From assembly GCA_945889445.1 (NCBI GenBank), contig CAMDBX010000027.1, positions 1 through 45,066 of the forward strand: a stretch of 45,066 nucleotides of DNA, read 5' to 3'. Numbering within the stretch: the first letter of the stretch is position 1; each line of letters begins with the position of its first letter. Source of the stretch: Rhizobium sp. Q54. GTDB taxonomy: Bacteria > Pseudomonadota > Alphaproteobacteria > Rhizobiales > Aestuariivirgaceae. The notes below the pieces were generated by a model. That model searched no databases and was not told where the DNA came from. It was given only the letters and a program-made list of their open reading frames with translations. This document shows positions 1 to 45,066 of this stretch, one piece after another. The position numbers and the translations under genes were made by a program.

Positions 1-326
1 CTGCCTGTCTCTGGAGCCGGACCGGGATCGTCTGGCTCGGCCTCGATCTTGTCGCGGTCCACAGTTGCGCCGCGGAGAAACCTGGATTTCTCATAGGCGT
101 GATCGGCGATCACCTCGAGAAACAGACAGACGGTTTCCCCATTGTAAGGCAGGAAGGTCAGCAGGAGCCTGGCCTCGTCACTCAGCTTGGCGCGCCAAAA
201 ATTTGTCGGTGATAGCTTCTTGAGGCCGGCGGCGGCGAAGTTGCCTTGGGATATGGCGACCCTGAGGCGGTCGAGCGCCTTCGAAAATCTCCCGGGCCAT
301 AGGTGTCGGTCGGTGAGGATTCGCAT
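1..326 (-). CDS. 5' part of a leftward gene, resembles N-terminal domain of a UvrD/SF1-type helicase (runs off the window)
   Basis: The complement reads open from ATG at 326 to base 1 without a stop (108 codons), with normal codon use for this genome. The protein starts MRILTDRHLWPGRF, continues with a basic stretch (AAGLKKLSPTNFWRAKLSDEA) and ends in a region with LEVIADHAYEKSRFLRGA. From memory this pattern (small toxin-like fold, then ...YEKSRFLRGA...) is found at the N-terminus of large UvrD-like superfamily I helicases, which are often found in accessory DNA; no helicase motif is inside the window, so this is a resemblance only. The frame stays open upstream of the ATG, with a GTG near base 374 as an alternative start. 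Confident that it codes, much less so about function. Confidence 0.55.
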   Translation of the reverse strand, partial: MRILTDRHLWPGRFSKALDRLRVAISQGNFAAAGLKKLSPTNFWRAKLSDEARLLLTFLPYNGETVCLFLEVIADHAYEKSRFLRGATVDRDKIEAEPDDPGPAPETG

Positions 327-723
327 GATAGAAGCGTAGGATCGCAGTGAGCCGGGAGCAAGTCCGAGCCGTGGAACCACGAAAAGACTGGTGCTGCGAT
401 TGGCAATCTGGGGGCTATGAAAGCGAGAAAAAGGTTTGGGGAGCGGTTACGAAACCTTCAAATATATCAAAGCCCCCTATTCCCCCAAACCTACGCGTTT
501 TCTTTGGGAAATTGCCCCTATTCGCAGTTCTGGTGGGACTCGCATCTTTGGCCTTGGAGACATAACCTTTTCGGTACTGAGATTTTGACGGTCGCGCGAT
601 GGTCTTGGCCATCACCCTGGCTTCCTCGCGGAACGTATAAGGAACGCTCCGATTTATTCGGACCGGCGTAAAATCGGCAGGGCAAAGTCGGCGTCCATAG
701 ACCGCTGCGGGCTCCCGCAACCA
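327..723. other. Intergenic stretch without a convincing gene
   Basis: About 400 bases between the leftward partial gene and the terminator. It is less GC-rich than the rest and contains short open frames on both strands, the longest leftward at 415-735, but none has a recognisable domain, good codon use or a clear ribosome-binding site. No tRNA-like T-loop or acceptor pair was found. Because the strong hairpin at 724-753 also has a U tract in the rightward direction, a short rightward transcript (small RNA) ending there is possible, but nothing else supports it. Confidence 0.4.
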
Positions 724-760
724 AAACCCCGCCATCTGTCGATGGCGGGGTTTCCTTTTT
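724..760. terminator. Rho-independent terminator, probably bidirectional
   Basis: A perfect 13-bp stem (AAACCCCGCCATC at 724-736, its complement at 741-753) closes a 4-base loop. On the + strand it is followed by TTTCCTTTTT; on the - strand the stem is followed by TTTTGG. It lies directly after the stop codon of the leftward acetyltransferase gene (760-762), so terminating that gene is its obvious job. Confidence 0.85.
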
Positions 761-1305
761 CAGTGATCGCGAGACGCGCTGAACCAGCCCGTTCGCGTCT
801 GCTCGTATTGGACTTCTCCCTGCTCGCCGCCCGGAATTGCTTCGGCCCAATCGACTTGAACGGTTCGGATGTGTTCAAGGCCGCATTTCTCAAGCACCCG
901 CCGTGACGCTCGATTGGCGGCCATCGTGCTGGCGATTATCTTGTCGTAACCGGCGACGTTGAAACCCCAGTCGATCAAGGCGGATGCTCCCTCTGAAGCC
1001 AGTCCCTGTCCCCACTGGGCTCGGCGAAGCCGGTAACCGAGTTCCGCAACCCCCGCGTCTTCCGGCCAAAGGCAGAACCAGCCCACGAATGAGTTCGACC
1101 TGGCTCGTCGTGCCGTCCACACATGGGGTTCGGTTCCCCGAGGCCTCAGATACGTGTCCTCGATACTGCTCTGCATCAGGGCGCCAATCCGGCCGCCAGT
1201 CAGAAACCGCATGACTTCGGGATCACCTTCAAGCGCGATGAAATCTGCGCTGTCCTCTGGTTTGCAAGGGACAATCGTGAGATTTGCGGTCTGCAACAGC
1301 GACAC
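760..1305 (-). CDS. GNAT-family N-acetyltransferase (RimJ/RimL-like)
   Basis: A 181-residue protein of the acetyl-CoA-dependent GNAT superfamily, closest in style to the RimJ/RimL ribosomal-protein acetyltransferase branch (Acetyltransf_3 type). It begins LQTANLTIVPCKPEDSADF, typical of the first strand and helix. The central part AELGYRLRRAQWGQGLASEG matches acetyl-CoA motif A with its Q/R-x-x-G-x-A core, and NRASRRVLEKCGLEHIRT is the usual motif-B end (N-x-x-S-x-x-V-L-x-K-x-G). The start is GTG at 1305, preceded by GGAAGAG. It is a single gene with its own terminator, divergent from the TPR gene. The acceptor cannot be told from sequence: small molecules, antibiotics or protein N-termini are all known for this branch. 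Confidence 0.88.
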   Translation of the reverse strand: MSLLQTANLTIVPCKPEDSADFIALEGDPEVMRFLTGGRIGALMQSSIEDTYLRPRGTEPHVWTARRARSNSFVGWFCLWPEDAGVAELGYRLRRAQWGQGLASEGASALIDWGFNVAGYDKIIASTMAANRASRRVLEKCGLEHIRTVQVDWAEAIPGGEQGEVQYEQTRTGWFSASRDH

Positions 1306-1349
1306 GGGGCTCTTCCATTTGATGAAGAATGGATGGTGCTACATTGCTG

Positions 1350-1377
1350 TTCGGATTACAATCGAAAGTGGTATGAT
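1350..1377 (+). promoter_or_regulatory. Possible promoter for the TPR-glycosyltransferase gene
   Basis: TTCGGA (1350-1355) and TATGAT (1372-1377) are separated by 16 bases in the AT-richer 147-bp gap between two divergent genes. The -10 is good, the -35 mediocre. Prediction by eye only. Confidence 0.3.
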
Positions 1378-1452
1378 CTGCGTCTTGTGGTCGCCGTCGG
1401 TGCGCGACGACGTTGCTGAAGGTGTTGCTGGCATGGCAAATGAAACGCGACC

Positions 1453-3462
1453 ATGACGTTACCCATGCAACAGACATTTCAAAAGGCACTCGCCCTCCAT
1501 CAGCGTGGTGAACTGCTTCGAGCGCAGACCCTCTACGAGGAAGTCTTGCGGCAAGACCCGCGTCACTTCGACAGTCTTCATCTTCTGGGCCTCACCCACG
1601 TGCAAATGGGTGACCCCGGACAGGGGGTCGACTACATCCGGCGCGCACTCGCCGTGAAAGCGGATTTCCCGGAGGCCTACTACAACCTCGGCAATGCCCT
1701 GCTGAGCCTGCAGCGGCCGGACGAGGCGCTGGCCAATCTCGACCGTGCGATCCAGTTGAACCCCAAGGACCCGCAGTATCATTTCGAGCGGGGCAATGCG
1801 CTGAAGGATCTGCAGCGGCTGGATGAGGCGTTGGCGAGTTTTGCTTTCGCCATTTGCCTCTTCCCCGGCTATGCGGAGGCACACAACAACACCGGCATCG
1901 TGCTCAAGGAAGCAGAGCGCTTCGAGGAGGCCCTGCACAGCTATGACCAGGCCATCCGCCTGCGGCCCGGCTATGCCGAGGCCCACGGCAATCGCGGCAA
2001 CGCGCTCAAGGAACTCGGTCGCCTGAATGAGGCGGTGGCGAGTTACGACCATGCGATCCGCCTGAAGCCCGACTATGCCGAGGCCTACAGCAATCGCGGC
2101 AACGCACTCACGCAGCTCAAGCGTCTGGATGATGCGCTTGCGAGCCATGACCGGGCGCTCGCCCTCAGGCCCGCGTATGCGGAGGCCTGCAACAACCGCG
2201 CCAATGTGCTGAAGGAGTTGGGCAGGCTGGAGGAGGCTCTGGCAAGCTATGACCGCGCCATCGCACTGAAGCCGGACTACGCCGAGGCCTATAGCAACCG
2301 CGGCAATGCGCTGAAGGAGATGAAGCGGGTGGACGAAGCCATGGCCAGTCACGCCAAGGCCCTCAGCCTGCAGCCCGACTATGCCGAAGCCTACAACAAC
2401 ATCGGAAATCTGCTGAAGGACATCGGGCAGGTCGACGAGGCGATCGCACATTACGAGGAAGCCGCTCGCCTCAGGCCTTCCTTCGCCATGGCGCGCTACA
2501 ACAAGTCCTTGCTGGCTCTGCAGCGTCATTCCTTCCGCGAAGGGTTCGACCTCTACCGACTGCGCTGGGAGGCGGACAGGAGCGACACGGGACCACAGTC
2601 GACGATTCCGCAATGGGACGGTTCTCCGCTCCCCGGCGAGGTTCTGCTGTGGGCGGAGCAAGGCATCGGCGACGAAGTGTTCTTCGCTTCAATGCTGTCG
2701 CTGCTGGATCTCGACACCATGAAATTCGCCCTGTCGGCCGACAAGAGGCTTCATCCCATCTATCGCCGCTCGCTCCCGGGCATCAGGCTCGTCGATTCGA
2801 CATCGACGCGAACCTCCATTTCGGGTGACTATGCTGCGCAGGCCGCCATCGGTGACCTTGGCCACATCCTGCAACTCGATGCCGAGCGCATCGCCCGCCG
2901 CCGCTATCCCTATCTCTTCGCCGATGCTGCACGGACGGCCCAGCTGCGGGCCGCCAATGATGTTCCTGAAGGCAACATCATTTGCGGACTGTCGTGGAAG
3001 AGCGGGAACAAGAAGGCGGGCGGAGACAGGAGCATAGGACTCTCCAACCTCGCTCCATTGCTGGCCCTTCCGGGCATCACTTTCGTGAACTTGCAATATG
3101 GGGACGTTGCTGCCGATGTGAAGGCCGCCAGGGCGCAGTCCAAGGCCGACCTGCGGATCATAGAGGACGTCGATGTCTTCGGTGACATCGATGGTGTTCT
3201 GGCGCTCATCGACCTTTGCGACGTGGTGGTCACCATCGACAACCTCACGGCCCATCTTGCTGGAGCCATCGGAAAGCATGCTGCGGTTCTGGTGCCCACG
3301 GGAGGCGGGCAGCACTGGTACTGGGGCGGGGAAAGCCGGAGCCTGTGGTACCCGAGCCTGCAGTTGCTTTATCAGCAGGCGATCGGCGACTGGGCGCATC
3401 CCATTCGCGAGGCATCGCAGTTGCTGGGGCGCGCCAGTCCGGCGCAGGATGCGTCCACTTGA
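1453..3462 (+). CDS. TPR-repeat protein with C-terminal GT-B-type glycosyltransferase domain
   Basis: 669 residues. Residues about 5-344 form ten consecutive 34-residue tetratricopeptide repeats with the usual W/Y-x-x-L-G-x-x-L and A-x-x-x-Y-x-x-A-I-x-L-x-P pattern. Residues 345-669 begin RYNKSLLAL and contain LLWAEQGIGDEVFF, SWKSGN, a conserved VDVFGDIDGVLALIDLCD stretch and the TIDNLTAHLAGA motif. These are the marks of the heptosyltransferase/OGT-like GT-B domain that follows TPRs in bacterial protein glycosyltransferases. Such fusions, for example Caulobacter FlmG, use the TPR part to bind the acceptor protein and the GT-B part to transfer sugar in the cytoplasm. The start at 1453 has no strong ribosome-binding site; an ATG at 1465 (MQQTFQ) is an equally good start. 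Acceptor and donor are unknown; a nonulosonate-type operon lies 24 kb away. Confidence 0.85.
   Translation: MTLPMQQTFQKALALHQRGELLRAQTLYEEVLRQDPRHFDSLHLLGLTHVQMGDPGQGVDYIRRALAVKADFPEAYYNLGNALLSLQRPDEALANLDRAIQLNPKDPQYHFERGNALKDLQRLDEALASFAFAICLFPGYAEAHNNTGIVLKEAERFEEALHSYDQAIRLRPGYAEAHGNRGNALKELGRLNEAVASYDHAIRLKPDYAEAYSNRGNALTQLKRLDDALASHDRALALRPAYAEACNNRANVLKELGRLEEALASYDRAIALKPDYAEAYSNRGNALKEMKRVDEAMASHAKALSLQPDYAEAYNNIGNLLKDIGQVDEAIAHYEEAARLRPSFAMARYNKSLLALQRHSFREGFDLYRLRWEADRSDTGPQSTIPQWDGSPLPGEVLLWAEQGIGDEVFFASMLSLLDLDTMKFALSADKRLHPIYRRSLPGIRLVDSTSTRTSISGDYAAQAAIGDLGHILQLDAERIARRRYPYLFADAARTAQLRAANDVPEGNIICGLSWKSGNKKAGGDRSIGLSNLAPLLALPGITFVNLQYGDVAADVKAARAQSKADLRIIEDVDVFGDIDGVLALIDLCDVVVTIDNLTAHLAGAIGKHAAVLVPTGGGQHWYWGGESRSLWYPSLQLLYQQAIGDWAHPIREASQLLGRASPAQDAST
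1873..2484 (+). repeat. Six tandem 102-bp units inside the TPR gene
   Basis: Six in-frame 34-codon units, each beginning with codons for A-E-A-[HYC]-x-N and ending R/L-x-P-x-[YF]. They are more alike, in DNA as well as protein, than the four TPRs before them (for example units at codons 175-208, 209-242 and 277-310), so this part probably grew by unit duplication and may vary in number between strains. Confidence 0.8.
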
Positions 3463-3520
3463 AACCACCGGTGGGTCCTGCCTAATGTTCCTGATCAACA
3501 GCTTTTCGTCTGGATTCATC

Positions 3521-4015
3521 ATGAAGCAGTTTTCCACATTCATTGGCCTCGCTCTGGGTGCTGCCGTCCTGGCGGCGCCGGCGGCGAAAGCCGACGATCA
3601 GGCCTTCGGCGACTGGGTGCTGCACTGCGCCGATGTCAGCGGCGGCGAAAAGGCCTGCGCCCTGCATCAAAAGATCATGTCTCAGGATACGAAGTTGACG
3701 GTCGCCTCCTTTGCCATCGCGCGCAACAAGGACAGCCGTGAATTGCGCCTGGCCGTCGTCCTGCCGCTTGGCATTGACATACCCGCAGGGGTTTCCGGCA
3801 AGGCGGGCGAAACAGCACTCACCTTCTCCCTGCAGACCTGCGTCAAGCGTGGCTGCATCGCGAGCACCCTGGTAGATGACACGTTGCTCGAGAGACTGCA
3901 TGCCACGGATAGCTTCACCACCACCTTCAAGATGCGCAGCGTGGCGGATCCCACCACCCTGAAGGTCTCCCTGAAAGGTTTCCATGCGGCGCTGACGGCG
4001 CTCGAATCCAAGTAG
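3521..4015 (+). CDS. IalB-family (invasion-associated locus B) exported protein
   Basis: 164 residues. An N-terminal signal peptide (MKQFSTFIGLALGAAVLAAPAAKA, cleavage after AKA) is followed by DDQAFGDWVLHCADVSGGE, the FGDW-x-x-x-C opening typical of the IalB family, and later VVLPLGIDIPAGV and QTCVKRGCIA. Four cysteines in the mature part (in LHCAD, KACAL, QTCVK, RGCIA) are positioned to form two disulfides. IalB-like proteins are periplasmic or outer-membrane proteins common in Hyphomicrobiales; Bartonella IalB is linked to erythrocyte invasion, but the family is widespread in free-living bacteria where its role is unknown. The ATG at 3521 was chosen because it gives a clean signal peptide; an in-frame ATG at 3485 would add 12 residues. 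It stands 58 bp after the TPR gene and may be cotranscribed. Confidence 0.85.
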   Translation: MKQFSTFIGLALGAAVLAAPAAKADDQAFGDWVLHCADVSGGEKACALHQKIMSQDTKLTVASFAIARNKDSRELRLAVVLPLGIDIPAGVSGKAGETALTFSLQTCVKRGCIASTLVDDTLLERLHATDSFTTTFKMRSVADPTTLKVSLKGFHAALTALESK

Positions 4016-4071
4016 CAGACAGGCGCGTAAAGCGCTTGCCGGCGCGCCTCATTTGAAACAGCTGGCAGCAC

Positions 4072-5520
4072 ATGCTTTCATTCTTCATCATCGTCATACA
4101 CGCCTTGCTGATGGCGGCTGTCATCCTGCGCGTCTTGCTGCGGCGGCCGGCGCGCGGCGTGGCGCTGGCGTGGCTGCTGATGGCGGTCATGCTGCCCTAT
4201 TTCGGGGCCTTGCTCTATTTCCTCATTGGCGAGCGCCGTATTCCATGCAGCCGGGCGGAACGGATCGCTAGGCTGCAGGGCGATTTCCGGCGGATCACCG
4301 CGCCGCATGTGGCCAAGAATCGCCTGCTGCGCGGGTCCGTACAACTCACGCCCGAGCAGCGGCCGCTGGAGCGCGCGGGCGAAAGCTTCTTCGGCGCGCC
4401 GGCTTTCTTGGGCAACCGTATGGCCCTGGCCTCGAATGCGCTCGACATGCTGCGGCGCATGGCTGCTGATATAGACGCTGCCCGAACCAGCGTGCTGGTC
4501 GAGTTCTATATCTGGAACGAGGGCGGCCTGACACGTGACGTCCTTGAGGCTCTTGTCCGGGCTGCGGGCCGCGGCGTCAAGTGCCTTGTGTTGATTGACG
4601 CACTGGGTGCGGGCAAATGGTGGAAGAGCGGCGAGCCTGACACGTTGCGTGCAGCGGGTGTCGAACTGCGCGCCGCCTTGCCGGTTGGATTGCTGCGCGG
4701 AATTGCCGGCCGCGCCGATCTGCGCCTTCACCGCAAGATCATCGCCGTTGACGGGCGCGTCGCCTGGACTGGCAGCATGAACATGGTGGACCCGCGCTTC
4801 TTCAAGCAGGATGCAGGCGTGGGCGAGTGGGTGGACGCCATGGTCCGGATCGAGGGTCCCGTGGCCGGCGCCCTTGCCGCCGTGATGATCAGCGACTGGG
4901 TGGCCGAGGGCGGTGACAGTCTTGGCGAGGTGCTGGCCGAGACCGCCCTCGCCCCCACGCCGGCAGAGGGTTCGGTGCCCGTGCAGGTGCTTGCATCAGG
5001 GCCTGGAGAATCGGGAGACGGATTGCTCCAGATCATGCTCGCCCTCATCAGTGCCGCTCGCCGGGAAGTCGTGCTGACCACGCCCTATTTCGTGCCGGAG
5101 GACGCGCTCGTCACCGCCCTGCGCGGGGCCGCGGCGCGGGGCGTAAGTGTCATCATTGTATTGCCGCGGCGTATCGATTCCCTGTTGGTACGGCATGCCA
5201 GTCGCTCCTTCTTCGACGAGGTGATTTCGGCGGGGTGCGAGATTCATGAGTTCAGGGGAGGCCTCCTGCACACCAAGTCGATCACCATCGACGGTGAGCA
5301 GGCCATGTTCGGCACTGCGAATATCGACATGCGCAGCATTTGGCTCAATTACGAGGTCTCGCTGCTTGTCTTCGACAAGGATTTCGTGACCGACCTCCGC
5401 GCACTGCAGCAAGGTTATCTCAACGAGTCGGACGCAGTCATGCTGGTCCCCTGGGACAAGCGTCCGATGGGCACAAGGCTCGTTGAATCGACCATGCGAC
5501 TCCTCACGCCGCTGCTCTGA
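4072..5520 (+). CDS. cls: Cardiolipin synthase (phospholipase D family)
   Basis: 482 residues, the usual length of bacterial Cls. Two hydrophobic segments at about residues 3-24 and 31-52 anchor the protein in the inner membrane. Two HKD motifs follow: H220-R-K-x4-D with GSMN downstream, and H400-T-K-x4-D with GTANID downstream; these are the paired catalytic histidines of the phospholipase D superfamily. The enzyme makes cardiolipin from two phosphatidylglycerols (ClsA type) or from phosphatidylglycerol plus another phospholipid. The sequence between the motifs (LVEFYIWNEGG, LVLIDALGAGKW) is typical of ClsA. The gene follows the IalB gene by 56 bp in the same direction; no terminator is visible behind it. 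Confidence 0.9.
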   Translation: MLSFFIIVIHALLMAAVILRVLLRRPARGVALAWLLMAVMLPYFGALLYFLIGERRIPCSRAERIARLQGDFRRITAPHVAKNRLLRGSVQLTPEQRPLERAGESFFGAPAFLGNRMALASNALDMLRRMAADIDAARTSVLVEFYIWNEGGLTRDVLEALVRAAGRGVKCLVLIDALGAGKWWKSGEPDTLRAAGVELRAALPVGLLRGIAGRADLRLHRKIIAVDGRVAWTGSMNMVDPRFFKQDAGVGEWVDAMVRIEGPVAGALAAVMISDWVAEGGDSLGEVLAETALAPTPAEGSVPVQVLASGPGESGDGLLQIMLALISAARREVVLTTPYFVPEDALVTALRGAAARGVSVIIVLPRRIDSLLVRHASRSFFDEVISAGCEIHEFRGGLLHTKSITIDGEQAMFGTANIDMRSIWLNYEVSLLVFDKDFVTDLRALQQGYLNESDAVMLVPWDKRPMGTRLVESTMRLLTPLL

Positions 5521-5565
5521 AACACGCCCCAAGAAGAACAGAACATGAATATTGCAAAGCGTTGT

Positions 5566-5577
5566 GCAAAGGTTTGC
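5566..5577. promoter_or_regulatory. Imperfect LacI-type half-palindrome, possible distal operator
   Basis: GCAAAGGTTTGC: the outer five bases on each side are inverted repeats and match the arms of the perfect palindrome at 5686-5699, centre-to-centre distance about 121 bp. Two such sites could allow looping by a LacI-family regulator. By-eye inference. Confidence 0.35.
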
Positions 5578-5606
5578 CGTCAACGATTTGCATAAATTTT
5601 GAGCGA

Positions 5607-5623
5607 CTTGTATAAAATACAAG
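5607..5623. promoter_or_regulatory. Inverted repeat CTTGTAT-AAA-ATACAAG, GntR-like operator candidate
   Basis: Two perfect 7-bp arms separated by AAA. The TTGTAT/ATACAA core resembles operators of FadR-subfamily GntR regulators. It is 85 bp downstream of the cardiolipin synthase stop and about 390 bp before smoE, so which gene it serves is unclear; no GntR gene is in the window. Confidence 0.35.
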
Positions 5624-5685
5624 CATATTCATTGGGTTACGCCTGATGCAATCCGGATCTCCGAGGATGGCTGCAAAATCATTCT

Positions 5686-5699
5686 TGCAAACGTTTGCA
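5686..5699. promoter_or_regulatory. Perfect 14-bp palindrome TGCAAACGTTTGCA, LacI-family operator candidate
   Basis: A perfect palindrome with central CG, the classical form of LacI/GalR-family operators (CG centre, GCAAACGTTTGC). It lies in the long region upstream of the sugar-alcohol operon. The regulator itself is not encoded in the window. Confidence 0.5.
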
Positions 5700-5821
5700 G
5701 AAATCCCGAACAAACATGCAACATCCGGCTAAGAAGGTATGGCGAAAATCGCTCAGGTTGTAATGGGTGGCGGGCGCCATGCCCAGTCTTTGAAGAAGCG
5801 CCCATAAGGGCTCCGAGTTTC

Positions 5822-5833
5822 GAGCAAATGCTC
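5822..5833. promoter_or_regulatory. Inverted repeat GAGCA-AA-TGCTC
   Basis: Perfect 5-bp arms. The same half-site (TGCTC/GAGCA) occurs three more times at 5969-5996 over the presumed smoE promoter, so the set looks like binding sites for one regulator; DeoR/SorC-type sugar regulators use sites of this general kind. Inference from repetition only. Confidence 0.4.
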
Positions 5834-5942
5834 ATCAAGTGAGCCTCTTTTTGAACCCCATAGCCCAAGTGATAGCACGCAAATCAATAGAAAACACATA
5901 TTGCACTGCAAACTTCGTGTGCACTGCACTCATGAATCTCGC

Positions 5943-5970
5943 TTGACCAAAAGTTAAACCCGAATATATG
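5943..5970 (+). promoter_or_regulatory. Probable promoter of the smo operon
   Basis: TTGACC (5943-5948) and TATATG (5965-5970) with a 16-bp spacer fit a housekeeping sigma-70 promoter; transcription would start near 5977, about 39 bases before the smoE start codon. The -10 overlaps the inverted repeats at 5969-5996, which suits repression. Confidence 0.5.
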
Positions 5971-5996
5971 CTCTTTTAATGAGCAAATAATTGCTC
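5969..5996. promoter_or_regulatory. Overlapping inverted repeats on the smoE promoter/start region
   Basis: TGCTC at 5969-5973, GAGCA at 5981-5985 and TTGCTC at 5991-5996. The second and third form GAGCAA-ATAA-TTGCTC, the first and second TGCTC-(7)-GAGCA. They cover the predicted -10 and transcription start, the expected place for a repressor. Confidence 0.45.
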
Positions 5997-6015
5997 TATC
6001 AAACGGGAGGACCAC

Positions 6016-7320
6016 ATGAAATCTCTGTTGGCAGGCATTTTGGGCGCGATTAGCCTCGCCGCCCTTGCCTCGACCGCCTCGGCCGAAACCACGCTGACCA
6101 TTGCCACCGTGAACAACGGCGACATGATCCGCATGCAGGGTCTGACCGAGGACTTCACCAAGAACAACCCGGACATCAAGCTCGAGTGGGTGACCCTTGA
6201 GGAGAACGTGCTGCGCGAGAAGGTGACGACCGACATCGCCACCAAGGGCGGCCAGTTCGACGTCCTCACCATCGGCACGTATGAAGTGCCGATCTGGGGC
6301 AAGAAGGGCTGGCTGGTGCCGCTGACCCAGGTCGATGACCCGGCGGACCTGCTGCCCGCCATCGCCGGCGGCCTCACCGTCGACGGCAAGCTGATGGCCG
6401 CGCCCTTCTACGGCGAAAGCTCCATGGTGATGTACCGCACCGACCTCGTCGAGGCGGCTGGCGAGAAGATGCCGGATGCGCCCACCTGGGCCGACATCAA
6501 GCGCATCGCCGGCAAGATCACCAACAAGGACAAGGAAATCTATGGCGTTTGCCTGCGCGGCAAGGCCGGCTGGGGCGAGAACATGGCCTTCCTGACGGCC
6601 ACCTCCAACTCCTTCGGTGCGCGCTGGTTCGACGAGAACTGGGCGCCCCAGTTCGACCAGAAGGAATGGAAGGACACGCTCGACTTCTATCTTGAGCTGA
6701 TGAAGGCTGATGGTCCTCCGGGCGCCTCGTCCAACGGCTTCAATGAGAACCTGGCGCTGTTCAATGCTGGCAAGTGCGGCATGTGGATCGATGCCACGGT
6801 GGCAGCGTCCTTCGTGACAAACCCGAAGGACTCGAAGGTCGCCGACAAGGTGGGCTTCGCGCTGGCACCGGACAATGGCCTCGGCAAGCGCGGCAACTGG
6901 CTGTGGGCCTGGTCTCTGGCCATCCCCGCCGGCACGCAGAAGGAAGAGGCTGCCCAGAAGTTCATCGGCTGGGCCACCTCCAAGGGCTACACCGAACTTG
7001 TCGCCTCCAAGGAAGGCTGGGCCAACGTTCCTCCGGGCACGCGCACCTCGCTTTACGCGAACCCGGAATACGCCAAGGTTCCGTTCGCCAAGATGACGCT
7101 CGACTCGATCAACTCGGCTGACCCGACCAAGCCCACTGTCAAGCCGGTTCCTTACGTCGGCGTGCAGTTCGTGGCGATCCCCGAGTTCGCTGGCATCGCT
7201 ACCTCTGTCGGCCAGATCTTCTCGGCGGCGCTGGCCGGCGAAAAGACCTCGGACGAAGCTCTCGCCGAAGCGCAGGCCGTGACGACGCGTGAGATGACCA
7301 AGGCCGGCTACATCAAGTAA
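6016..7320 (+). CDS. smoE: Sorbitol/mannitol ABC transporter, substrate-binding protein
   Basis: 434 residues, family 1 extracellular solute-binding protein (MalE/UgpB class). A signal peptide (MKSLLAGILGAISLAALASTASA, cleavage after ASA) precedes ETTLTIATVNNGDMIRMQGL; EWVTLEENVLREKVTTDIA, FDVLTIGTYEVPIW and AAPFYGESSMVMYRTDL are typical of polyol-binding members. It captures D-sorbitol/D-mannitol in the periplasm for the two permeases. GGGAGG at 6004-6009 gives a strong ribosome-binding site. It is the first gene of a six-gene operon whose order (E, F, G, K, S, mtlK) is that of the Rhodobacter smo locus, which is the main reason for the gene symbol. A stem-loop right after the gene probably sets its higher expression relative to the membrane components. 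Confidence 0.9.
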   Translation: MKSLLAGILGAISLAALASTASAETTLTIATVNNGDMIRMQGLTEDFTKNNPDIKLEWVTLEENVLREKVTTDIATKGGQFDVLTIGTYEVPIWGKKGWLVPLTQVDDPADLLPAIAGGLTVDGKLMAAPFYGESSMVMYRTDLVEAAGEKMPDAPTWADIKRIAGKITNKDKEIYGVCLRGKAGWGENMAFLTATSNSFGARWFDENWAPQFDQKEWKDTLDFYLELMKADGPPGASSNGFNENLALFNAGKCGMWIDATVAASFVTNPKDSKVADKVGFALAPDNGLGKRGNWLWAWSLAIPAGTQKEEAAQKFIGWATSKGYTELVASKEGWANVPPGTRTSLYANPEYAKVPFAKMTLDSINSADPTKPTVKPVPYVGVQFVAIPEFAGIATSVGQIFSAALAGEKTSDEALAEAQAVTTREMTKAGYIK

Positions 7321-7338
7321 CCGAACCTCCCAAAACGG

Positions 7339-7366
7339 GGCTGCCCGGCGTCATAACCGGGCAGCC
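7339..7366 (+). terminator. Intercistronic stem-loop after smoE
   Basis: A perfect 10-bp stem (GGCTGCCCGG at 7339-7348, CCGGGCAGCC at 7357-7366) with an 8-base loop followed by ATTTTCC. The position between a binding-protein gene and the permease genes is typical of elements that stabilise the upstream mRNA and partly terminate transcription; the short U tract suggests attenuation rather than complete stop. Confidence 0.7.
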
Positions 7367-7395
7367 ATTTTCCCTCCCTTATCGGGGCTTGCATC

Positions 7396-8304
7396 ATGGC
7401 AACGCAGCAGACACGCTCGATCGGCCGGATTGCCGTTGCACCATCGGTCCTTGCCCTGTTCCTCTGGATGATCGTGCCACTGGCCATGACCATCTGGTTT
7501 TCATTCCTGCGCTACAACCTGCTTGATTCCAATCCGGCCTGCTCGCTGATGACGCCGGCTGCACTGCTGGACGAGGCAAATCGTTGCCTTGCGGGTACCA
7601 CCAACTACTACTACTTCCTCACCGATCCGGCCTTCTTCAAGGCCATGCGCAACTCATTGTTACTGGTGTTCTGGGTGCTGGTGATTTCAGTTGCAGGCGG
7701 CACGCTGCTCGCCTTGCTGCTCGATCAAGCGATTTATGGTCGCAACATCGTCCGACTGATGGTCATCGCCCCCTTCTTCGTGATGCCCACGGTGAGTGCG
7801 CTGGTCTGGAAGAACATGATGATGCATCCGGTGCAGGGCTTTCTTGCCTGGATCACAAAGTCAATGGGGCTGGGCGCCATCGACTGGTTTGCGCATTACC
7901 CGATGACGGCGATCGTCATCATGGTGTCCTGGCAGTGGCTTCCCTTCGCCACGCTCATCATTCTCACGGCCTTGCAGAGCTTCGACGAGGAACAGAAAGA
8001 AGCCGCCCAGATGGACGGCACGCCGCCATTCTCCTTCTTCTGGTACATGATCGTTCCCCACCTGGCACGGCCCGTCACCGTCGTCATCCTCATCGAGACG
8101 ATCTTTCTGCTCAACGTCTTCGCCGAAATCTATGTCTCGGGTTCTGGCGGAAGAGCCGGCAACCTGCCGTTCCTCGTCTACCAGTACGGATTGATTTCCA
8201 ACGATATCGGTGGGGCATCGGCGGGTGGCATCGTTGCGGTCGTTCTCGCCAACATCGTCGCATTCTTTCTGATGCGCATGATTGGCAAGAACCTGGAGGG
8301 CTGA
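7396..8304 (+). CDS. smoF: Sorbitol/mannitol ABC transporter, permease (MalF type)
   Basis: 302 residues with six predicted membrane spans, starting with a strongly hydrophobic first helix (ALFLWMIVPLAMTIWFSFL). The cytoplasmic EAA loop is EEQKEAAQMDGTPPFSFFWYMIVP, the site that docks with the ATPase. It pairs with the following permease to form the channel. The start at 7396 follows the smoE stem-loop; GGGGCTTGC upstream is a modest ribosome-binding site. Length, order and the MalF-like first periplasmic loop (with two cysteines, NPACSLM...NRCLAGT) fit the polyol transporter group. Confidence 0.9.
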   Translation: MATQQTRSIGRIAVAPSVLALFLWMIVPLAMTIWFSFLRYNLLDSNPACSLMTPAALLDEANRCLAGTTNYYYFLTDPAFFKAMRNSLLLVFWVLVISVAGGTLLALLLDQAIYGRNIVRLMVIAPFFVMPTVSALVWKNMMMHPVQGFLAWITKSMGLGAIDWFAHYPMTAIVIMVSWQWLPFATLIILTALQSFDEEQKEAAQMDGTPPFSFFWYMIVPHLARPVTVVILIETIFLLNVFAEIYVSGSGGRAGNLPFLVYQYGLISNDIGGASAGGIVAVVLANIVAFFLMRMIGKNLEG

Positions 8305-8308
8305 GACG

Positions 8309-9139
8309 ATGGCGCGCGCAGTCTCCACCCGCCGCAAGCTGTTCTTCACAGCGCTCTCCTGGACCATCGCCTTCCTGATCTTCTTTCCCGTCTTGTGGAC
8401 GGTGCTGACAAGCTTCAAGACCGAGGGCGAGGCGGTATCGATCCCGCCCACCTTCCTGTTCTTTGACTGGACACTCGAGAACTATGCCGTCGTGCAGGAG
8501 CGCTCGGACTACGTCAAGTTCGCGATGAACTCGGTCTATCTCGCCCTTGGTTCCACGCTGCTCGCACTGCTCATAGCCATTCCAGCCGCATGGGCCATGG
8601 CCTTTGCGCCGGGAAAGCGCACCAAGGATCTCTTGATGTGGATGCTCTCCACCAAGATGATGCCGCCCGTCGGCGCGCTCATCCCGCTTTATCTTGTTTT
8701 CCGCGACCTGAAGCTGCTAGACAGCCACGTCGGCATCATCATCGTCCTCATGCTCTTGAACCTGCCGATCATCATCTGGATGCTCTACACCTACTTCAAG
8801 GAAATCCCGGGCGAGATCCTCGAGGCCTCGCGGATGGACGGCGCTTCCATCGGCAAAGAGCTCATCTACGTGCTGGCCCCCATGGCGGTGCCCGGCATCG
8901 CCTCCACCGTGCTGCTCAACATCATCCTGGCATGGAACGAATCCTTCTGGACGCTGACGCTCACCACCAAGGATGCCGCACCTCTCACCCAGTTCATCGC
9001 CTCCTATTCGAGCCCGGAGGGATTGTTCTGGGCCAAGCTTTCGGCTGCCTCCACCATGGCCATCGCCCCCATCCTCGTCCTCGGCTGGTTCGCCCAGAAG
9101 CAGCTCGTCCGCGGCCTCACCTTCGGAGCAGTGAAGTAA
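8309..9139 (+). CDS. smoG: Sorbitol/mannitol ABC transporter, permease (MalG type)
   Basis: 276 residues, MalG-type inner-membrane subunit. Six hydrophobic spans; the EAA loop is [29 protein letters not shown]. The ATG at 8309 ([13 protein letters not shown]) was chosen because a basic N-terminus followed by the first span is typical and CTGGAGGG lies just upstream; an upstream in-frame start at 8282 lies inside the previous gene. It begins 4 bp after smoF and ends 1 bp before smoK, so the genes are translated together. Confidence 0.9.
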
Positions 9140-9140
9140 C

Positions 9141-10141
<1,001 letters not shown>

Positions 10142-10142
<1 letters not shown>

Positions 10143-10912
10143 TGCGTCTTCAGGGTAAAACAGCCATCGTCACTGGCGGTGCGCGTGGCATTGGTGCGGC
10201 CATTGCCACAGGCTATGCAAAGGAGGGTGCGCGCGTCTGCGTGGCCGACCTCAATTTCGCCGATGCCGATGCGCTGGCCAGCAAGATCGGCAACGGGTCC
10301 TTCGCCTATGCGCTCAATGTCACCAAGATGGATGAGATCAAGGCCTGTGTCGCCGAATGCGAGAAGCGCATGGGCGGCATAGACATCCTCGTCAACAACG
10401 CCGCCGTCTTCGACATGGCGCCATGGGGCGAAATCACCGAGAAGAGCTATGACTTCGTCTTCGGGGTGAACGTCAAGGGCCTCATTTTCATGCTGCAGGA
10501 AGTGGCCGAAAGCATGAAGAACCGGGGCAAGGGCGGCAAGATCATCAATTTTGCTTCGCAGGCCGGCCGCCGTGGCGAGCCGCTGGTGTCGGTCTACTGC
10601 GCCTCCAAGGCCTCCGTTATCTCGATCACCCAATCGGCTGGCCTTGCCCTCATCAAGGACGGGATCAACGTCAACGGCATCGCGCCGGGCGTCGTCGACA
10701 CGCCGATGTGGGAGCATGTTGACGGTCTCTTCGCCAAGTATGAGAACCGTCCCCTCGGTGAGAAGAAGCGCCTTGTGGGCGAGGGCGTTCCCTTTGGCCG
10801 CATGGGCAAGCCTGAGGATCATGTGGGCTGCGCCGTCTTCCTTGCGTCATCCGACAGCGACTACGTCGTGGCCCAGACCTACAACGTAGACGGCGGCCAG
10901 TGGATGAGCTGA
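10142..10912 (+). CDS. smoS: Sorbitol (D-glucitol) dehydrogenase, short-chain type
   Basis: 256-residue classical SDR. NAD-binding TGGARGIGAAIA (residues about 11-22), NNAAVFD, catalytic serine in NFASQAGRRGEP and the YCASKAS (Y-x-x-x-K) pair are present. The sequence, especially FASQAGRRGEPLVSVYCASKAS, IAPGVVDTPMWEHVD, GEKKRLVGEGVPFGRMG and the C-terminus AQTYNVDGGQWMS, closely follows Rhodobacter SmoS as remembered. It oxidises D-sorbitol to D-fructose with NAD (and galactitol to tagatose in some homologues). It is coupled to smoK by a one-base stop/start overlap and followed after 34 bp by mtlK. Confidence 0.92.
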
Positions 10913-10946
10913 CGGCTCCCACGCCTATTGCAGAGAGAAGTTTGAC

Positions 10947-12416
10947 ATGACGAAGCTTAACCGCGCCAACCTGCCCAGCCTGAAGCCGGGCATTTCTGTG
11001 CCGCGCTATCAGGCCTCTGACCTGATGCCGGGCATCCTGCATTTCGGCCTCGGAAACTTCCATCGCGCGCATCAGGCGGTCTATCTCGACACGCTGTTCA
11101 ACATGGGCAAGAGCCGGGACTGGGGCATCATCGGCACGGGCGTGCGCCCCGCCGACCGCGCCATGCATGATGCGTTGAAGCCGCAAGACTGGCTCACCAC
11201 CGTGGTGGAACAGGAGGCAAACGTCAGCCGCGCGCGCGTCACCGGCGCAATGCTCGGCATGATCCCGCCGGAGGACCGTGCGGCCATCGTCCGCCAGCTC
11301 GCCGACCCGGCAATCCGCATAGTGTCGATCACCGTCACCGAGGGCGGCTATTTCATCGATCCCGCCACCGGACAGTTCAACCCGGAGTTTCCGGAGATCG
11401 CAGCCGACGGCAAGACTCCAGACGATCCGCAGACCGTCTTCGGCCTCATCGCACTGGGCCTCAAGAAGCGGCGCGAGGCGGGCACCAAACCCTTCACAGT
11501 GATGTCCTGTGACAACATCCCCCACAACGGCGTGGTGGCGCGCAATGCCGTGGGCGGTGTCGCCCGCCTGTGGGACAAGGGGCTCGCTGACTGGATCGCC
11601 GCCAATGCTGCCTTCCCCAATGGCATGGTGGACCGCATCACGCCGGCGACGACCGACCGGGAGCGCAGGCTCTGTGCGCAGGATTTCGGCATCGATGACA
11701 ACTGGCCGGTCTATTGCGAGGAGTTCATCCAGTTGGTGCTGGAGGATGATTTCTGCAACGGCCGCCCGGAGTTCGAGGCGGCGGGCGTGCAGTTCGTGCC
11801 CGATGTCACGCCCTTCGAGTTCATGAAGATCCGCATCCTCAATGGCGGTCATGCCGCCATCGCCTACCCGGCAAGCCTGCTTGACGTGCACTTCGTGCAT
11901 GATGCGATGAACCATCCGCTGGTTGGTGCCTTCTTCGCCAAGATCGAGCGCGAGGAGATCATGCCCACCGTGCCGCCGGTGCCCGGCGTGGTGCTGGAAG
12001 ATTACTACCACCTGATCCACCGCCGCTTCTCCAACCCGAAGATTGGTGACACGATCCCCAGGCTCGCCTTCGACGGCTCCAACCGTCAGCCCAAGTTCAT
12101 CGTGCCGGTGGCTCGCGACCGGTTGAAGGCAGGGGGTTCCATCGATTCGCTCGCCTTCGAATCCGCCCTGTGGTGCCGCCACTGCTTTGGCAAGACGGAG
12201 ACAGGCAAGGACATCACGGCGGGAGACCCGATCTGGCCGCGGCTCACCGAACTGGCGGCCAAGGCGAAGGCCGATCCGCTGGCCTGGCTTTCGATGGACG
12301 ATGTCTATGGCGATGTTGGCCAGTCGGACGTGTTCCGCAAGGCTTTCGCGAAGAGCCTTACTGACGTCTGGTCCGAGGGTACGGAGAAGGCGCTCGCCGG
12401 TTTCGTCGGCGCCTGA
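10947..12416 (+). CDS. mtlK: Mannitol 2-dehydrogenase (polyol-specific long-chain dehydrogenase)
   Basis: 489 residues, normal length for the family. The N-terminal nucleotide-binding part has GILHFGLGNFHRAHQAVYLD; the catalytic motif K-x-R-x-L-N-x-x-H is seen as KIRILNGGHAAIAYPASLL (around residue 294). DNIPHNG and EEFIQLVLEDDF are further signatures. The monomeric enzyme oxidises D-mannitol (and D-arabitol) to the ketose with NAD, complementing SmoS. GCAGAGAGAAG upstream serves as ribosome-binding site. It is the last gene of the smo operon; its stop codon lies inside a 22-bp palindrome shared with the convergent gene. No fructokinase follows, so fructose must be phosphorylated by an enzyme encoded elsewhere. 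Confidence 0.93.
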   Translation: MTKLNRANLPSLKPGISVPRYQASDLMPGILHFGLGNFHRAHQAVYLDTLFNMGKSRDWGIIGTGVRPADRAMHDALKPQDWLTTVVEQEANVSRARVTGAMLGMIPPEDRAAIVRQLADPAIRIVSITVTEGGYFIDPATGQFNPEFPEIAADGKTPDDPQTVFGLIALGLKKRREAGTKPFTVMSCDNIPHNGVVARNAVGGVARLWDKGLADWIAANAAFPNGMVDRITPATTDRERRLCAQDFGIDDNWPVYCEEFIQLVLEDDFCNGRPEFEAAGVQFVPDVTPFEFMKIRILNGGHAAIAYPASLLDVHFVHDAMNHPLVGAFFAKIEREEIMPTVPPVPGVVLEDYYHLIHRRFSNPKIGDTIPRLAFDGSNRQPKFIVPVARDRLKAGGSIDSLAFESALWCRHCFGKTETGKDITAGDPIWPRLTELAAKAKADPLAWLSMDDVYGDVGQSDVFRKAFAKSLTDVWSEGTEKALAGFVGA

Positions 12417-12428
12417 GCTCAGGCGCCG
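12407..12428. repeat. 22-bp perfect palindrome containing the stop codons of two convergent genes
   Basis: The arm CGGCGCCTGAG is followed immediately by its exact complement. The TGA of mtlK (12414-12416) is in the left arm and the TGA of the leftward ligase gene (complement of 12419-12421) in the right arm, so both proteins end in Gly-Ala encoded by the same bases. With no loop and no T tract it is not a standard terminator, but as RNA it could fold in either transcript. Confidence 0.85.
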
Positions 12429-14941
12429 CTGGCGGAAAGGCTGGCGCGCCGCCCGAGCCCGGCGAAGATCATGCGTTGCAGGAACATGGCCCCGATGCTG
12501 GAGACGATGCCCAGGGCGATAGATGCGATGATGCCGAAGGCTCGGTGATCGTCGAGCCCCAGAAACTCCGGCACGATGCGGTGGAAGAGATAGATGTGAT
12601 AGCTCGCGGCCGAGATCAGCATCACCGCCGGGAGGACCAGCCGGGGAAGCCACACGCTCCGCAACCCAAGAAGCACGGCCACCACGCCGAACTGCAGCAT
12701 GTAGAGAATCCATGATCCCCGCCAGTTGCCGCCTGTGTAGGCCGCAACGGAACAGAGAAGACCTGCCACCGTCAGAAGCAGCAGCTTGCGCCGCCCGTCA
12801 CCGGCAAAGAACGCACACCAGCCCATGGCGGGCAGCCACAGCACATAGCTTAGCAGGAACATCTTGCGCCCGCCGATATCATAGACGAGCGGCACTGCGT
12901 AGCGCAGGGCGAAGGCCGCAAGTAGCAGGCCCATGGCGGTGGCGAAGGGGTTCTGTCTCACCACCGTTCTCACCGCAAAAATGCTGAATGCCGCGGCCGT
13001 CACCAGGCAGAGCTGCGCATAGGCTTCGACGAACCAGTACTGGAAGGGCAGCATGGTCTTCGCAACCGGGCTTGCGAAGCCGAAGTTGCCGATCAGCAGG
13101 AGGGAGGCCCAGGGAATGGTGCCCCATGCGAGTGCAAATCCCGCCACGATCACGAAATAGGGCAGCAGGTTGCGCAGCATGGGCATCAGCAGGGATGTGA
13201 CGCGGCCTGCGAACAGCGCCTCGCGGTGGAAGCGCGCAAAGCCGTAGCCGACCATCACCAGCAGCGCCGCGGCGCCACCGGGCACGGGCCACTGCGTGGC
13301 GTGATGCACGACGATGAGCAGAATGGTGGCGGCGCGCAGCACTATGTGGCTCTGGATCTTGCCCCGCCCGCCCGCGTGCTGGGGCGCATGCCCCGAGGCT
13401 TGCCGCTCGAGTGTGGCAATGGGGAGCTTCTCCCAGCCCTGTGGCAGGGCACCGAGGCGAGCCTCGATGGCGAGGGAGACCTGCACGTAGGCGAGCGAGT
13501 CGCCGTCGAGGCCTTCGAAGCTGTCTGCGACCGTCACCTGACGTGGGTAGAAGGCGGCACGAAAATCCTGAAGCAGGTCGCGCCCGCTGATCGCGGTTGC
13601 GGGCCGCTCGGCATCCGCGAGGTTCCGGTAGTCGATCTTGCCCGAGGACAGCCGAGGCAAGCTCTCATGGTGGCGAACCGCCACGCAGCGCGCCGGAATT
13701 CCGCCTGCTGCCGCCGCGCAGGACCGCACGTCCTCTCCCTCGGCCGCTTCGGCGTGAACCGTCACCATCTCGTCGGTTCCCGTCACCGCGCAGGCGATGC
13801 CGCGCGCGCGCAAAGCCCATTCGATGGCCTCGTGCCCGATGCGAAGACCCGCGATCTTCGAGAAGCGACTGGCGCGGCCCACGAGTCGGATGTTGCCAGC
13901 CTCTGTCATCACCGCCATGTCGCCGGTCGCGAGTTCGCTGAATTCCGCCCCGCGTGCGAGATCGTCGCGCCTGGTGGCGTAGCCCATCATCACGTTGGGG
14001 CCGCGATAGAAAAGTTCGCCTTCCTTGCCCGTCCCGGCGGCAATGCGAAAACTGCCGCCGGGAATGGCAATGCCAATGCAATCGGGATGTGACGCCGCCT
14101 GTTCCGGCGGCAGATAAGCCATGCGCGCGGTGGCTTCTGTCTGGCCATACATGGCGAAGAACCGGCCGCCATGGGCCTGCATGGCGCTGGCATAGAGCAT
14201 AACAAGTTCAGGTGGCAGGTGCCCGCCAGCCGACGTCATGTAACGAAGTTGCGGCCACATCCGGTTGCGGAAGGAGATGCGCTCCAGCAGTTCGAATGTG
14301 TAGGGCACGCCGGCGAGCCCGGTGCAGCCAAGCTGTGCCGCCGTCTCAATGAATCCTTCCGCGATCACGCTGCCGCCGCAGAAGGCGATGCTACCTCCCG
14401 CCACGAGATGCGAATTGAGTACCGAGAGCCCGTACGAGTACTGAAAAGGCAGCGCCAGCGCCACACGGTCATCATGCGCCAGATCGAGGTATTCGACGAT
14501 GCTCGCCGCATTGGCGGCAATGTTGCCGCGGGACAGTCGCACCCAGCGCGGGCGCCCTTCTGTGCCGGATGTGGCGAGCATCACCGCGAGGTCGGCGTGA
14601 AGCGCCTGTTGGTTACCTGCGCCGTGCTCCGTTGTTTTCCACGCGCCGTCTGCGAGGGCGAAGCTGATGTCTGGCATGAAATCGCGGTGGAAGGATTCTG
14701 CGGCGGCGGCATCGCCCGGCGGCAGCAAAGCCACGGCATGGCCCGCCTTGAACGCTGCAAGATAGCTGATGATGAAGTCGGCGGAAGGCTCGGCTTCGAG
14801 CGCCACAAGCTTCTTGCCGCCGCCCATGCGCGTTGCGGTTGCATCGACCTCAGCCGAAAGCGCGGCATAGCTCAGCTTGTGGTCAGGAAAGACCAGCGCT
14901 GGCCCCGCGTTTTCTGCCGAAAGATGCGCCAGGAGATTCAA
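12419..14941 (-). CDS. Fusion protein: AMP-dependent acyl ligase - acyl carrier domain - acyltransferase-3 membrane domain
   Basis: 840 residues, three recognisable parts. About 1-450: adenylating enzyme with P-loop LATSGTEGRPRW, AMYGQTEATARM and the C-terminal LSSGKIDYRNL lysine motif. About 460-530: a phosphopantetheine-carrier-like segment with DSFEGLDGDSLAYVQV, the serine of GDSL being the expected attachment site. About 545-840: roughly ten hydrophobic helices beginning RAATILLIVVHHATQW, which looks like the acyltransferase-3 (OafA/WecH) family. Together the protein could activate an acyl group, load it on its own carrier and pass it to a sugar at the membrane, like a one-chain version of Dlt-type logic. 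Start is TTG at 14941 with GGTGGAG about 12 bases upstream. A 6-bp inverted repeat (14999-15017) lies between it and the aldo/keto reductase gene. Last gene of the leftward operon. Confidence 0.8.
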   Translation of the reverse strand: MNLLAHLSAENAGPALVFPDHKLSYAALSAEVDATATRMGGGKKLVALEAEPSADFIISYLAAFKAGHAVALLPPGDAAAAESFHRDFMPDISFALADGAWKTTEHGAGNQQALHADLAVMLATSGTEGRPRWVRLSRGNIAANAASIVEYLDLAHDDRVALALPFQYSYGLSVLNSHLVAGGSIAFCGGSVIAEGFIETAAQLGCTGLAGVPYTFELLERISFRNRMWPQLRYMTSAGGHLPPELVMLYASAMQAHGGRFFAMYGQTEATARMAYLPPEQAASHPDCIGIAIPGGSFRIAAGTGKEGELFYRGPNVMMGYATRRDDLARGAEFSELATGDMAVMTEAGNIRLVGRASRFSKIAGLRIGHEAIEWALRARGIACAVTGTDEMVTVHAEAAEGEDVRSCAAAAGGIPARCVAVRHHESLPRLSSGKIDYRNLADAERPATAISGRDLLQDFRAAFYPRQVTVADSFEGLDGDSLAYVQVSLAIEARLGALPQGWEKLPIATLERQASGHAPQHAGGRGKIQSHIVLRAATILLIVVHHATQWPVPGGAAALLVMVGYGFARFHREALFAGRVTSLLMPMLRNLLPYFVIVAGFALAWGTIPWASLLLIGNFGFASPVAKTMLPFQYWFVEAYAQLCLVTAAAFSIFAVRTVVRQNPFATAMGLLLAAFALRYAVPLVYDIGGRKMFLLSYVLWLPAMGWCAFFAGDGRRKLLLLTVAGLLCSVAAYTGGNWRGSWILYMLQFGVVAVLLGLRSVWLPRLVLPAVMLISAASYHIYLFHRIVPEFLGLDDHRAFGIIASIALGIVSSIGAMFLQRMIFAGLGRRASLSASGA

Positions 14942-15018
14942 AGAAGAACGAGCTCCACCATCCGAATGCGCGATCAGCTAGAAGCAATCATGGCCTTTCG
15001 TTGACTTGCACTCAACGC

Positions 15019-15999
15019 CTAGCGGTCGATCGCCTTCATGGATGCGGCGATGTAGCGCTCGCCCGCCGCGGCACCCTTGGGGAAGGCTGCGGCCAGGCGG
15101 CGAAGGTCTGTCACCGTCAGCACGATGCCCTCGGCCTTGGCGTTCTCCTCCAGGTAGCGGCGGCGCTTGGTGCCGGGGATCGGCACCACGTCATCGCCCT
15201 GTGCCATCACCCAGGCGAGCGCGATCTGCCCCGGTGTTGCACCCTTCTCGGTGGCGAGCGTCTCCACCTCCTTGAGCAGATCGAGATTCCTTTCGAAGTT
15301 CTCGCCCTGGAAGCGCGGCGTATTGCGGCGGTAGTCTCCTGTCTCCAGGCTTTGCTGGTCCTTGAAGCGGCCAGTCAGGAAACCACGGCCAAGCGGGCTG
15401 TAGGGCACGAAGCCGATGCCGAGACGCCGCACCGTTGGCAGGATCTCGTCCTCCACGTCGCGCGTCCACAGCGAATACTCGGTCTGGAGCGCGGTGATCG
15501 GGTGCACCTTGTGCGCCCGCTCGATGGTGCGGGGGCCCGCCTCGGAGAGCCCGAGGTAGCGAACCTTGCCCTCCTTCACGAGTTCAGCCATGGCGCCTAC
15601 AGTTTCTTCGATCGGGGTGTTGGGGTCCACGCGGTGCTGGTAGTAGAGGTCAATCACCTCGACGCCCAGCCGCTTCAGGCTCTGCTCGCAACAGGTCTTC
15701 ACATAGTCCGGCTTGCCGCTGACGCCGAGAAACGCCCCGTCGGGTGCGCGCATGTTGCCGAATTTGGTGGCGATCACGAAGCGGTCCCGCTTGCCCTTGA
15801 TGGAGCGGCCCACCAGTTCCTCGTTGCGGCCCATGCCATACATGTCCGCCGTGTCGAGGAAGGTAATGCCAAGCTCCAGGGCGCGGTGGATGGTGGCGAT
15901 CGATTCGTCATCGTCCTGCCCGGCATAGAAGTCCGACATGCCCATGCAGCCGAGGCCCATGGCGGAAACGGCAAGCTGTCCGAGGTTGCGCTGGTGCAT
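15019..15999 (-). CDS. Aldo/keto reductase
   Basis: 326 residues, (beta/alpha)8 NADPH-dependent reductase of the AKR13-like group. The catalytic tetrad is visible as D and Y in [17 protein letters not shown] in FVIATKFG and H in LYYQHRVDP. The cofactor-binding end [17 protein letters not shown] is typical of the group related to yeast pyridoxal reductase and bacterial general aldehyde reductases. Substrate unknown. It lies 26 bp behind the ELM1-like gene in the same direction and is probably cotranscribed, although its role in a glycan locus is not evident. Confidence 0.9.
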
Positions 16000-16025
16000 G
16001 GCAAAACTCCTTCAGGAGAGAGGTG

Positions 16026-17033
16026 TCAGGCCATCAGTCTTCGCAGGGAGTCCACTGCCATGGCAAGGTCGCGCTGCGCAGCGCCGGGTTGCGGGGCAGG
16101 CGCAGCTTGGCCAAACCACGCCAGCCGCCTCTCGGCCACCAGGTGCGCGAACAGCTTGCGCCGGTCGGGTGCCACTTCGATCACGCCTGAATCGAACAGC
16201 CAGCGCACTGGCCGCATCACGGGGCGCTGCACCTCGATGGCGTTGCGATAGAGCCAGCCGCCGAGCTTCCATTTGGCGTTCAGCGCTTGCGGCAGCGGGT
16301 AGATGGACACGGGCCGCGCCGAGGCCAGTGCATCGGCCACCATGGAGACGGAATCGCTCGTCACGATGATCTCGGAAGCGCCGGAGAGGGCGTCCCGGTA
16401 GCGGTTCTCGCCGCGCCCGAAGACCGACAGGCGGTGCGGCGGCGTGATCCAGGCCTCCAGAACGGCCACGGCCTCTGGCGGTGTGCGCGGGCTGGTCACC
16501 ACATCGAGCACGGCATTCCGCTGCGCGGCAAGGGCCAGGGCATCGCGTGCGAGTTGTTCCGCGGCTGCGGCATCGAGACGGTCGGGGAAGGCCGGACCGC
16601 CGACAGCCAGCGCGATGGATCCACCTGGCATGATGGCGGGGGCATCTGTCGTCTCGGCCAGCGGCATGGCGAGTTCCACCACATTGGGCGCGGCCGGAAT
16701 GCGGTACTGCGCGGTGGTGATAACGAGGTCGAAGTTTGACGGCTGCCCTGCGGGCCTGCCGAGGCAGACGATGCGCGTCCTGGCGCTTGAAAGTCGCTTG
16801 ATTTCGCGCGCGATCACGCTGGGTGAGGCCTCTGCGCAAAGCACGAGATCCGGCCATGGCGGCGGCAGCCTTTCCGTCAGCAGCAGTTTCGACAGGATCG
16901 GAACTTCCGGCCCGTTGAAGCGCAGCGTCTTTACCTCATATGGCCAGCCCGTGGCCTTGGCGAGTGCCAGCATCTGGTCAAGGTCGCCCTTGCGCCCGCG
17001 TGAGAGAATCCAGATTTTGGGCTCAGCGGCCAT
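16026..17033 (-). CDS. ELM1-like (DUF1022) GT-B-fold protein, copy A
   Basis: 335 residues from ATG at 17033 (MAAEPKIWILSRGRKGDLDQ). It shows the family landmarks PWPDLVLCAE, FDLVITTAQYRIPAAPNVV, LAVGGPA and the C-terminal VTSDSVSMVADALASARPV, the part related to UDP-sugar-binding GT-B domains. In plants the family (ELM1) acts in mitochondrial fission; the bacterial members have no established function but sit in polysaccharide loci, and a glycosyltransferase role is the usual guess. The start at 17033 overlaps the preceding GT4 gene by 11 bp and matches where the homologous domain begins; longer in-frame versions starting inside that gene are unlikely. Two further copies are encoded at 19240-20340 and 23665-24687. 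Confidence 0.82.
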   Translation of the reverse strand: MAAEPKIWILSRGRKGDLDQMLALAKATGWPYEVKTLRFNGPEVPILSKLLLTERLPPPWPDLVLCAEASPSVIAREIKRLSSARTRIVCLGRPAGQPSNFDLVITTAQYRIPAAPNVVELAMPLAETTDAPAIMPGGSIALAVGGPAFPDRLDAAAAEQLARDALALAAQRNAVLDVVTSPRTPPEAVAVLEAWITPPHRLSVFGRGENRYRDALSGASEIIVTSDSVSMVADALASARPVSIYPLPQALNAKWKLGGWLYRNAIEVQRPVMRPVRWLFDSGVIEVAPDRRKLFAHLVAERRLAWFGQAAPAPQPGAAQRDLAMAVDSLRRLMA

Positions 17034-18192
17034 GGGCTTCGCGCAGGACGGTGCGGTAACTGTCAAGCAGGCCGGAGAGGATGTGATCCCAACTGAAGGT
17101 GAGCGCGCGCTGCCGCGCCGCCGCGCCCATCTTGTTGCGCAGACTTTCATCTTGCACCAGCGCCTCGAGCTTCGCCGCCAGACCCTGTTCGTCGCGCGCG
17201 CTGACGAGGTGGCCCGTCTCGCCTTCTGTGACCAAAGAGTTGCTGCCGCTGGCGATGGCGTTGACGGCGGGAAGCCCGCTCGCCATGGCTTCCAGCGTCA
17301 CGTTGCCGAAGGTCTCGCTCTCGGAAGGAAAGAAGAAGATGTCGGATGAGGCATAGGCCCGCGCCAACTGCTCCCCATGCAGGAAACCCGCGAACACGCC
17401 GTTCCTCAGGCCGGCCCGCATTGCCGTCATCTCCGGTCCGTCGCCGATGACCAGCGGCTTCACCTTCAGTCCCTTTGCGGCGAGCGCGTTCATCACACGC
17501 GTGTAGATGGCGACGTTCTTTTCCTTCACCAGCCGCCCGGCAAAACTGACCGCCACTTCGTCATCGGCCATGCCAAGCGAACGCCGCCACGCCATGTCGC
17601 GCTTGTCCGGCGAGAACAGCTCGCTGTCCACCCCGCGGGCCCAGACCTCGACATGCTGCGACTGTCCGTCCTGGCGGATGATCTCGGCCATTGACTCTGA
17701 CGGCGGATAGACGCGCCGAACGCGATTGTAGAAGTTGCGCATGTAGCGCTGGCCAAGTTTCTCGAAAACTCCCAGGCCATAGAAGCGGAGGTAGGTGTCG
17801 TAACGCGTGTGGTAAGACGCGACGACGGGCACGTTCCAGCGCTCCGCCAGCTTCAGCGCCTGGTAGCCGAGGATGTCGGGAACGGCGATGTGGAAAAGTG
17901 TCGGGCGAAAGGCCTCGAGCCGCTTCCTTTGCGCTGCGGGCAGTCCCGTGGCGATGCGATATTCCTTGCGCGTCGGGATGGCGAAGGAGGGAACAGGCAC
18001 CAGTTCGCCCACGGATTCGAAGGCCGGCGTCTCCGCCACCGGCGCGAAGACCAGCACCGGCACGCCGCGCTTCTCCAGAAACGCCACGAGGCGGTTGAGC
18101 GTCAGCGCAACGCCATCCTTGATGTAGTTGTAGTTGCCGGTGAAAAGGGCCACCCGCAGGTCATCTCCGGGTGGCCCAGACTGTTGCGTCAC
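17023..18192 (-). CDS. Glycosyltransferase family 4
   Basis: 389 residues, GT-B fold. The N-terminal half begins RVALFTGNYNYIKDGVALTLNRL, characteristic of the SqdX/MgtA-type GT4 enzymes that add glucose, galactose or mannose to lipids or glycans. The C-terminal half has SFAGRLVKEKN, the donor site, and ESETFGNVTLEAMASGLP, the E-x7-E motif of retaining GT4 enzymes. Start is GTG at 18192, 11 bp after the preceding gene; the end overlaps the ELM1-like gene by 11 bp. Cytoplasmic, membrane-associated; donor and acceptor cannot be read from the sequence. Confidence 0.9.
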   Translation of the reverse strand: MTQQSGPPGDDLRVALFTGNYNYIKDGVALTLNRLVAFLEKRGVPVLVFAPVAETPAFESVGELVPVPSFAIPTRKEYRIATGLPAAQRKRLEAFRPTLFHIAVPDILGYQALKLAERWNVPVVASYHTRYDTYLRFYGLGVFEKLGQRYMRNFYNRVRRVYPPSESMAEIIRQDGQSQHVEVWARGVDSELFSPDKRDMAWRRSLGMADDEVAVSFAGRLVKEKNVAIYTRVMNALAAKGLKVKPLVIGDGPEMTAMRAGLRNGVFAGFLHGEQLARAYASSDIFFFPSESETFGNVTLEAMASGLPAVNAIASGSNSLVTEGETGHLVSARDEQGLAAKLEALVQDESLRNKMGAAARQRALTFSWDHILSGLLDSYRTVLREAHGR

Positions 18193-18203
18193 CTGTTGCG
18201 AAC

Positions 18204-19136
18204 TCAGGCCGCTGCCTTGAGCTCGGTCAGCGGCGGCAGCGTCGGCGCAGCCTTCATCACCTCGACGGAGTCGTGGCGGATGTAGTTCTTCTCCATCGCT
18301 TCCTTGATCTGCGCGTCCGTCACCATGCCGGCCTCATAGGCACCCTTGAGCAGGCCATAGAAGAGCTGTTCCTGCTTCGGGTCCGGGTGCTTGGCATAGC
18401 GGCCGAGCAGCGCATGCTCGCCGAACATCTTGCGCCGCATGCGCATGATCCAGCCGATGACGGGAACGAACTCGGTCGGCGTGTAGTCCACCTTGAGGCC
18501 CGTCTTCCACGGCTGGGTGCGGCGGCGGGTGTTGTGGATCATCTTGGTCTTGGGCGTCAGCTTGTCGAAGTCGTTCCACTCGTTCTCGAACACGCCGATG
18601 GTGTTGGGGTCTTCCATCAGCAGCGAAATCCAGTTGTGGTAGTCGCGCTTGCCCTCGAACAGTTCGTTGAAGCTCTTTTCCACGTCCCAGTGCTTCAGCT
18701 TGGCGCAGTCGAGCAGCATGACGGACGAGGCAAAGGCACCGTTCTTGAACTTCGAGCCGCGGCACATGATGGCATTGCCCTGCATGTCGCGGGTCAGCAA
18801 CTCCCACACGTCCTGCACAGCGAACACGTCCGGGTCCACGACCAATGCGCGGCCCTGGTAGCCCATCAGCTGCGGCGGCAGGAAGCGGGTGAGGGTGAAT
18901 GACTGCAGGTCGTTTTCCAGCCACACGCGGTCCACGCCATGGCGCTTGTAGGTCTGCCCGTCGCGCTGCGCGAACCACGGGTAGTTGTCCTTGTTCATGA
19001 TGGTCACGTCGAACTTGTCGGCGTGCGGCGAACGCGTCATCGAATAGGCGGACACGATCGCGCCGATCGACTGCTTGTTGTTCGTCTGGATGAAAATGTG
19101 AGGCCGGGTGGCCCCAGCATTGCCGGTCGAAGCCAT
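18204..19136 (-). CDS. GT-A-like protein of unknown function, copy 1
   Basis: 310 residues. It begins RPHIFIQTNNKQSIGAIVS and carries RALVVDPDVFAV (a D-x-D type metal/nucleotide-sugar motif), FASSVMLLD, and NDFDKLTPKTKMIHNTRRR before a conserved C-terminal HPDPKQEQLFYGLL. The layout recalls GT8-type nucleotide-sugar transferases (DxD near residue 97 and a late metal-binding H), but the family was not recognised with certainty. A clear paralogue is encoded at 22697-23611; many blocks are identical or nearly so (LNEDLQSFT/LENDLQSFT, VVDPDVF, NDFDxLTPxTxMIHNT, TQPWK). First gene of the leftward operon that runs to 12419. The start ATG overlaps CATG with a possible rightward start on the other strand. 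Confidence 0.75.
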   Translation of the reverse strand: MASTGNAGATRPHIFIQTNNKQSIGAIVSAYSMTRSPHADKFDVTIMNKDNYPWFAQRDGQTYKRHGVDRVWLENDLQSFTLTRFLPPQLMGYQGRALVVDPDVFAVQDVWELLTRDMQGNAIMCRGSKFKNGAFASSVMLLDCAKLKHWDVEKSFNELFEGKRDYHNWISLLMEDPNTIGVFENEWNDFDKLTPKTKMIHNTRRRTQPWKTGLKVDYTPTEFVPVIGWIMRMRRKMFGEHALLGRYAKHPDPKQEQLFYGLLKGAYEAGMVTDAQIKEAMEKNYIRHDSVEVMKAAPTLPPLTELKAAA

Positions 19137-19171
19137 GACAATCCCCGAAACTATTGCTTACAACGGCTCCC

Positions 19172-19199
19172 TGTATCATGTAGTGACCGACGCGTCCAA
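19172..19199 (-). promoter_or_regulatory. Possible promoter of the leftward glycan operon
   Basis: Reading leftward, TTGGAC (complement of 19194-19199) and GATACA (complement of 19172-19177) are 16 bases apart and 36 bases before the start codon at 19136. Weak -10; prediction by eye. Confidence 0.3.
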
Positions 19200-19226
19200 G
19201 GCCGTGTCTGCGCGGCTCTCTGTCAC

Positions 19227-19240
19227 AAGGCTTAAGCCTT
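19227..19240. promoter_or_regulatory. Perfect palindrome AAGGCTTAAGCCTT between divergent genes
   Basis: A 14-bp perfect palindrome in the AT-richer stretch between the leftward operon and the rightward ELM1-like gene, just upstream of the likely start codon of the latter. Candidate operator for divergent control; could be chance. Confidence 0.35.
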
Positions 19241-20340
19241 TGCAAATACAGGGGAATTTCTACCTGAAGAACAGCCATCCGAGAACCTGGGTCCTGCACA
19301 GCCCGCATTCGGGCGACAACACCCAGCTGCGTGCACTGGCGGCAGCACTGGGCTGGCCCTGTGAGTCGAAGCGCCTGAGCTACCGCCGGCAAGAGGGCTT
19401 GTTGCGTGTGCTGAGCCTGCCCACGCTGGCGGGTGTCGATCTTGCTGCCTCGAGCCCGATCGAAGCGCCCTGGCCGGACCTCGTCATCTGCTCGGGCCGC
19501 GGGGCGGAGGCAGTGGCCTTCTGGCTGAAGCAGCAGAACCCGCACCTCCGCATCGTCTTCGTCGGCACGCCGTGGTCAGGCCTGTCGCGGTTCGACCTCG
19601 TCATCACCACGCCGCAATACCGCCTGCCGCAGGCGCCCAACGTGCTGCACAACCTGCTCCCCTTGCATGACGTGACGCCGGACCGGCTGTCCGCCGAGAC
19701 CGTCCGCTGGCAGCCGCGGCTCGGCACGCTGCCGCGCCCCTTCACCGCCCTGCTGGTGGGCGGCGCGAGCGGACCCTATCTCTTTACGCCGGCCTCCGCC
19801 AGGCGCCTGGGGCGCGAGGCATCCGCCGTGGCGCGCGCGGCTGGCGGCTCGCTTCTGGTCACCACCAGCGCCCGGACGGGTGACGCCGCCGCCGATGCGC
19901 TGCAGTCGGCGATCGACGTGCCGTGCTTCTTCCATCGCTGGCAGTCCGACGCGCCAGACAACCCTTTCCACGCCGTCCTCGGCCTCGCGGATCGTATCAT
20001 CGTGACGGCGGACTCGATCTCCATGATGTCGGAGGCCGTCAGCACCGGTAAACCGGTGCTGCTCTTCGACATCGAGGAGGGCCCCTATGCCATGCGGGCC
20101 GACGCCGGGCGCCCGCGCATCGGCTGGCGCGGTCGCAGCGCCAATGCGTCCATCTTCCGCCTGCTGATCAATCACGCGCCGCCGCGCTTCTCGCGCGACC
20201 TGCGCGTGGTGCATCACCAGCTCGTCACCTCCGGCCGTGCGCAGTGGCTCGGCGATCCGCCAGCCAAGGCCTCGCCGCTGCCGCTGGAAGATGCGCTGGC
20301 CCGCGCCGTGGCTCGCATCCGCGGGCTTTTTGGCCTATGA
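19240..20340 (+). CDS. ELM1-like (DUF1022) GT-B-fold protein, copy B
   Basis: About 366 residues. Family landmarks: RTWVLHSPHSGDNTQ at the start of the domain, PWPDLVICSGRGAEAV, FDLVITTPQYRLPQAPNVLHN, ALLVGGASGPY and VTADSISMMSEAVSTGKPVLLFD. The frame is open back to ATGs at 19135 and 19108, but the extra residues use codons unlike the rest, would overlap the leftward gene's start, and have no counterpart in the other two copies, so TTG at 19240 is preferred (AAGG nine bases upstream). Compared with copies A and C the tail includes an extra GWRGRSANASIFRLLINHAPPRF segment. It is followed after 36 bp by the ATP-grasp gene. Function presumed glycosyl transfer in the surface glycan pathway; not proven for any bacterial member. 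Confidence 0.78.
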   Translation: MQIQGNFYLKNSHPRTWVLHSPHSGDNTQLRALAAALGWPCESKRLSYRRQEGLLRVLSLPTLAGVDLAASSPIEAPWPDLVICSGRGAEAVAFWLKQQNPHLRIVFVGTPWSGLSRFDLVITTPQYRLPQAPNVLHNLLPLHDVTPDRLSAETVRWQPRLGTLPRPFTALLVGGASGPYLFTPASARRLGREASAVARAAGGSLLVTTSARTGDAAADALQSAIDVPCFFHRWQSDAPDNPFHAVLGLADRIIVTADSISMMSEAVSTGKPVLLFDIEEGPYAMRADAGRPRIGWRGRSANASIFRLLINHAPPRFSRDLRVVHHQLVTSGRAQWLGDPPAKASPLPLEDALARAVARIRGLFGL

Positions 20341-20376
20341 GCGGCAGCCACCAACCCGCCGGAATGCCTTGATTCG

Positions 20377-21705
20377 ATGCCGCCCAAAACTGAAGCCAGC
20401 CTCAGCCTCAGCGACCGCCTGACGACGCTGAAGGGCCATGCCTGGAAGGCATTGCTGCGCGGCAGCGAAGCCTTCGCCTATCACGTGGCAGGGCTTCCCA
20501 TGGCGCTCCGCCGCATCTTTCGCGGCAAGCCCACGCTGGCGCTGCCGCCCGCCGAATATCTCCACCGCCATTATGCCTGGACCTACTGGCAACTGCCTTG
20601 GGGGCCGCTGAAGGGGCTTGTCGCCGCCATCGCCTGGCCCATCGCGCTGCCAGTCGCCGTCTTTGTTTTCGCCCGCCGCAACGCCCGGGCCATTGCCGCG
20701 CGCTCTGGTGTCAGTTCCGCAGCGCAGGTCATTGGCCAGGTTGAAATGGCTTCGCGCTTCGCCATCGCGCCCTTCTGGTACTACATGTTCGAACTCCATC
20801 TGCCGGAGCGGAAGAAGCGCGCGCAACTCTATCTCACCGCGCATGAGACGATCGGCCCCGCCTATTCGCTGCTGCAGCCGCCTGAGGGCGCGGATGGCAT
20901 GGACGACAAGATCTGGTTCGCCGAACACTGCCATGAGCAGGGCGTGCGCGCTGTGCCGGTGCTGATGCATTTCTCCAGGGGCGAGCGCCAGCCGCTGAAG
21001 GGCGGCAGCGATGTCCTTCCCGATGGCGATCTGTTCGTCAAGCCGCGCTCAGGTTCTGGCGGTCACCGCATGGAGCGCTGGGATTTCATCGGCGAGGGCC
21101 GCTATGGCAACGCCCATGCGCAAGTCCTCACGCGTGAGCAACTGATGGAGAAGCTTGCACGCCAGTCGCTCAAGGATGATTTTCTCGTCCAGCCGCGGCT
21201 TGCCAATCATGCCGCGCTTGACGACATCTCGAATGGCGCGCTGGCCACCGTGCGGCTGCTCACCTGCCGCAACGAGCAGGGCCGGGCGGAGGCCACCAAT
21301 GCAGCCTTCCGCATGGCCATCGGCAATTCGGTGGTCGACAATTTCCACCAGGGCGGGCTCGCCACCGCGGTCGACATGCAGATCGGCGTCATCGGCATTG
21401 CCTCCGACATCGGCATCAGGCCGGATGTGGGCTGGCGCGACACCCATCCGGTGAGCGGCGTACGCTTCGACGGCCGCACCCTGCCGCACTGGCCGGACGT
21501 GGTGGCGCTGGCCGTCAGGGCGCACGAAGCCTTCCCGGAGCGCGTGGTTGTGGGCTGGGACGTTGCCATGCTGGCCGACGGCGCCATGATCATCGAGGGC
21601 AACGGCAAGCCCGACCTCGATATCCACCAGCGCGCCGAACGCGGGCCAGCAGGTGAGAACCGCATCGCCCATCTCCTTGCCTATAATGTAGCTTCGCGTG
21701 CCTGA
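20377..21705 (+). CDS. Sugar-transfer-associated ATP-grasp protein
   Basis: 442 residues. The first 130 residues include a hydrophobic hairpin-like segment (GLVAAIAWPIALPVAVFVFARR) that could bind the membrane. From about residue 140 the ATP-grasp domain follows: LFVKPRSGSGGHRMERW (ATP-binding lysine and glycine loop), DDFLVQPRLANH, and VVGWDVAMLADGAMIIEGNGKPDLD, whose E and N would hold Mg-ATP. This is the type of the ATPgrasp_ST family, found in polysaccharide and lipid-sugar loci and thought to form an amide or ester bond between a carboxylate and an amine or hydroxyl on a glycan; no member's reaction is certain. It lies between an ELM1-like gene and a sulfotransferase gene in the same direction. 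Confidence 0.82.
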   Translation: MPPKTEASLSLSDRLTTLKGHAWKALLRGSEAFAYHVAGLPMALRRIFRGKPTLALPPAEYLHRHYAWTYWQLPWGPLKGLVAAIAWPIALPVAVFVFARRNARAIAARSGVSSAAQVIGQVEMASRFAIAPFWYYMFELHLPERKKRAQLYLTAHETIGPAYSLLQPPEGADGMDDKIWFAEHCHEQGVRAVPVLMHFSRGERQPLKGGSDVLPDGDLFVKPRSGSGGHRMERWDFIGEGRYGNAHAQVLTREQLMEKLARQSLKDDFLVQPRLANHAALDDISNGALATVRLLTCRNEQGRAEATNAAFRMAIGNSVVDNFHQGGLATAVDMQIGVIGIASDIGIRPDVGWRDTHPVSGVRFDGRTLPHWPDVVALAVRAHEAFPERVVVGWDVAMLADGAMIIEGNGKPDLDIHQRAERGPAGENRIAHLLAYNVASRA

Positions 21706-21772
21706 GGGCGGCACGTTGCTGCACGGGCCATGATTTGCTATTCCGGCCCAAGATATTGAGCCTGAAAGCCAT

Positions 21773-22690
21773 ATGACCATCCAGTTTCCCAATGCCTATG
21801 ATCTTCGTACCGGCCTGCGCCGCCTGGTTTCTGCCGCCGCCAGTGCCCTGCCGCGCGACAAGGGCGTTGGTGCCGAGCGCTGGTTCCGTGGCTATGAGGA
21901 GAAGAAGAAACTCGAGGCCGCGGATGCGGTTGTGGTATCCTTCGGCAAGAGCGGCCGCACCTGGCTGCGCGTCTTGCTGTGGCGCTATTTCTCGCTGAAG
22001 AACGGTTATGCCAGCGACAGCATTTCCGGCTTCGACGAGTTCCGGCAGAAGCGCCGGGGGGTTCCGGTCCTCTTCTTCACCCACGACAATTACCTGAAGG
22101 ATTTTGAGGGCGAAGCCGGCAAGGCGGCGCTCTATGGCAGGTTGCCCGTGGTGCTCCTGGTGCGCGACCCGCGCGATACGGCGGTCTCACAGTTCTTCCA
22201 GTGGAAGCACCGCATCGTGCCGCGCAAAAAGGTGATCAACGACTATCCGCTGCAGGATGTCGATCTTCACGCTTTCATCACGGGTGCGCAGTCCGGCATC
22301 CCGAAGATCGTTTCGTTCATGAACGACTGGGCGGCGGAGGCCGAGAGCTTTCAGAAGCTTCTCGTCGTGCGCTACGAGGACCTGCGCGCCGATACGAAGC
22401 GCGAGCTTCGCCGCATTCTTGATTTCCTTGGCCAGCAGGCAACCGAGGCCGATCTCGACGACGCCGTCTCCTTCGCCTCGATCGACAACATGCGTCGCAT
22501 GGAGCGGGAGAATGCTTCCAAGGTCACCGCCCATCGCAGCATGAAGCCGGGCGATGCCAGCGATCCGTCGAGCTACAAGGTGCGGCGCGGCAAGGTCGGA
22601 GGCTGGACCGACTATGTCAGCGAGGAGCAGGCCGAAGCGATCGACCACCTTGTGGCAGAGACATTGTCCCCTGTCTTCGGATACAGGTAG
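21773..22690 (+). CDS. Sulfotransferase domain protein
   Basis: 305 residues, PAPS-dependent sulfotransferase (Sulfotransfer_1 type). The 5'-phosphosulfate loop is VVSFGKSGRTWLRVLLWRY, the 3'-phosphate-binding region is VVLLVRDPRDTAVSQFFQWKHR, and a late KVGGWTDYVSEEQAEAID matches the G-x-x-G-x-W-x-x-x-x-S/T-x-E-Q-x-x-x cofactor-binding motif near the C-terminus of the family. It would transfer sulfate to a hydroxyl of the surface glycan or lipid. It stands 67 bp after the ATP-grasp gene; its stop is 6 bp from the stop of the convergent gene and no hairpin separates them. No PAPS-making genes are in the window. Confidence 0.9.
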   Translation: MTIQFPNAYDLRTGLRRLVSAAASALPRDKGVGAERWFRGYEEKKKLEAADAVVVSFGKSGRTWLRVLLWRYFSLKNGYASDSISGFDEFRQKRRGVPVLFFTHDNYLKDFEGEAGKAALYGRLPVVLLVRDPRDTAVSQFFQWKHRIVPRKKVINDYPLQDVDLHAFITGAQSGIPKIVSFMNDWAAEAESFQKLLVVRYEDLRADTKRELRRILDFLGQQATEADLDDAVSFASIDNMRRMERENASKVTAHRSMKPGDASDPSSYKVRRGKVGGWTDYVSEEQAEAIDHLVAETLSPVFGYR

Positions 22691-22696
22691 AGCGCC

Positions 22697-23611
22697 TCAG
22701 GCTGCGAACAACGGCCGCTCGTCCAGCGTCGGCGTGCGGCGCATCAGGTCAAGTGCGTCATGGCGCACGTGGTTGTGCTTCATCTCGTGGCGGATCATCG
22801 CTTCCGTCACCAGTCCCTTGTCGAAGCATTCGCGCAGAAGCCCGAAGAACAGCCGCTCCTGCCGCGGGTCCGGATGCGTCTTGTAGGTGCCCATCATTCC
22901 GTATTCGCCGAACAGCGTGCGGCGCACACGGTGGTAGATGTTCTTCGGTGTCAGCGCGTTCTTCGATTCCGGCGCGCGGAAGTCCACCGGTAGGCCCGAC
23001 TTCCACGGCTGCGTCTGGCGCTTGGTATTGTGGATCATGCGCGTCTCGGGCGTCAGCGTGTCGAAGTCATTCCACACGGCCTCCAGTTCGCCGATCGAAT
23101 CCTGCGGTTCCAGCAGCAGGGTAATCCACTTCATGTAGTCGCGCTTGAACTCGAACATCTCCTCGAAGTTCCGGGCGACGTTCCAGTGGGTCAGCTTCGG
23201 GTTGTCGAGCAGCATCACGCTCGAGGCCCACACACTCTCCTTGGTGCCCCGGCGGTGGCGCGCCATCAGGGCCTTGCCCTTCATGTCGCGCATCAGCAGT
23301 TCGTTGATGTTGGAAATGCAGAACACGTCGGGGTCCACCACCAGCGAGCGGCCCTGGTAATTCATCAGTTCTGGCGGCGCGAAACGCAGCACTGTGAAGG
23401 ACTGCAGGTCCTCGTTCAGCCACTCCCGCTTCAGCCCGTCACGCAGATAGAGGCGGCCCTCGTAATTCTTCATCCAGTCATACTTCGCCGTCTCGATCAG
23501 CTTCACCTCGAAGGCTGAAGGGTCCGCTGCAAAACGCTCGAATGAGTATTTGGAGACGATCGCGCCGACGATCTGCTTTTCGTTTGTGTGGACGAAGATG
23601 GTGGGCTTCAT
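22697..23611 (-). CDS. GT-A-like protein of unknown function, copy 2
   Basis: 304 residues, paralogue of the 18204-19136 product with the same blocks in the same order: KPTIFVHTNEKQIVGAIVS, SLVVDPDVFCI, WASSVMLLD, NDFDTLTPETRMIHNTKRQ, HPDPRQERLFFGLL. The DPDVF motif suggests a GT-A nucleotide-sugar-dependent transferase, possibly GT8-like. It follows the ELM1-like gene at 23665-24687 by 53 bp, so the pair ELM1-like/GT-A-like occurs twice in the locus, which suggests that the two proteins act in the same step or on the same intermediate. Function not established. Confidence 0.75.
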   Translation of the reverse strand: MKPTIFVHTNEKQIVGAIVSKYSFERFAADPSAFEVKLIETAKYDWMKNYEGRLYLRDGLKREWLNEDLQSFTVLRFAPPELMNYQGRSLVVDPDVFCISNINELLMRDMKGKALMARHRRGTKESVWASSVMLLDNPKLTHWNVARNFEEMFEFKRDYMKWITLLLEPQDSIGELEAVWNDFDTLTPETRMIHNTKRQTQPWKSGLPVDFRAPESKNALTPKNIYHRVRRTLFGEYGMMGTYKTHPDPRQERLFFGLLRECFDKGLVTEAMIRHEMKHNHVRHDALDLMRRTPTLDERPLFAA

Positions 23612-23664
23612 GGGCTAGGTCCTTCCACGGTTCAAACGGCGCATAGCAATATCCGCTCCTTCAC

Positions 23665-24687
23665 TCAACTTTTGACCCGGGCAAGCTGACGCAGCCTCTG
23701 GCCGACCACCACCGCATCATCCGGCAGTGGAGATGCCGGAACGCGCGGCGTCTGCCCCAGCGGCACCGCGTGCCCGCCGCGATAGAGCAGTGCGATGGCA
23801 GCGCCCAGGTCACGCGGCCGCAGCAGGTCAGTTGCCCGCTGCACCACGCCGCCGATCCCGCCGGGCGGCGGTGATTCGGCAATAGTGAGCGGTTTTCCGC
23901 AGCGCGCCACCTCGATCAGCATGGACAGGCTGTCGGCGGTCACGGTGAAGCTGTCGCCCATGGCCAGCAGCCCGGGATAGGGGTTTTCGACCCCTGCCGC
24001 TCCCCAGGTGTAAAGCCGGTCTTGCGGCCTCAAACCCGCCTTGAGGGCCGCCGCCACCCCTGCCGGGGTGCGGCGCGACGTCGCCGCATAGATCATTCCG
24101 TCCGCGGCATAGCTCCTGCTCATCTCGTCCAGAACGTGGCGCACGAAGCCAGGCTCCAGCCTCCGCTGCCCCATGTCACCCCCCACCAGCAGCACGTTGA
24201 GCGGCCGCGGCAGGGCGGAGAATTCGGGGCCGAAGTGCTGGCGTGCCGCAGCAAGGCGGGCAGGGTCGAGCCCGATCAGCGGCATGGCAATGGGCAGCAC
24301 GTTGGGCCGCCCGCGGTTGCGGTAGTAAGGCGGCAGCACCACGAGGTCGAAGTCATTCCACCGGCCCTTGGGGGCGTTCAGCAGGGCAATGCGGGTCTTT
24401 CCGCCTGACTGCTGCTTGATCCACAGCGCCACGCAGGAGAGTTGCCGGCCAATGGCCAGCACCACCTCGGGCCAGGGCCCTTCCAGCGGGTCGGAGGCGG
24501 CACGGTCGACATGTTCGAGCGAGGGGCCGATGCCCGGCTTCGCAGCCATCTGGTCGGGGCGGATCGCGATGTTGCGGACAACGGCCTCAAGGCCGGAGGC
24601 CGCGGCGGCGCCCGCCACCTGTGCATTGTCCCCCGCCTTCGGCCCGGTCAGCACCCACAGTTGCGGCAGAATCCCCTCCCTTGGCAA
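23665..24687 (-). CDS. ELM1-like (DUF1022) GT-B-fold protein, copy C
   Basis: 340 residues, the most divergent of the three copies. Landmarks: QLWVLTGPKAGDNAQ, PWPEVVLAIGRQLSCVALW, FDLVVLPPYYRNRGRPNVLP, NVLLVGGDMG and VTADSLSMLIEVARCGKPL. The annotated start is TTG at 24687; the ribosome-binding-like GGGAGGGG lies just inside the frame, so the true start may be a few codons later at a rare codon. Divergent from the surface-carbohydrate gene to its right and first in a two-gene leftward unit with the GT-A-like gene. Confidence 0.78.
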   Translation of the reverse strand: MPREGILPQLWVLTGPKAGDNAQVAGAAAASGLEAVVRNIAIRPDQMAAKPGIGPSLEHVDRAASDPLEGPWPEVVLAIGRQLSCVALWIKQQSGGKTRIALLNAPKGRWNDFDLVVLPPYYRNRGRPNVLPIAMPLIGLDPARLAAARQHFGPEFSALPRPLNVLLVGGDMGQRRLEPGFVRHVLDEMSRSYAADGMIYAATSRRTPAGVAAALKAGLRPQDRLYTWGAAGVENPYPGLLAMGDSFTVTADSLSMLIEVARCGKPLTIAESPPPGGIGGVVQRATDLLRPRDLGAAIALLYRGGHAVPLGQTPRVPASPLPDDAVVVGQRLRQLARVKS

Positions 24688-24778
24688 ACACCGGCTGGAT
24701 TAGCCCATATTCGGCCGCCACGCGAGGCTGGGCGGCCCGATGGTTGATTAAGCGGTGCCGCTATGCCATCCCACCTCG

Positions 24779-26194
24779 ATGCGAGCGGAACACGGCCCGG
24801 TGCGGGAAACAGGCAAGCATGAGGCGGATAGGTCGCGAACACTGGTGATCCCGGTGGAAACGATCAACCGTGAACTCGACGCCAAGTTGCATCTGGCACT
24901 GCGCGCCGTCATGCGCGGCTGGAAGGTCATCCTTGGTGGCCGCGCCAACATCAACCACTTCATCCCGCAGCTGCCGCCCTCCATTTACATCTCCAAGGGC
25001 CTGCGCGTCGGCAACAAGCACATCCTGCGCTTCATGGAGGGCTTCGGCCACGTGCCCGTTGCGCTGGACGAGGAGTCTCTCATCCGCCAGTCGGACGAGG
25101 CGCTGCTGATGATGCTGGACGACGAGACCTTCAACCGTCCGCGCCTGCTCTTCGCCTGGGGCCAGAGCAACGCCGATGTGTGGAGGCGCTTCAAGGGCTA
25201 CAGCGGCACGCCCATCTTGGAGATCGGCAATCCGCGCATGGACCTGCTCAGGCCCGAACTCGCGGCTTATTTCACGCACCAGGTGCAGTCGATCCGCGAG
25301 CGCTTCGGCGACTTCGTGCTGGTGTCGACCAACTTCAGCATGGTCAATCATTTCATCCCCGAGCATGTGCGCTTCGCCACGGCAACCGATGCCGATGCTG
25401 AGCGGGCGGACGCGCTGCGTGATGGTCTCAAGGCCCACAAGAAGCTGATCTTCGAAGCCTTCATCGCCGCCATTCCGGACATGGCCCGCGCCGTGGCCCC
25501 GATGACGCTGGTCATCCGTCCTCACCCCTCCGAGAACCCGAAGACGTGGGAGGCCGCTGCGGTGGACCTGCCCAACGTGAAAGTCATTCACGAGGGTCCC
25601 ATCGGCCCATGGCTCATGGCGGCCCGCGGGCTGGTGCAGAACGGCTGCACCAGCGCGGTGGAGGCTGGCGTGGTCGGAACCCCGGCGTTGGCCTTCCGGC
25701 CGCATGTGTCCGACCAGTTCGAGGTGGAGCTCTCCAACCGCGTCAGCCGCGACTGCCGCTCTCTGCCCGAACTGATAGTGGCCCTGAAGTCGCTGCCTAC
25801 CAAGGGTCCTCTGCCGGAGGCGCAGCTGGCCTATCTCCGCACCCATATCGCTTCGGTGGACGGTGCCTTCAGCTGCGACCGGCTGCTCGACGCATTGGAC
25901 AACCATGCAGACCGCCTCATAGCCCCGCCGCCGCGTGGCGGCCTCGCCATGGCCGCGACCAGGCTCGGCCATTTCAGGCGCTATCCGCTGCGCGACACCA
26001 TCAAGGGCCTGCGCAAGATGGGCTCCGCCAAATCCTATCGCGCCCACAAGTTCCCCGGACTGCCGGAGGACGCCGTCACCAGCCGCATTGAGCGCCTCAG
26101 GGCGGTCCGTCCGGAATTGCCATTCGTCACCGTCACCCGGCTGGCTGACGGCATCTATGCGATTACCACCGGGGCACCCGGGACGAGAGAGTAG
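24779..26194 (+). CDS. Surface carbohydrate biosynthesis protein (GT-B-like, CDP-glycerol/polysialyltransferase-like fold)
   Basis: About 471 residues. The N-terminal part has RTLVIPVETINRELDAKLHLAL and KGLRVGNKHILRFMEGFGH; the C-terminal part has LVIRPHPSENPKTWEAA, NVKVIHEGPIGPWLMAARGLVQNGCTSAVEAGVVGTPALAF, a donor-site-like block shared with surface polysaccharide proteins of the TIGR04396 kind and, more loosely, with glycerophosphotransferases. Homologues accompany nonulosonate and capsule genes. The start is uncertain: GTG at 24755 or ATG at 24779; the homologous region begins about 20 codons later. It is the first gene of a rightward run that ends with the NeuA-like gene at 30197. Probably a glycosyltransferase; donor unknown. 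Confidence 0.75.
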   Translation: MRAEHGPVRETGKHEADRSRTLVIPVETINRELDAKLHLALRAVMRGWKVILGGRANINHFIPQLPPSIYISKGLRVGNKHILRFMEGFGHVPVALDEESLIRQSDEALLMMLDDETFNRPRLLFAWGQSNADVWRRFKGYSGTPILEIGNPRMDLLRPELAAYFTHQVQSIRERFGDFVLVSTNFSMVNHFIPEHVRFATATDADAERADALRDGLKAHKKLIFEAFIAAIPDMARAVAPMTLVIRPHPSENPKTWEAAAVDLPNVKVIHEGPIGPWLMAARGLVQNGCTSAVEAGVVGTPALAFRPHVSDQFEVELSNRVSRDCRSLPELIVALKSLPTKGPLPEAQLAYLRTHIASVDGAFSCDRLLDALDNHADRLIAPPPRGGLAMAATRLGHFRRYPLRDTIKGLRKMGSAKSYRAHKFPGLPEDAVTSRIERLRAVRPELPFVTVTRLADGIYAITTGAPGTRE

Positions 26195-26270
26195 CAAATT
26201 CCGCGGCGGCGTGGCAAAGAGGCGCCGGGAACGCTGCGGAATGAAGCGTGAACGAAGTCAGGGACCCTTA

Positions 26271-27362
26271 ATGCACTCCATTCGTATCCTCGGCGCCGGC
26301 TCGATCGGCAATCACCTTGCCAACGCGGCGCGCTCCTTCGGCTGGCGCGTGACCCTGACCGACATCGACCCCGCAGCGCTCGAGCGCACCCGAACCTCCA
26401 TCTATCCCCAGCGCTACGGCACGTGGGACGAGGAAATCGTGCTGAAGGACTCCCGCGCCGCCATGAATGAACCGGCCGACGTGGTGTTCATCGGAACGCC
26501 ACCCGACAGCCACATCGCGCTGGCCAATGCCGTGCTCGACCAGGTGACGCCGAATGTGTTGCTGCTGGAAAAGCCGCTGGCAGGACCCGACCTCGCGGGC
26601 TGCGCCGAGCTTCTGGCGCGGGTGAAGGCCAAGGGCGTCTTTGGAGCTGTCGGCTACAATCACACGCTGGGCCAGAACACCGTGCTGGCCGATGGCCTGC
26701 TCAAGGCGGGCGAGATCGGCTCGGTCTCCACCATTTCCGCCCGCACGCGTGAGCATTGGGGCGGCATCTTCAAGGCCCATCCCTGGCTCTCGGGCCCATC
26801 TGATTCCTACCTGGGCTTCGCCGCGCGCGGCGGCGGCGCCACGGGCGAGCATTCGCACGGCATCAACATGTGGCAGCACTTCGCCAATCTCATCGGCGCG
26901 GGCCGCGTGGCGGAAGTCACTGCAGTGCTCGACATGTTTCAGGATGGCGGTTGTGACTATGACCGCCTCAGCTATGCCGTGCTCAGGACCGAGAACGGCC
27001 TCGTCGGCGACGTCATCCAGGACGTCGTCACCGAACCCGCCGACAAGTCCTGCCGCATCCAGGGCCAGAAGGGCTTTCTCGAGTGGCGCGTCAACCACAG
27101 TCCGGGCAATGACTCGGTCGCGCTGGGGCTCGGCAGCGACCGCAAGGAAACCCTCATCGCCAAAACCCGGGCGGATGACTTCAAGGCCGAGATTGCCCAC
27201 CTCGAACAGGTGATGGCGGGCAAGGTCCAGCATTCGCCCATCGCGCTCGAGCGCGGGCTCGACACCATGATGGTGATCGCCGCCATCTTCAAATCCCACC
27301 ACAGTGGCCGCCGCGTCCAGATCGACTGGAGCAAGGGCTACGTGACTGACGCCATTCGCTAG
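26271..27362 (+). CDS. Gfo/Idh/MocA-family oxidoreductase
   Basis: 363 residues. N-terminal Rossmann fold with ILGAGSIGNHLANAARSFGW (G-x-G-x-x-G) and the family signature LLLEKPLAGP (E-K-P); the C-terminal alpha/beta domain contains AVGYNHTLGQN and GGATGEHSHGINMWQHFANLIGA, the latter replacing the usual D-x-G-x-H-x-x-D with a histidine-rich E-H-S-H-G-I-N-x-W. Such enzymes oxidise, reduce or epimerise (nucleotide-)sugars with NAD(P). The ATG at 26271 has GGGA seven bases upstream; an in-frame ATG at 26241 is possible. It is 10 bp from the NeuB-like gene, so it probably prepares or modifies a precursor or product of that synthase. Confidence 0.88.
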   Translation: MHSIRILGAGSIGNHLANAARSFGWRVTLTDIDPAALERTRTSIYPQRYGTWDEEIVLKDSRAAMNEPADVVFIGTPPDSHIALANAVLDQVTPNVLLLEKPLAGPDLAGCAELLARVKAKGVFGAVGYNHTLGQNTVLADGLLKAGEIGSVSTISARTREHWGGIFKAHPWLSGPSDSYLGFAARGGGATGEHSHGINMWQHFANLIGAGRVAEVTAVLDMFQDGGCDYDRLSYAVLRTENGLVGDVIQDVVTEPADKSCRIQGQKGFLEWRVNHSPGNDSVALGLGSDRKETLIAKTRADDFKAEIAHLEQVMAGKVQHSPIALERGLDTMMVIAAIFKSHHSGRRVQIDWSKGYVTDAIR

Positions 27363-27372
27363 CGGAGCATCC

Positions 27373-28905
27373 ATGCGCAAGCCCTTCTCGTTTGAAAATC
27401 TCTTCGTCTACGATCTCGCCAACAACCACCAGGGCGACTTCGCGCACGCGCGCAACATCGTGTCTGCCGTGGGCTCGGTGAACCGCGAGGGCAGGATCAA
27501 CGGCGCCCTGAAGTTCCAGTTCCGCCAGCTCGACAGCTTCATCCATCCGGACTTCAAGGGCCGCGCCGACCACAAGTATGTGAAGCGCTTCTCCGAGACG
27601 CGCCTCGAGATGAAGGATTTTGCCAAGCTCGCCGAGCATGTGCGCGCCGAGGGCCTTCTCACCATGTGCACGCCCTTCGACGAGGAATCGGTCGACGTCA
27701 TCTGCGACATGGGCCTCGACATCATCAAGATCGCCAGCTGCTCGGCCGATGACTGGCCGCTGCTCGAGAAGGTGGCGCGCGTCAACAAGCCGGTCGTCGT
27801 CTCGACGGCGGGCCTGCGCACCGACCAGATCGATGCGCTGGTCAGCTTCTTCGAGATGAACCGCACTGAATTTGGCCTCATGCACTGCGTGGCGCTCTAC
27901 CCCACGCCTGACGACAAGCTGCAGCTCAACCGCATCGCCGAGATGCGCGAGCGCTATCGCGGCATTCCCATCGGCTGGTCCACGCATGAGGACCAGGACA
28001 ATACCTCGGCCGTCCAGATCGCCTATGCGCTGGGCGCCCGCATGTTCGAGCGCCACGTCGGCCTCAACACCGAAAAGCACAAACTCAATACCTATTCCTC
28101 GACACCCGAGCAGCTCGAGACGTGGATCGCCGCCTTCCACGCTGGCCGCGCCATGCTCGGCAACGAGGAGCGTCCGCCGGTCTCGCTCGAGGAGCGCCAG
28201 ACGCTCCATGACCTGAAGCGCGGCGCCTATGTGAAGCGCGACGTGAAGAAGGGCGAGGTGCTGACCCGCGCCGACGTGTTTTTCGCCATGCCGCTGCAGG
28301 ACGGCCAGCTGACCTCAGGCCATTGGCGCGAGGGCCTCGTGGCCGACCAGGACTATGTCGCCAACGCGCCGTTGTCGCCGGCGATCGGCGGCCTGGGCCA
28401 GAGTGACGAACAGCTGGTCTACCAGATCATGCTGCAGGTCCGCGGCATGCTGGCAAAGGCCAACGTCCACATCAATTCGGATGCCTCGATCGAGATCTCG
28501 CATCATTATGGGCTGAAGCGCTTCCGCGAATATGGCGCGGTGATCATCACCTGCATCAATCGCACCTATGCCAAGAAGCTGGTCATCCAGCTGCCGCGCC
28601 AGAAGCACCCCTATCACTTCCACAAGCAGAAGGAAGAAACCTTCCAGCTGCTCGACGGCGACCTCGAGATCACCAAGGAAGGTGCGAAGTCCCGCATGGT
28701 GCCGGGCGACACCTTCCTGGTTGAGCCCAACCAGTGGCACAAGTTTGCAACGCTCGATGGCTGCATCTTCGAGGAAGTGTCGACGACCCACTTCAACAAT
28801 GATTCCTTCTACGAGGATCCGGGCATCGCCCAGATGCCGCGCGACGACCGCAAGACCAAGGTCGACAACTGGCTCGGCTATTTCCGTGACAAGCACACGC
28901 TTTGA
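27373..28905 (+). CDS. NeuB-family nonulosonic acid synthase with C-terminal cupin domain
   Basis: 510 residues, against about 340-350 for plain NeuB. Residues 10-260 are the PEP-condensing TIM barrel (DLANNHQGD, ALKFQ, CTPFD, DIIKIAS, HCVALYPTP, GWSTHE, FERHVG). Residues 275-340 are the antifreeze-like/SAF domain with the substrate-binding arginine region LKRGAY. Residues 380-475 are a cupin: HPYHFHKQKEETFQLLDG fits H-x-H-x4-E-x6-G and MVPGDTFLVEPNQWH the second motif. Metal-site histidines H205 and H228 are kept, but the usual E of AEIGxNHxG is D14, the E of KIxSGE is S124, SDH is S-T-H and EKH is E-R-H. It would condense PEP with a hexose or hexosamine to a 9-carbon acid, yet the changes argue for an unusual substrate. 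Translationally coupled to the HAD gene (20-bp overlap). Confidence 0.85.
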   Translation: MRKPFSFENLFVYDLANNHQGDFAHARNIVSAVGSVNREGRINGALKFQFRQLDSFIHPDFKGRADHKYVKRFSETRLEMKDFAKLAEHVRAEGLLTMCTPFDEESVDVICDMGLDIIKIASCSADDWPLLEKVARVNKPVVVSTAGLRTDQIDALVSFFEMNRTEFGLMHCVALYPTPDDKLQLNRIAEMRERYRGIPIGWSTHEDQDNTSAVQIAYALGARMFERHVGLNTEKHKLNTYSSTPEQLETWIAAFHAGRAMLGNEERPPVSLEERQTLHDLKRGAYVKRDVKKGEVLTRADVFFAMPLQDGQLTSGHWREGLVADQDYVANAPLSPAIGGLGQSDEQLVYQIMLQVRGMLAKANVHINSDASIEISHHYGLKRFREYGAVIITCINRTYAKKLVIQLPRQKHPYHFHKQKEETFQLLDGDLEITKEGAKSRMVPGDTFLVEPNQWHKFATLDGCIFEEVSTTHFNNDSFYEDPGIAQMPRDDRKTKVDNWLGYFRDKHTL

Positions 28906-29494
28906 CGCGGTGATCTTCGACTTCGACGGAACGCTCGTCGCCTCGGCCCCGGCCAAGCGACAGGCGTTCTTCGACATCTTCCCGGCGCAAGCCGCGCCCA
29001 TCGTTGCAGCCGTGCTGGCGGAGGATCCCGATGGCAGCCGCCACGTGGTCATCCCGCGGATGATCACGGGCGCACGCGCGCAGGCGATCGCCCTTGCCGA
29101 TGAGGATTACGTCACGCGCTATGGCGAAGTCTCAGAGCAGGCGGTGGCCGTCGCACCGGAACTTCCCGGCGCCACGGAACTGCTCAGGCGGCTGTCGCCC
29201 CTGATGGAACTCCATGTCTGTTCCAACACGCCGCAGGACACTGTCCGCCGCCACGTCGCGGCGCGCGGCTGGAACCCTTATCTCAAGGGTGTCGACGGCT
29301 ACCCGACGACCAAGCGCGACAGGATCGCCGCCGTCATCGCCGCTCATCGCCTTGCTCCATCGCGCGTCGCCATGGTGGGCGACGGCATTTCCGATGAAGA
29401 GGCAGCCGCCGCCAATGCTTGCGCCTTTTTCGCAATCCGCGCCCCGGAAGACCTGATGCGCGCCGGGCGGTCACTGGAGGAACGCAATGTTTGA
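28886..29494 (+). CDS. HAD-superfamily phosphatase
   Basis: About 202 residues from GTG 28886 (VTSTRFDAVIFDFDGTLV). HAD motif I is D12-F-D14-G-T, motif II the serine or threonine of CSNTPQDT, motif III a lysine in YPTTKRDR, motif IV VAMVGDGISDEEAAAANA (G-D-x3-D). A helical cap lies between motifs I and II, as in beta-phosphoglucomutase-type (subclass C1) phosphatases. The position between NeuB-like and NeuA-like genes suggests that it removes phosphate from a nonulosonate-9-phosphate, as in Kdn or Neu5Ac-9-P pathways, where a HAD enzyme does this step. No ATG start is available; GTG 28886 lies inside the NeuB gene and gives the expected N-terminus. Confidence 0.82.
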   Translation: MTSTRFDAVIFDFDGTLVASAPAKRQAFFDIFPAQAAPIVAAVLAEDPDGSRHVVIPRMITGARAQAIALADEDYVTRYGEVSEQAVAVAPELPGATELLRRLSPLMELHVCSNTPQDTVRRHVAARGWNPYLKGVDGYPTTKRDRIAAVIAAHRLAPSRVAMVGDGISDEEAAAANACAFFAIRAPEDLMRAGRSLEERNV

Positions 29495-30197
29495 AGGCCG
29501 CCGCGTGCTCGTCGTGGTGCCCGCCCGTGGCGGGTCCAAGGGTGTGAAGCTCAAGAACCTGCGCGAGGTGGGCGGCGTGCCGCTGGTGGCGCTGGCGGGC
29601 CATGTGGCCAGGGCGCTGCCCTGGGTCGACCGCGCCGTCGTCTCGACCGACCATGAGGGCATCGCCCGCGTGGCGGAGGAAGCAGGCCTTGCCTGCCCCT
29701 TCATGCGGCCGGTGGATATTTCCGGCGCCATCATCAGCGACTGGCAGGTGCTGATCCATGCGCTGACCGAAATGGAGACGCTGGACGCCGTCACCTATGA
29801 CGTCGTGATCATGCTGCAGCCCACCTCGCCCGGCCGCACGCCGGAGCATGTCACCGCCACCATGGAGCATCTGGTGAAGGGTGGCTTCGATGCGGTGTGG
29901 ACGCTGAGCGAGACGGACTCGAAAGCCCATCCGCTGAAGCAGCTCAACGTGTCGCCCGAGGGCGGCCTCTCCTATTATGATCCGGCGGGTGCGAAGATCA
30001 TCGCGCGCCAGCAATTGACGCCCGTCTACCACCGCAATGGCATCGCCTATGCCATCACGCGGGACTGCCTCGTCGATCAGAAGTCGATCATGGGGGCGAA
30101 GCCCGGTGCCGTGGTAGTCGAGGGCAATCTCCCCAACATCGATACCGAGCTTGATCTCGACTGGGCGAACTTCCTCATCGCCCGCGGCAAGGCCTAG
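29487..30197 (+). CDS. Acylneuraminate cytidylyltransferase-like protein (CMP-nonulosonate synthetase)
   Basis: 236 residues, full length for NeuA/LegF/PseF enzymes. Motif 1 VPARGGSKGVKLKN (residues 11-24) binds CTP, LQPTSPGRTPEHV is the second conserved block, HRNGIAYAITRDCL the third, and NIDTELDLDWANFLI the C-terminal metal/sugar site (I-D-x-x-x-D-x-x-x-A). It activates a nonulosonic acid with CTP to the CMP-sugar used by glycosyltransferases. The start overlaps the HAD gene by 8 bp, and its stop codon shares the bases CTAG with the stop of the convergent gene. The exact sugar (sialic, legionaminic, pseudaminic, Kdn-like) cannot be told from this sequence. Confidence 0.88.
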   Translation: MFEGRRVLVVVPARGGSKGVKLKNLREVGGVPLVALAGHVARALPWVDRAVVSTDHEGIARVAEEAGLACPFMRPVDISGAIISDWQVLIHALTEMETLDAVTYDVVIMLQPTSPGRTPEHVTATMEHLVKGGFDAVWTLSETDSKAHPLKQLNVSPEGGLSYYDPAGAKIIARQQLTPVYHRNGIAYAITRDCLVDQKSIMGAKPGAVVVEGNLPNIDTELDLDWANFLIARGKA

Positions 30198-30919
30198 CTG
30201 AACGTCCGGATCATGTCGCCGATGCGGGTGACGGGCCCCACCTTCCTGATGCCGCCCTGCGGCATGTAGCGGGCCAGCAGCGCCATCTGCTTCTCGTTGA
30301 GTTCGCGGCGCAAGTGCCGCCACACCTGCTGCTTCTCCGCCTCGCTCAGCGTCTGCTGGTGAAACTGGAAGTCCGTCGGCCTGTCCTTTGTCATCGATCC
30401 GCCGCCATGCGCCTGGCGCACTTCGTAGCTGCCGCGGCTCATGTCGCCAAGCTTCGCCCAGTCCGCCGTCAGCTGTTCGAGGCTGGGCTGCGCGTGTCCG
30501 GGCAGGGGCACAACATCGAGGAAGTTGATGGTCTCCAGCATCACCGCGGGCCTGGCCGTCATGTCCTCGTAATAGGCGGCGTGCTTCTGGCGCGCGGCGC
30601 AGTCGCTGAAGTAGCGGATGTTCTCGATGAAGCCGCGATACTCCTTGTAGTTCTTCTCCGCCGCACGAACGAAGGTCTCCAGCGGGTCGCGCAGCAGGAT
30701 CAGCACCTTGTCCTCAGGTCCGGTCTGGGCCAGCAGCGGCTTGCTCTTGTCGGGCTTGGCACCCTTCCTGGCGTTGTGGGCGCGGCGGAACACCGGCTCG
30801 AGCCCGCAATCGGCCTTGATCAGCACGTCCTTTCCCGGCGTCTTCACGCCAAGATAGTGCTCCATGCAGAAGCGCAGCCAGTTCAAGCCGCTGCGCGGTG
30901 CCGAGACGACAAAGATCAT
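30194..30919 (-). CDS. Sulfotransferase-like protein, short form
   Basis: 241 residues. The 5'-phosphosulfate loop is VVSAPRSGLNWLRFCMEHYL (residues 4-23) and the 3'-phosphate region is VLILLRDPLETFVRAAEKNY. The remainder is helical, with a C-terminal QQTLSEAEKQQVWRHL segment usual in bacterial sulfotransferases. It would sulfate a glycan or lipid using PAPS. It is the last gene of a leftward group (exporter, sulfotransferase, this gene) and ends on the CTAG shared with the NeuA-like gene. Confidence 0.8.
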   Translation of the reverse strand: MIFVVSAPRSGLNWLRFCMEHYLGVKTPGKDVLIKADCGLEPVFRRAHNARKGAKPDKSKPLLAQTGPEDKVLILLRDPLETFVRAAEKNYKEYRGFIENIRYFSDCAARQKHAAYYEDMTARPAVMLETINFLDVVPLPGHAQPSLEQLTADWAKLGDMSRGSYEVRQAHGGGSMTKDRPTDFQFHQQTLSEAEKQQVWRHLRRELNEKQMALLARYMPQGGIRKVGPVTRIGDMIRTFS

Positions 30920-30985
30920 ACAAGCCCCTCAATCGTTTCCACGATAACACAAGACCGATTGCGCGCGTAGTCGCGGCAAGGTTGC

Positions 30986-31657
30986 CTAAAAGTCGTATCC
31001 AAGCAGGGCGATGGTCTCCGCCCAGCGCTCCGCCACCAGGTCGCGGCTCGAGGCCGAGTAGAAGGAGCGGTATTCGCTGCCGCCGCGATAGCTGCGCTTG
31101 TCCTCGGGCAAGGCGTCAAAGCCGAGGCCCGTCTCGGCGGCAATCGCCCGCAGCGCCGCGGAAAGCTCCTCGAAGCGGAACACCCGGTCGGCGATGACTG
31201 CGCCGTTCTCGGTATAGAGCGCGCGGTTCTGGACAATGGGGAACTCATGGAGAAAGCGGTCGAAGTCCCAGTTCGCCACCTCGCCCTTGCGCTTGCGGTA
31301 GGAATAGAAGCTGACGAGGAAGTCCCAGGGGTTCCGGTCGAAGGCATATTTGCGATAGGCGCTGAACTGCCCTGCTGGCAGCGTCTGCCGGATTCGGGCA
31401 AGCGGCATGTGGTCGAAGTAGAAGCGGTGGTGCAGCGCGCTGTCGCGTCCCACGAGGTCGCGGAACATCTCCCATTTGGCGGTCAGCATGTCGACGGGCC
31501 ACCGGCTGTAGTAGTTCTGCCCCGCCACCGGCGGGATCGAGATCGGCGTCCACACGTCATTGCCGCCAAGCTGCGGGATGATGGCGCGCTCGATGCTGGT
31601 CGAGGCCGTCTTGCGCGACTTCACCAGGATGAACCGCCGCTCATGGGAAATGATCAT
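30986..31657 (-). CDS. Sulfotransferase family 2-type protein
   Basis: 223 residues. It starts MIISHERRFILVKSRKTASTSIE, the form of the 5'-phosphosulfate loop found in carbohydrate (Sulfotransfer_2) enzymes (H-x-K-T-x-x-T/S-S). A second region, YAFDRNPWDFLVSFYSYR, is the R-N-P-x-D 3'-phosphate-binding motif. The gene starts 10 bp after the exporter gene ends, in the same direction. Its head is the same as that of the product of 33540-34262 on the other side of the exporter, so the two are paralogues. Acceptor likely a sugar of the exported glycan. Confidence 0.82.
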   Translation of the reverse strand: MIISHERRFILVKSRKTASTSIERAIIPQLGGNDVWTPISIPPVAGQNYYSRWPVDMLTAKWEMFRDLVGRDSALHHRFYFDHMPLARIRQTLPAGQFSAYRKYAFDRNPWDFLVSFYSYRKRKGEVANWDFDRFLHEFPIVQNRALYTENGAVIADRVFRFEELSAALRAIAAETGLGFDALPEDKRSYRGGSEYRSFYSASSRDLVAERWAETIALLGYDF

Positions 31658-31667
31658 CGCCTCAGCC

Positions 31668-33380
31668 TCATGTCTGGGCGATCCGGGCCTCGCTTGCCAC
31701 CCATGTGGCGTGGCCGTTCTCCACCTCGTAGAGGCGGTCGGCGATGGCCGTCCAGGCCTGGCGATGGGTGATGACCACGATGGTGTAGCGGTTGCGCAGC
31801 GCGGCGATGTTGCGCACGATGTCCAGTTCGGTCGCTGGGTCCAGCGCGCTCGTCACCTCGTCGAGGATCAGCACCTCGGGGTTGGTCACCAGCGCACGGG
31901 CCAGCGAAATGCGCTGGCGTTGCCCGCCGGACATCTTGCCGCCCATCTCGCCCACGCTGCTCTCCAGGCCTTCGGGGAGGTTGGCGACGAAGTCGGAGGC
32001 CTCTGCCTGGCGCAGTGCCTCGTAGACCATCTCGTCGCTGATTTCCGGGTCGCCGAAGGTGATGTTCTCGCGCACGTCGGCGTGCAGCAGGTTCAATTCC
32101 TGCGGCACATAGCCGATCTTGCGCCGCCACTTGAACAGGTCGATCTCGGTAAGCGGCACGCCATCGATGCTGATGCGCCCGCGCTGCGGCTGGTAGAGGC
32201 CGATCAGCAGGTCGATGATCGTCGTCTTTCCGGCACCCGAGGGGCCCTTCAGCACGGTGATGCGCCGCGCCGGAATTTCGATGTTGACGCCGGAGATGAT
32301 GGCGCGCTCGCCGTGGGAGAACGACACATCCTCGAAGCGGCAGGCATCGGCCAGCATCGGCACGCGCGTGCCGGGGTTGTCCTCGCGGTTGGCGTCGGCG
32401 AGCGCGATCTGCTCGACCATGCGCACATATGAGCGCTCATATTTCACCGACTGTTGCACCGCTTTCTGCACCTTGGAGATGATGTCGTTGATCTTGAGGA
32501 AGATCACGCCGATCACCACGATCTCGGGCAGGGTCACGTTCCATGACGTGTAGGCGAGGTAGGCGGCAATGGTGATGAGCAGCGTCACCACCACCTCGTT
32601 GCCGAGGTTGAAACCGAGCTTGGCCACCTCGCCGGTGATCAGCGCGCGGCGGAGCTTCTTCAGCGTGCGCCGGAGCGGGATCAGCATCGGCTGGAAGCGG
32701 TGCATCGCCTTCAGCGCCTTCATGTTGGCGAGCAGGTCGACGATCTTCACGGTCAGGTGTGCCGTGGTATCGGCCTCGCGCCGCCCGGCGGCACGCGAGA
32801 TCTTGATGAGGCGGTTCATCGCCGCGCCCACGGTCACGCCCACCGCGATGGAGGCCAGCGCCAGCTGCCAGTTGTAGAGCAGCGCCACCGCACCCAGCAG
32901 CACCGCCTGGGCGATCTGCGCCAGCACCTGGGCTGCCAGAAGATAGGCCTGGCTCGCCCGCGTCGCGTCATTGGCGATGGCGGCGGCGAATTTTCCGGCC
33001 TGCTGGTCGGCATAGAAGCGCCAGCTGGCGCCGAACAGCGAGCTGATGAGGCGCTCCCTGAAGCCGATGGCGATGTCGGCCGATACGACCGCCGCGTAGG
33101 ACAGCGCTGCGAAGGAGATGACGGCCTTGAGCACGATCGCCCCGGCAATCAGCAGCACCAGCGTCTTGAAGTCGGGGGTGATGCCCACCCAGGCGATCAT
33201 CCGGTTGGCGAAGTCGCCGCTCTGCGCCTGCGTATCGGCCTGGCCCAGCAGCGCGCCGGCCGCCGGCAACAGCGCGCCGATGCCCACCGCCTCAACGGCC
33301 GCAGCCGCGAGCAGGCTCAGCAGCACCAGCACCGACCGCAGCCGGTCGCCCTGCAGGAATATCCTGAAGATCATCTTCAT
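31668..33380 (-). CDS. ABC transporter, fused membrane and ATPase domains (MsbA/PglK-type exporter)
   Basis: About 570 residues. The N-terminal half has six membrane spans beginning LVLLSLLAAAAVEAVGIGALLPA, the wording found in lipid-linked oligosaccharide flippases such as PglK. The C-terminal half has Walker A LKGPSGAGKTTIIDLL, signature MSGGQRQRISLARAL, Walker B VLILDEVTSALD and the histidine of VVITHR. Homodimers flip lipid-linked glycans or lipids to the periplasm. The ATG at 33380 (MKMIFRIF) gives the usual N-terminal length; a TTG at 33422 would add 14 residues. Set among three sulfotransferase-like genes, the exporter is the best candidate for moving the finished glycan unit across the inner membrane. 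Confidence 0.88.
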   Translation of the reverse strand: MKMIFRIFLQGDRLRSVLVLLSLLAAAAVEAVGIGALLPAAGALLGQADTQAQSGDFANRMIAWVGITPDFKTLVLLIAGAIVLKAVISFAALSYAAVVSADIAIGFRERLISSLFGASWRFYADQQAGKFAAAIANDATRASQAYLLAAQVLAQIAQAVLLGAVALLYNWQLALASIAVGVTVGAAMNRLIKISRAAGRREADTTAHLTVKIVDLLANMKALKAMHRFQPMLIPLRRTLKKLRRALITGEVAKLGFNLGNEVVVTLLITIAAYLAYTSWNVTLPEIVVIGVIFLKINDIISKVQKAVQQSVKYERSYVRMVEQIALADANREDNPGTRVPMLADACRFEDVSFSHGERAIISGVNIEIPARRITVLKGPSGAGKTTIIDLLIGLYQPQRGRISIDGVPLTEIDLFKWRRKIGYVPQELNLLHADVRENITFGDPEISDEMVYEALRQAEASDFVANLPEGLESSVGEMGGKMSGGQRQRISLARALVTNPEVLILDEVTSALDPATELDIVRNIAALRNRYTIVVITHRQAWTAIADRLYEVENGHATWVASEARIAQT

Positions 33381-33539
33381 GCGTTGGAAAGCACCGATCG
33401 AGCGCCAAAATCGCGGCAGCAATAGCCCGTCCGGCAGGGCTGCACAATGGCTCGGCCTTTGGGCCAGGCCGGGTGCCTCAAGCGTTGCGCAACCCGGTGG
33501 CTGCCCCTATGCAAGAGCCACCAGCGGGAGCCCGGCGCC

Positions 33540-34262
33540 GTGATCGTCAACCACCAGCACAAGTTCATCTTCCTTAAGGTCAGCAAGACCGGCGGGTCCT
33601 CGGTCGAGGCCTTTCTCCGCCGCTTCTGCGTCCCGGGCGACATCGTCACCTGGCTCGACGATGATGAGGAACAGGCGATCAGGGGCACTGGCGCCTGCCT
33701 GCCCATGGGCTTTGCGAAGCCGGCCGCCGGCGTGCCCCCGCTCGCCCGGCTGCTGATGGCCTTCAACCACCGCAAGACGCTGCGCCGCCACGGCCTGTCG
33801 CCGCATGCCGGCGCGGCACGGGTGAAGCGCTACGTGGGTGATCGGGTGTGGGGGGATTACGAAAAATTCTGCGTCGTCCGCAACCCGCTGGACCGCAGCG
33901 TCTCGCAGTTCTTCTGGACCGCCGCCAACCGCGGCTGGGAGGATGCGGCAACCCATTTCCATGTCCGCTTCGACGAGTTCCTGCAATCGAATGATTTCCG
34001 CCGCCTCAACGAAAAGGGCCGTGACGTCTATGCCATCGATGGCCGCGTAGTGGCCAACCGCGTGCTGCGCTTCGAGACGCTCGAGCAGGATCTTGGCCGC
34101 ACCATGCGTGATCTCGGCATCGACACGCCGTTGGAACTTACCCGCTTCAAGTCCACCCAGCGGCCGAAGGGCGATTTTGCTGCCATGCTGAATGACCGGC
34201 AGCGTCAGGTGATCAGGGATACATTCGCCTTCGATATCGAACACTTCGGCTACGTGGTCTGA
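33540..34262 (+). CDS. Sulfotransferase family 2-type protein
   Basis: About 240 residues from GTG 33540 (VIVNHQHKFIFLKVSKTGGSSVE). The loop KTGGSSVE is the 5'-phosphosulfate site and FCVVRNPLDRSVSQFFW the 3'-phosphate site. The start was chosen because the product of 30986-31657 begins in the same way (MIISHERRFILVKSRKTASTSIE) and GGGAG lies about ten bases upstream; the frame is open further back to 33447 but that part has no counterpart. Divergent from the exporter gene and convergent with the GT92-like gene, whose stop is 2 bp away. Confidence 0.82.
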   Translation: MIVNHQHKFIFLKVSKTGGSSVEAFLRRFCVPGDIVTWLDDDEEQAIRGTGACLPMGFAKPAAGVPPLARLLMAFNHRKTLRRHGLSPHAGAARVKRYVGDRVWGDYEKFCVVRNPLDRSVSQFFWTAANRGWEDAATHFHVRFDEFLQSNDFRRLNEKGRDVYAIDGRVVANRVLRFETLEQDLGRTMRDLGIDTPLELTRFKSTQRPKGDFAAMLNDRQRQVIRDTFAFDIEHFGYVV

Positions 34263-34264
34263 GC

Positions 34265-35278
34265 CTATTCCGCTGCAATCGCCGCGGGGTCCGGCCCGCT
34301 GCGTGACGGCAGCCCGCCCATTCGCTGCACCAGATCGATGATCAGACGGTCTTCGAGGCAGTTCTCCGCCGCGAAACCAGCCATGATGTTGGCCACCCGC
34401 GTTGAGGCAGGCCTCGCATTGGGCTTGGTGCAGATGGGGCCTGCCAGCTTCGCCTCCAGTTCAGCCAATGACTTGGTGAAATAGTGGTTGATGCGCAGCC
34501 GCGATCCCCCCACGGCCTCTCCCTTCTTCCGGATCGGTTGGCCGACGTCGTTGTAGCCGCGCAATGGCCGCAGAATGGTGCCCACCTCATGCACGCCCAC
34601 CTCGCGGCGGACCAGCGACGGCTGAACGAGGTATTTCGTCTTGAGCACGACCCGCGCCGTGTCGGCGGGGGCGTGCCAAGCCTCCTGGGGCATCTTCTGG
34701 CGTTGCGTGTAGTTGCCGATGACGCCGCCCTGTGGCCGGGTGCGGTGGCCGCTCGGCCCGAACATGTACCAGTGCAGCAGCACCGTGGGGTAACTCGCGA
34801 AGTCGTTGAGGATCGCCGCCAGAGTCTCGCCCTGCGTGGGCACCAGGAACTCGTCGATGTCGATCATCGACAGCCACTCGAAGCGCCCCGCCAACCGGGC
34901 GATGGCATGGGCATGGGCGGCAGCCTCGGTGTTGGTGTCCCGCATGAAATGGGGCCAGGGCATGATCTCGACATGGCCTGACTGCACATAGCGGCGAAGT
35001 TTCAGGTTGGTATCGTCGGTCGTGTCGTTGTCGTAGAGGAAAAACTTTTCCACGCCAATCAGCCGGTGGTAGTCGATCCACTCTTCGATGTCGGCCGTCT
35101 CGTTGCGATAGATTGCAACGATTGCGATCTTACCTTCTGGCGGATGTTTTGGCTGTGGCTCCGAAATGTGCACAACCGTCCTGTTGTCGGGTCCGACCGC
35201 GCCCCGAAGGCCGGCCAGCATGTCGCGAAGTCTCTTCATCACCCGGTCGCCCGCCCGCCGTCTGCGGCGGAAGGCCAT
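34265..35278 (-). CDS. Glycosyltransferase family 92-like (GT2/DUF23) protein
   Basis: 337 residues. The GT-A part begins KIAIVAIYRNETADIEEWIDYHRLIGVEKFFLYDNDTTDDT, the hallmark of the GT92/DUF23 families, and continues to WLSMIDIDEFLVPTQ with the D-x-D metal motif; GVHEVGTI and INHYFTKSLAELEAK (with the late histidine) follow. The very basic N-terminus (MAFRRRRRAGDRVMKRLRD) may touch the membrane. It would add a hexose (galactose in characterised animal and plant members) to the surface glycan. The leader is AT-rich and includes TTGACA on the minus strand as a possible -35. Confidence 0.85.
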   Translation of the reverse strand: MAFRRRRRAGDRVMKRLRDMLAGLRGAVGPDNRTVVHISEPQPKHPPEGKIAIVAIYRNETADIEEWIDYHRLIGVEKFFLYDNDTTDDTNLKLRRYVQSGHVEIMPWPHFMRDTNTEAAAHAHAIARLAGRFEWLSMIDIDEFLVPTQGETLAAILNDFASYPTVLLHWYMFGPSGHRTRPQGGVIGNYTQRQKMPQEAWHAPADTARVVLKTKYLVQPSLVRREVGVHEVGTILRPLRGYNDVGQPIRKKGEAVGGSRLRINHYFTKSLAELEAKLAGPICTKPNARPASTRVANIMAGFAAENCLEDRLIIDLVQRMGGLPSRSGPDPAAIAAE

Positions 35279-35328
35279 AAAACACCTTCAACTAGATGGA
35301 GATGAATTCACCAATTATGAATCATCTG

Positions 35329-35358
35329 TCAAGGGGAGCATTCTCAAGGGGAGCATTC
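35329..35358. repeat. Tandem duplication of a 15-bp unit at the end of the metalloprotease gene
   Basis: TCAAGGGGAGCATTC occurs twice head to tail (35329-35343 and 35344-35358), between the GT92-like gene start and the protease stop. The second copy ends on the first base of the protease stop codon (35358-35360). It may be a recent slippage duplication or a double binding site. Confidence 0.8.
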
Positions 35359-36446
35359 TATCGTCGCCGGAAGCGCCACCCCGGCCTCGCGCTCTCCACC
35401 ATCATCATCTCTGCCACGTTCTCCGCCGTCAGCACGCCCAGCACGCGGCCCTGTGCGTCGGCCACGATGGTCGCGGCCGCGCCGCGCTGTCGCATCCGGA
35501 TATAGGCTTCGGGCAGCGGCAACTCGGGTCGAACCGGCACGCAACCGCGCATCACCTCGCCCACCGGCACGCCCGCGCCCTTGTCGCGCAGGCCCAGGAT
35601 CATCGCGTCGCGGTCGAGCAGCCCCATAATGCGGCCCGTGCCGTCCACCACCGGGAATTCCTTTTGCGGTGAGGCGAGCAGCGCGTCGATGGCGTCCGAC
35701 ACCGGCTGGCCCGCATCCAGCACCACGGGCGAGGGCTCCATCGCATCACGCGCGGTGAGGCGCGCGGCGAATCCGGTGAAGGCCGCCTGCTGCTCCTCGG
35801 CGCTCGCCGCGAAATAGATGAAGACGCCCACCACCATCAGGATCGGGCTCCACAGCAGGCCGAGCACGAAGAAAGCCACCGCGAAGGCCTGCCCGATGCG
35901 CGCGGCAATGGCGGTGGCGCGGGGCGCGCCCAGCTTCATGGCCAGCAGCGCACGCAGCACGCGCCCGCCATCCATCGGGAAGGCGGGGATCAGGTTGAAG
36001 ACCACCAGCATGATGTTCACCAGCAGCAACCGTTCCGCCAGCGACCCCTGGTCGAAGCCGGCGGTGGTGAGGAGCACCGGGCCCAGGCCCAGGGCGGCCA
36101 TCAGCACGAGCGCGATCACCACGTTCACCAGCGGGCCCGCAATGGCCACCAGCAATTCCTGGCGGGGCTTGTCCGGCATCCGCTCCATCGCCGCAATGCC
36201 GCCGATGGGTGACAGGATCACTTCCGGGGTGTTCACCCCGAAGCGGCGCGCCATGGCAATGTGGCCGAATTCATGCAGCGTCACGCAGAGGAACACGAGC
36301 AGGATGAACACAATCGATTGGACGGCCGCAGCCGGGCCCCCGGCGAGATAGTCCGCAATGCCGATCCAGGCGAGGAAGATCAGGAAGGTGACGTGCAGCC
36401 TGATATTGGTGCCTGCAATCCTGCCGATGGTGAGTGACCAGTTCAT
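35358..36446 (-). CDS. Site-2 protease-type (M50) membrane metallopeptidase with CBS domains
   Basis: 362 residues. Zinc motif HEFGH at residues 58-62 in the second membrane span, and the third zinc ligand in NLIPAFPMDGGRVLRA. About five further hydrophobic spans run to residue 215. The cytoplasmic tail (about 225-350) is a pair of CBS domains (ARDAMEPSPVVLDAG, VVDGTGRIMGLL, VGEVMRGCVPV, GRVLGVLTAENV), which in this SpoIVFB-like subgroup bind adenine nucleotides and tune intramembrane cleavage. Substrate unknown; members cleave anti-sigma or signal proteins. It is 41 bp downstream of the amidase gene in the same direction, but has no obvious functional link with it. Confidence 0.9.
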   Translation of the reverse strand: MNWSLTIGRIAGTNIRLHVTFLIFLAWIGIADYLAGGPAAAVQSIVFILLVFLCVTLHEFGHIAMARRFGVNTPEVILSPIGGIAAMERMPDKPRQELLVAIAGPLVNVVIALVLMAALGLGPVLLTTAGFDQGSLAERLLLVNIMLVVFNLIPAFPMDGGRVLRALLAMKLGAPRATAIAARIGQAFAVAFFVLGLLWSPILMVVGVFIYFAASAEEQQAAFTGFAARLTARDAMEPSPVVLDAGQPVSDAIDALLASPQKEFPVVDGTGRIMGLLDRDAMILGLRDKGAGVPVGEVMRGCVPVRPELPLPEAYIRMRQRGAAATIVADAQGRVLGVLTAENVAEMMMVESARPGWRFRRR

Positions 36447-36487
36447 CCTCCCAATATAGGGATGTTTTCCTTAAATGTCAAGAAAAA

Positions 36488-37930
36488 TCACAGCCGCGGC
36501 CGATCCTTTTTCGCGGCGTACCAGCCACCCACTGCCTTCTCATAGGCCAGCGCCGCGCGGAAAACCTTCACATCATCCCATGTGCGGCCAACCAGCTGGA
36601 TGCCGGTCGGCACGTGTGTTTTCGCATGCCCCGACGGCACTGACAGCACCGGACAATTGTGCAGCATGTTGAACTGGTGGGTCATCACCCAGCCGAATTC
36701 AGGGTCTGCCTTCTGGCCGTTCACGGTGAAGCTCTCGTCCCACGGGTTGTGCTCGGCCTTCACCGAGGGCGCATTGTTTGTGGGGCAGATGAACAGGTCG
36801 TGCGAGGCCAGCACCGGCCCCAGCGTCTGGTACATGGCATGCGCCTGGGTCCATGGCTTGTGCACGTCATCCGGCCCCGTCAGCTTTTGCGCCACCTCCG
36901 CGAACTTGATCGCGTAGTCGGTCATCAGGTGCTGCGAGTCTTTCAGGTGCCAGATCGTCTGCCGCCCGAAGTGCATCAGATTGTACCAGTGCAGCCCGTT
37001 CTTCTCGACGTCCGCCGTCCAGCCGAGGTCCACTTCCTCCACCGTCGCGCCAAGCTTGGCGAACACGTCGATGGCCGCCAGCATGTTCTTTCGCACGGCA
37101 GGTTCGACGGGCACGTAACCCAGGTCCACCGAGTACGCGATCTTCATCCCCTTGATCGAGGCTGCCTCGGTCGGCAGCTTCACCCTCTGGCGCAGCGAGT
37201 CATGGTCAAGCGGGTGCGGGCCCGAGGTCACGTTCTGCATCAGCGCCGCGTCCGCCACGGTGCGGGTCATCGGCCCGCAATGGTTGAAGCGGTCGAAGTT
37301 GGCGGGCGGACCGTCCGGGTTCCGCCCATGCGGCGGCTTGTAGCCAACCACACCGCAGGCCGCCGCCGGAATGCGGATCGACCCGCCAATGTCGGTGCCC
37401 GTCGCCAGCGTGGTGATCCCGGCCGCCAATGCCGCGCCCGATCCGCCCGATGATCCGCCGGGACCCCACTCGGTGTTCCACGGATTGCGCGTCACACCCC
37501 AGATGCGCGAGGCGGTGATGCCGGAGAGGCAGAACTCCGGCGTGGTGGTGCGCGCCAGGATGACGGCACCCGCCTTCTGCAGCCGTTCGATCATCGGGTC
37601 GGAATGCTCGTCCACCCAGTCCTTGAAGATCAGCGAGCCCTGCGTGGTGCGCTTGCCCTTCAGCCGCTGCGCGTCCTTCACGGCGAGCGGCACGCCGTCG
37701 AGTGCGCCGGTCTTCGTGCCCCGCTTCATGTAGCGCGCCTCGGAGGCCTTGGCCTGCGCGATGGCCTCGTCGAAATAACGGTCGGCCAGGCAGTTGATCT
37801 TCGGGTTCACCTTCTCGGCCCGCGCGATCAGCGCCTTGGTCAGTTCGACAGGCGACAGCTTCCGCCGCTTGTAGAGTTTCAGGGCTTCGCTGGCGGAGAG
37901 GTAGCAGAGGTCATCGTTGGTCATGGACAA
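36488..37930 (-). CDS. Amidase (amidase-signature family)
   Basis: 480 residues, normal length. The Ser-cisSer-Lys triad is visible: lysine in GVPLAVKDAQRLKGKRT, cis-serine in the signature GGSSGGSGAALAAG and the nucleophilic serine in TGTDIGGSIRIPAAACG. Family members hydrolyse carboxamides such as amino-acid amides, acetamide derivatives, nylon oligomers or aryl amides. The substrate-binding C-terminal third (QTLGPVLASHDLFICPT) is typical. Divergent from an SDR that leads a polyamine-type transporter, and a NylB-like hydrolase follows that transporter, which suggests a shared amide substrate. Confidence 0.9.
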   Translation of the reverse strand: MSMTNDDLCYLSASEALKLYKRRKLSPVELTKALIARAEKVNPKINCLADRYFDEAIAQAKASEARYMKRGTKTGALDGVPLAVKDAQRLKGKRTTQGSLIFKDWVDEHSDPMIERLQKAGAVILARTTTPEFCLSGITASRIWGVTRNPWNTEWGPGGSSGGSGAALAAGITTLATGTDIGGSIRIPAAACGVVGYKPPHGRNPDGPPANFDRFNHCGPMTRTVADAALMQNVTSGPHPLDHDSLRQRVKLPTEAASIKGMKIAYSVDLGYVPVEPAVRKNMLAAIDVFAKLGATVEEVDLGWTADVEKNGLHWYNLMHFGRQTIWHLKDSQHLMTDYAIKFAEVAQKLTGPDDVHKPWTQAHAMYQTLGPVLASHDLFICPTNNAPSVKAEHNPWDESFTVNGQKADPEFGWVMTHQFNMLHNCPVLSVPSGHAKTHVPTGIQLVGRTWDDVKVFRAALAYEKAVGGWYAAKKDRPRL

Positions 37931-37992
37931 GGCTCATCCCGAGGCGCTAGTGATTTCGCCCAACAGAGAACAGGAACACGGGAGAGAAGTCC

Positions 37993-38736
37993 ATGGCCGG
38001 CAGGCTTCACGGCAAGACAGCGATCGTCACCTCGGCAGGCCAGGGCATCGGCCGGGCCTCCGCCATCTGCATGGCGAAGGAGGGGGCCAAGGTCTGGGCC
38101 ACCGACATCAATGCCGAAGCGCTGGCCTCGCTCGCCGCCGAACAGTCAGGGATCGAGACCTTCACATTGGACGTGCTGAAGCAGGATCAGATCGACGCCG
38201 CAGCAAAGCGCGTCGGCACGCCGGACATCCTGTTCAACTGCTCGGGCTTCGTCCACGCCGGCACGCTGATGGAGACGGATGACCAGGCCTGGGACTTCTC
38301 CTTCGACCTCAACGTCAAGGCGCATTTCCGCATGATGAAGGCCTTCATGCCGGCCTGGCTGGCGCGCGGAAACGGCACGATCATCAACATGGCCTCTGCC
38401 GCCTCCTCGATCAAAGGCGTGCCCAACCGCTTCGTCTACGGGGCCACCAAGGCCGCGGTGATCGGCATGACCAAGGCGCTGGCGGCGGATTACACCTCCA
38501 AGGGCATCCGGGTGAACGCCATCTGCCCCGGCACGGTCGACAGCCCGTCGCTTGCCGAACGCCTCAAGGCCACGGGTGACTATGAGGCCGCCAAGTCTGC
38601 CTTCATCTCCCGCCAGCCCATGGGCCGCATGGCCCGTGCCGAGGAGATCGGCATGCTGGTGGTGTATCTGGCAAGCGACGAGGCCGCCTTTGTCACCGGC
38701 CAGACCTTCGTCATCGACGGCGGCTGGTCGATCTAG
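37993..38736 (+). CDS. Short-chain dehydrogenase/reductase
   Basis: 247 residues, classical SDR. Cofactor motif TSAGQGIGRA (residues about 13-22; T-S-A instead of the common T-G-A/G), NCSGFV in place of N-N-A-G, catalytic serine in NMASAASSIKG and the YGATKAA (Y-x-x-x-K) pair. The sequence ICPGTVDSPSLAERL and the C-terminus VTGQTFVIDGGWSI resemble the DHRS6 / 2-keto-3-deoxy-L-fuconate or 4-hydroxy-type dehydrogenases, which act on small hydroxy acids with NAD. CACGGGAGAGAAG upstream is a good ribosome-binding site. Starts 62 bp from the divergent amidase gene; probable role in the same catabolic unit. Confidence 0.88.
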   Translation: MAGRLHGKTAIVTSAGQGIGRASAICMAKEGAKVWATDINAEALASLAAEQSGIETFTLDVLKQDQIDAAAKRVGTPDILFNCSGFVHAGTLMETDDQAWDFSFDLNVKAHFRMMKAFMPAWLARGNGTIINMASAASSIKGVPNRFVYGATKAAVIGMTKALAADYTSKGIRVNAICPGTVDSPSLAERLKATGDYEAAKSAFISRQPMGRMARAEEIGMLVVYLASDEAAFVTGQTFVIDGGWSI

Positions 38737-38803
38737 GCAGAAACCGCAAGGCTCTGGCCCTAAGCCGCCCCTGCGTCATCTGCGTCGGCGGTCACGGACC
38801 CCA

Positions 38804-38833
38804 TTGGCAAGGGGCATTTCCCCGGCCTAGGAT
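38804..38833 (+). promoter_or_regulatory. Probable promoter of the polyamine-type ABC transporter operon
   Basis: TTGGCA (38804-38809) and TAGGAT (38828-38833) are 18 bp apart, with transcription expected to start near 38840, about 38 bases before the first codon. The spacer contains a short inverted repeat (GGGG-CATTT-CCCC at 38811-38823) where a regulator could bind. Confidence 0.45.
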
Positions 38834-38877
38834 GCAAACAACAACCGCCGAAAATCGCGGGAACAGGGAGCTCAATC

Positions 38878-39972
38878 TTGGCAGCTGGCCAAACCGCCAT
38901 CGAGGCGAAAGGCGTCACGAAGCAATTCGGAGCAGGGCAGGACGCCGTCAAGGCTCTCGACAATGTTTCGGTTTCGATCCGTCAGAACGAGTTCTTCACG
39001 CTGCTGGGCCCTTCGGGCTGCGGCAAGACCACGCTGCTCCGCCTGATCGCCGGGTTCGACTTCCCCACCGAAGGCGAAATCCTGCTCTATGGCGAGAACA
39101 TCGCGCCCTTGCCGCCCTACAAGCGGCCGGTCAACACGGTGTTCCAGAGCTACGCGCTGTTCCCGCACATGACGGTCGCCCAGAACATCGGCTTCGGCCT
39201 CGAGATGCTGGGCAAGCCCCGGGCGGAGATCGATGAGCGCGTGAGCCAGATGCTGCGGCTCGTGCGCATGGAAGAACTCGCCAATCGCCGCACCAGCCAG
39301 ATCTCGGGCGGCCAGCAGCAGCGCGTGGCGCTGGCCCGGGCACTCGCCCCGGCACCCAAGGTTCTGCTCCTCGACGAGCCGCTCTCGGCCCTGGACTACA
39401 AGCTTCGCAAGGACATGCAGATCGAGCTGAAGCGCCTGCAGCACGAGACCGGCATCACCTTCATCTTCGTGACCCACGATCAGGAGGAAGCCCTCACCAT
39501 GTCGGACCGCATCGCGGTCATGAGCAAGGGCAAGATCCTGCAGATCGGCTCCCCGCGCGACATCTACGACCGCCCCTCGGTGCGCTTCGTGGCCAACTTC
39601 ATCGGCGAGACCAATTTCATCGAGGGCGAGGTCGCCGAGGTTGTCGGTGGCAAGGCCATGGTGAAGTTGAATGGCGGCGGCGTGGTGGCGGCGGGTGTTC
39701 CCGAAACGCTGAAGCCCGAGGGCAAGGTCACCGTCGTGGTGCGTCCCGAGCACGCTGACCTGGTGGCGCACGGCGGCAAGGCCGATCTCTGGGGCAGGCT
39801 CGAGAACGTGGTCTATTTCGGCACCGACACGCATTACTACGTGAAGCTCGACGGCGGTGAAACCTTCATCATCCGCCAGCAGAACTCGCATGGCGGCGGC
39901 ACCGGCCATGCTGTCGGCGACGCCGTTGGCGTGGCGCTCGAACCCAATTCCGCCCAGCTGGTGAGGGACTGA
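38878..39972 (+). CDS. potA: Spermidine/putrescine-type ABC transporter, ATP-binding subunit
   Basis: 364 residues, PotA/PotG class. Walker [16 protein letters not shown]-loop [12 protein letters not shown], signature [15 protein letters not shown], Walker [17 protein letters not shown] and switch [15 protein letters not shown] are intact; a TOBE domain occupies the last 80 residues ([11 protein letters not shown]). Start is TTG at 38878 with CAGGGAGC just upstream; no better start exists before the first conserved strand. It leads a four-gene operon with two permeases and a binding protein. The symbol follows family type; the true substrate (polyamine or other small cation/amide) is not shown by the sequence. 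Confidence 0.88.
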
Positions 39973-39976
39973 GCCG

Positions 39977-40903
39977 ATGGGCATCACCCAGCAGGCGGCC
40001 GACAGGGCGGAGCGGGACGCCATCCGCAAGCGGTGGCTGCTGTCAGCGCCCGCGCTCACCATTATCTTCTTCGCTGCCATCGGCCCGCTGGCCGTCGTCG
40101 TGCTCTATTCCTTCATGGTGAAGGGCGACTACGGCGACGTGAAGTACTGGCAGTTCTCGCTCGATGGCTGGTTCAACGTGGTGGCCGAGCGCGACATGTT
40201 CGACGACACGCTGGGCCTTGCCTGGGCCAACATCTCGATCTTCTGGCGCTCGCTGAAGCTGTCCTTCATCACCACCATCGTCACGCTGTTCTTCGGTTTC
40301 CCGACGGCCTATCTCATCGCCACCCGTGCGCCCAACAAGCGTGACCTGTGGCTGTTCCTGATCACCATCCCGTTCTGGACCAACATCCTGATCCGCACCT
40401 TCGCCATGCAGGAGGTGATCCGCAACGAGGGCATCGTCAACTCGGCGCTGATGGGTATGGGCCTCGTCGACCAGCCGGTGCAGATCATGTTCACCGACTG
40501 GGCCATCCTGTTCGGCATGGTCTATGTCTACCTGCCGCTCATGGTGCTGCCGCTTTATGCCTCGATGGAGAAGCTGGACTTCCGGCTGGTCGAGGCGGGG
40601 TATGACCTCTATGCCAATCGCCTGCAGGTGCTGCGCCGGATCATCATCCCGCTGGTCAAGCCCGGCATCGTGGCCGGCTGCATCCTGGTCTTCATCCCGT
40701 CGCTTGGTGCCTATGTCATTCCGCGCGTGCTGGGCGGCGGCAAGAACATGATGCTGGGCAACCTCATCGACCTGCAGTTCGGCCAGGGCCGCAACTGGCC
40801 GCTGGGATCGGCCCTCTCCATCACGCTGATGATCATCGTGACGCTCGCGCTTCTGGTCTATGTGCGCAACACCTCCAAGGGCGGAGGCCACGGTCATGTC
40901 TAG
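39977..40903 (+). CDS. potB: Spermidine/putrescine-type ABC transporter, permease (PotB type)
   Basis: 308 residues, six membrane spans beginning WLLSAPALTIIFFAAIGPLAVVVLYSFM. The EAA-type loop is RLVEAGYDLYANRLQVLRRIIIPLVKPG. An unusually long first periplasmic loop (KGDYGDVKYWQFSLDGW...) is normal for PotB/PotH. The gene starts 4 bp after the ATPase gene and overlaps the next permease gene by 8 bp. Forms the inner-membrane channel with the following protein. Confidence 0.9.
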   Translation: MGITQQAADRAERDAIRKRWLLSAPALTIIFFAAIGPLAVVVLYSFMVKGDYGDVKYWQFSLDGWFNVVAERDMFDDTLGLAWANISIFWRSLKLSFITTIVTLFFGFPTAYLIATRAPNKRDLWLFLITIPFWTNILIRTFAMQEVIRNEGIVNSALMGMGLVDQPVQIMFTDWAILFGMVYVYLPLMVLPLYASMEKLDFRLVEAGYDLYANRLQVLRRIIIPLVKPGIVAGCILVFIPSLGAYVIPRVLGGGKNMMLGNLIDLQFGQGRNWPLGSALSITLMIIVTLALLVYVRNTSKGGGHGHV

Positions 40904-41696
40904 GGGCTTCTCGATCACCGGCCAGCCCGGCTTTCCCTTCATCGCGCTGCTCTGCTTCGCCGTGCTCTACCTGCCGGTCGCGACACTCGTGTTCTATGCT
41001 TTCAACGCCGGCGACAGTGTTGCCGTCTGGTCGGGCTTCTCGCTGCGCTGGTTCCACTCCGCCTGGCAGAACACCCAGGTGCAGGAAGCCACGATGCGCT
41101 CCGCGCTCATCGCCGTCGTCGCTGCAACCATCGCCACCGTGACCGCCACCATGGCGGCGATCGCCACCACGCGCACCGCACCCTATCGCGGCCTTACCTT
41201 CAAATACGCCTTCATCAACCAGCCCCTCATGGTGCCGGAGATCGTCACCGCCGTGGCGCTGCTCATCGTGTTCTCGCGCCTCAAGGTGTGGACAGGCTAT
41301 TCGGGGCTGGGCTACCTGATTGCCGCCCACACCGCCTTCTGCATCCCCTTCGCCTACATGCCGATCCGCGCCAGGCTCGAAGGCATGGACCTGACGCTGG
41401 AGCGCGCCGCCGCCGACCTCTATGCCACGCCATGGGCCGCCTTCCGGCGGGTCACGCTGCCACTGCTCTGGCCCGGCATCCTGGCGGGCTTCATGCTGGC
41501 CTTCGTGATCTCGCTCGACGACGTGGTGATCACCGAATTCGTGAAATCGGCCGGGCAGGAGACGCTCCCCACCTACATGCTGGGGCAGCTCAAGCGCTCG
41601 GTGACGCCGGAGATCAACGCCATTTCCACGGTGTTCCTCGGCATATCGATTCTGCTGGTGACGATGTTCTTCCTCATCAGCCGGAAAAAAACCTAA
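40896..41696 (+). CDS. potC: Spermidine/putrescine-type ABC transporter, permease (PotC type)
   Basis: 266 residues from ATG 40896 ([15 protein letters not shown]), which overlaps the preceding gene by 8 bp and gives a short basic N-terminus before the first span ([23 protein letters not shown], with the N-A/S-x motif of PotC). The EAA loop is [28 protein letters not shown]. Six spans. GCGGAGG upstream (40881-40887) is the likely ribosome-binding site. Confidence 0.9.
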
Positions 41697-41722
41697 CATG
41701 GATTCATAACAGGGAGAAAATG

Positions 41723-42757
41723 ATGAGTCTCAAGACCAAGACCTTGCTGGCCGCCGCCATGGTGATGGCGATGTCCGCACCCGCCTTCGCCGAGGGCGTT
41801 CTCAACCTCTACAACTGGGGCAACTACACCAGCCCCGAGGTGATCAAGAAGTTCGAAGAGAAGTACAACGTCAAGGTCACCATCACCGACTACGACTCGA
41901 ACGACACGGCACTGGCCAAGGTGCGTGCCGGCGGGCACGGCTTCGACATGGTGGTCCCGTCCGCCAACTTCATGCCGATCTGGATCAACGAGGGCCTGCT
42001 CCTCGAGACGCGCCCCGACCAGATGGAGAACTTCAAGAACGTCGATCCGCGCTGGGCGGATGTGGAATATGACAAGGGCCGCCACTACTCGGTTCCGTGG
42101 CAGTGGGGCACGGTGGGTGTTTCGGTCAACACCAAGGCCTACCAGGGTGACGCGAACACCTGGGGCATCCTGTTCGACACGCCGGCCGAGCTGAAGGGCA
42201 AGGTCAACATCGTTCCGGAAATGACCGACATCGTCGACGCCGCCATCGCCTACAATGGCGGCACGCGCTGCACGACCGACAAGGAAGTGCTGAAGAAGGC
42301 GCGCGACACGCTGGTCAACGCCAAGCCCAACTGGATCGCGATGGAATACTCCACCATCGAGAAGATGACCAAGGGCGACTACCTCGCCACCAGCGACTGG
42401 AACGGCTCGGCCCTGCGTCAGCGCCTGCAGAACCCGGACATCAAGTACGGCTATCCCAAGGAAGGCTTCACCATCTGGATGGATAACCTCTCGGTGCTGA
42501 AGGACGCCAAGAACGTCGAGAACGCCAAGCTCTTCCAGAACTTCGTGATGGATCCGGAGAACGCCGCCGGCCTTTCCGCCTTCGCGCGCTATGCCAATGG
42601 CATCGCGGGTTCGGACAAGTTCATGCCGGCCGACATGAAGGACGCGCCGGAACTCTCGATCCCGGCCGACCTGCAGTCCAAGGCCACCTTCGCCCTGGCC
42701 TGCCCGCCGGAAGCGGTGGAGTTCTACACCAGGATCTGGACCGACCTGATGAAGTAA
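41723..42757 (+). CDS. potD: Spermidine/putrescine-type ABC transporter, substrate-binding protein
   Basis: 344 residues, extracellular solute-binding family 1, PotD/PotF class. A signal peptide ([23 protein letters not shown], cleavage after AFA) precedes [18 protein letters not shown], the N-terminus typical of the class (L-Y-N/I-W-x-x-Y). [19 protein letters not shown] and [10 protein letters not shown] follow. AGGGAGA at 41711-41717 suits the ATG at 41723 better than the adjacent one at 41720. The two cysteines (GTRCTTD and FALACPPEA) could form a disulfide. A strong terminator lies 20 bp after the stop. Confidence 0.88.
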
Positions 42758-42776
42758 GCCCCAACGGGCAGTTTCC

Positions 42777-42807
42777 GGGGGGAGGTCCGCAAGGCCTCCC
42801 CCCTTTT
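42777..42807 (+). terminator. Rho-independent terminator of the polyamine-type transporter operon
   Basis: Perfect 9-bp GC stem (GGGGGGAGG at 42777-42785, CCTCCCCCC at 42795-42803) with a 9-base loop, followed by TTTT. Ends the potD transcript; readthrough or another promoter must serve the hydrolase gene that starts 21 bases later. Confidence 0.85.
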
Positions 42808-42827
42808 GGTTTCAAGGGAGCACCGTC

Positions 42828-44030
42828 ATGACCTCCTATCGCAACTCCGATCCGCGCCCGGCCATCATGCAGGGCTCACCGCCGCAACTGGTGCCGCCTC
42901 GCATGGACTGGGACCGCCCGCCGTGGAACCGATGGGCCTTTCAGAACATCCGGCAGATCCTGCCCACCGCCGAGGTCTGGCGCGGTGACGCACCGGTGCG
43001 CGCATTGCCGCGCCAGGAACAGGACCTCGATGCGCTGCCTGTTGCGTCCATCAAGGGAGCGGTGACCACGCTCGCCCGCCTGCTCGACGACACCTACACC
43101 GATGGCTTCATCGTGCTCAAGGATGGCGCCGTCGTCTATGAGCGCTACTTCAATGGCATGACGCCGCGTACGCTGCACCTGTCGCAGTCGGTGGCGAAAT
43201 CGGTGACTGCCGCCGCGGCCGGCGTGCTGGTGGGCAAGGGCCTGCTGGATGTCAATGCACCCGTCACGCACTATATTCCCGAACTGAATGACACCGCCTA
43301 TCGCGGCGCGCTGCTGCAGCATGTCCTCGACATGCGGAGCGGCGTCACCTTCGACGAGACCTACACCGACCCCCATTCCGACGTTGGGCAGCTTGACGTC
43401 TCGTCCGGCTGGAAGCCCGTTCCGCCCGGCGCTGATCCGTCGCTGCGCTGGCCGCGCCATGTCTTCGAGCAGGTGCTGGGTCTGGGCAAGCTCGAGTGCC
43501 GCCACGGCGAGCGCTTCTCCTACCGTTCGATCGAGACCGAGGTGCTGGGCTTCTGCATGGAGCGCGTCACCGGCAAACGGCTCTACGAGATCGTGTCGGA
43601 GGAACTCTGGCAACCCATGGGCGCGGAGCAGAGCGCCAGCTTCACCGTCGATGCGGTGGGAAGCGCGCTGGCCGATGGCGGCTTCAACGCCTGCCTGCGC
43701 GACTATGCGCGCGTCGGCCTGCTCTATCTGCAAAATGGCGGCGGCATTGTTCCGCCTAAGTGGGTGGAGGCGACCCGCAATGGCAGCCATGACCCTGCCG
43801 CGCCGTTCTCGCCGGCGCTTCCCGAGGGCTCCTACCGTAACCAGTGGTGGATCGAGGACCCGCGTTCGCGCGGCCTTTATGCGCGCGGCGTGTTCGGCCA
43901 GATGATCTATGTGAACTGGGACCATGGTCTGGTGGCCGCCAAGCTCTCGAGCTGGCCCGACTTCGTATCGCCGTCCTTCAGCATCGCCACGCAGAAGGCG
44001 TTCCACGCCATCGGAAGGCATCTCGCATGA
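42828..44030 (+). CDS. Serine hydrolase, beta-lactamase fold, NylB-like (6-aminohexanoate-dimer hydrolase type)
   Basis: 400 residues, no signal peptide. The catalytic S-x-x-K is S121-V-A-K124 in LHLSQSVAKSVTA; a Y-x-S-like second element is seen in HGERFSYRSIE. The N-terminal PPWNRWAFQNIRQILPT and the core YTDGFIVLKDGAVVYERYFNGM closely follow the NylB / EstB-like class-C beta-lactamase relatives that hydrolyse esters and linear amides. AAGGGAGC before the start is a good ribosome-binding site. It is coupled to the esterase gene by an ATGA overlap. Substrate unknown; the neighbouring amidase and amine-type transporter favour an amide. Confidence 0.88.
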   Translation: MTSYRNSDPRPAIMQGSPPQLVPPRMDWDRPPWNRWAFQNIRQILPTAEVWRGDAPVRALPRQEQDLDALPVASIKGAVTTLARLLDDTYTDGFIVLKDGAVVYERYFNGMTPRTLHLSQSVAKSVTAAAAGVLVGKGLLDVNAPVTHYIPELNDTAYRGALLQHVLDMRSGVTFDETYTDPHSDVGQLDVSSGWKPVPPGADPSLRWPRHVFEQVLGLGKLECRHGERFSYRSIETEVLGFCMERVTGKRLYEIVSEELWQPMGAEQSASFTVDAVGSALADGGFNACLRDYARVGLLYLQNGGGIVPPKWVEATRNGSHDPAAPFSPALPEGSYRNQWWIEDPRSRGLYARGVFGQMIYVNWDHGLVAAKLSSWPDFVSPSFSIATQKAFHAIGRHLA

Positions 44031-44677
44031 GCAATTCTCTCGACACAGTGATCGAACGCCACGCACTGGCCCGCGCCGGTGCGCCGCCATCGCGCGCCAG
44101 GGGCGTGGTGCTGCTCATCCACGGCCGTGGCGCCACGGCCGAGAGCATGCTGCCGCTGGCCGATGTGGTGGCCATGCCGGATCTTTGCTACCTGGCACCC
44201 CAGGCCGAGGGCTACACCTGGTATCCGCAGAGTTTCATGGCGCCCACCGCCGCCAACGAGCCTTATGTCTCGCGCGCGCTGGATCGTGTCGCCGCGATCA
44301 TCGCGGACATTCTGGACGCCGGCATTGCGCCCGAGAAGCTTGCCATCGTCGGCTTCAGCCAGGGCGCCTGTCTGACCAGCGAAACGGTGCTGCGCAATCC
44401 GCGGCCCTATGGCTTCGTTGGCGTGCTGAGTGGCGGCGCCATAGGCCCGCCGGGCACGCCGCGCGACTATCAGGGCACGCTCGTCGGGGCAAACATCTTC
44501 CTCGGTTGCTCGGACCATGACCCGCACATCCCGCTCGCCCGCGTGCAGGAGACGACGGCGGTGTTCACCCGCATGGGAGCTACGGTCACGGAGCGCATCT
44601 ATCCGGGCGCTTCCCATGGCATCAACGACGACGAGATCACGCATCTGAGAGCGGGGCTCGCACCGCTCGCCGGGTGA
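44027..44677 (+). CDS. Phospholipase/carboxylesterase-type alpha/beta hydrolase
   Basis: 216 residues from ATG 44027 overlapping the previous stop (ATGA). Oxyanion loop HGRGATAESM, nucleophile elbow GFSQGACL, aspartate in GCSDHDPHIPL and histidine in YPGASHGIND give the complete triad in the order usual for the YpfH/carboxylesterase-2 family (esterase of about 210-220 residues). Hydrolyses short-chain esters; possibly opens an ester in the same substrate that the NylB-like partner cleaves. Cytoplasmic. Confidence 0.88.
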   Translation: MSNSLDTVIERHALARAGAPPSRARGVVLLIHGRGATAESMLPLADVVAMPDLCYLAPQAEGYTWYPQSFMAPTAANEPYVSRALDRVAAIIADILDAGIAPEKLAIVGFSQGACLTSETVLRNPRPYGFVGVLSGGAIGPPGTPRDYQGTLVGANIFLGCSDHDPHIPLARVQETTAVFTRMGATVTERIYPGASHGINDDEITHLRAGLAPLAG

Positions 44678-44736
44678 CATCCATGATTTGGCCTGCTTCG
44701 TATGGGATATCGTCATCTCGTTGAGGCAGGTGTCAC

Positions 44737-45066
44737 ATGATTGATCGCCGTAGCGTTGTCGCAAGCCTTCTCGCCGTATCGCTGGCACCACTGGGTGCCT
44801 GCGCCGAGTCGGGCGAGATGCTGGAGACCGTGGCCGACGGTCTTGACCATCCGTGGTCCTTCGCCTTCCTGCCGGACGGGACGATTCTCGTCACCGAACG
44901 CGCCGGAAACCTCCGCCCCATCGGTGCCGACCGGAAGCTGTCGGATCCGATCTCCGGCCTGCCGGAGATCGCCGCAGGTGGCCAGGGCGGGCTCCTCGAC
45001 ATCGCACTTCATCCGAATTTCCCGCAGACGCGGCTCGTGTTCCTCTCCTTCGCGGAACCGCGCGAG
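44737..45066 (+). CDS. PQQ-dependent sugar dehydrogenase-like protein, N-terminal part (runs off the window)
   Basis: 110 codons in the window, starting MIDRRSVVASLLAVSLAPLGAC, a lipoprotein-like or Tat-like signal (RR near the start, then LGAC). The mature part ETVADGLDHPWSFAFLPDGTILVTERAGNLR and GGQGGLLDIALHPNF are the diagnostic first blades of the soluble aldose/glucose-sorbosone dehydrogenase (YliI) beta-propeller, a periplasmic enzyme oxidising aldoses with PQQ. The active-site residues lie beyond the window end. It starts 59 bp after the esterase gene with GAGGCAGG upstream. Confidence 0.85.
   Translation, partial: MIDRRSVVASLLAVSLAPLGACAESGEMLETVADGLDHPWSFAFLPDGTILVTERAGNLRPIGADRKLSDPISGLPEIAAGGQGGLLDIALHPNFPQTRLVFLSFAEPRE

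Follow-up and report, generated by a model that had tools for sequence, protein, structure and literature searches.

The window, a stretch of 45,066 nucleotides from Rhizobium sp. Q54 (contig CAMDBX010000027.1, positions 1 to 45,066), encodes a 510-residue protein in which a NeuB-type barrel is joined to a cupin, with an oxidoreductase gene directly upstream and phosphatase and cytidylyltransferase genes directly downstream. The features are listed below with the evidence for each.

24755..26194, + strand: TIGR04396 surface carbohydrate biosynthesis protein (302 bits, above cut-off)
26271..27362, + strand: Gfo/Idh/MocA oxidoreductase, 363 aa, with E-K-P at 100-102 (PF01408/PF22725, invariants of alignment A3, AF2 model, Foldseek)
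27373..28905, + strand: NeuB/D-lyxose-isomerase-type fusion protein, 510 aa (ORF, Pfam, conservation)
27397..28302, + strand: NeuB-type TIM barrel and weak SAF-like linker of the fusion, aa 9-310 (PF03102, 3g8r, 4ipi, Foldseek, column counts)
28405..28902, + strand: predicted D-lyxose/D-mannose ketol-isomerase type cupin of the fusion, about aa 345-510 (PF07385, Foldseek, profile, active-site residues)
28886..29494, + strand: HAD-IA phosphatase (PF00702; GTG start at 28886 chosen by us)
29487..30197, + strand: PseF/NeuA-like cytidylyltransferase, a putative CMP-ulosonate synthetase (PF02348, PDB NeuA matches)

The fusion ATG lies 10 bases past the stop of the Gfo/Idh gene and is preceded by GGAG, the HAD gene overlaps the end of the fusion by 20 bases, and the ATG of the cytidylyltransferase gene overlaps the HAD gene by 8. 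The HAD protein scores best, though under the cut-offs, with phosphoglycolate phosphatases, and the TIGR03584 score of the cytidylyltransferase is likewise below cut-off. The AF2 model of the Gfo/Idh protein (pLDDT 95.9) matches many sugar dehydrogenases about equally in Foldseek; reading a substrate from the fold was dropped, the matches being generic (scyllo-inositol dehydrogenase, YjhC, RgNanOx, GFOR).

The TIGR04396 protein is possibly the transferase. Sulfotransferase-like ORFs flank these genes, namely a PF00685 sulfotransferase at window positions 21773-22690, a weak, below-cut-off sulfotransferase match at 30194-30919 and an ORF at 33447-34262 that resembles the sulfotransferases by eye, which suggests a sulfated surface glycan. 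Two copies of PF06258 (Mitochondrial fission ELM1) occur in the surface-glycan region (19108-20340 and 23665-24687), and part of an 811-aa ORF at another locus, L129, looks PF06258-like by eye. Nearby on the opposite strand, 31668-33422 encodes an ABC transporter comprising transmembrane and ATPase portions, which might export a glycan or lipid.

The fusion ORF is conserved in other genomes at 41-95% identity, and its relatives are encoded in at least 471 stretches, the cupin being shown for part of them. The original prediction had proposed a search for other NeuB-cupin fusions and their neighbours, and such fusions proved widespread: all of the 80 named loci, which are the best-scoring 80 of the at least 471 confirmed relatives, carry the cupin, and the neighbouring genes recur with it. 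Because the 80 are the best-scoring, conservation counts favour close relatives. Assembly error as the origin of the fusion was ruled out by its presence in 80/80 kept loci and in 19 genomes besides that of the window (six loci from the 19 have sequences identical to records among the named loci). Record titles of the 80 loci name Alpha-, Gamma- and Deltaproteobacteria, Nitrospirae, Planctomycetota, Verrucomicrobiae, Marinimicrobia and Halobacteriovorax. Full-text searches of open-licence PMC papers returned no description of a NeuB-cupin fusion, an account elsewhere being possible, and a search of open-licence papers for carriers with known glycan structures returned nothing usable.

We divided the relatives by identity and neighbourhood into two groups, labelled A and B in this analysis, of which group B (L046, L048-L051, L053, L055) is the more distant at 41-44% identity. 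Column counts are based on 100 fusion-clade rows less five exact copies, giving 95 distinct rows, of which 85 are group A (the window among them) and 10 group B; L039, a copy of L109, was excluded, and L055 is without the cupin. An AlphaFold model of the fusion built from 19 sequences has a pLDDT of 82.9 and a pTM of 0.52, the latter leaving the arrangement of the halves undefined. The Foldseek matches of this model are 3g8r and NeuB/PseI structures first and then the D-lyxose isomerases 3kmh, 2y0o, 3mpb and 7nzo-q (ranks 13-22, E 2e-11 to 1e-10). From their length and from the cupin profile search described below, we infer that the isomerase matches cover the C-terminal half.

In the N-terminal half, PF03102 (NeuB) matches aa 45-266 with 146 bits against a cut-off of 22.1, and 19/19 members of alignment A1 match it at E 0.001; the SAF score is 17 bits against a cut-off of 21, with 7/19 members matching at E 0.001. 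Among solved sequences the nearest is 3g8r from Chromobacterium violaceum (E 1.7e-95), and structures of N. meningitidis NeuB come next. Residues were mapped by HMMER alignment to 4ipi, the R314A mutant of N. meningitidis NeuB (chain number = native + 2), for which the site residue list was taken from the accessible part of PMC6795526. NeuB residues T110, F112, K129, S132, S154, Y186, S213, H215, E234 and H236 are kept as T100, F102, K119, S122, S144, Y176, S203, H205, E226 and H228, respectively, which confirms the predicted barrel with its two metal histidines (H205 and H228), and K47 and Q49 were paired by eye with K53 and Q55 since the HMMER gap adjoins them. The PEP and metal residues K47, Q49, T100, K119, S122, S144, S203, H205, E226 and H228 are kept in all lettered rows of both groups (85 group A, 10 group B), K47/Q49 being gapped in one group A row.

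The changes from NeuB to the fusion are E25 to D14, G133 to C123, E134 to S124, N184 to A174, D214 to T204, D247 to N239 and R314 to M306. The placement of D14, S124 and T204 at E25, E134 and D214 agrees with the original prediction, whereas its reading of E-R-H as a departure from E-K-H fails, as N. meningitidis NeuB itself reads E-R-H. Position 14 is D in 83/83 lettered group A rows and E in 10/10 group B rows. Serine at position 124 is a trait of the clade (94/95 distinct rows), and the possibility that the usual glutamates stand at shifted positions was not borne out, SCS aligning to SGE free of gaps. The N184 counterpart is A or S in the fusion clade, and at position 306 the 95 distinct rows have M, I or F, with R in none. 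Two further NeuB site residues, N74 and F288, correspond to R64 and D280, both variable in the clade. According to the accessible part of PMC6795526, R314 of N. meningitidis NeuB contacts the N-acetyl group of ManNAc and the R314A mutant is inactive.

By the alignment, the NeuB half keeps most of the PEP and metal residues, with changes mainly among those predicted to hold the sugar. According to the sections of PMC7371886 at hand, Neu, Leg and Pse synthases have conserved surroundings of PEP and C1 and a variable sugar region; positions 110, 129, 131, 132, 182 and 184 surround PEP, and 132, 182 and 184 are less conserved. The suggestion that altered residues mean altered condensation chemistry is not supported, because among the PEP and metal residues that were mapped only N184 (A174) and E25 have changed. 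N184 varies between NeuB classes according to the same sections (PMC7371886), and D14 is still a carboxylate.

Loss of the SGE glutamate is common among 39 non-fusion NeuB rows, a non-random set found by similarity to the fusion and including three identical pairs, in which 12 rows have E in the E134 column, 15 have D, 9 have S and 3 have L. In 14 of these rows (12 distinct), R at position 51 occurs together with S-G-H-E; E134 is found in none of the 14 (S in 9, D in 5), and the R314 column is R in 0/13 readable rows (N or S), 7 of the 13 having R one residue earlier, at the A305 position of the fusions. The remaining 25 rows have R in the R314 column in 17 of 23 readable cases, with G in 5 and K in 1. 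A tree built by a quick method splits the fusions, 3g8r and L055 from all 39 others with an SH-aLRT of 100; the branch separating group A has a support of 59.

Other joinings of NeuB occur in the comparison set. L148/L160, L149/L028 and L150/L017 encode NeuB fused to another domain, COG1082-like by eye, with S-A-D in place of S-G-E, S at the R314 column and R51 with S-G-H-E; in these fusions and their copies, NeuB is again coupled to what may be a sugar isomerase. L143-L147 carry about 350-520 residues before NeuB in one frame, resembling by eye an FAD amine oxidase or UDP-galactopyranose mutase.

The C-terminal half matches PF07385 (D-lyxose isomerase) with 31.8 bits against a cut-off of 20.8, and Cupin_2 at aa 407-459. 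All of 20 cupin halves from members match PF07385 and also the general Cupin_2 profile, and a profile of these 20 finds 2y0o (2.1e-15) and 7nzo (2.2e-13). Quercetin dioxygenase cupins score near the isomerases in this search (1.9e-13, over about 46 positions only) and are absent among the 50 Foldseek matches listed for the fusion model. More specifically, the Mn- or sugar-binding residues of the Thermofilum isomerase include K62, H75, H77, K86, E88, H143, E156 and D163, and mutation of the counterparts of K86, E156 or D163 abolishes isomerase activity, according to the available portion of PMC8378251. In an alignment read by eye, the first seven correspond to K402, H415, H417, K420, E422, H456 and E468, each of which is present in 85/85 distinct group A rows. 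The four metal ligands are among them, which upholds the claim of a complete cupin and excludes loss of the metal site in group A. The first motif stands as predicted (H415-x-H417-x4-E422-x6-G429), and the second reads P-G-D-x9-H, not x8.

Two features depart from the known isomerases. The D163 counterpart is N475, a column that in group A holds N in 63 and D in 13 of 85 rows, with an invariant D477 two residues past it; and the Mn ligand H415 is Q in 8/9 group B rows having the cupin. The invariant cationic residues K401, H412, R493 and K494 are not part of the known isomerase site; at 401 and 412 the two solved isomerases that were aligned have S/A and C, and their alignments stop before 493. 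By modelled fold, profile and active-site residues, we assign the cupin to the D-lyxose/D-mannose ketol-isomerase type. It resembles the solved isomerases 2y0o, 7nzo-q and 3kmh in fold, four metal ligands and counterparts of K62, K86 and E156, and is unlike them in its fusion to NeuB, in N475 for D163 and in the extra invariant K401, H412 and R493-K494-T495.

The genes around the fusion form a recurring cassette of Gfo/Idh oxidoreductase, fusion, HAD phosphatase and CMP-transferase. The neighbour profiles derive from the same 80 loci, and the counts denote a homologue anywhere in the stretch unless given as adjacent. Where the upstream flank exceeds 1.3 kb, a Gfo/Idh homologue occurs in 69/71 loci, and in 64/71 it is the adjacent upstream gene on the same strand; for loci with more than 3 kb downstream, the CMP-transferase homologue is found in 53/57 and the HAD homologue in 43/57, being missing in 14. 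All three accompany the fusion in 26/36 loci that have flanks longer than 5 kb on either side, and a TIGR04396 homologue in 12 of the same 36. In 10 control loci of two other NeuB classes (not classical NeuB), Gfo/Idh and HAD homologues are found in none and the CMP-transferase in 6; neighbourhoods of other NeuB classes, read by eye, were not decisive. Clustering of the genes up to 6 kb away yields, by eye, no family of aminotransferase- or acyltransferase-like proteins common to more than 9/80 loci. Group B differs: Gfo, HAD and CMP homologues were found in 0/10 loci, and an acetolactate-synthase-like ThDP enzyme adjoins the fusion in 7/10. In L048, of this group, a glucose-1-phosphate cytidylyltransferase also adjoins.

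In the genome of the window (completeness 99.6%), NeuB has a single match, and NeuC (1e-10), PseG (1e-5) and PseB (1e-10) have none. These absences, like the domain identities, residue conservation and cassette, were computed. Across the 11 group A genomes searched, which are all that genome searches found and confine this comparison to group A, the fusion is the sole NeuB, without NeuC and PseG, in 8; the other 3 have further NeuBs together with NeuC and/or PseG matches, the PseG match of one (G350) being only partial and below cut-off. The Fisher p of 1/165, calculated by hand, overstates the evidence because 7 of the 8 fusion-only genomes belong to one genus.

The closest solved structure and several described pathways provide a frame for interpretation. 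3g8r, titled 'putative spore coat polysaccharide biosynthesis protein E', falls in the same clade as the fusions (quick tree, SH-aLRT 100) and shares with them SCS, STHE and the lack of R314; it differs in being a 350-residue chain without a cupin, in grouping within B and in having E at the position of D14 of the window protein, and we found no function test of it. NeuB, PseI and LegI have in common with the fusion the barrel and most PEP and metal residues, whereas the fusion has E134, N184, D247 and R314 replaced and a cupin added, in a genome without matches to NeuC, PseG or PseB. According to the accessible part of PMC9000132, sialic acid production in Serratia marcescens strains whose KDN outweighs Neu5Ac about 20:1 requires a NeuB that carries a COG1082 isomerase/epimerase domain. 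Compared by description, the Serratia KL1/KL2 NeuB is likewise a synthase with a possible sugar isomerase, the isomerase domain being of another family. The Kdn route of Bacteroides and algae runs, in the portion of PMC6200933 available, from Man-6-P and PEP to Kdn-9-P, followed by a phosphatase and then CMP-Kdn synthetase. This route, likened here by its steps and not by synthase sequence, shares the logic of synthase, phosphatase and CMP-transferase, and as described in that portion includes no fused isomerase and no Gfo/Idh protein (PMC6200933). The gene set of the BT1714-type Kdn pathway, synthase, phosphatase and CMP-transferase together, is present in the window.

The fusion is real and conserved and is best read as combining a ketose isomerase and an ulosonate synthase in one chain, and we consider it probable that this protein (P0001) makes a Kdn-like, non-acetamido acid for surface glycans. 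Three elements of the original prediction, bifunctionality, isomerisation by the cupin and a different sugar, are supported in this reading by the PF07385-type cupin and the predicted sugar-site changes; altered condensation chemistry, as noted above, is not. We are less confident of the exact sugar than of a bifunctional, non-acetamido enzyme, for which the simplest candidates would be mannose/fructose or their 6-phosphates. The cupin would interconvert a ketose, or its phosphate, and an aldose with a free C2-OH, using Mn2+ as D-lyxose/D-mannose isomerases do, and the NeuB barrel would join that aldose to PEP in the ordinary metal-dependent NeuB reaction, yielding a 3-deoxy-2-ulosonic acid with OH instead of acetamido at C5. 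The HAD enzyme would probably remove the phosphate, the PseF-like enzyme would attach CMP to the ulosonate, and surface-glycan transferases would use the CMP-ulosonate; the Gfo/Idh protein may make or modify the sugar by oxidation or reduction. We infer the two activities, their order, any channelling, the phosphate and the sugar.

A ketol-isomerase delivers only an aldose having a C2-OH. Since the cupin would need this hydroxyl and the loss of R314 would remove the N-acetyl contact, both halves point to a non-acetamido sugar, and the genome data, with 8/11 lacking NeuC and PseG, agree. A sugar without a C2-acetamido group should give a product carrying OH at C5, as Kdn does. We refrain from calling the product Kdn outright mainly because of the Gfo/Idh protein: plain Kdn would not need one, so the product may differ from it.

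Several observations count against this explanation. Known D-lyxose isomerases act on unphosphorylated sugars, yet the cassette has a phosphatase. The sugars tested with the Thermofilum isomerase were unphosphorylated in the accessible part of PMC8378251. Also counted against it are the change of D163 to N475, Q for H415 and the different gene neighbours in group B, the low pTM of the fusion model, the 14/57 loci missing HAD, the variable R64 and D280, the nearness in score of quercetin dioxygenase cupins, and the origin of 7/8 fusion-only genomes in one genus.

The invariant K401, H412, R493 and K494 outside the known isomerase site speak for a related but somewhat unlikely alternative, in which the same two-step chemistry acts on a sugar that is not a mannose/fructose-type hexose, for example D-xylulose converted to D-lyxose and giving a C8 acid, or a Gfo/Idh-made keto-sugar giving an undescribed ulosonic acid. 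D-lyxose is the namesake substrate of the cupin family, and the Gfo/Idh homologue, not needed for Kdn, is the most constant neighbour (69/71 testable loci). By analogy, the Serratia parallel and the Man-6-P route would instead point to Kdn.

It is unlikely that the cupin is non-catalytic or regulatory, or an epimerase acting later on the ulosonic acid, with the NeuB half receiving its aldose from elsewhere. All metal ligands and K402, K420 and E468 are present in 85/85 group A rows, which a bare binding module would not need, and the nearest fold in the modelled structure is that of a ketol-isomerase. In favour of such a role, 3g8r (350-residue chain) and L055 (362 aa) fall in the clade of the fusions and have no cupin in the available sequence, one metal ligand is changed in group B and the D163 counterpart is out of register. 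That the protein is an ordinary synthase of sialic, pseudaminic or legionaminic acid whose cupin is merely decorative is highly improbable despite the PF03102 match and the PseF-like CMP-transferase next door, as the fusion scores far under the equivalog cut-offs for N-acetylneuraminate synthase (TIGR03569, 136 of 400 bits) and PseI (TIGR03586, 130 of 340 bits), lacks R314 and E134, occurs in a window genome without a NeuC, PseG or PseB match and has within 6 kb, by eye, no single aminotransferase- or acyltransferase-like family shared by more than 9/80 loci.

The reading of the fusion as isomerase and ulosonate synthase bears on how acidic surface sugars are predicted from genomes. According to the available sections of PMC8053191, the synthase serves to predict the type of nonulosonic acid, and of the known routes only that to Kdn does not branch from UDP-GlcNAc. 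Synthase-based prediction would call this clade sialic, pseudaminic or legionaminic acid synthases, yet 8 of the 11 group A carriers searched have no second NeuB and neither NeuC nor PseG. More tentatively, we hypothesise a widespread CMP-ulosonate pathway that does not start from UDP-GlcNAc, in which a Gfo/Idh-derived keto-sugar would pass to the fused isomerase-synthase, the HAD phosphatase and the CMP-transferase to give a bacterial surface sugar not yet known, with the ThDP carboligase-like gene of group B (7/10 loci) providing a second route to such a ketose; the open-licence papers searched do not describe it. If the reading as isomerase and synthase is right, the fusion would be a one-protein catalyst from ketose to ulosonate, and its cassette would add a recurring set of four genes by which several bacterial phyla make acidic surface sugars.
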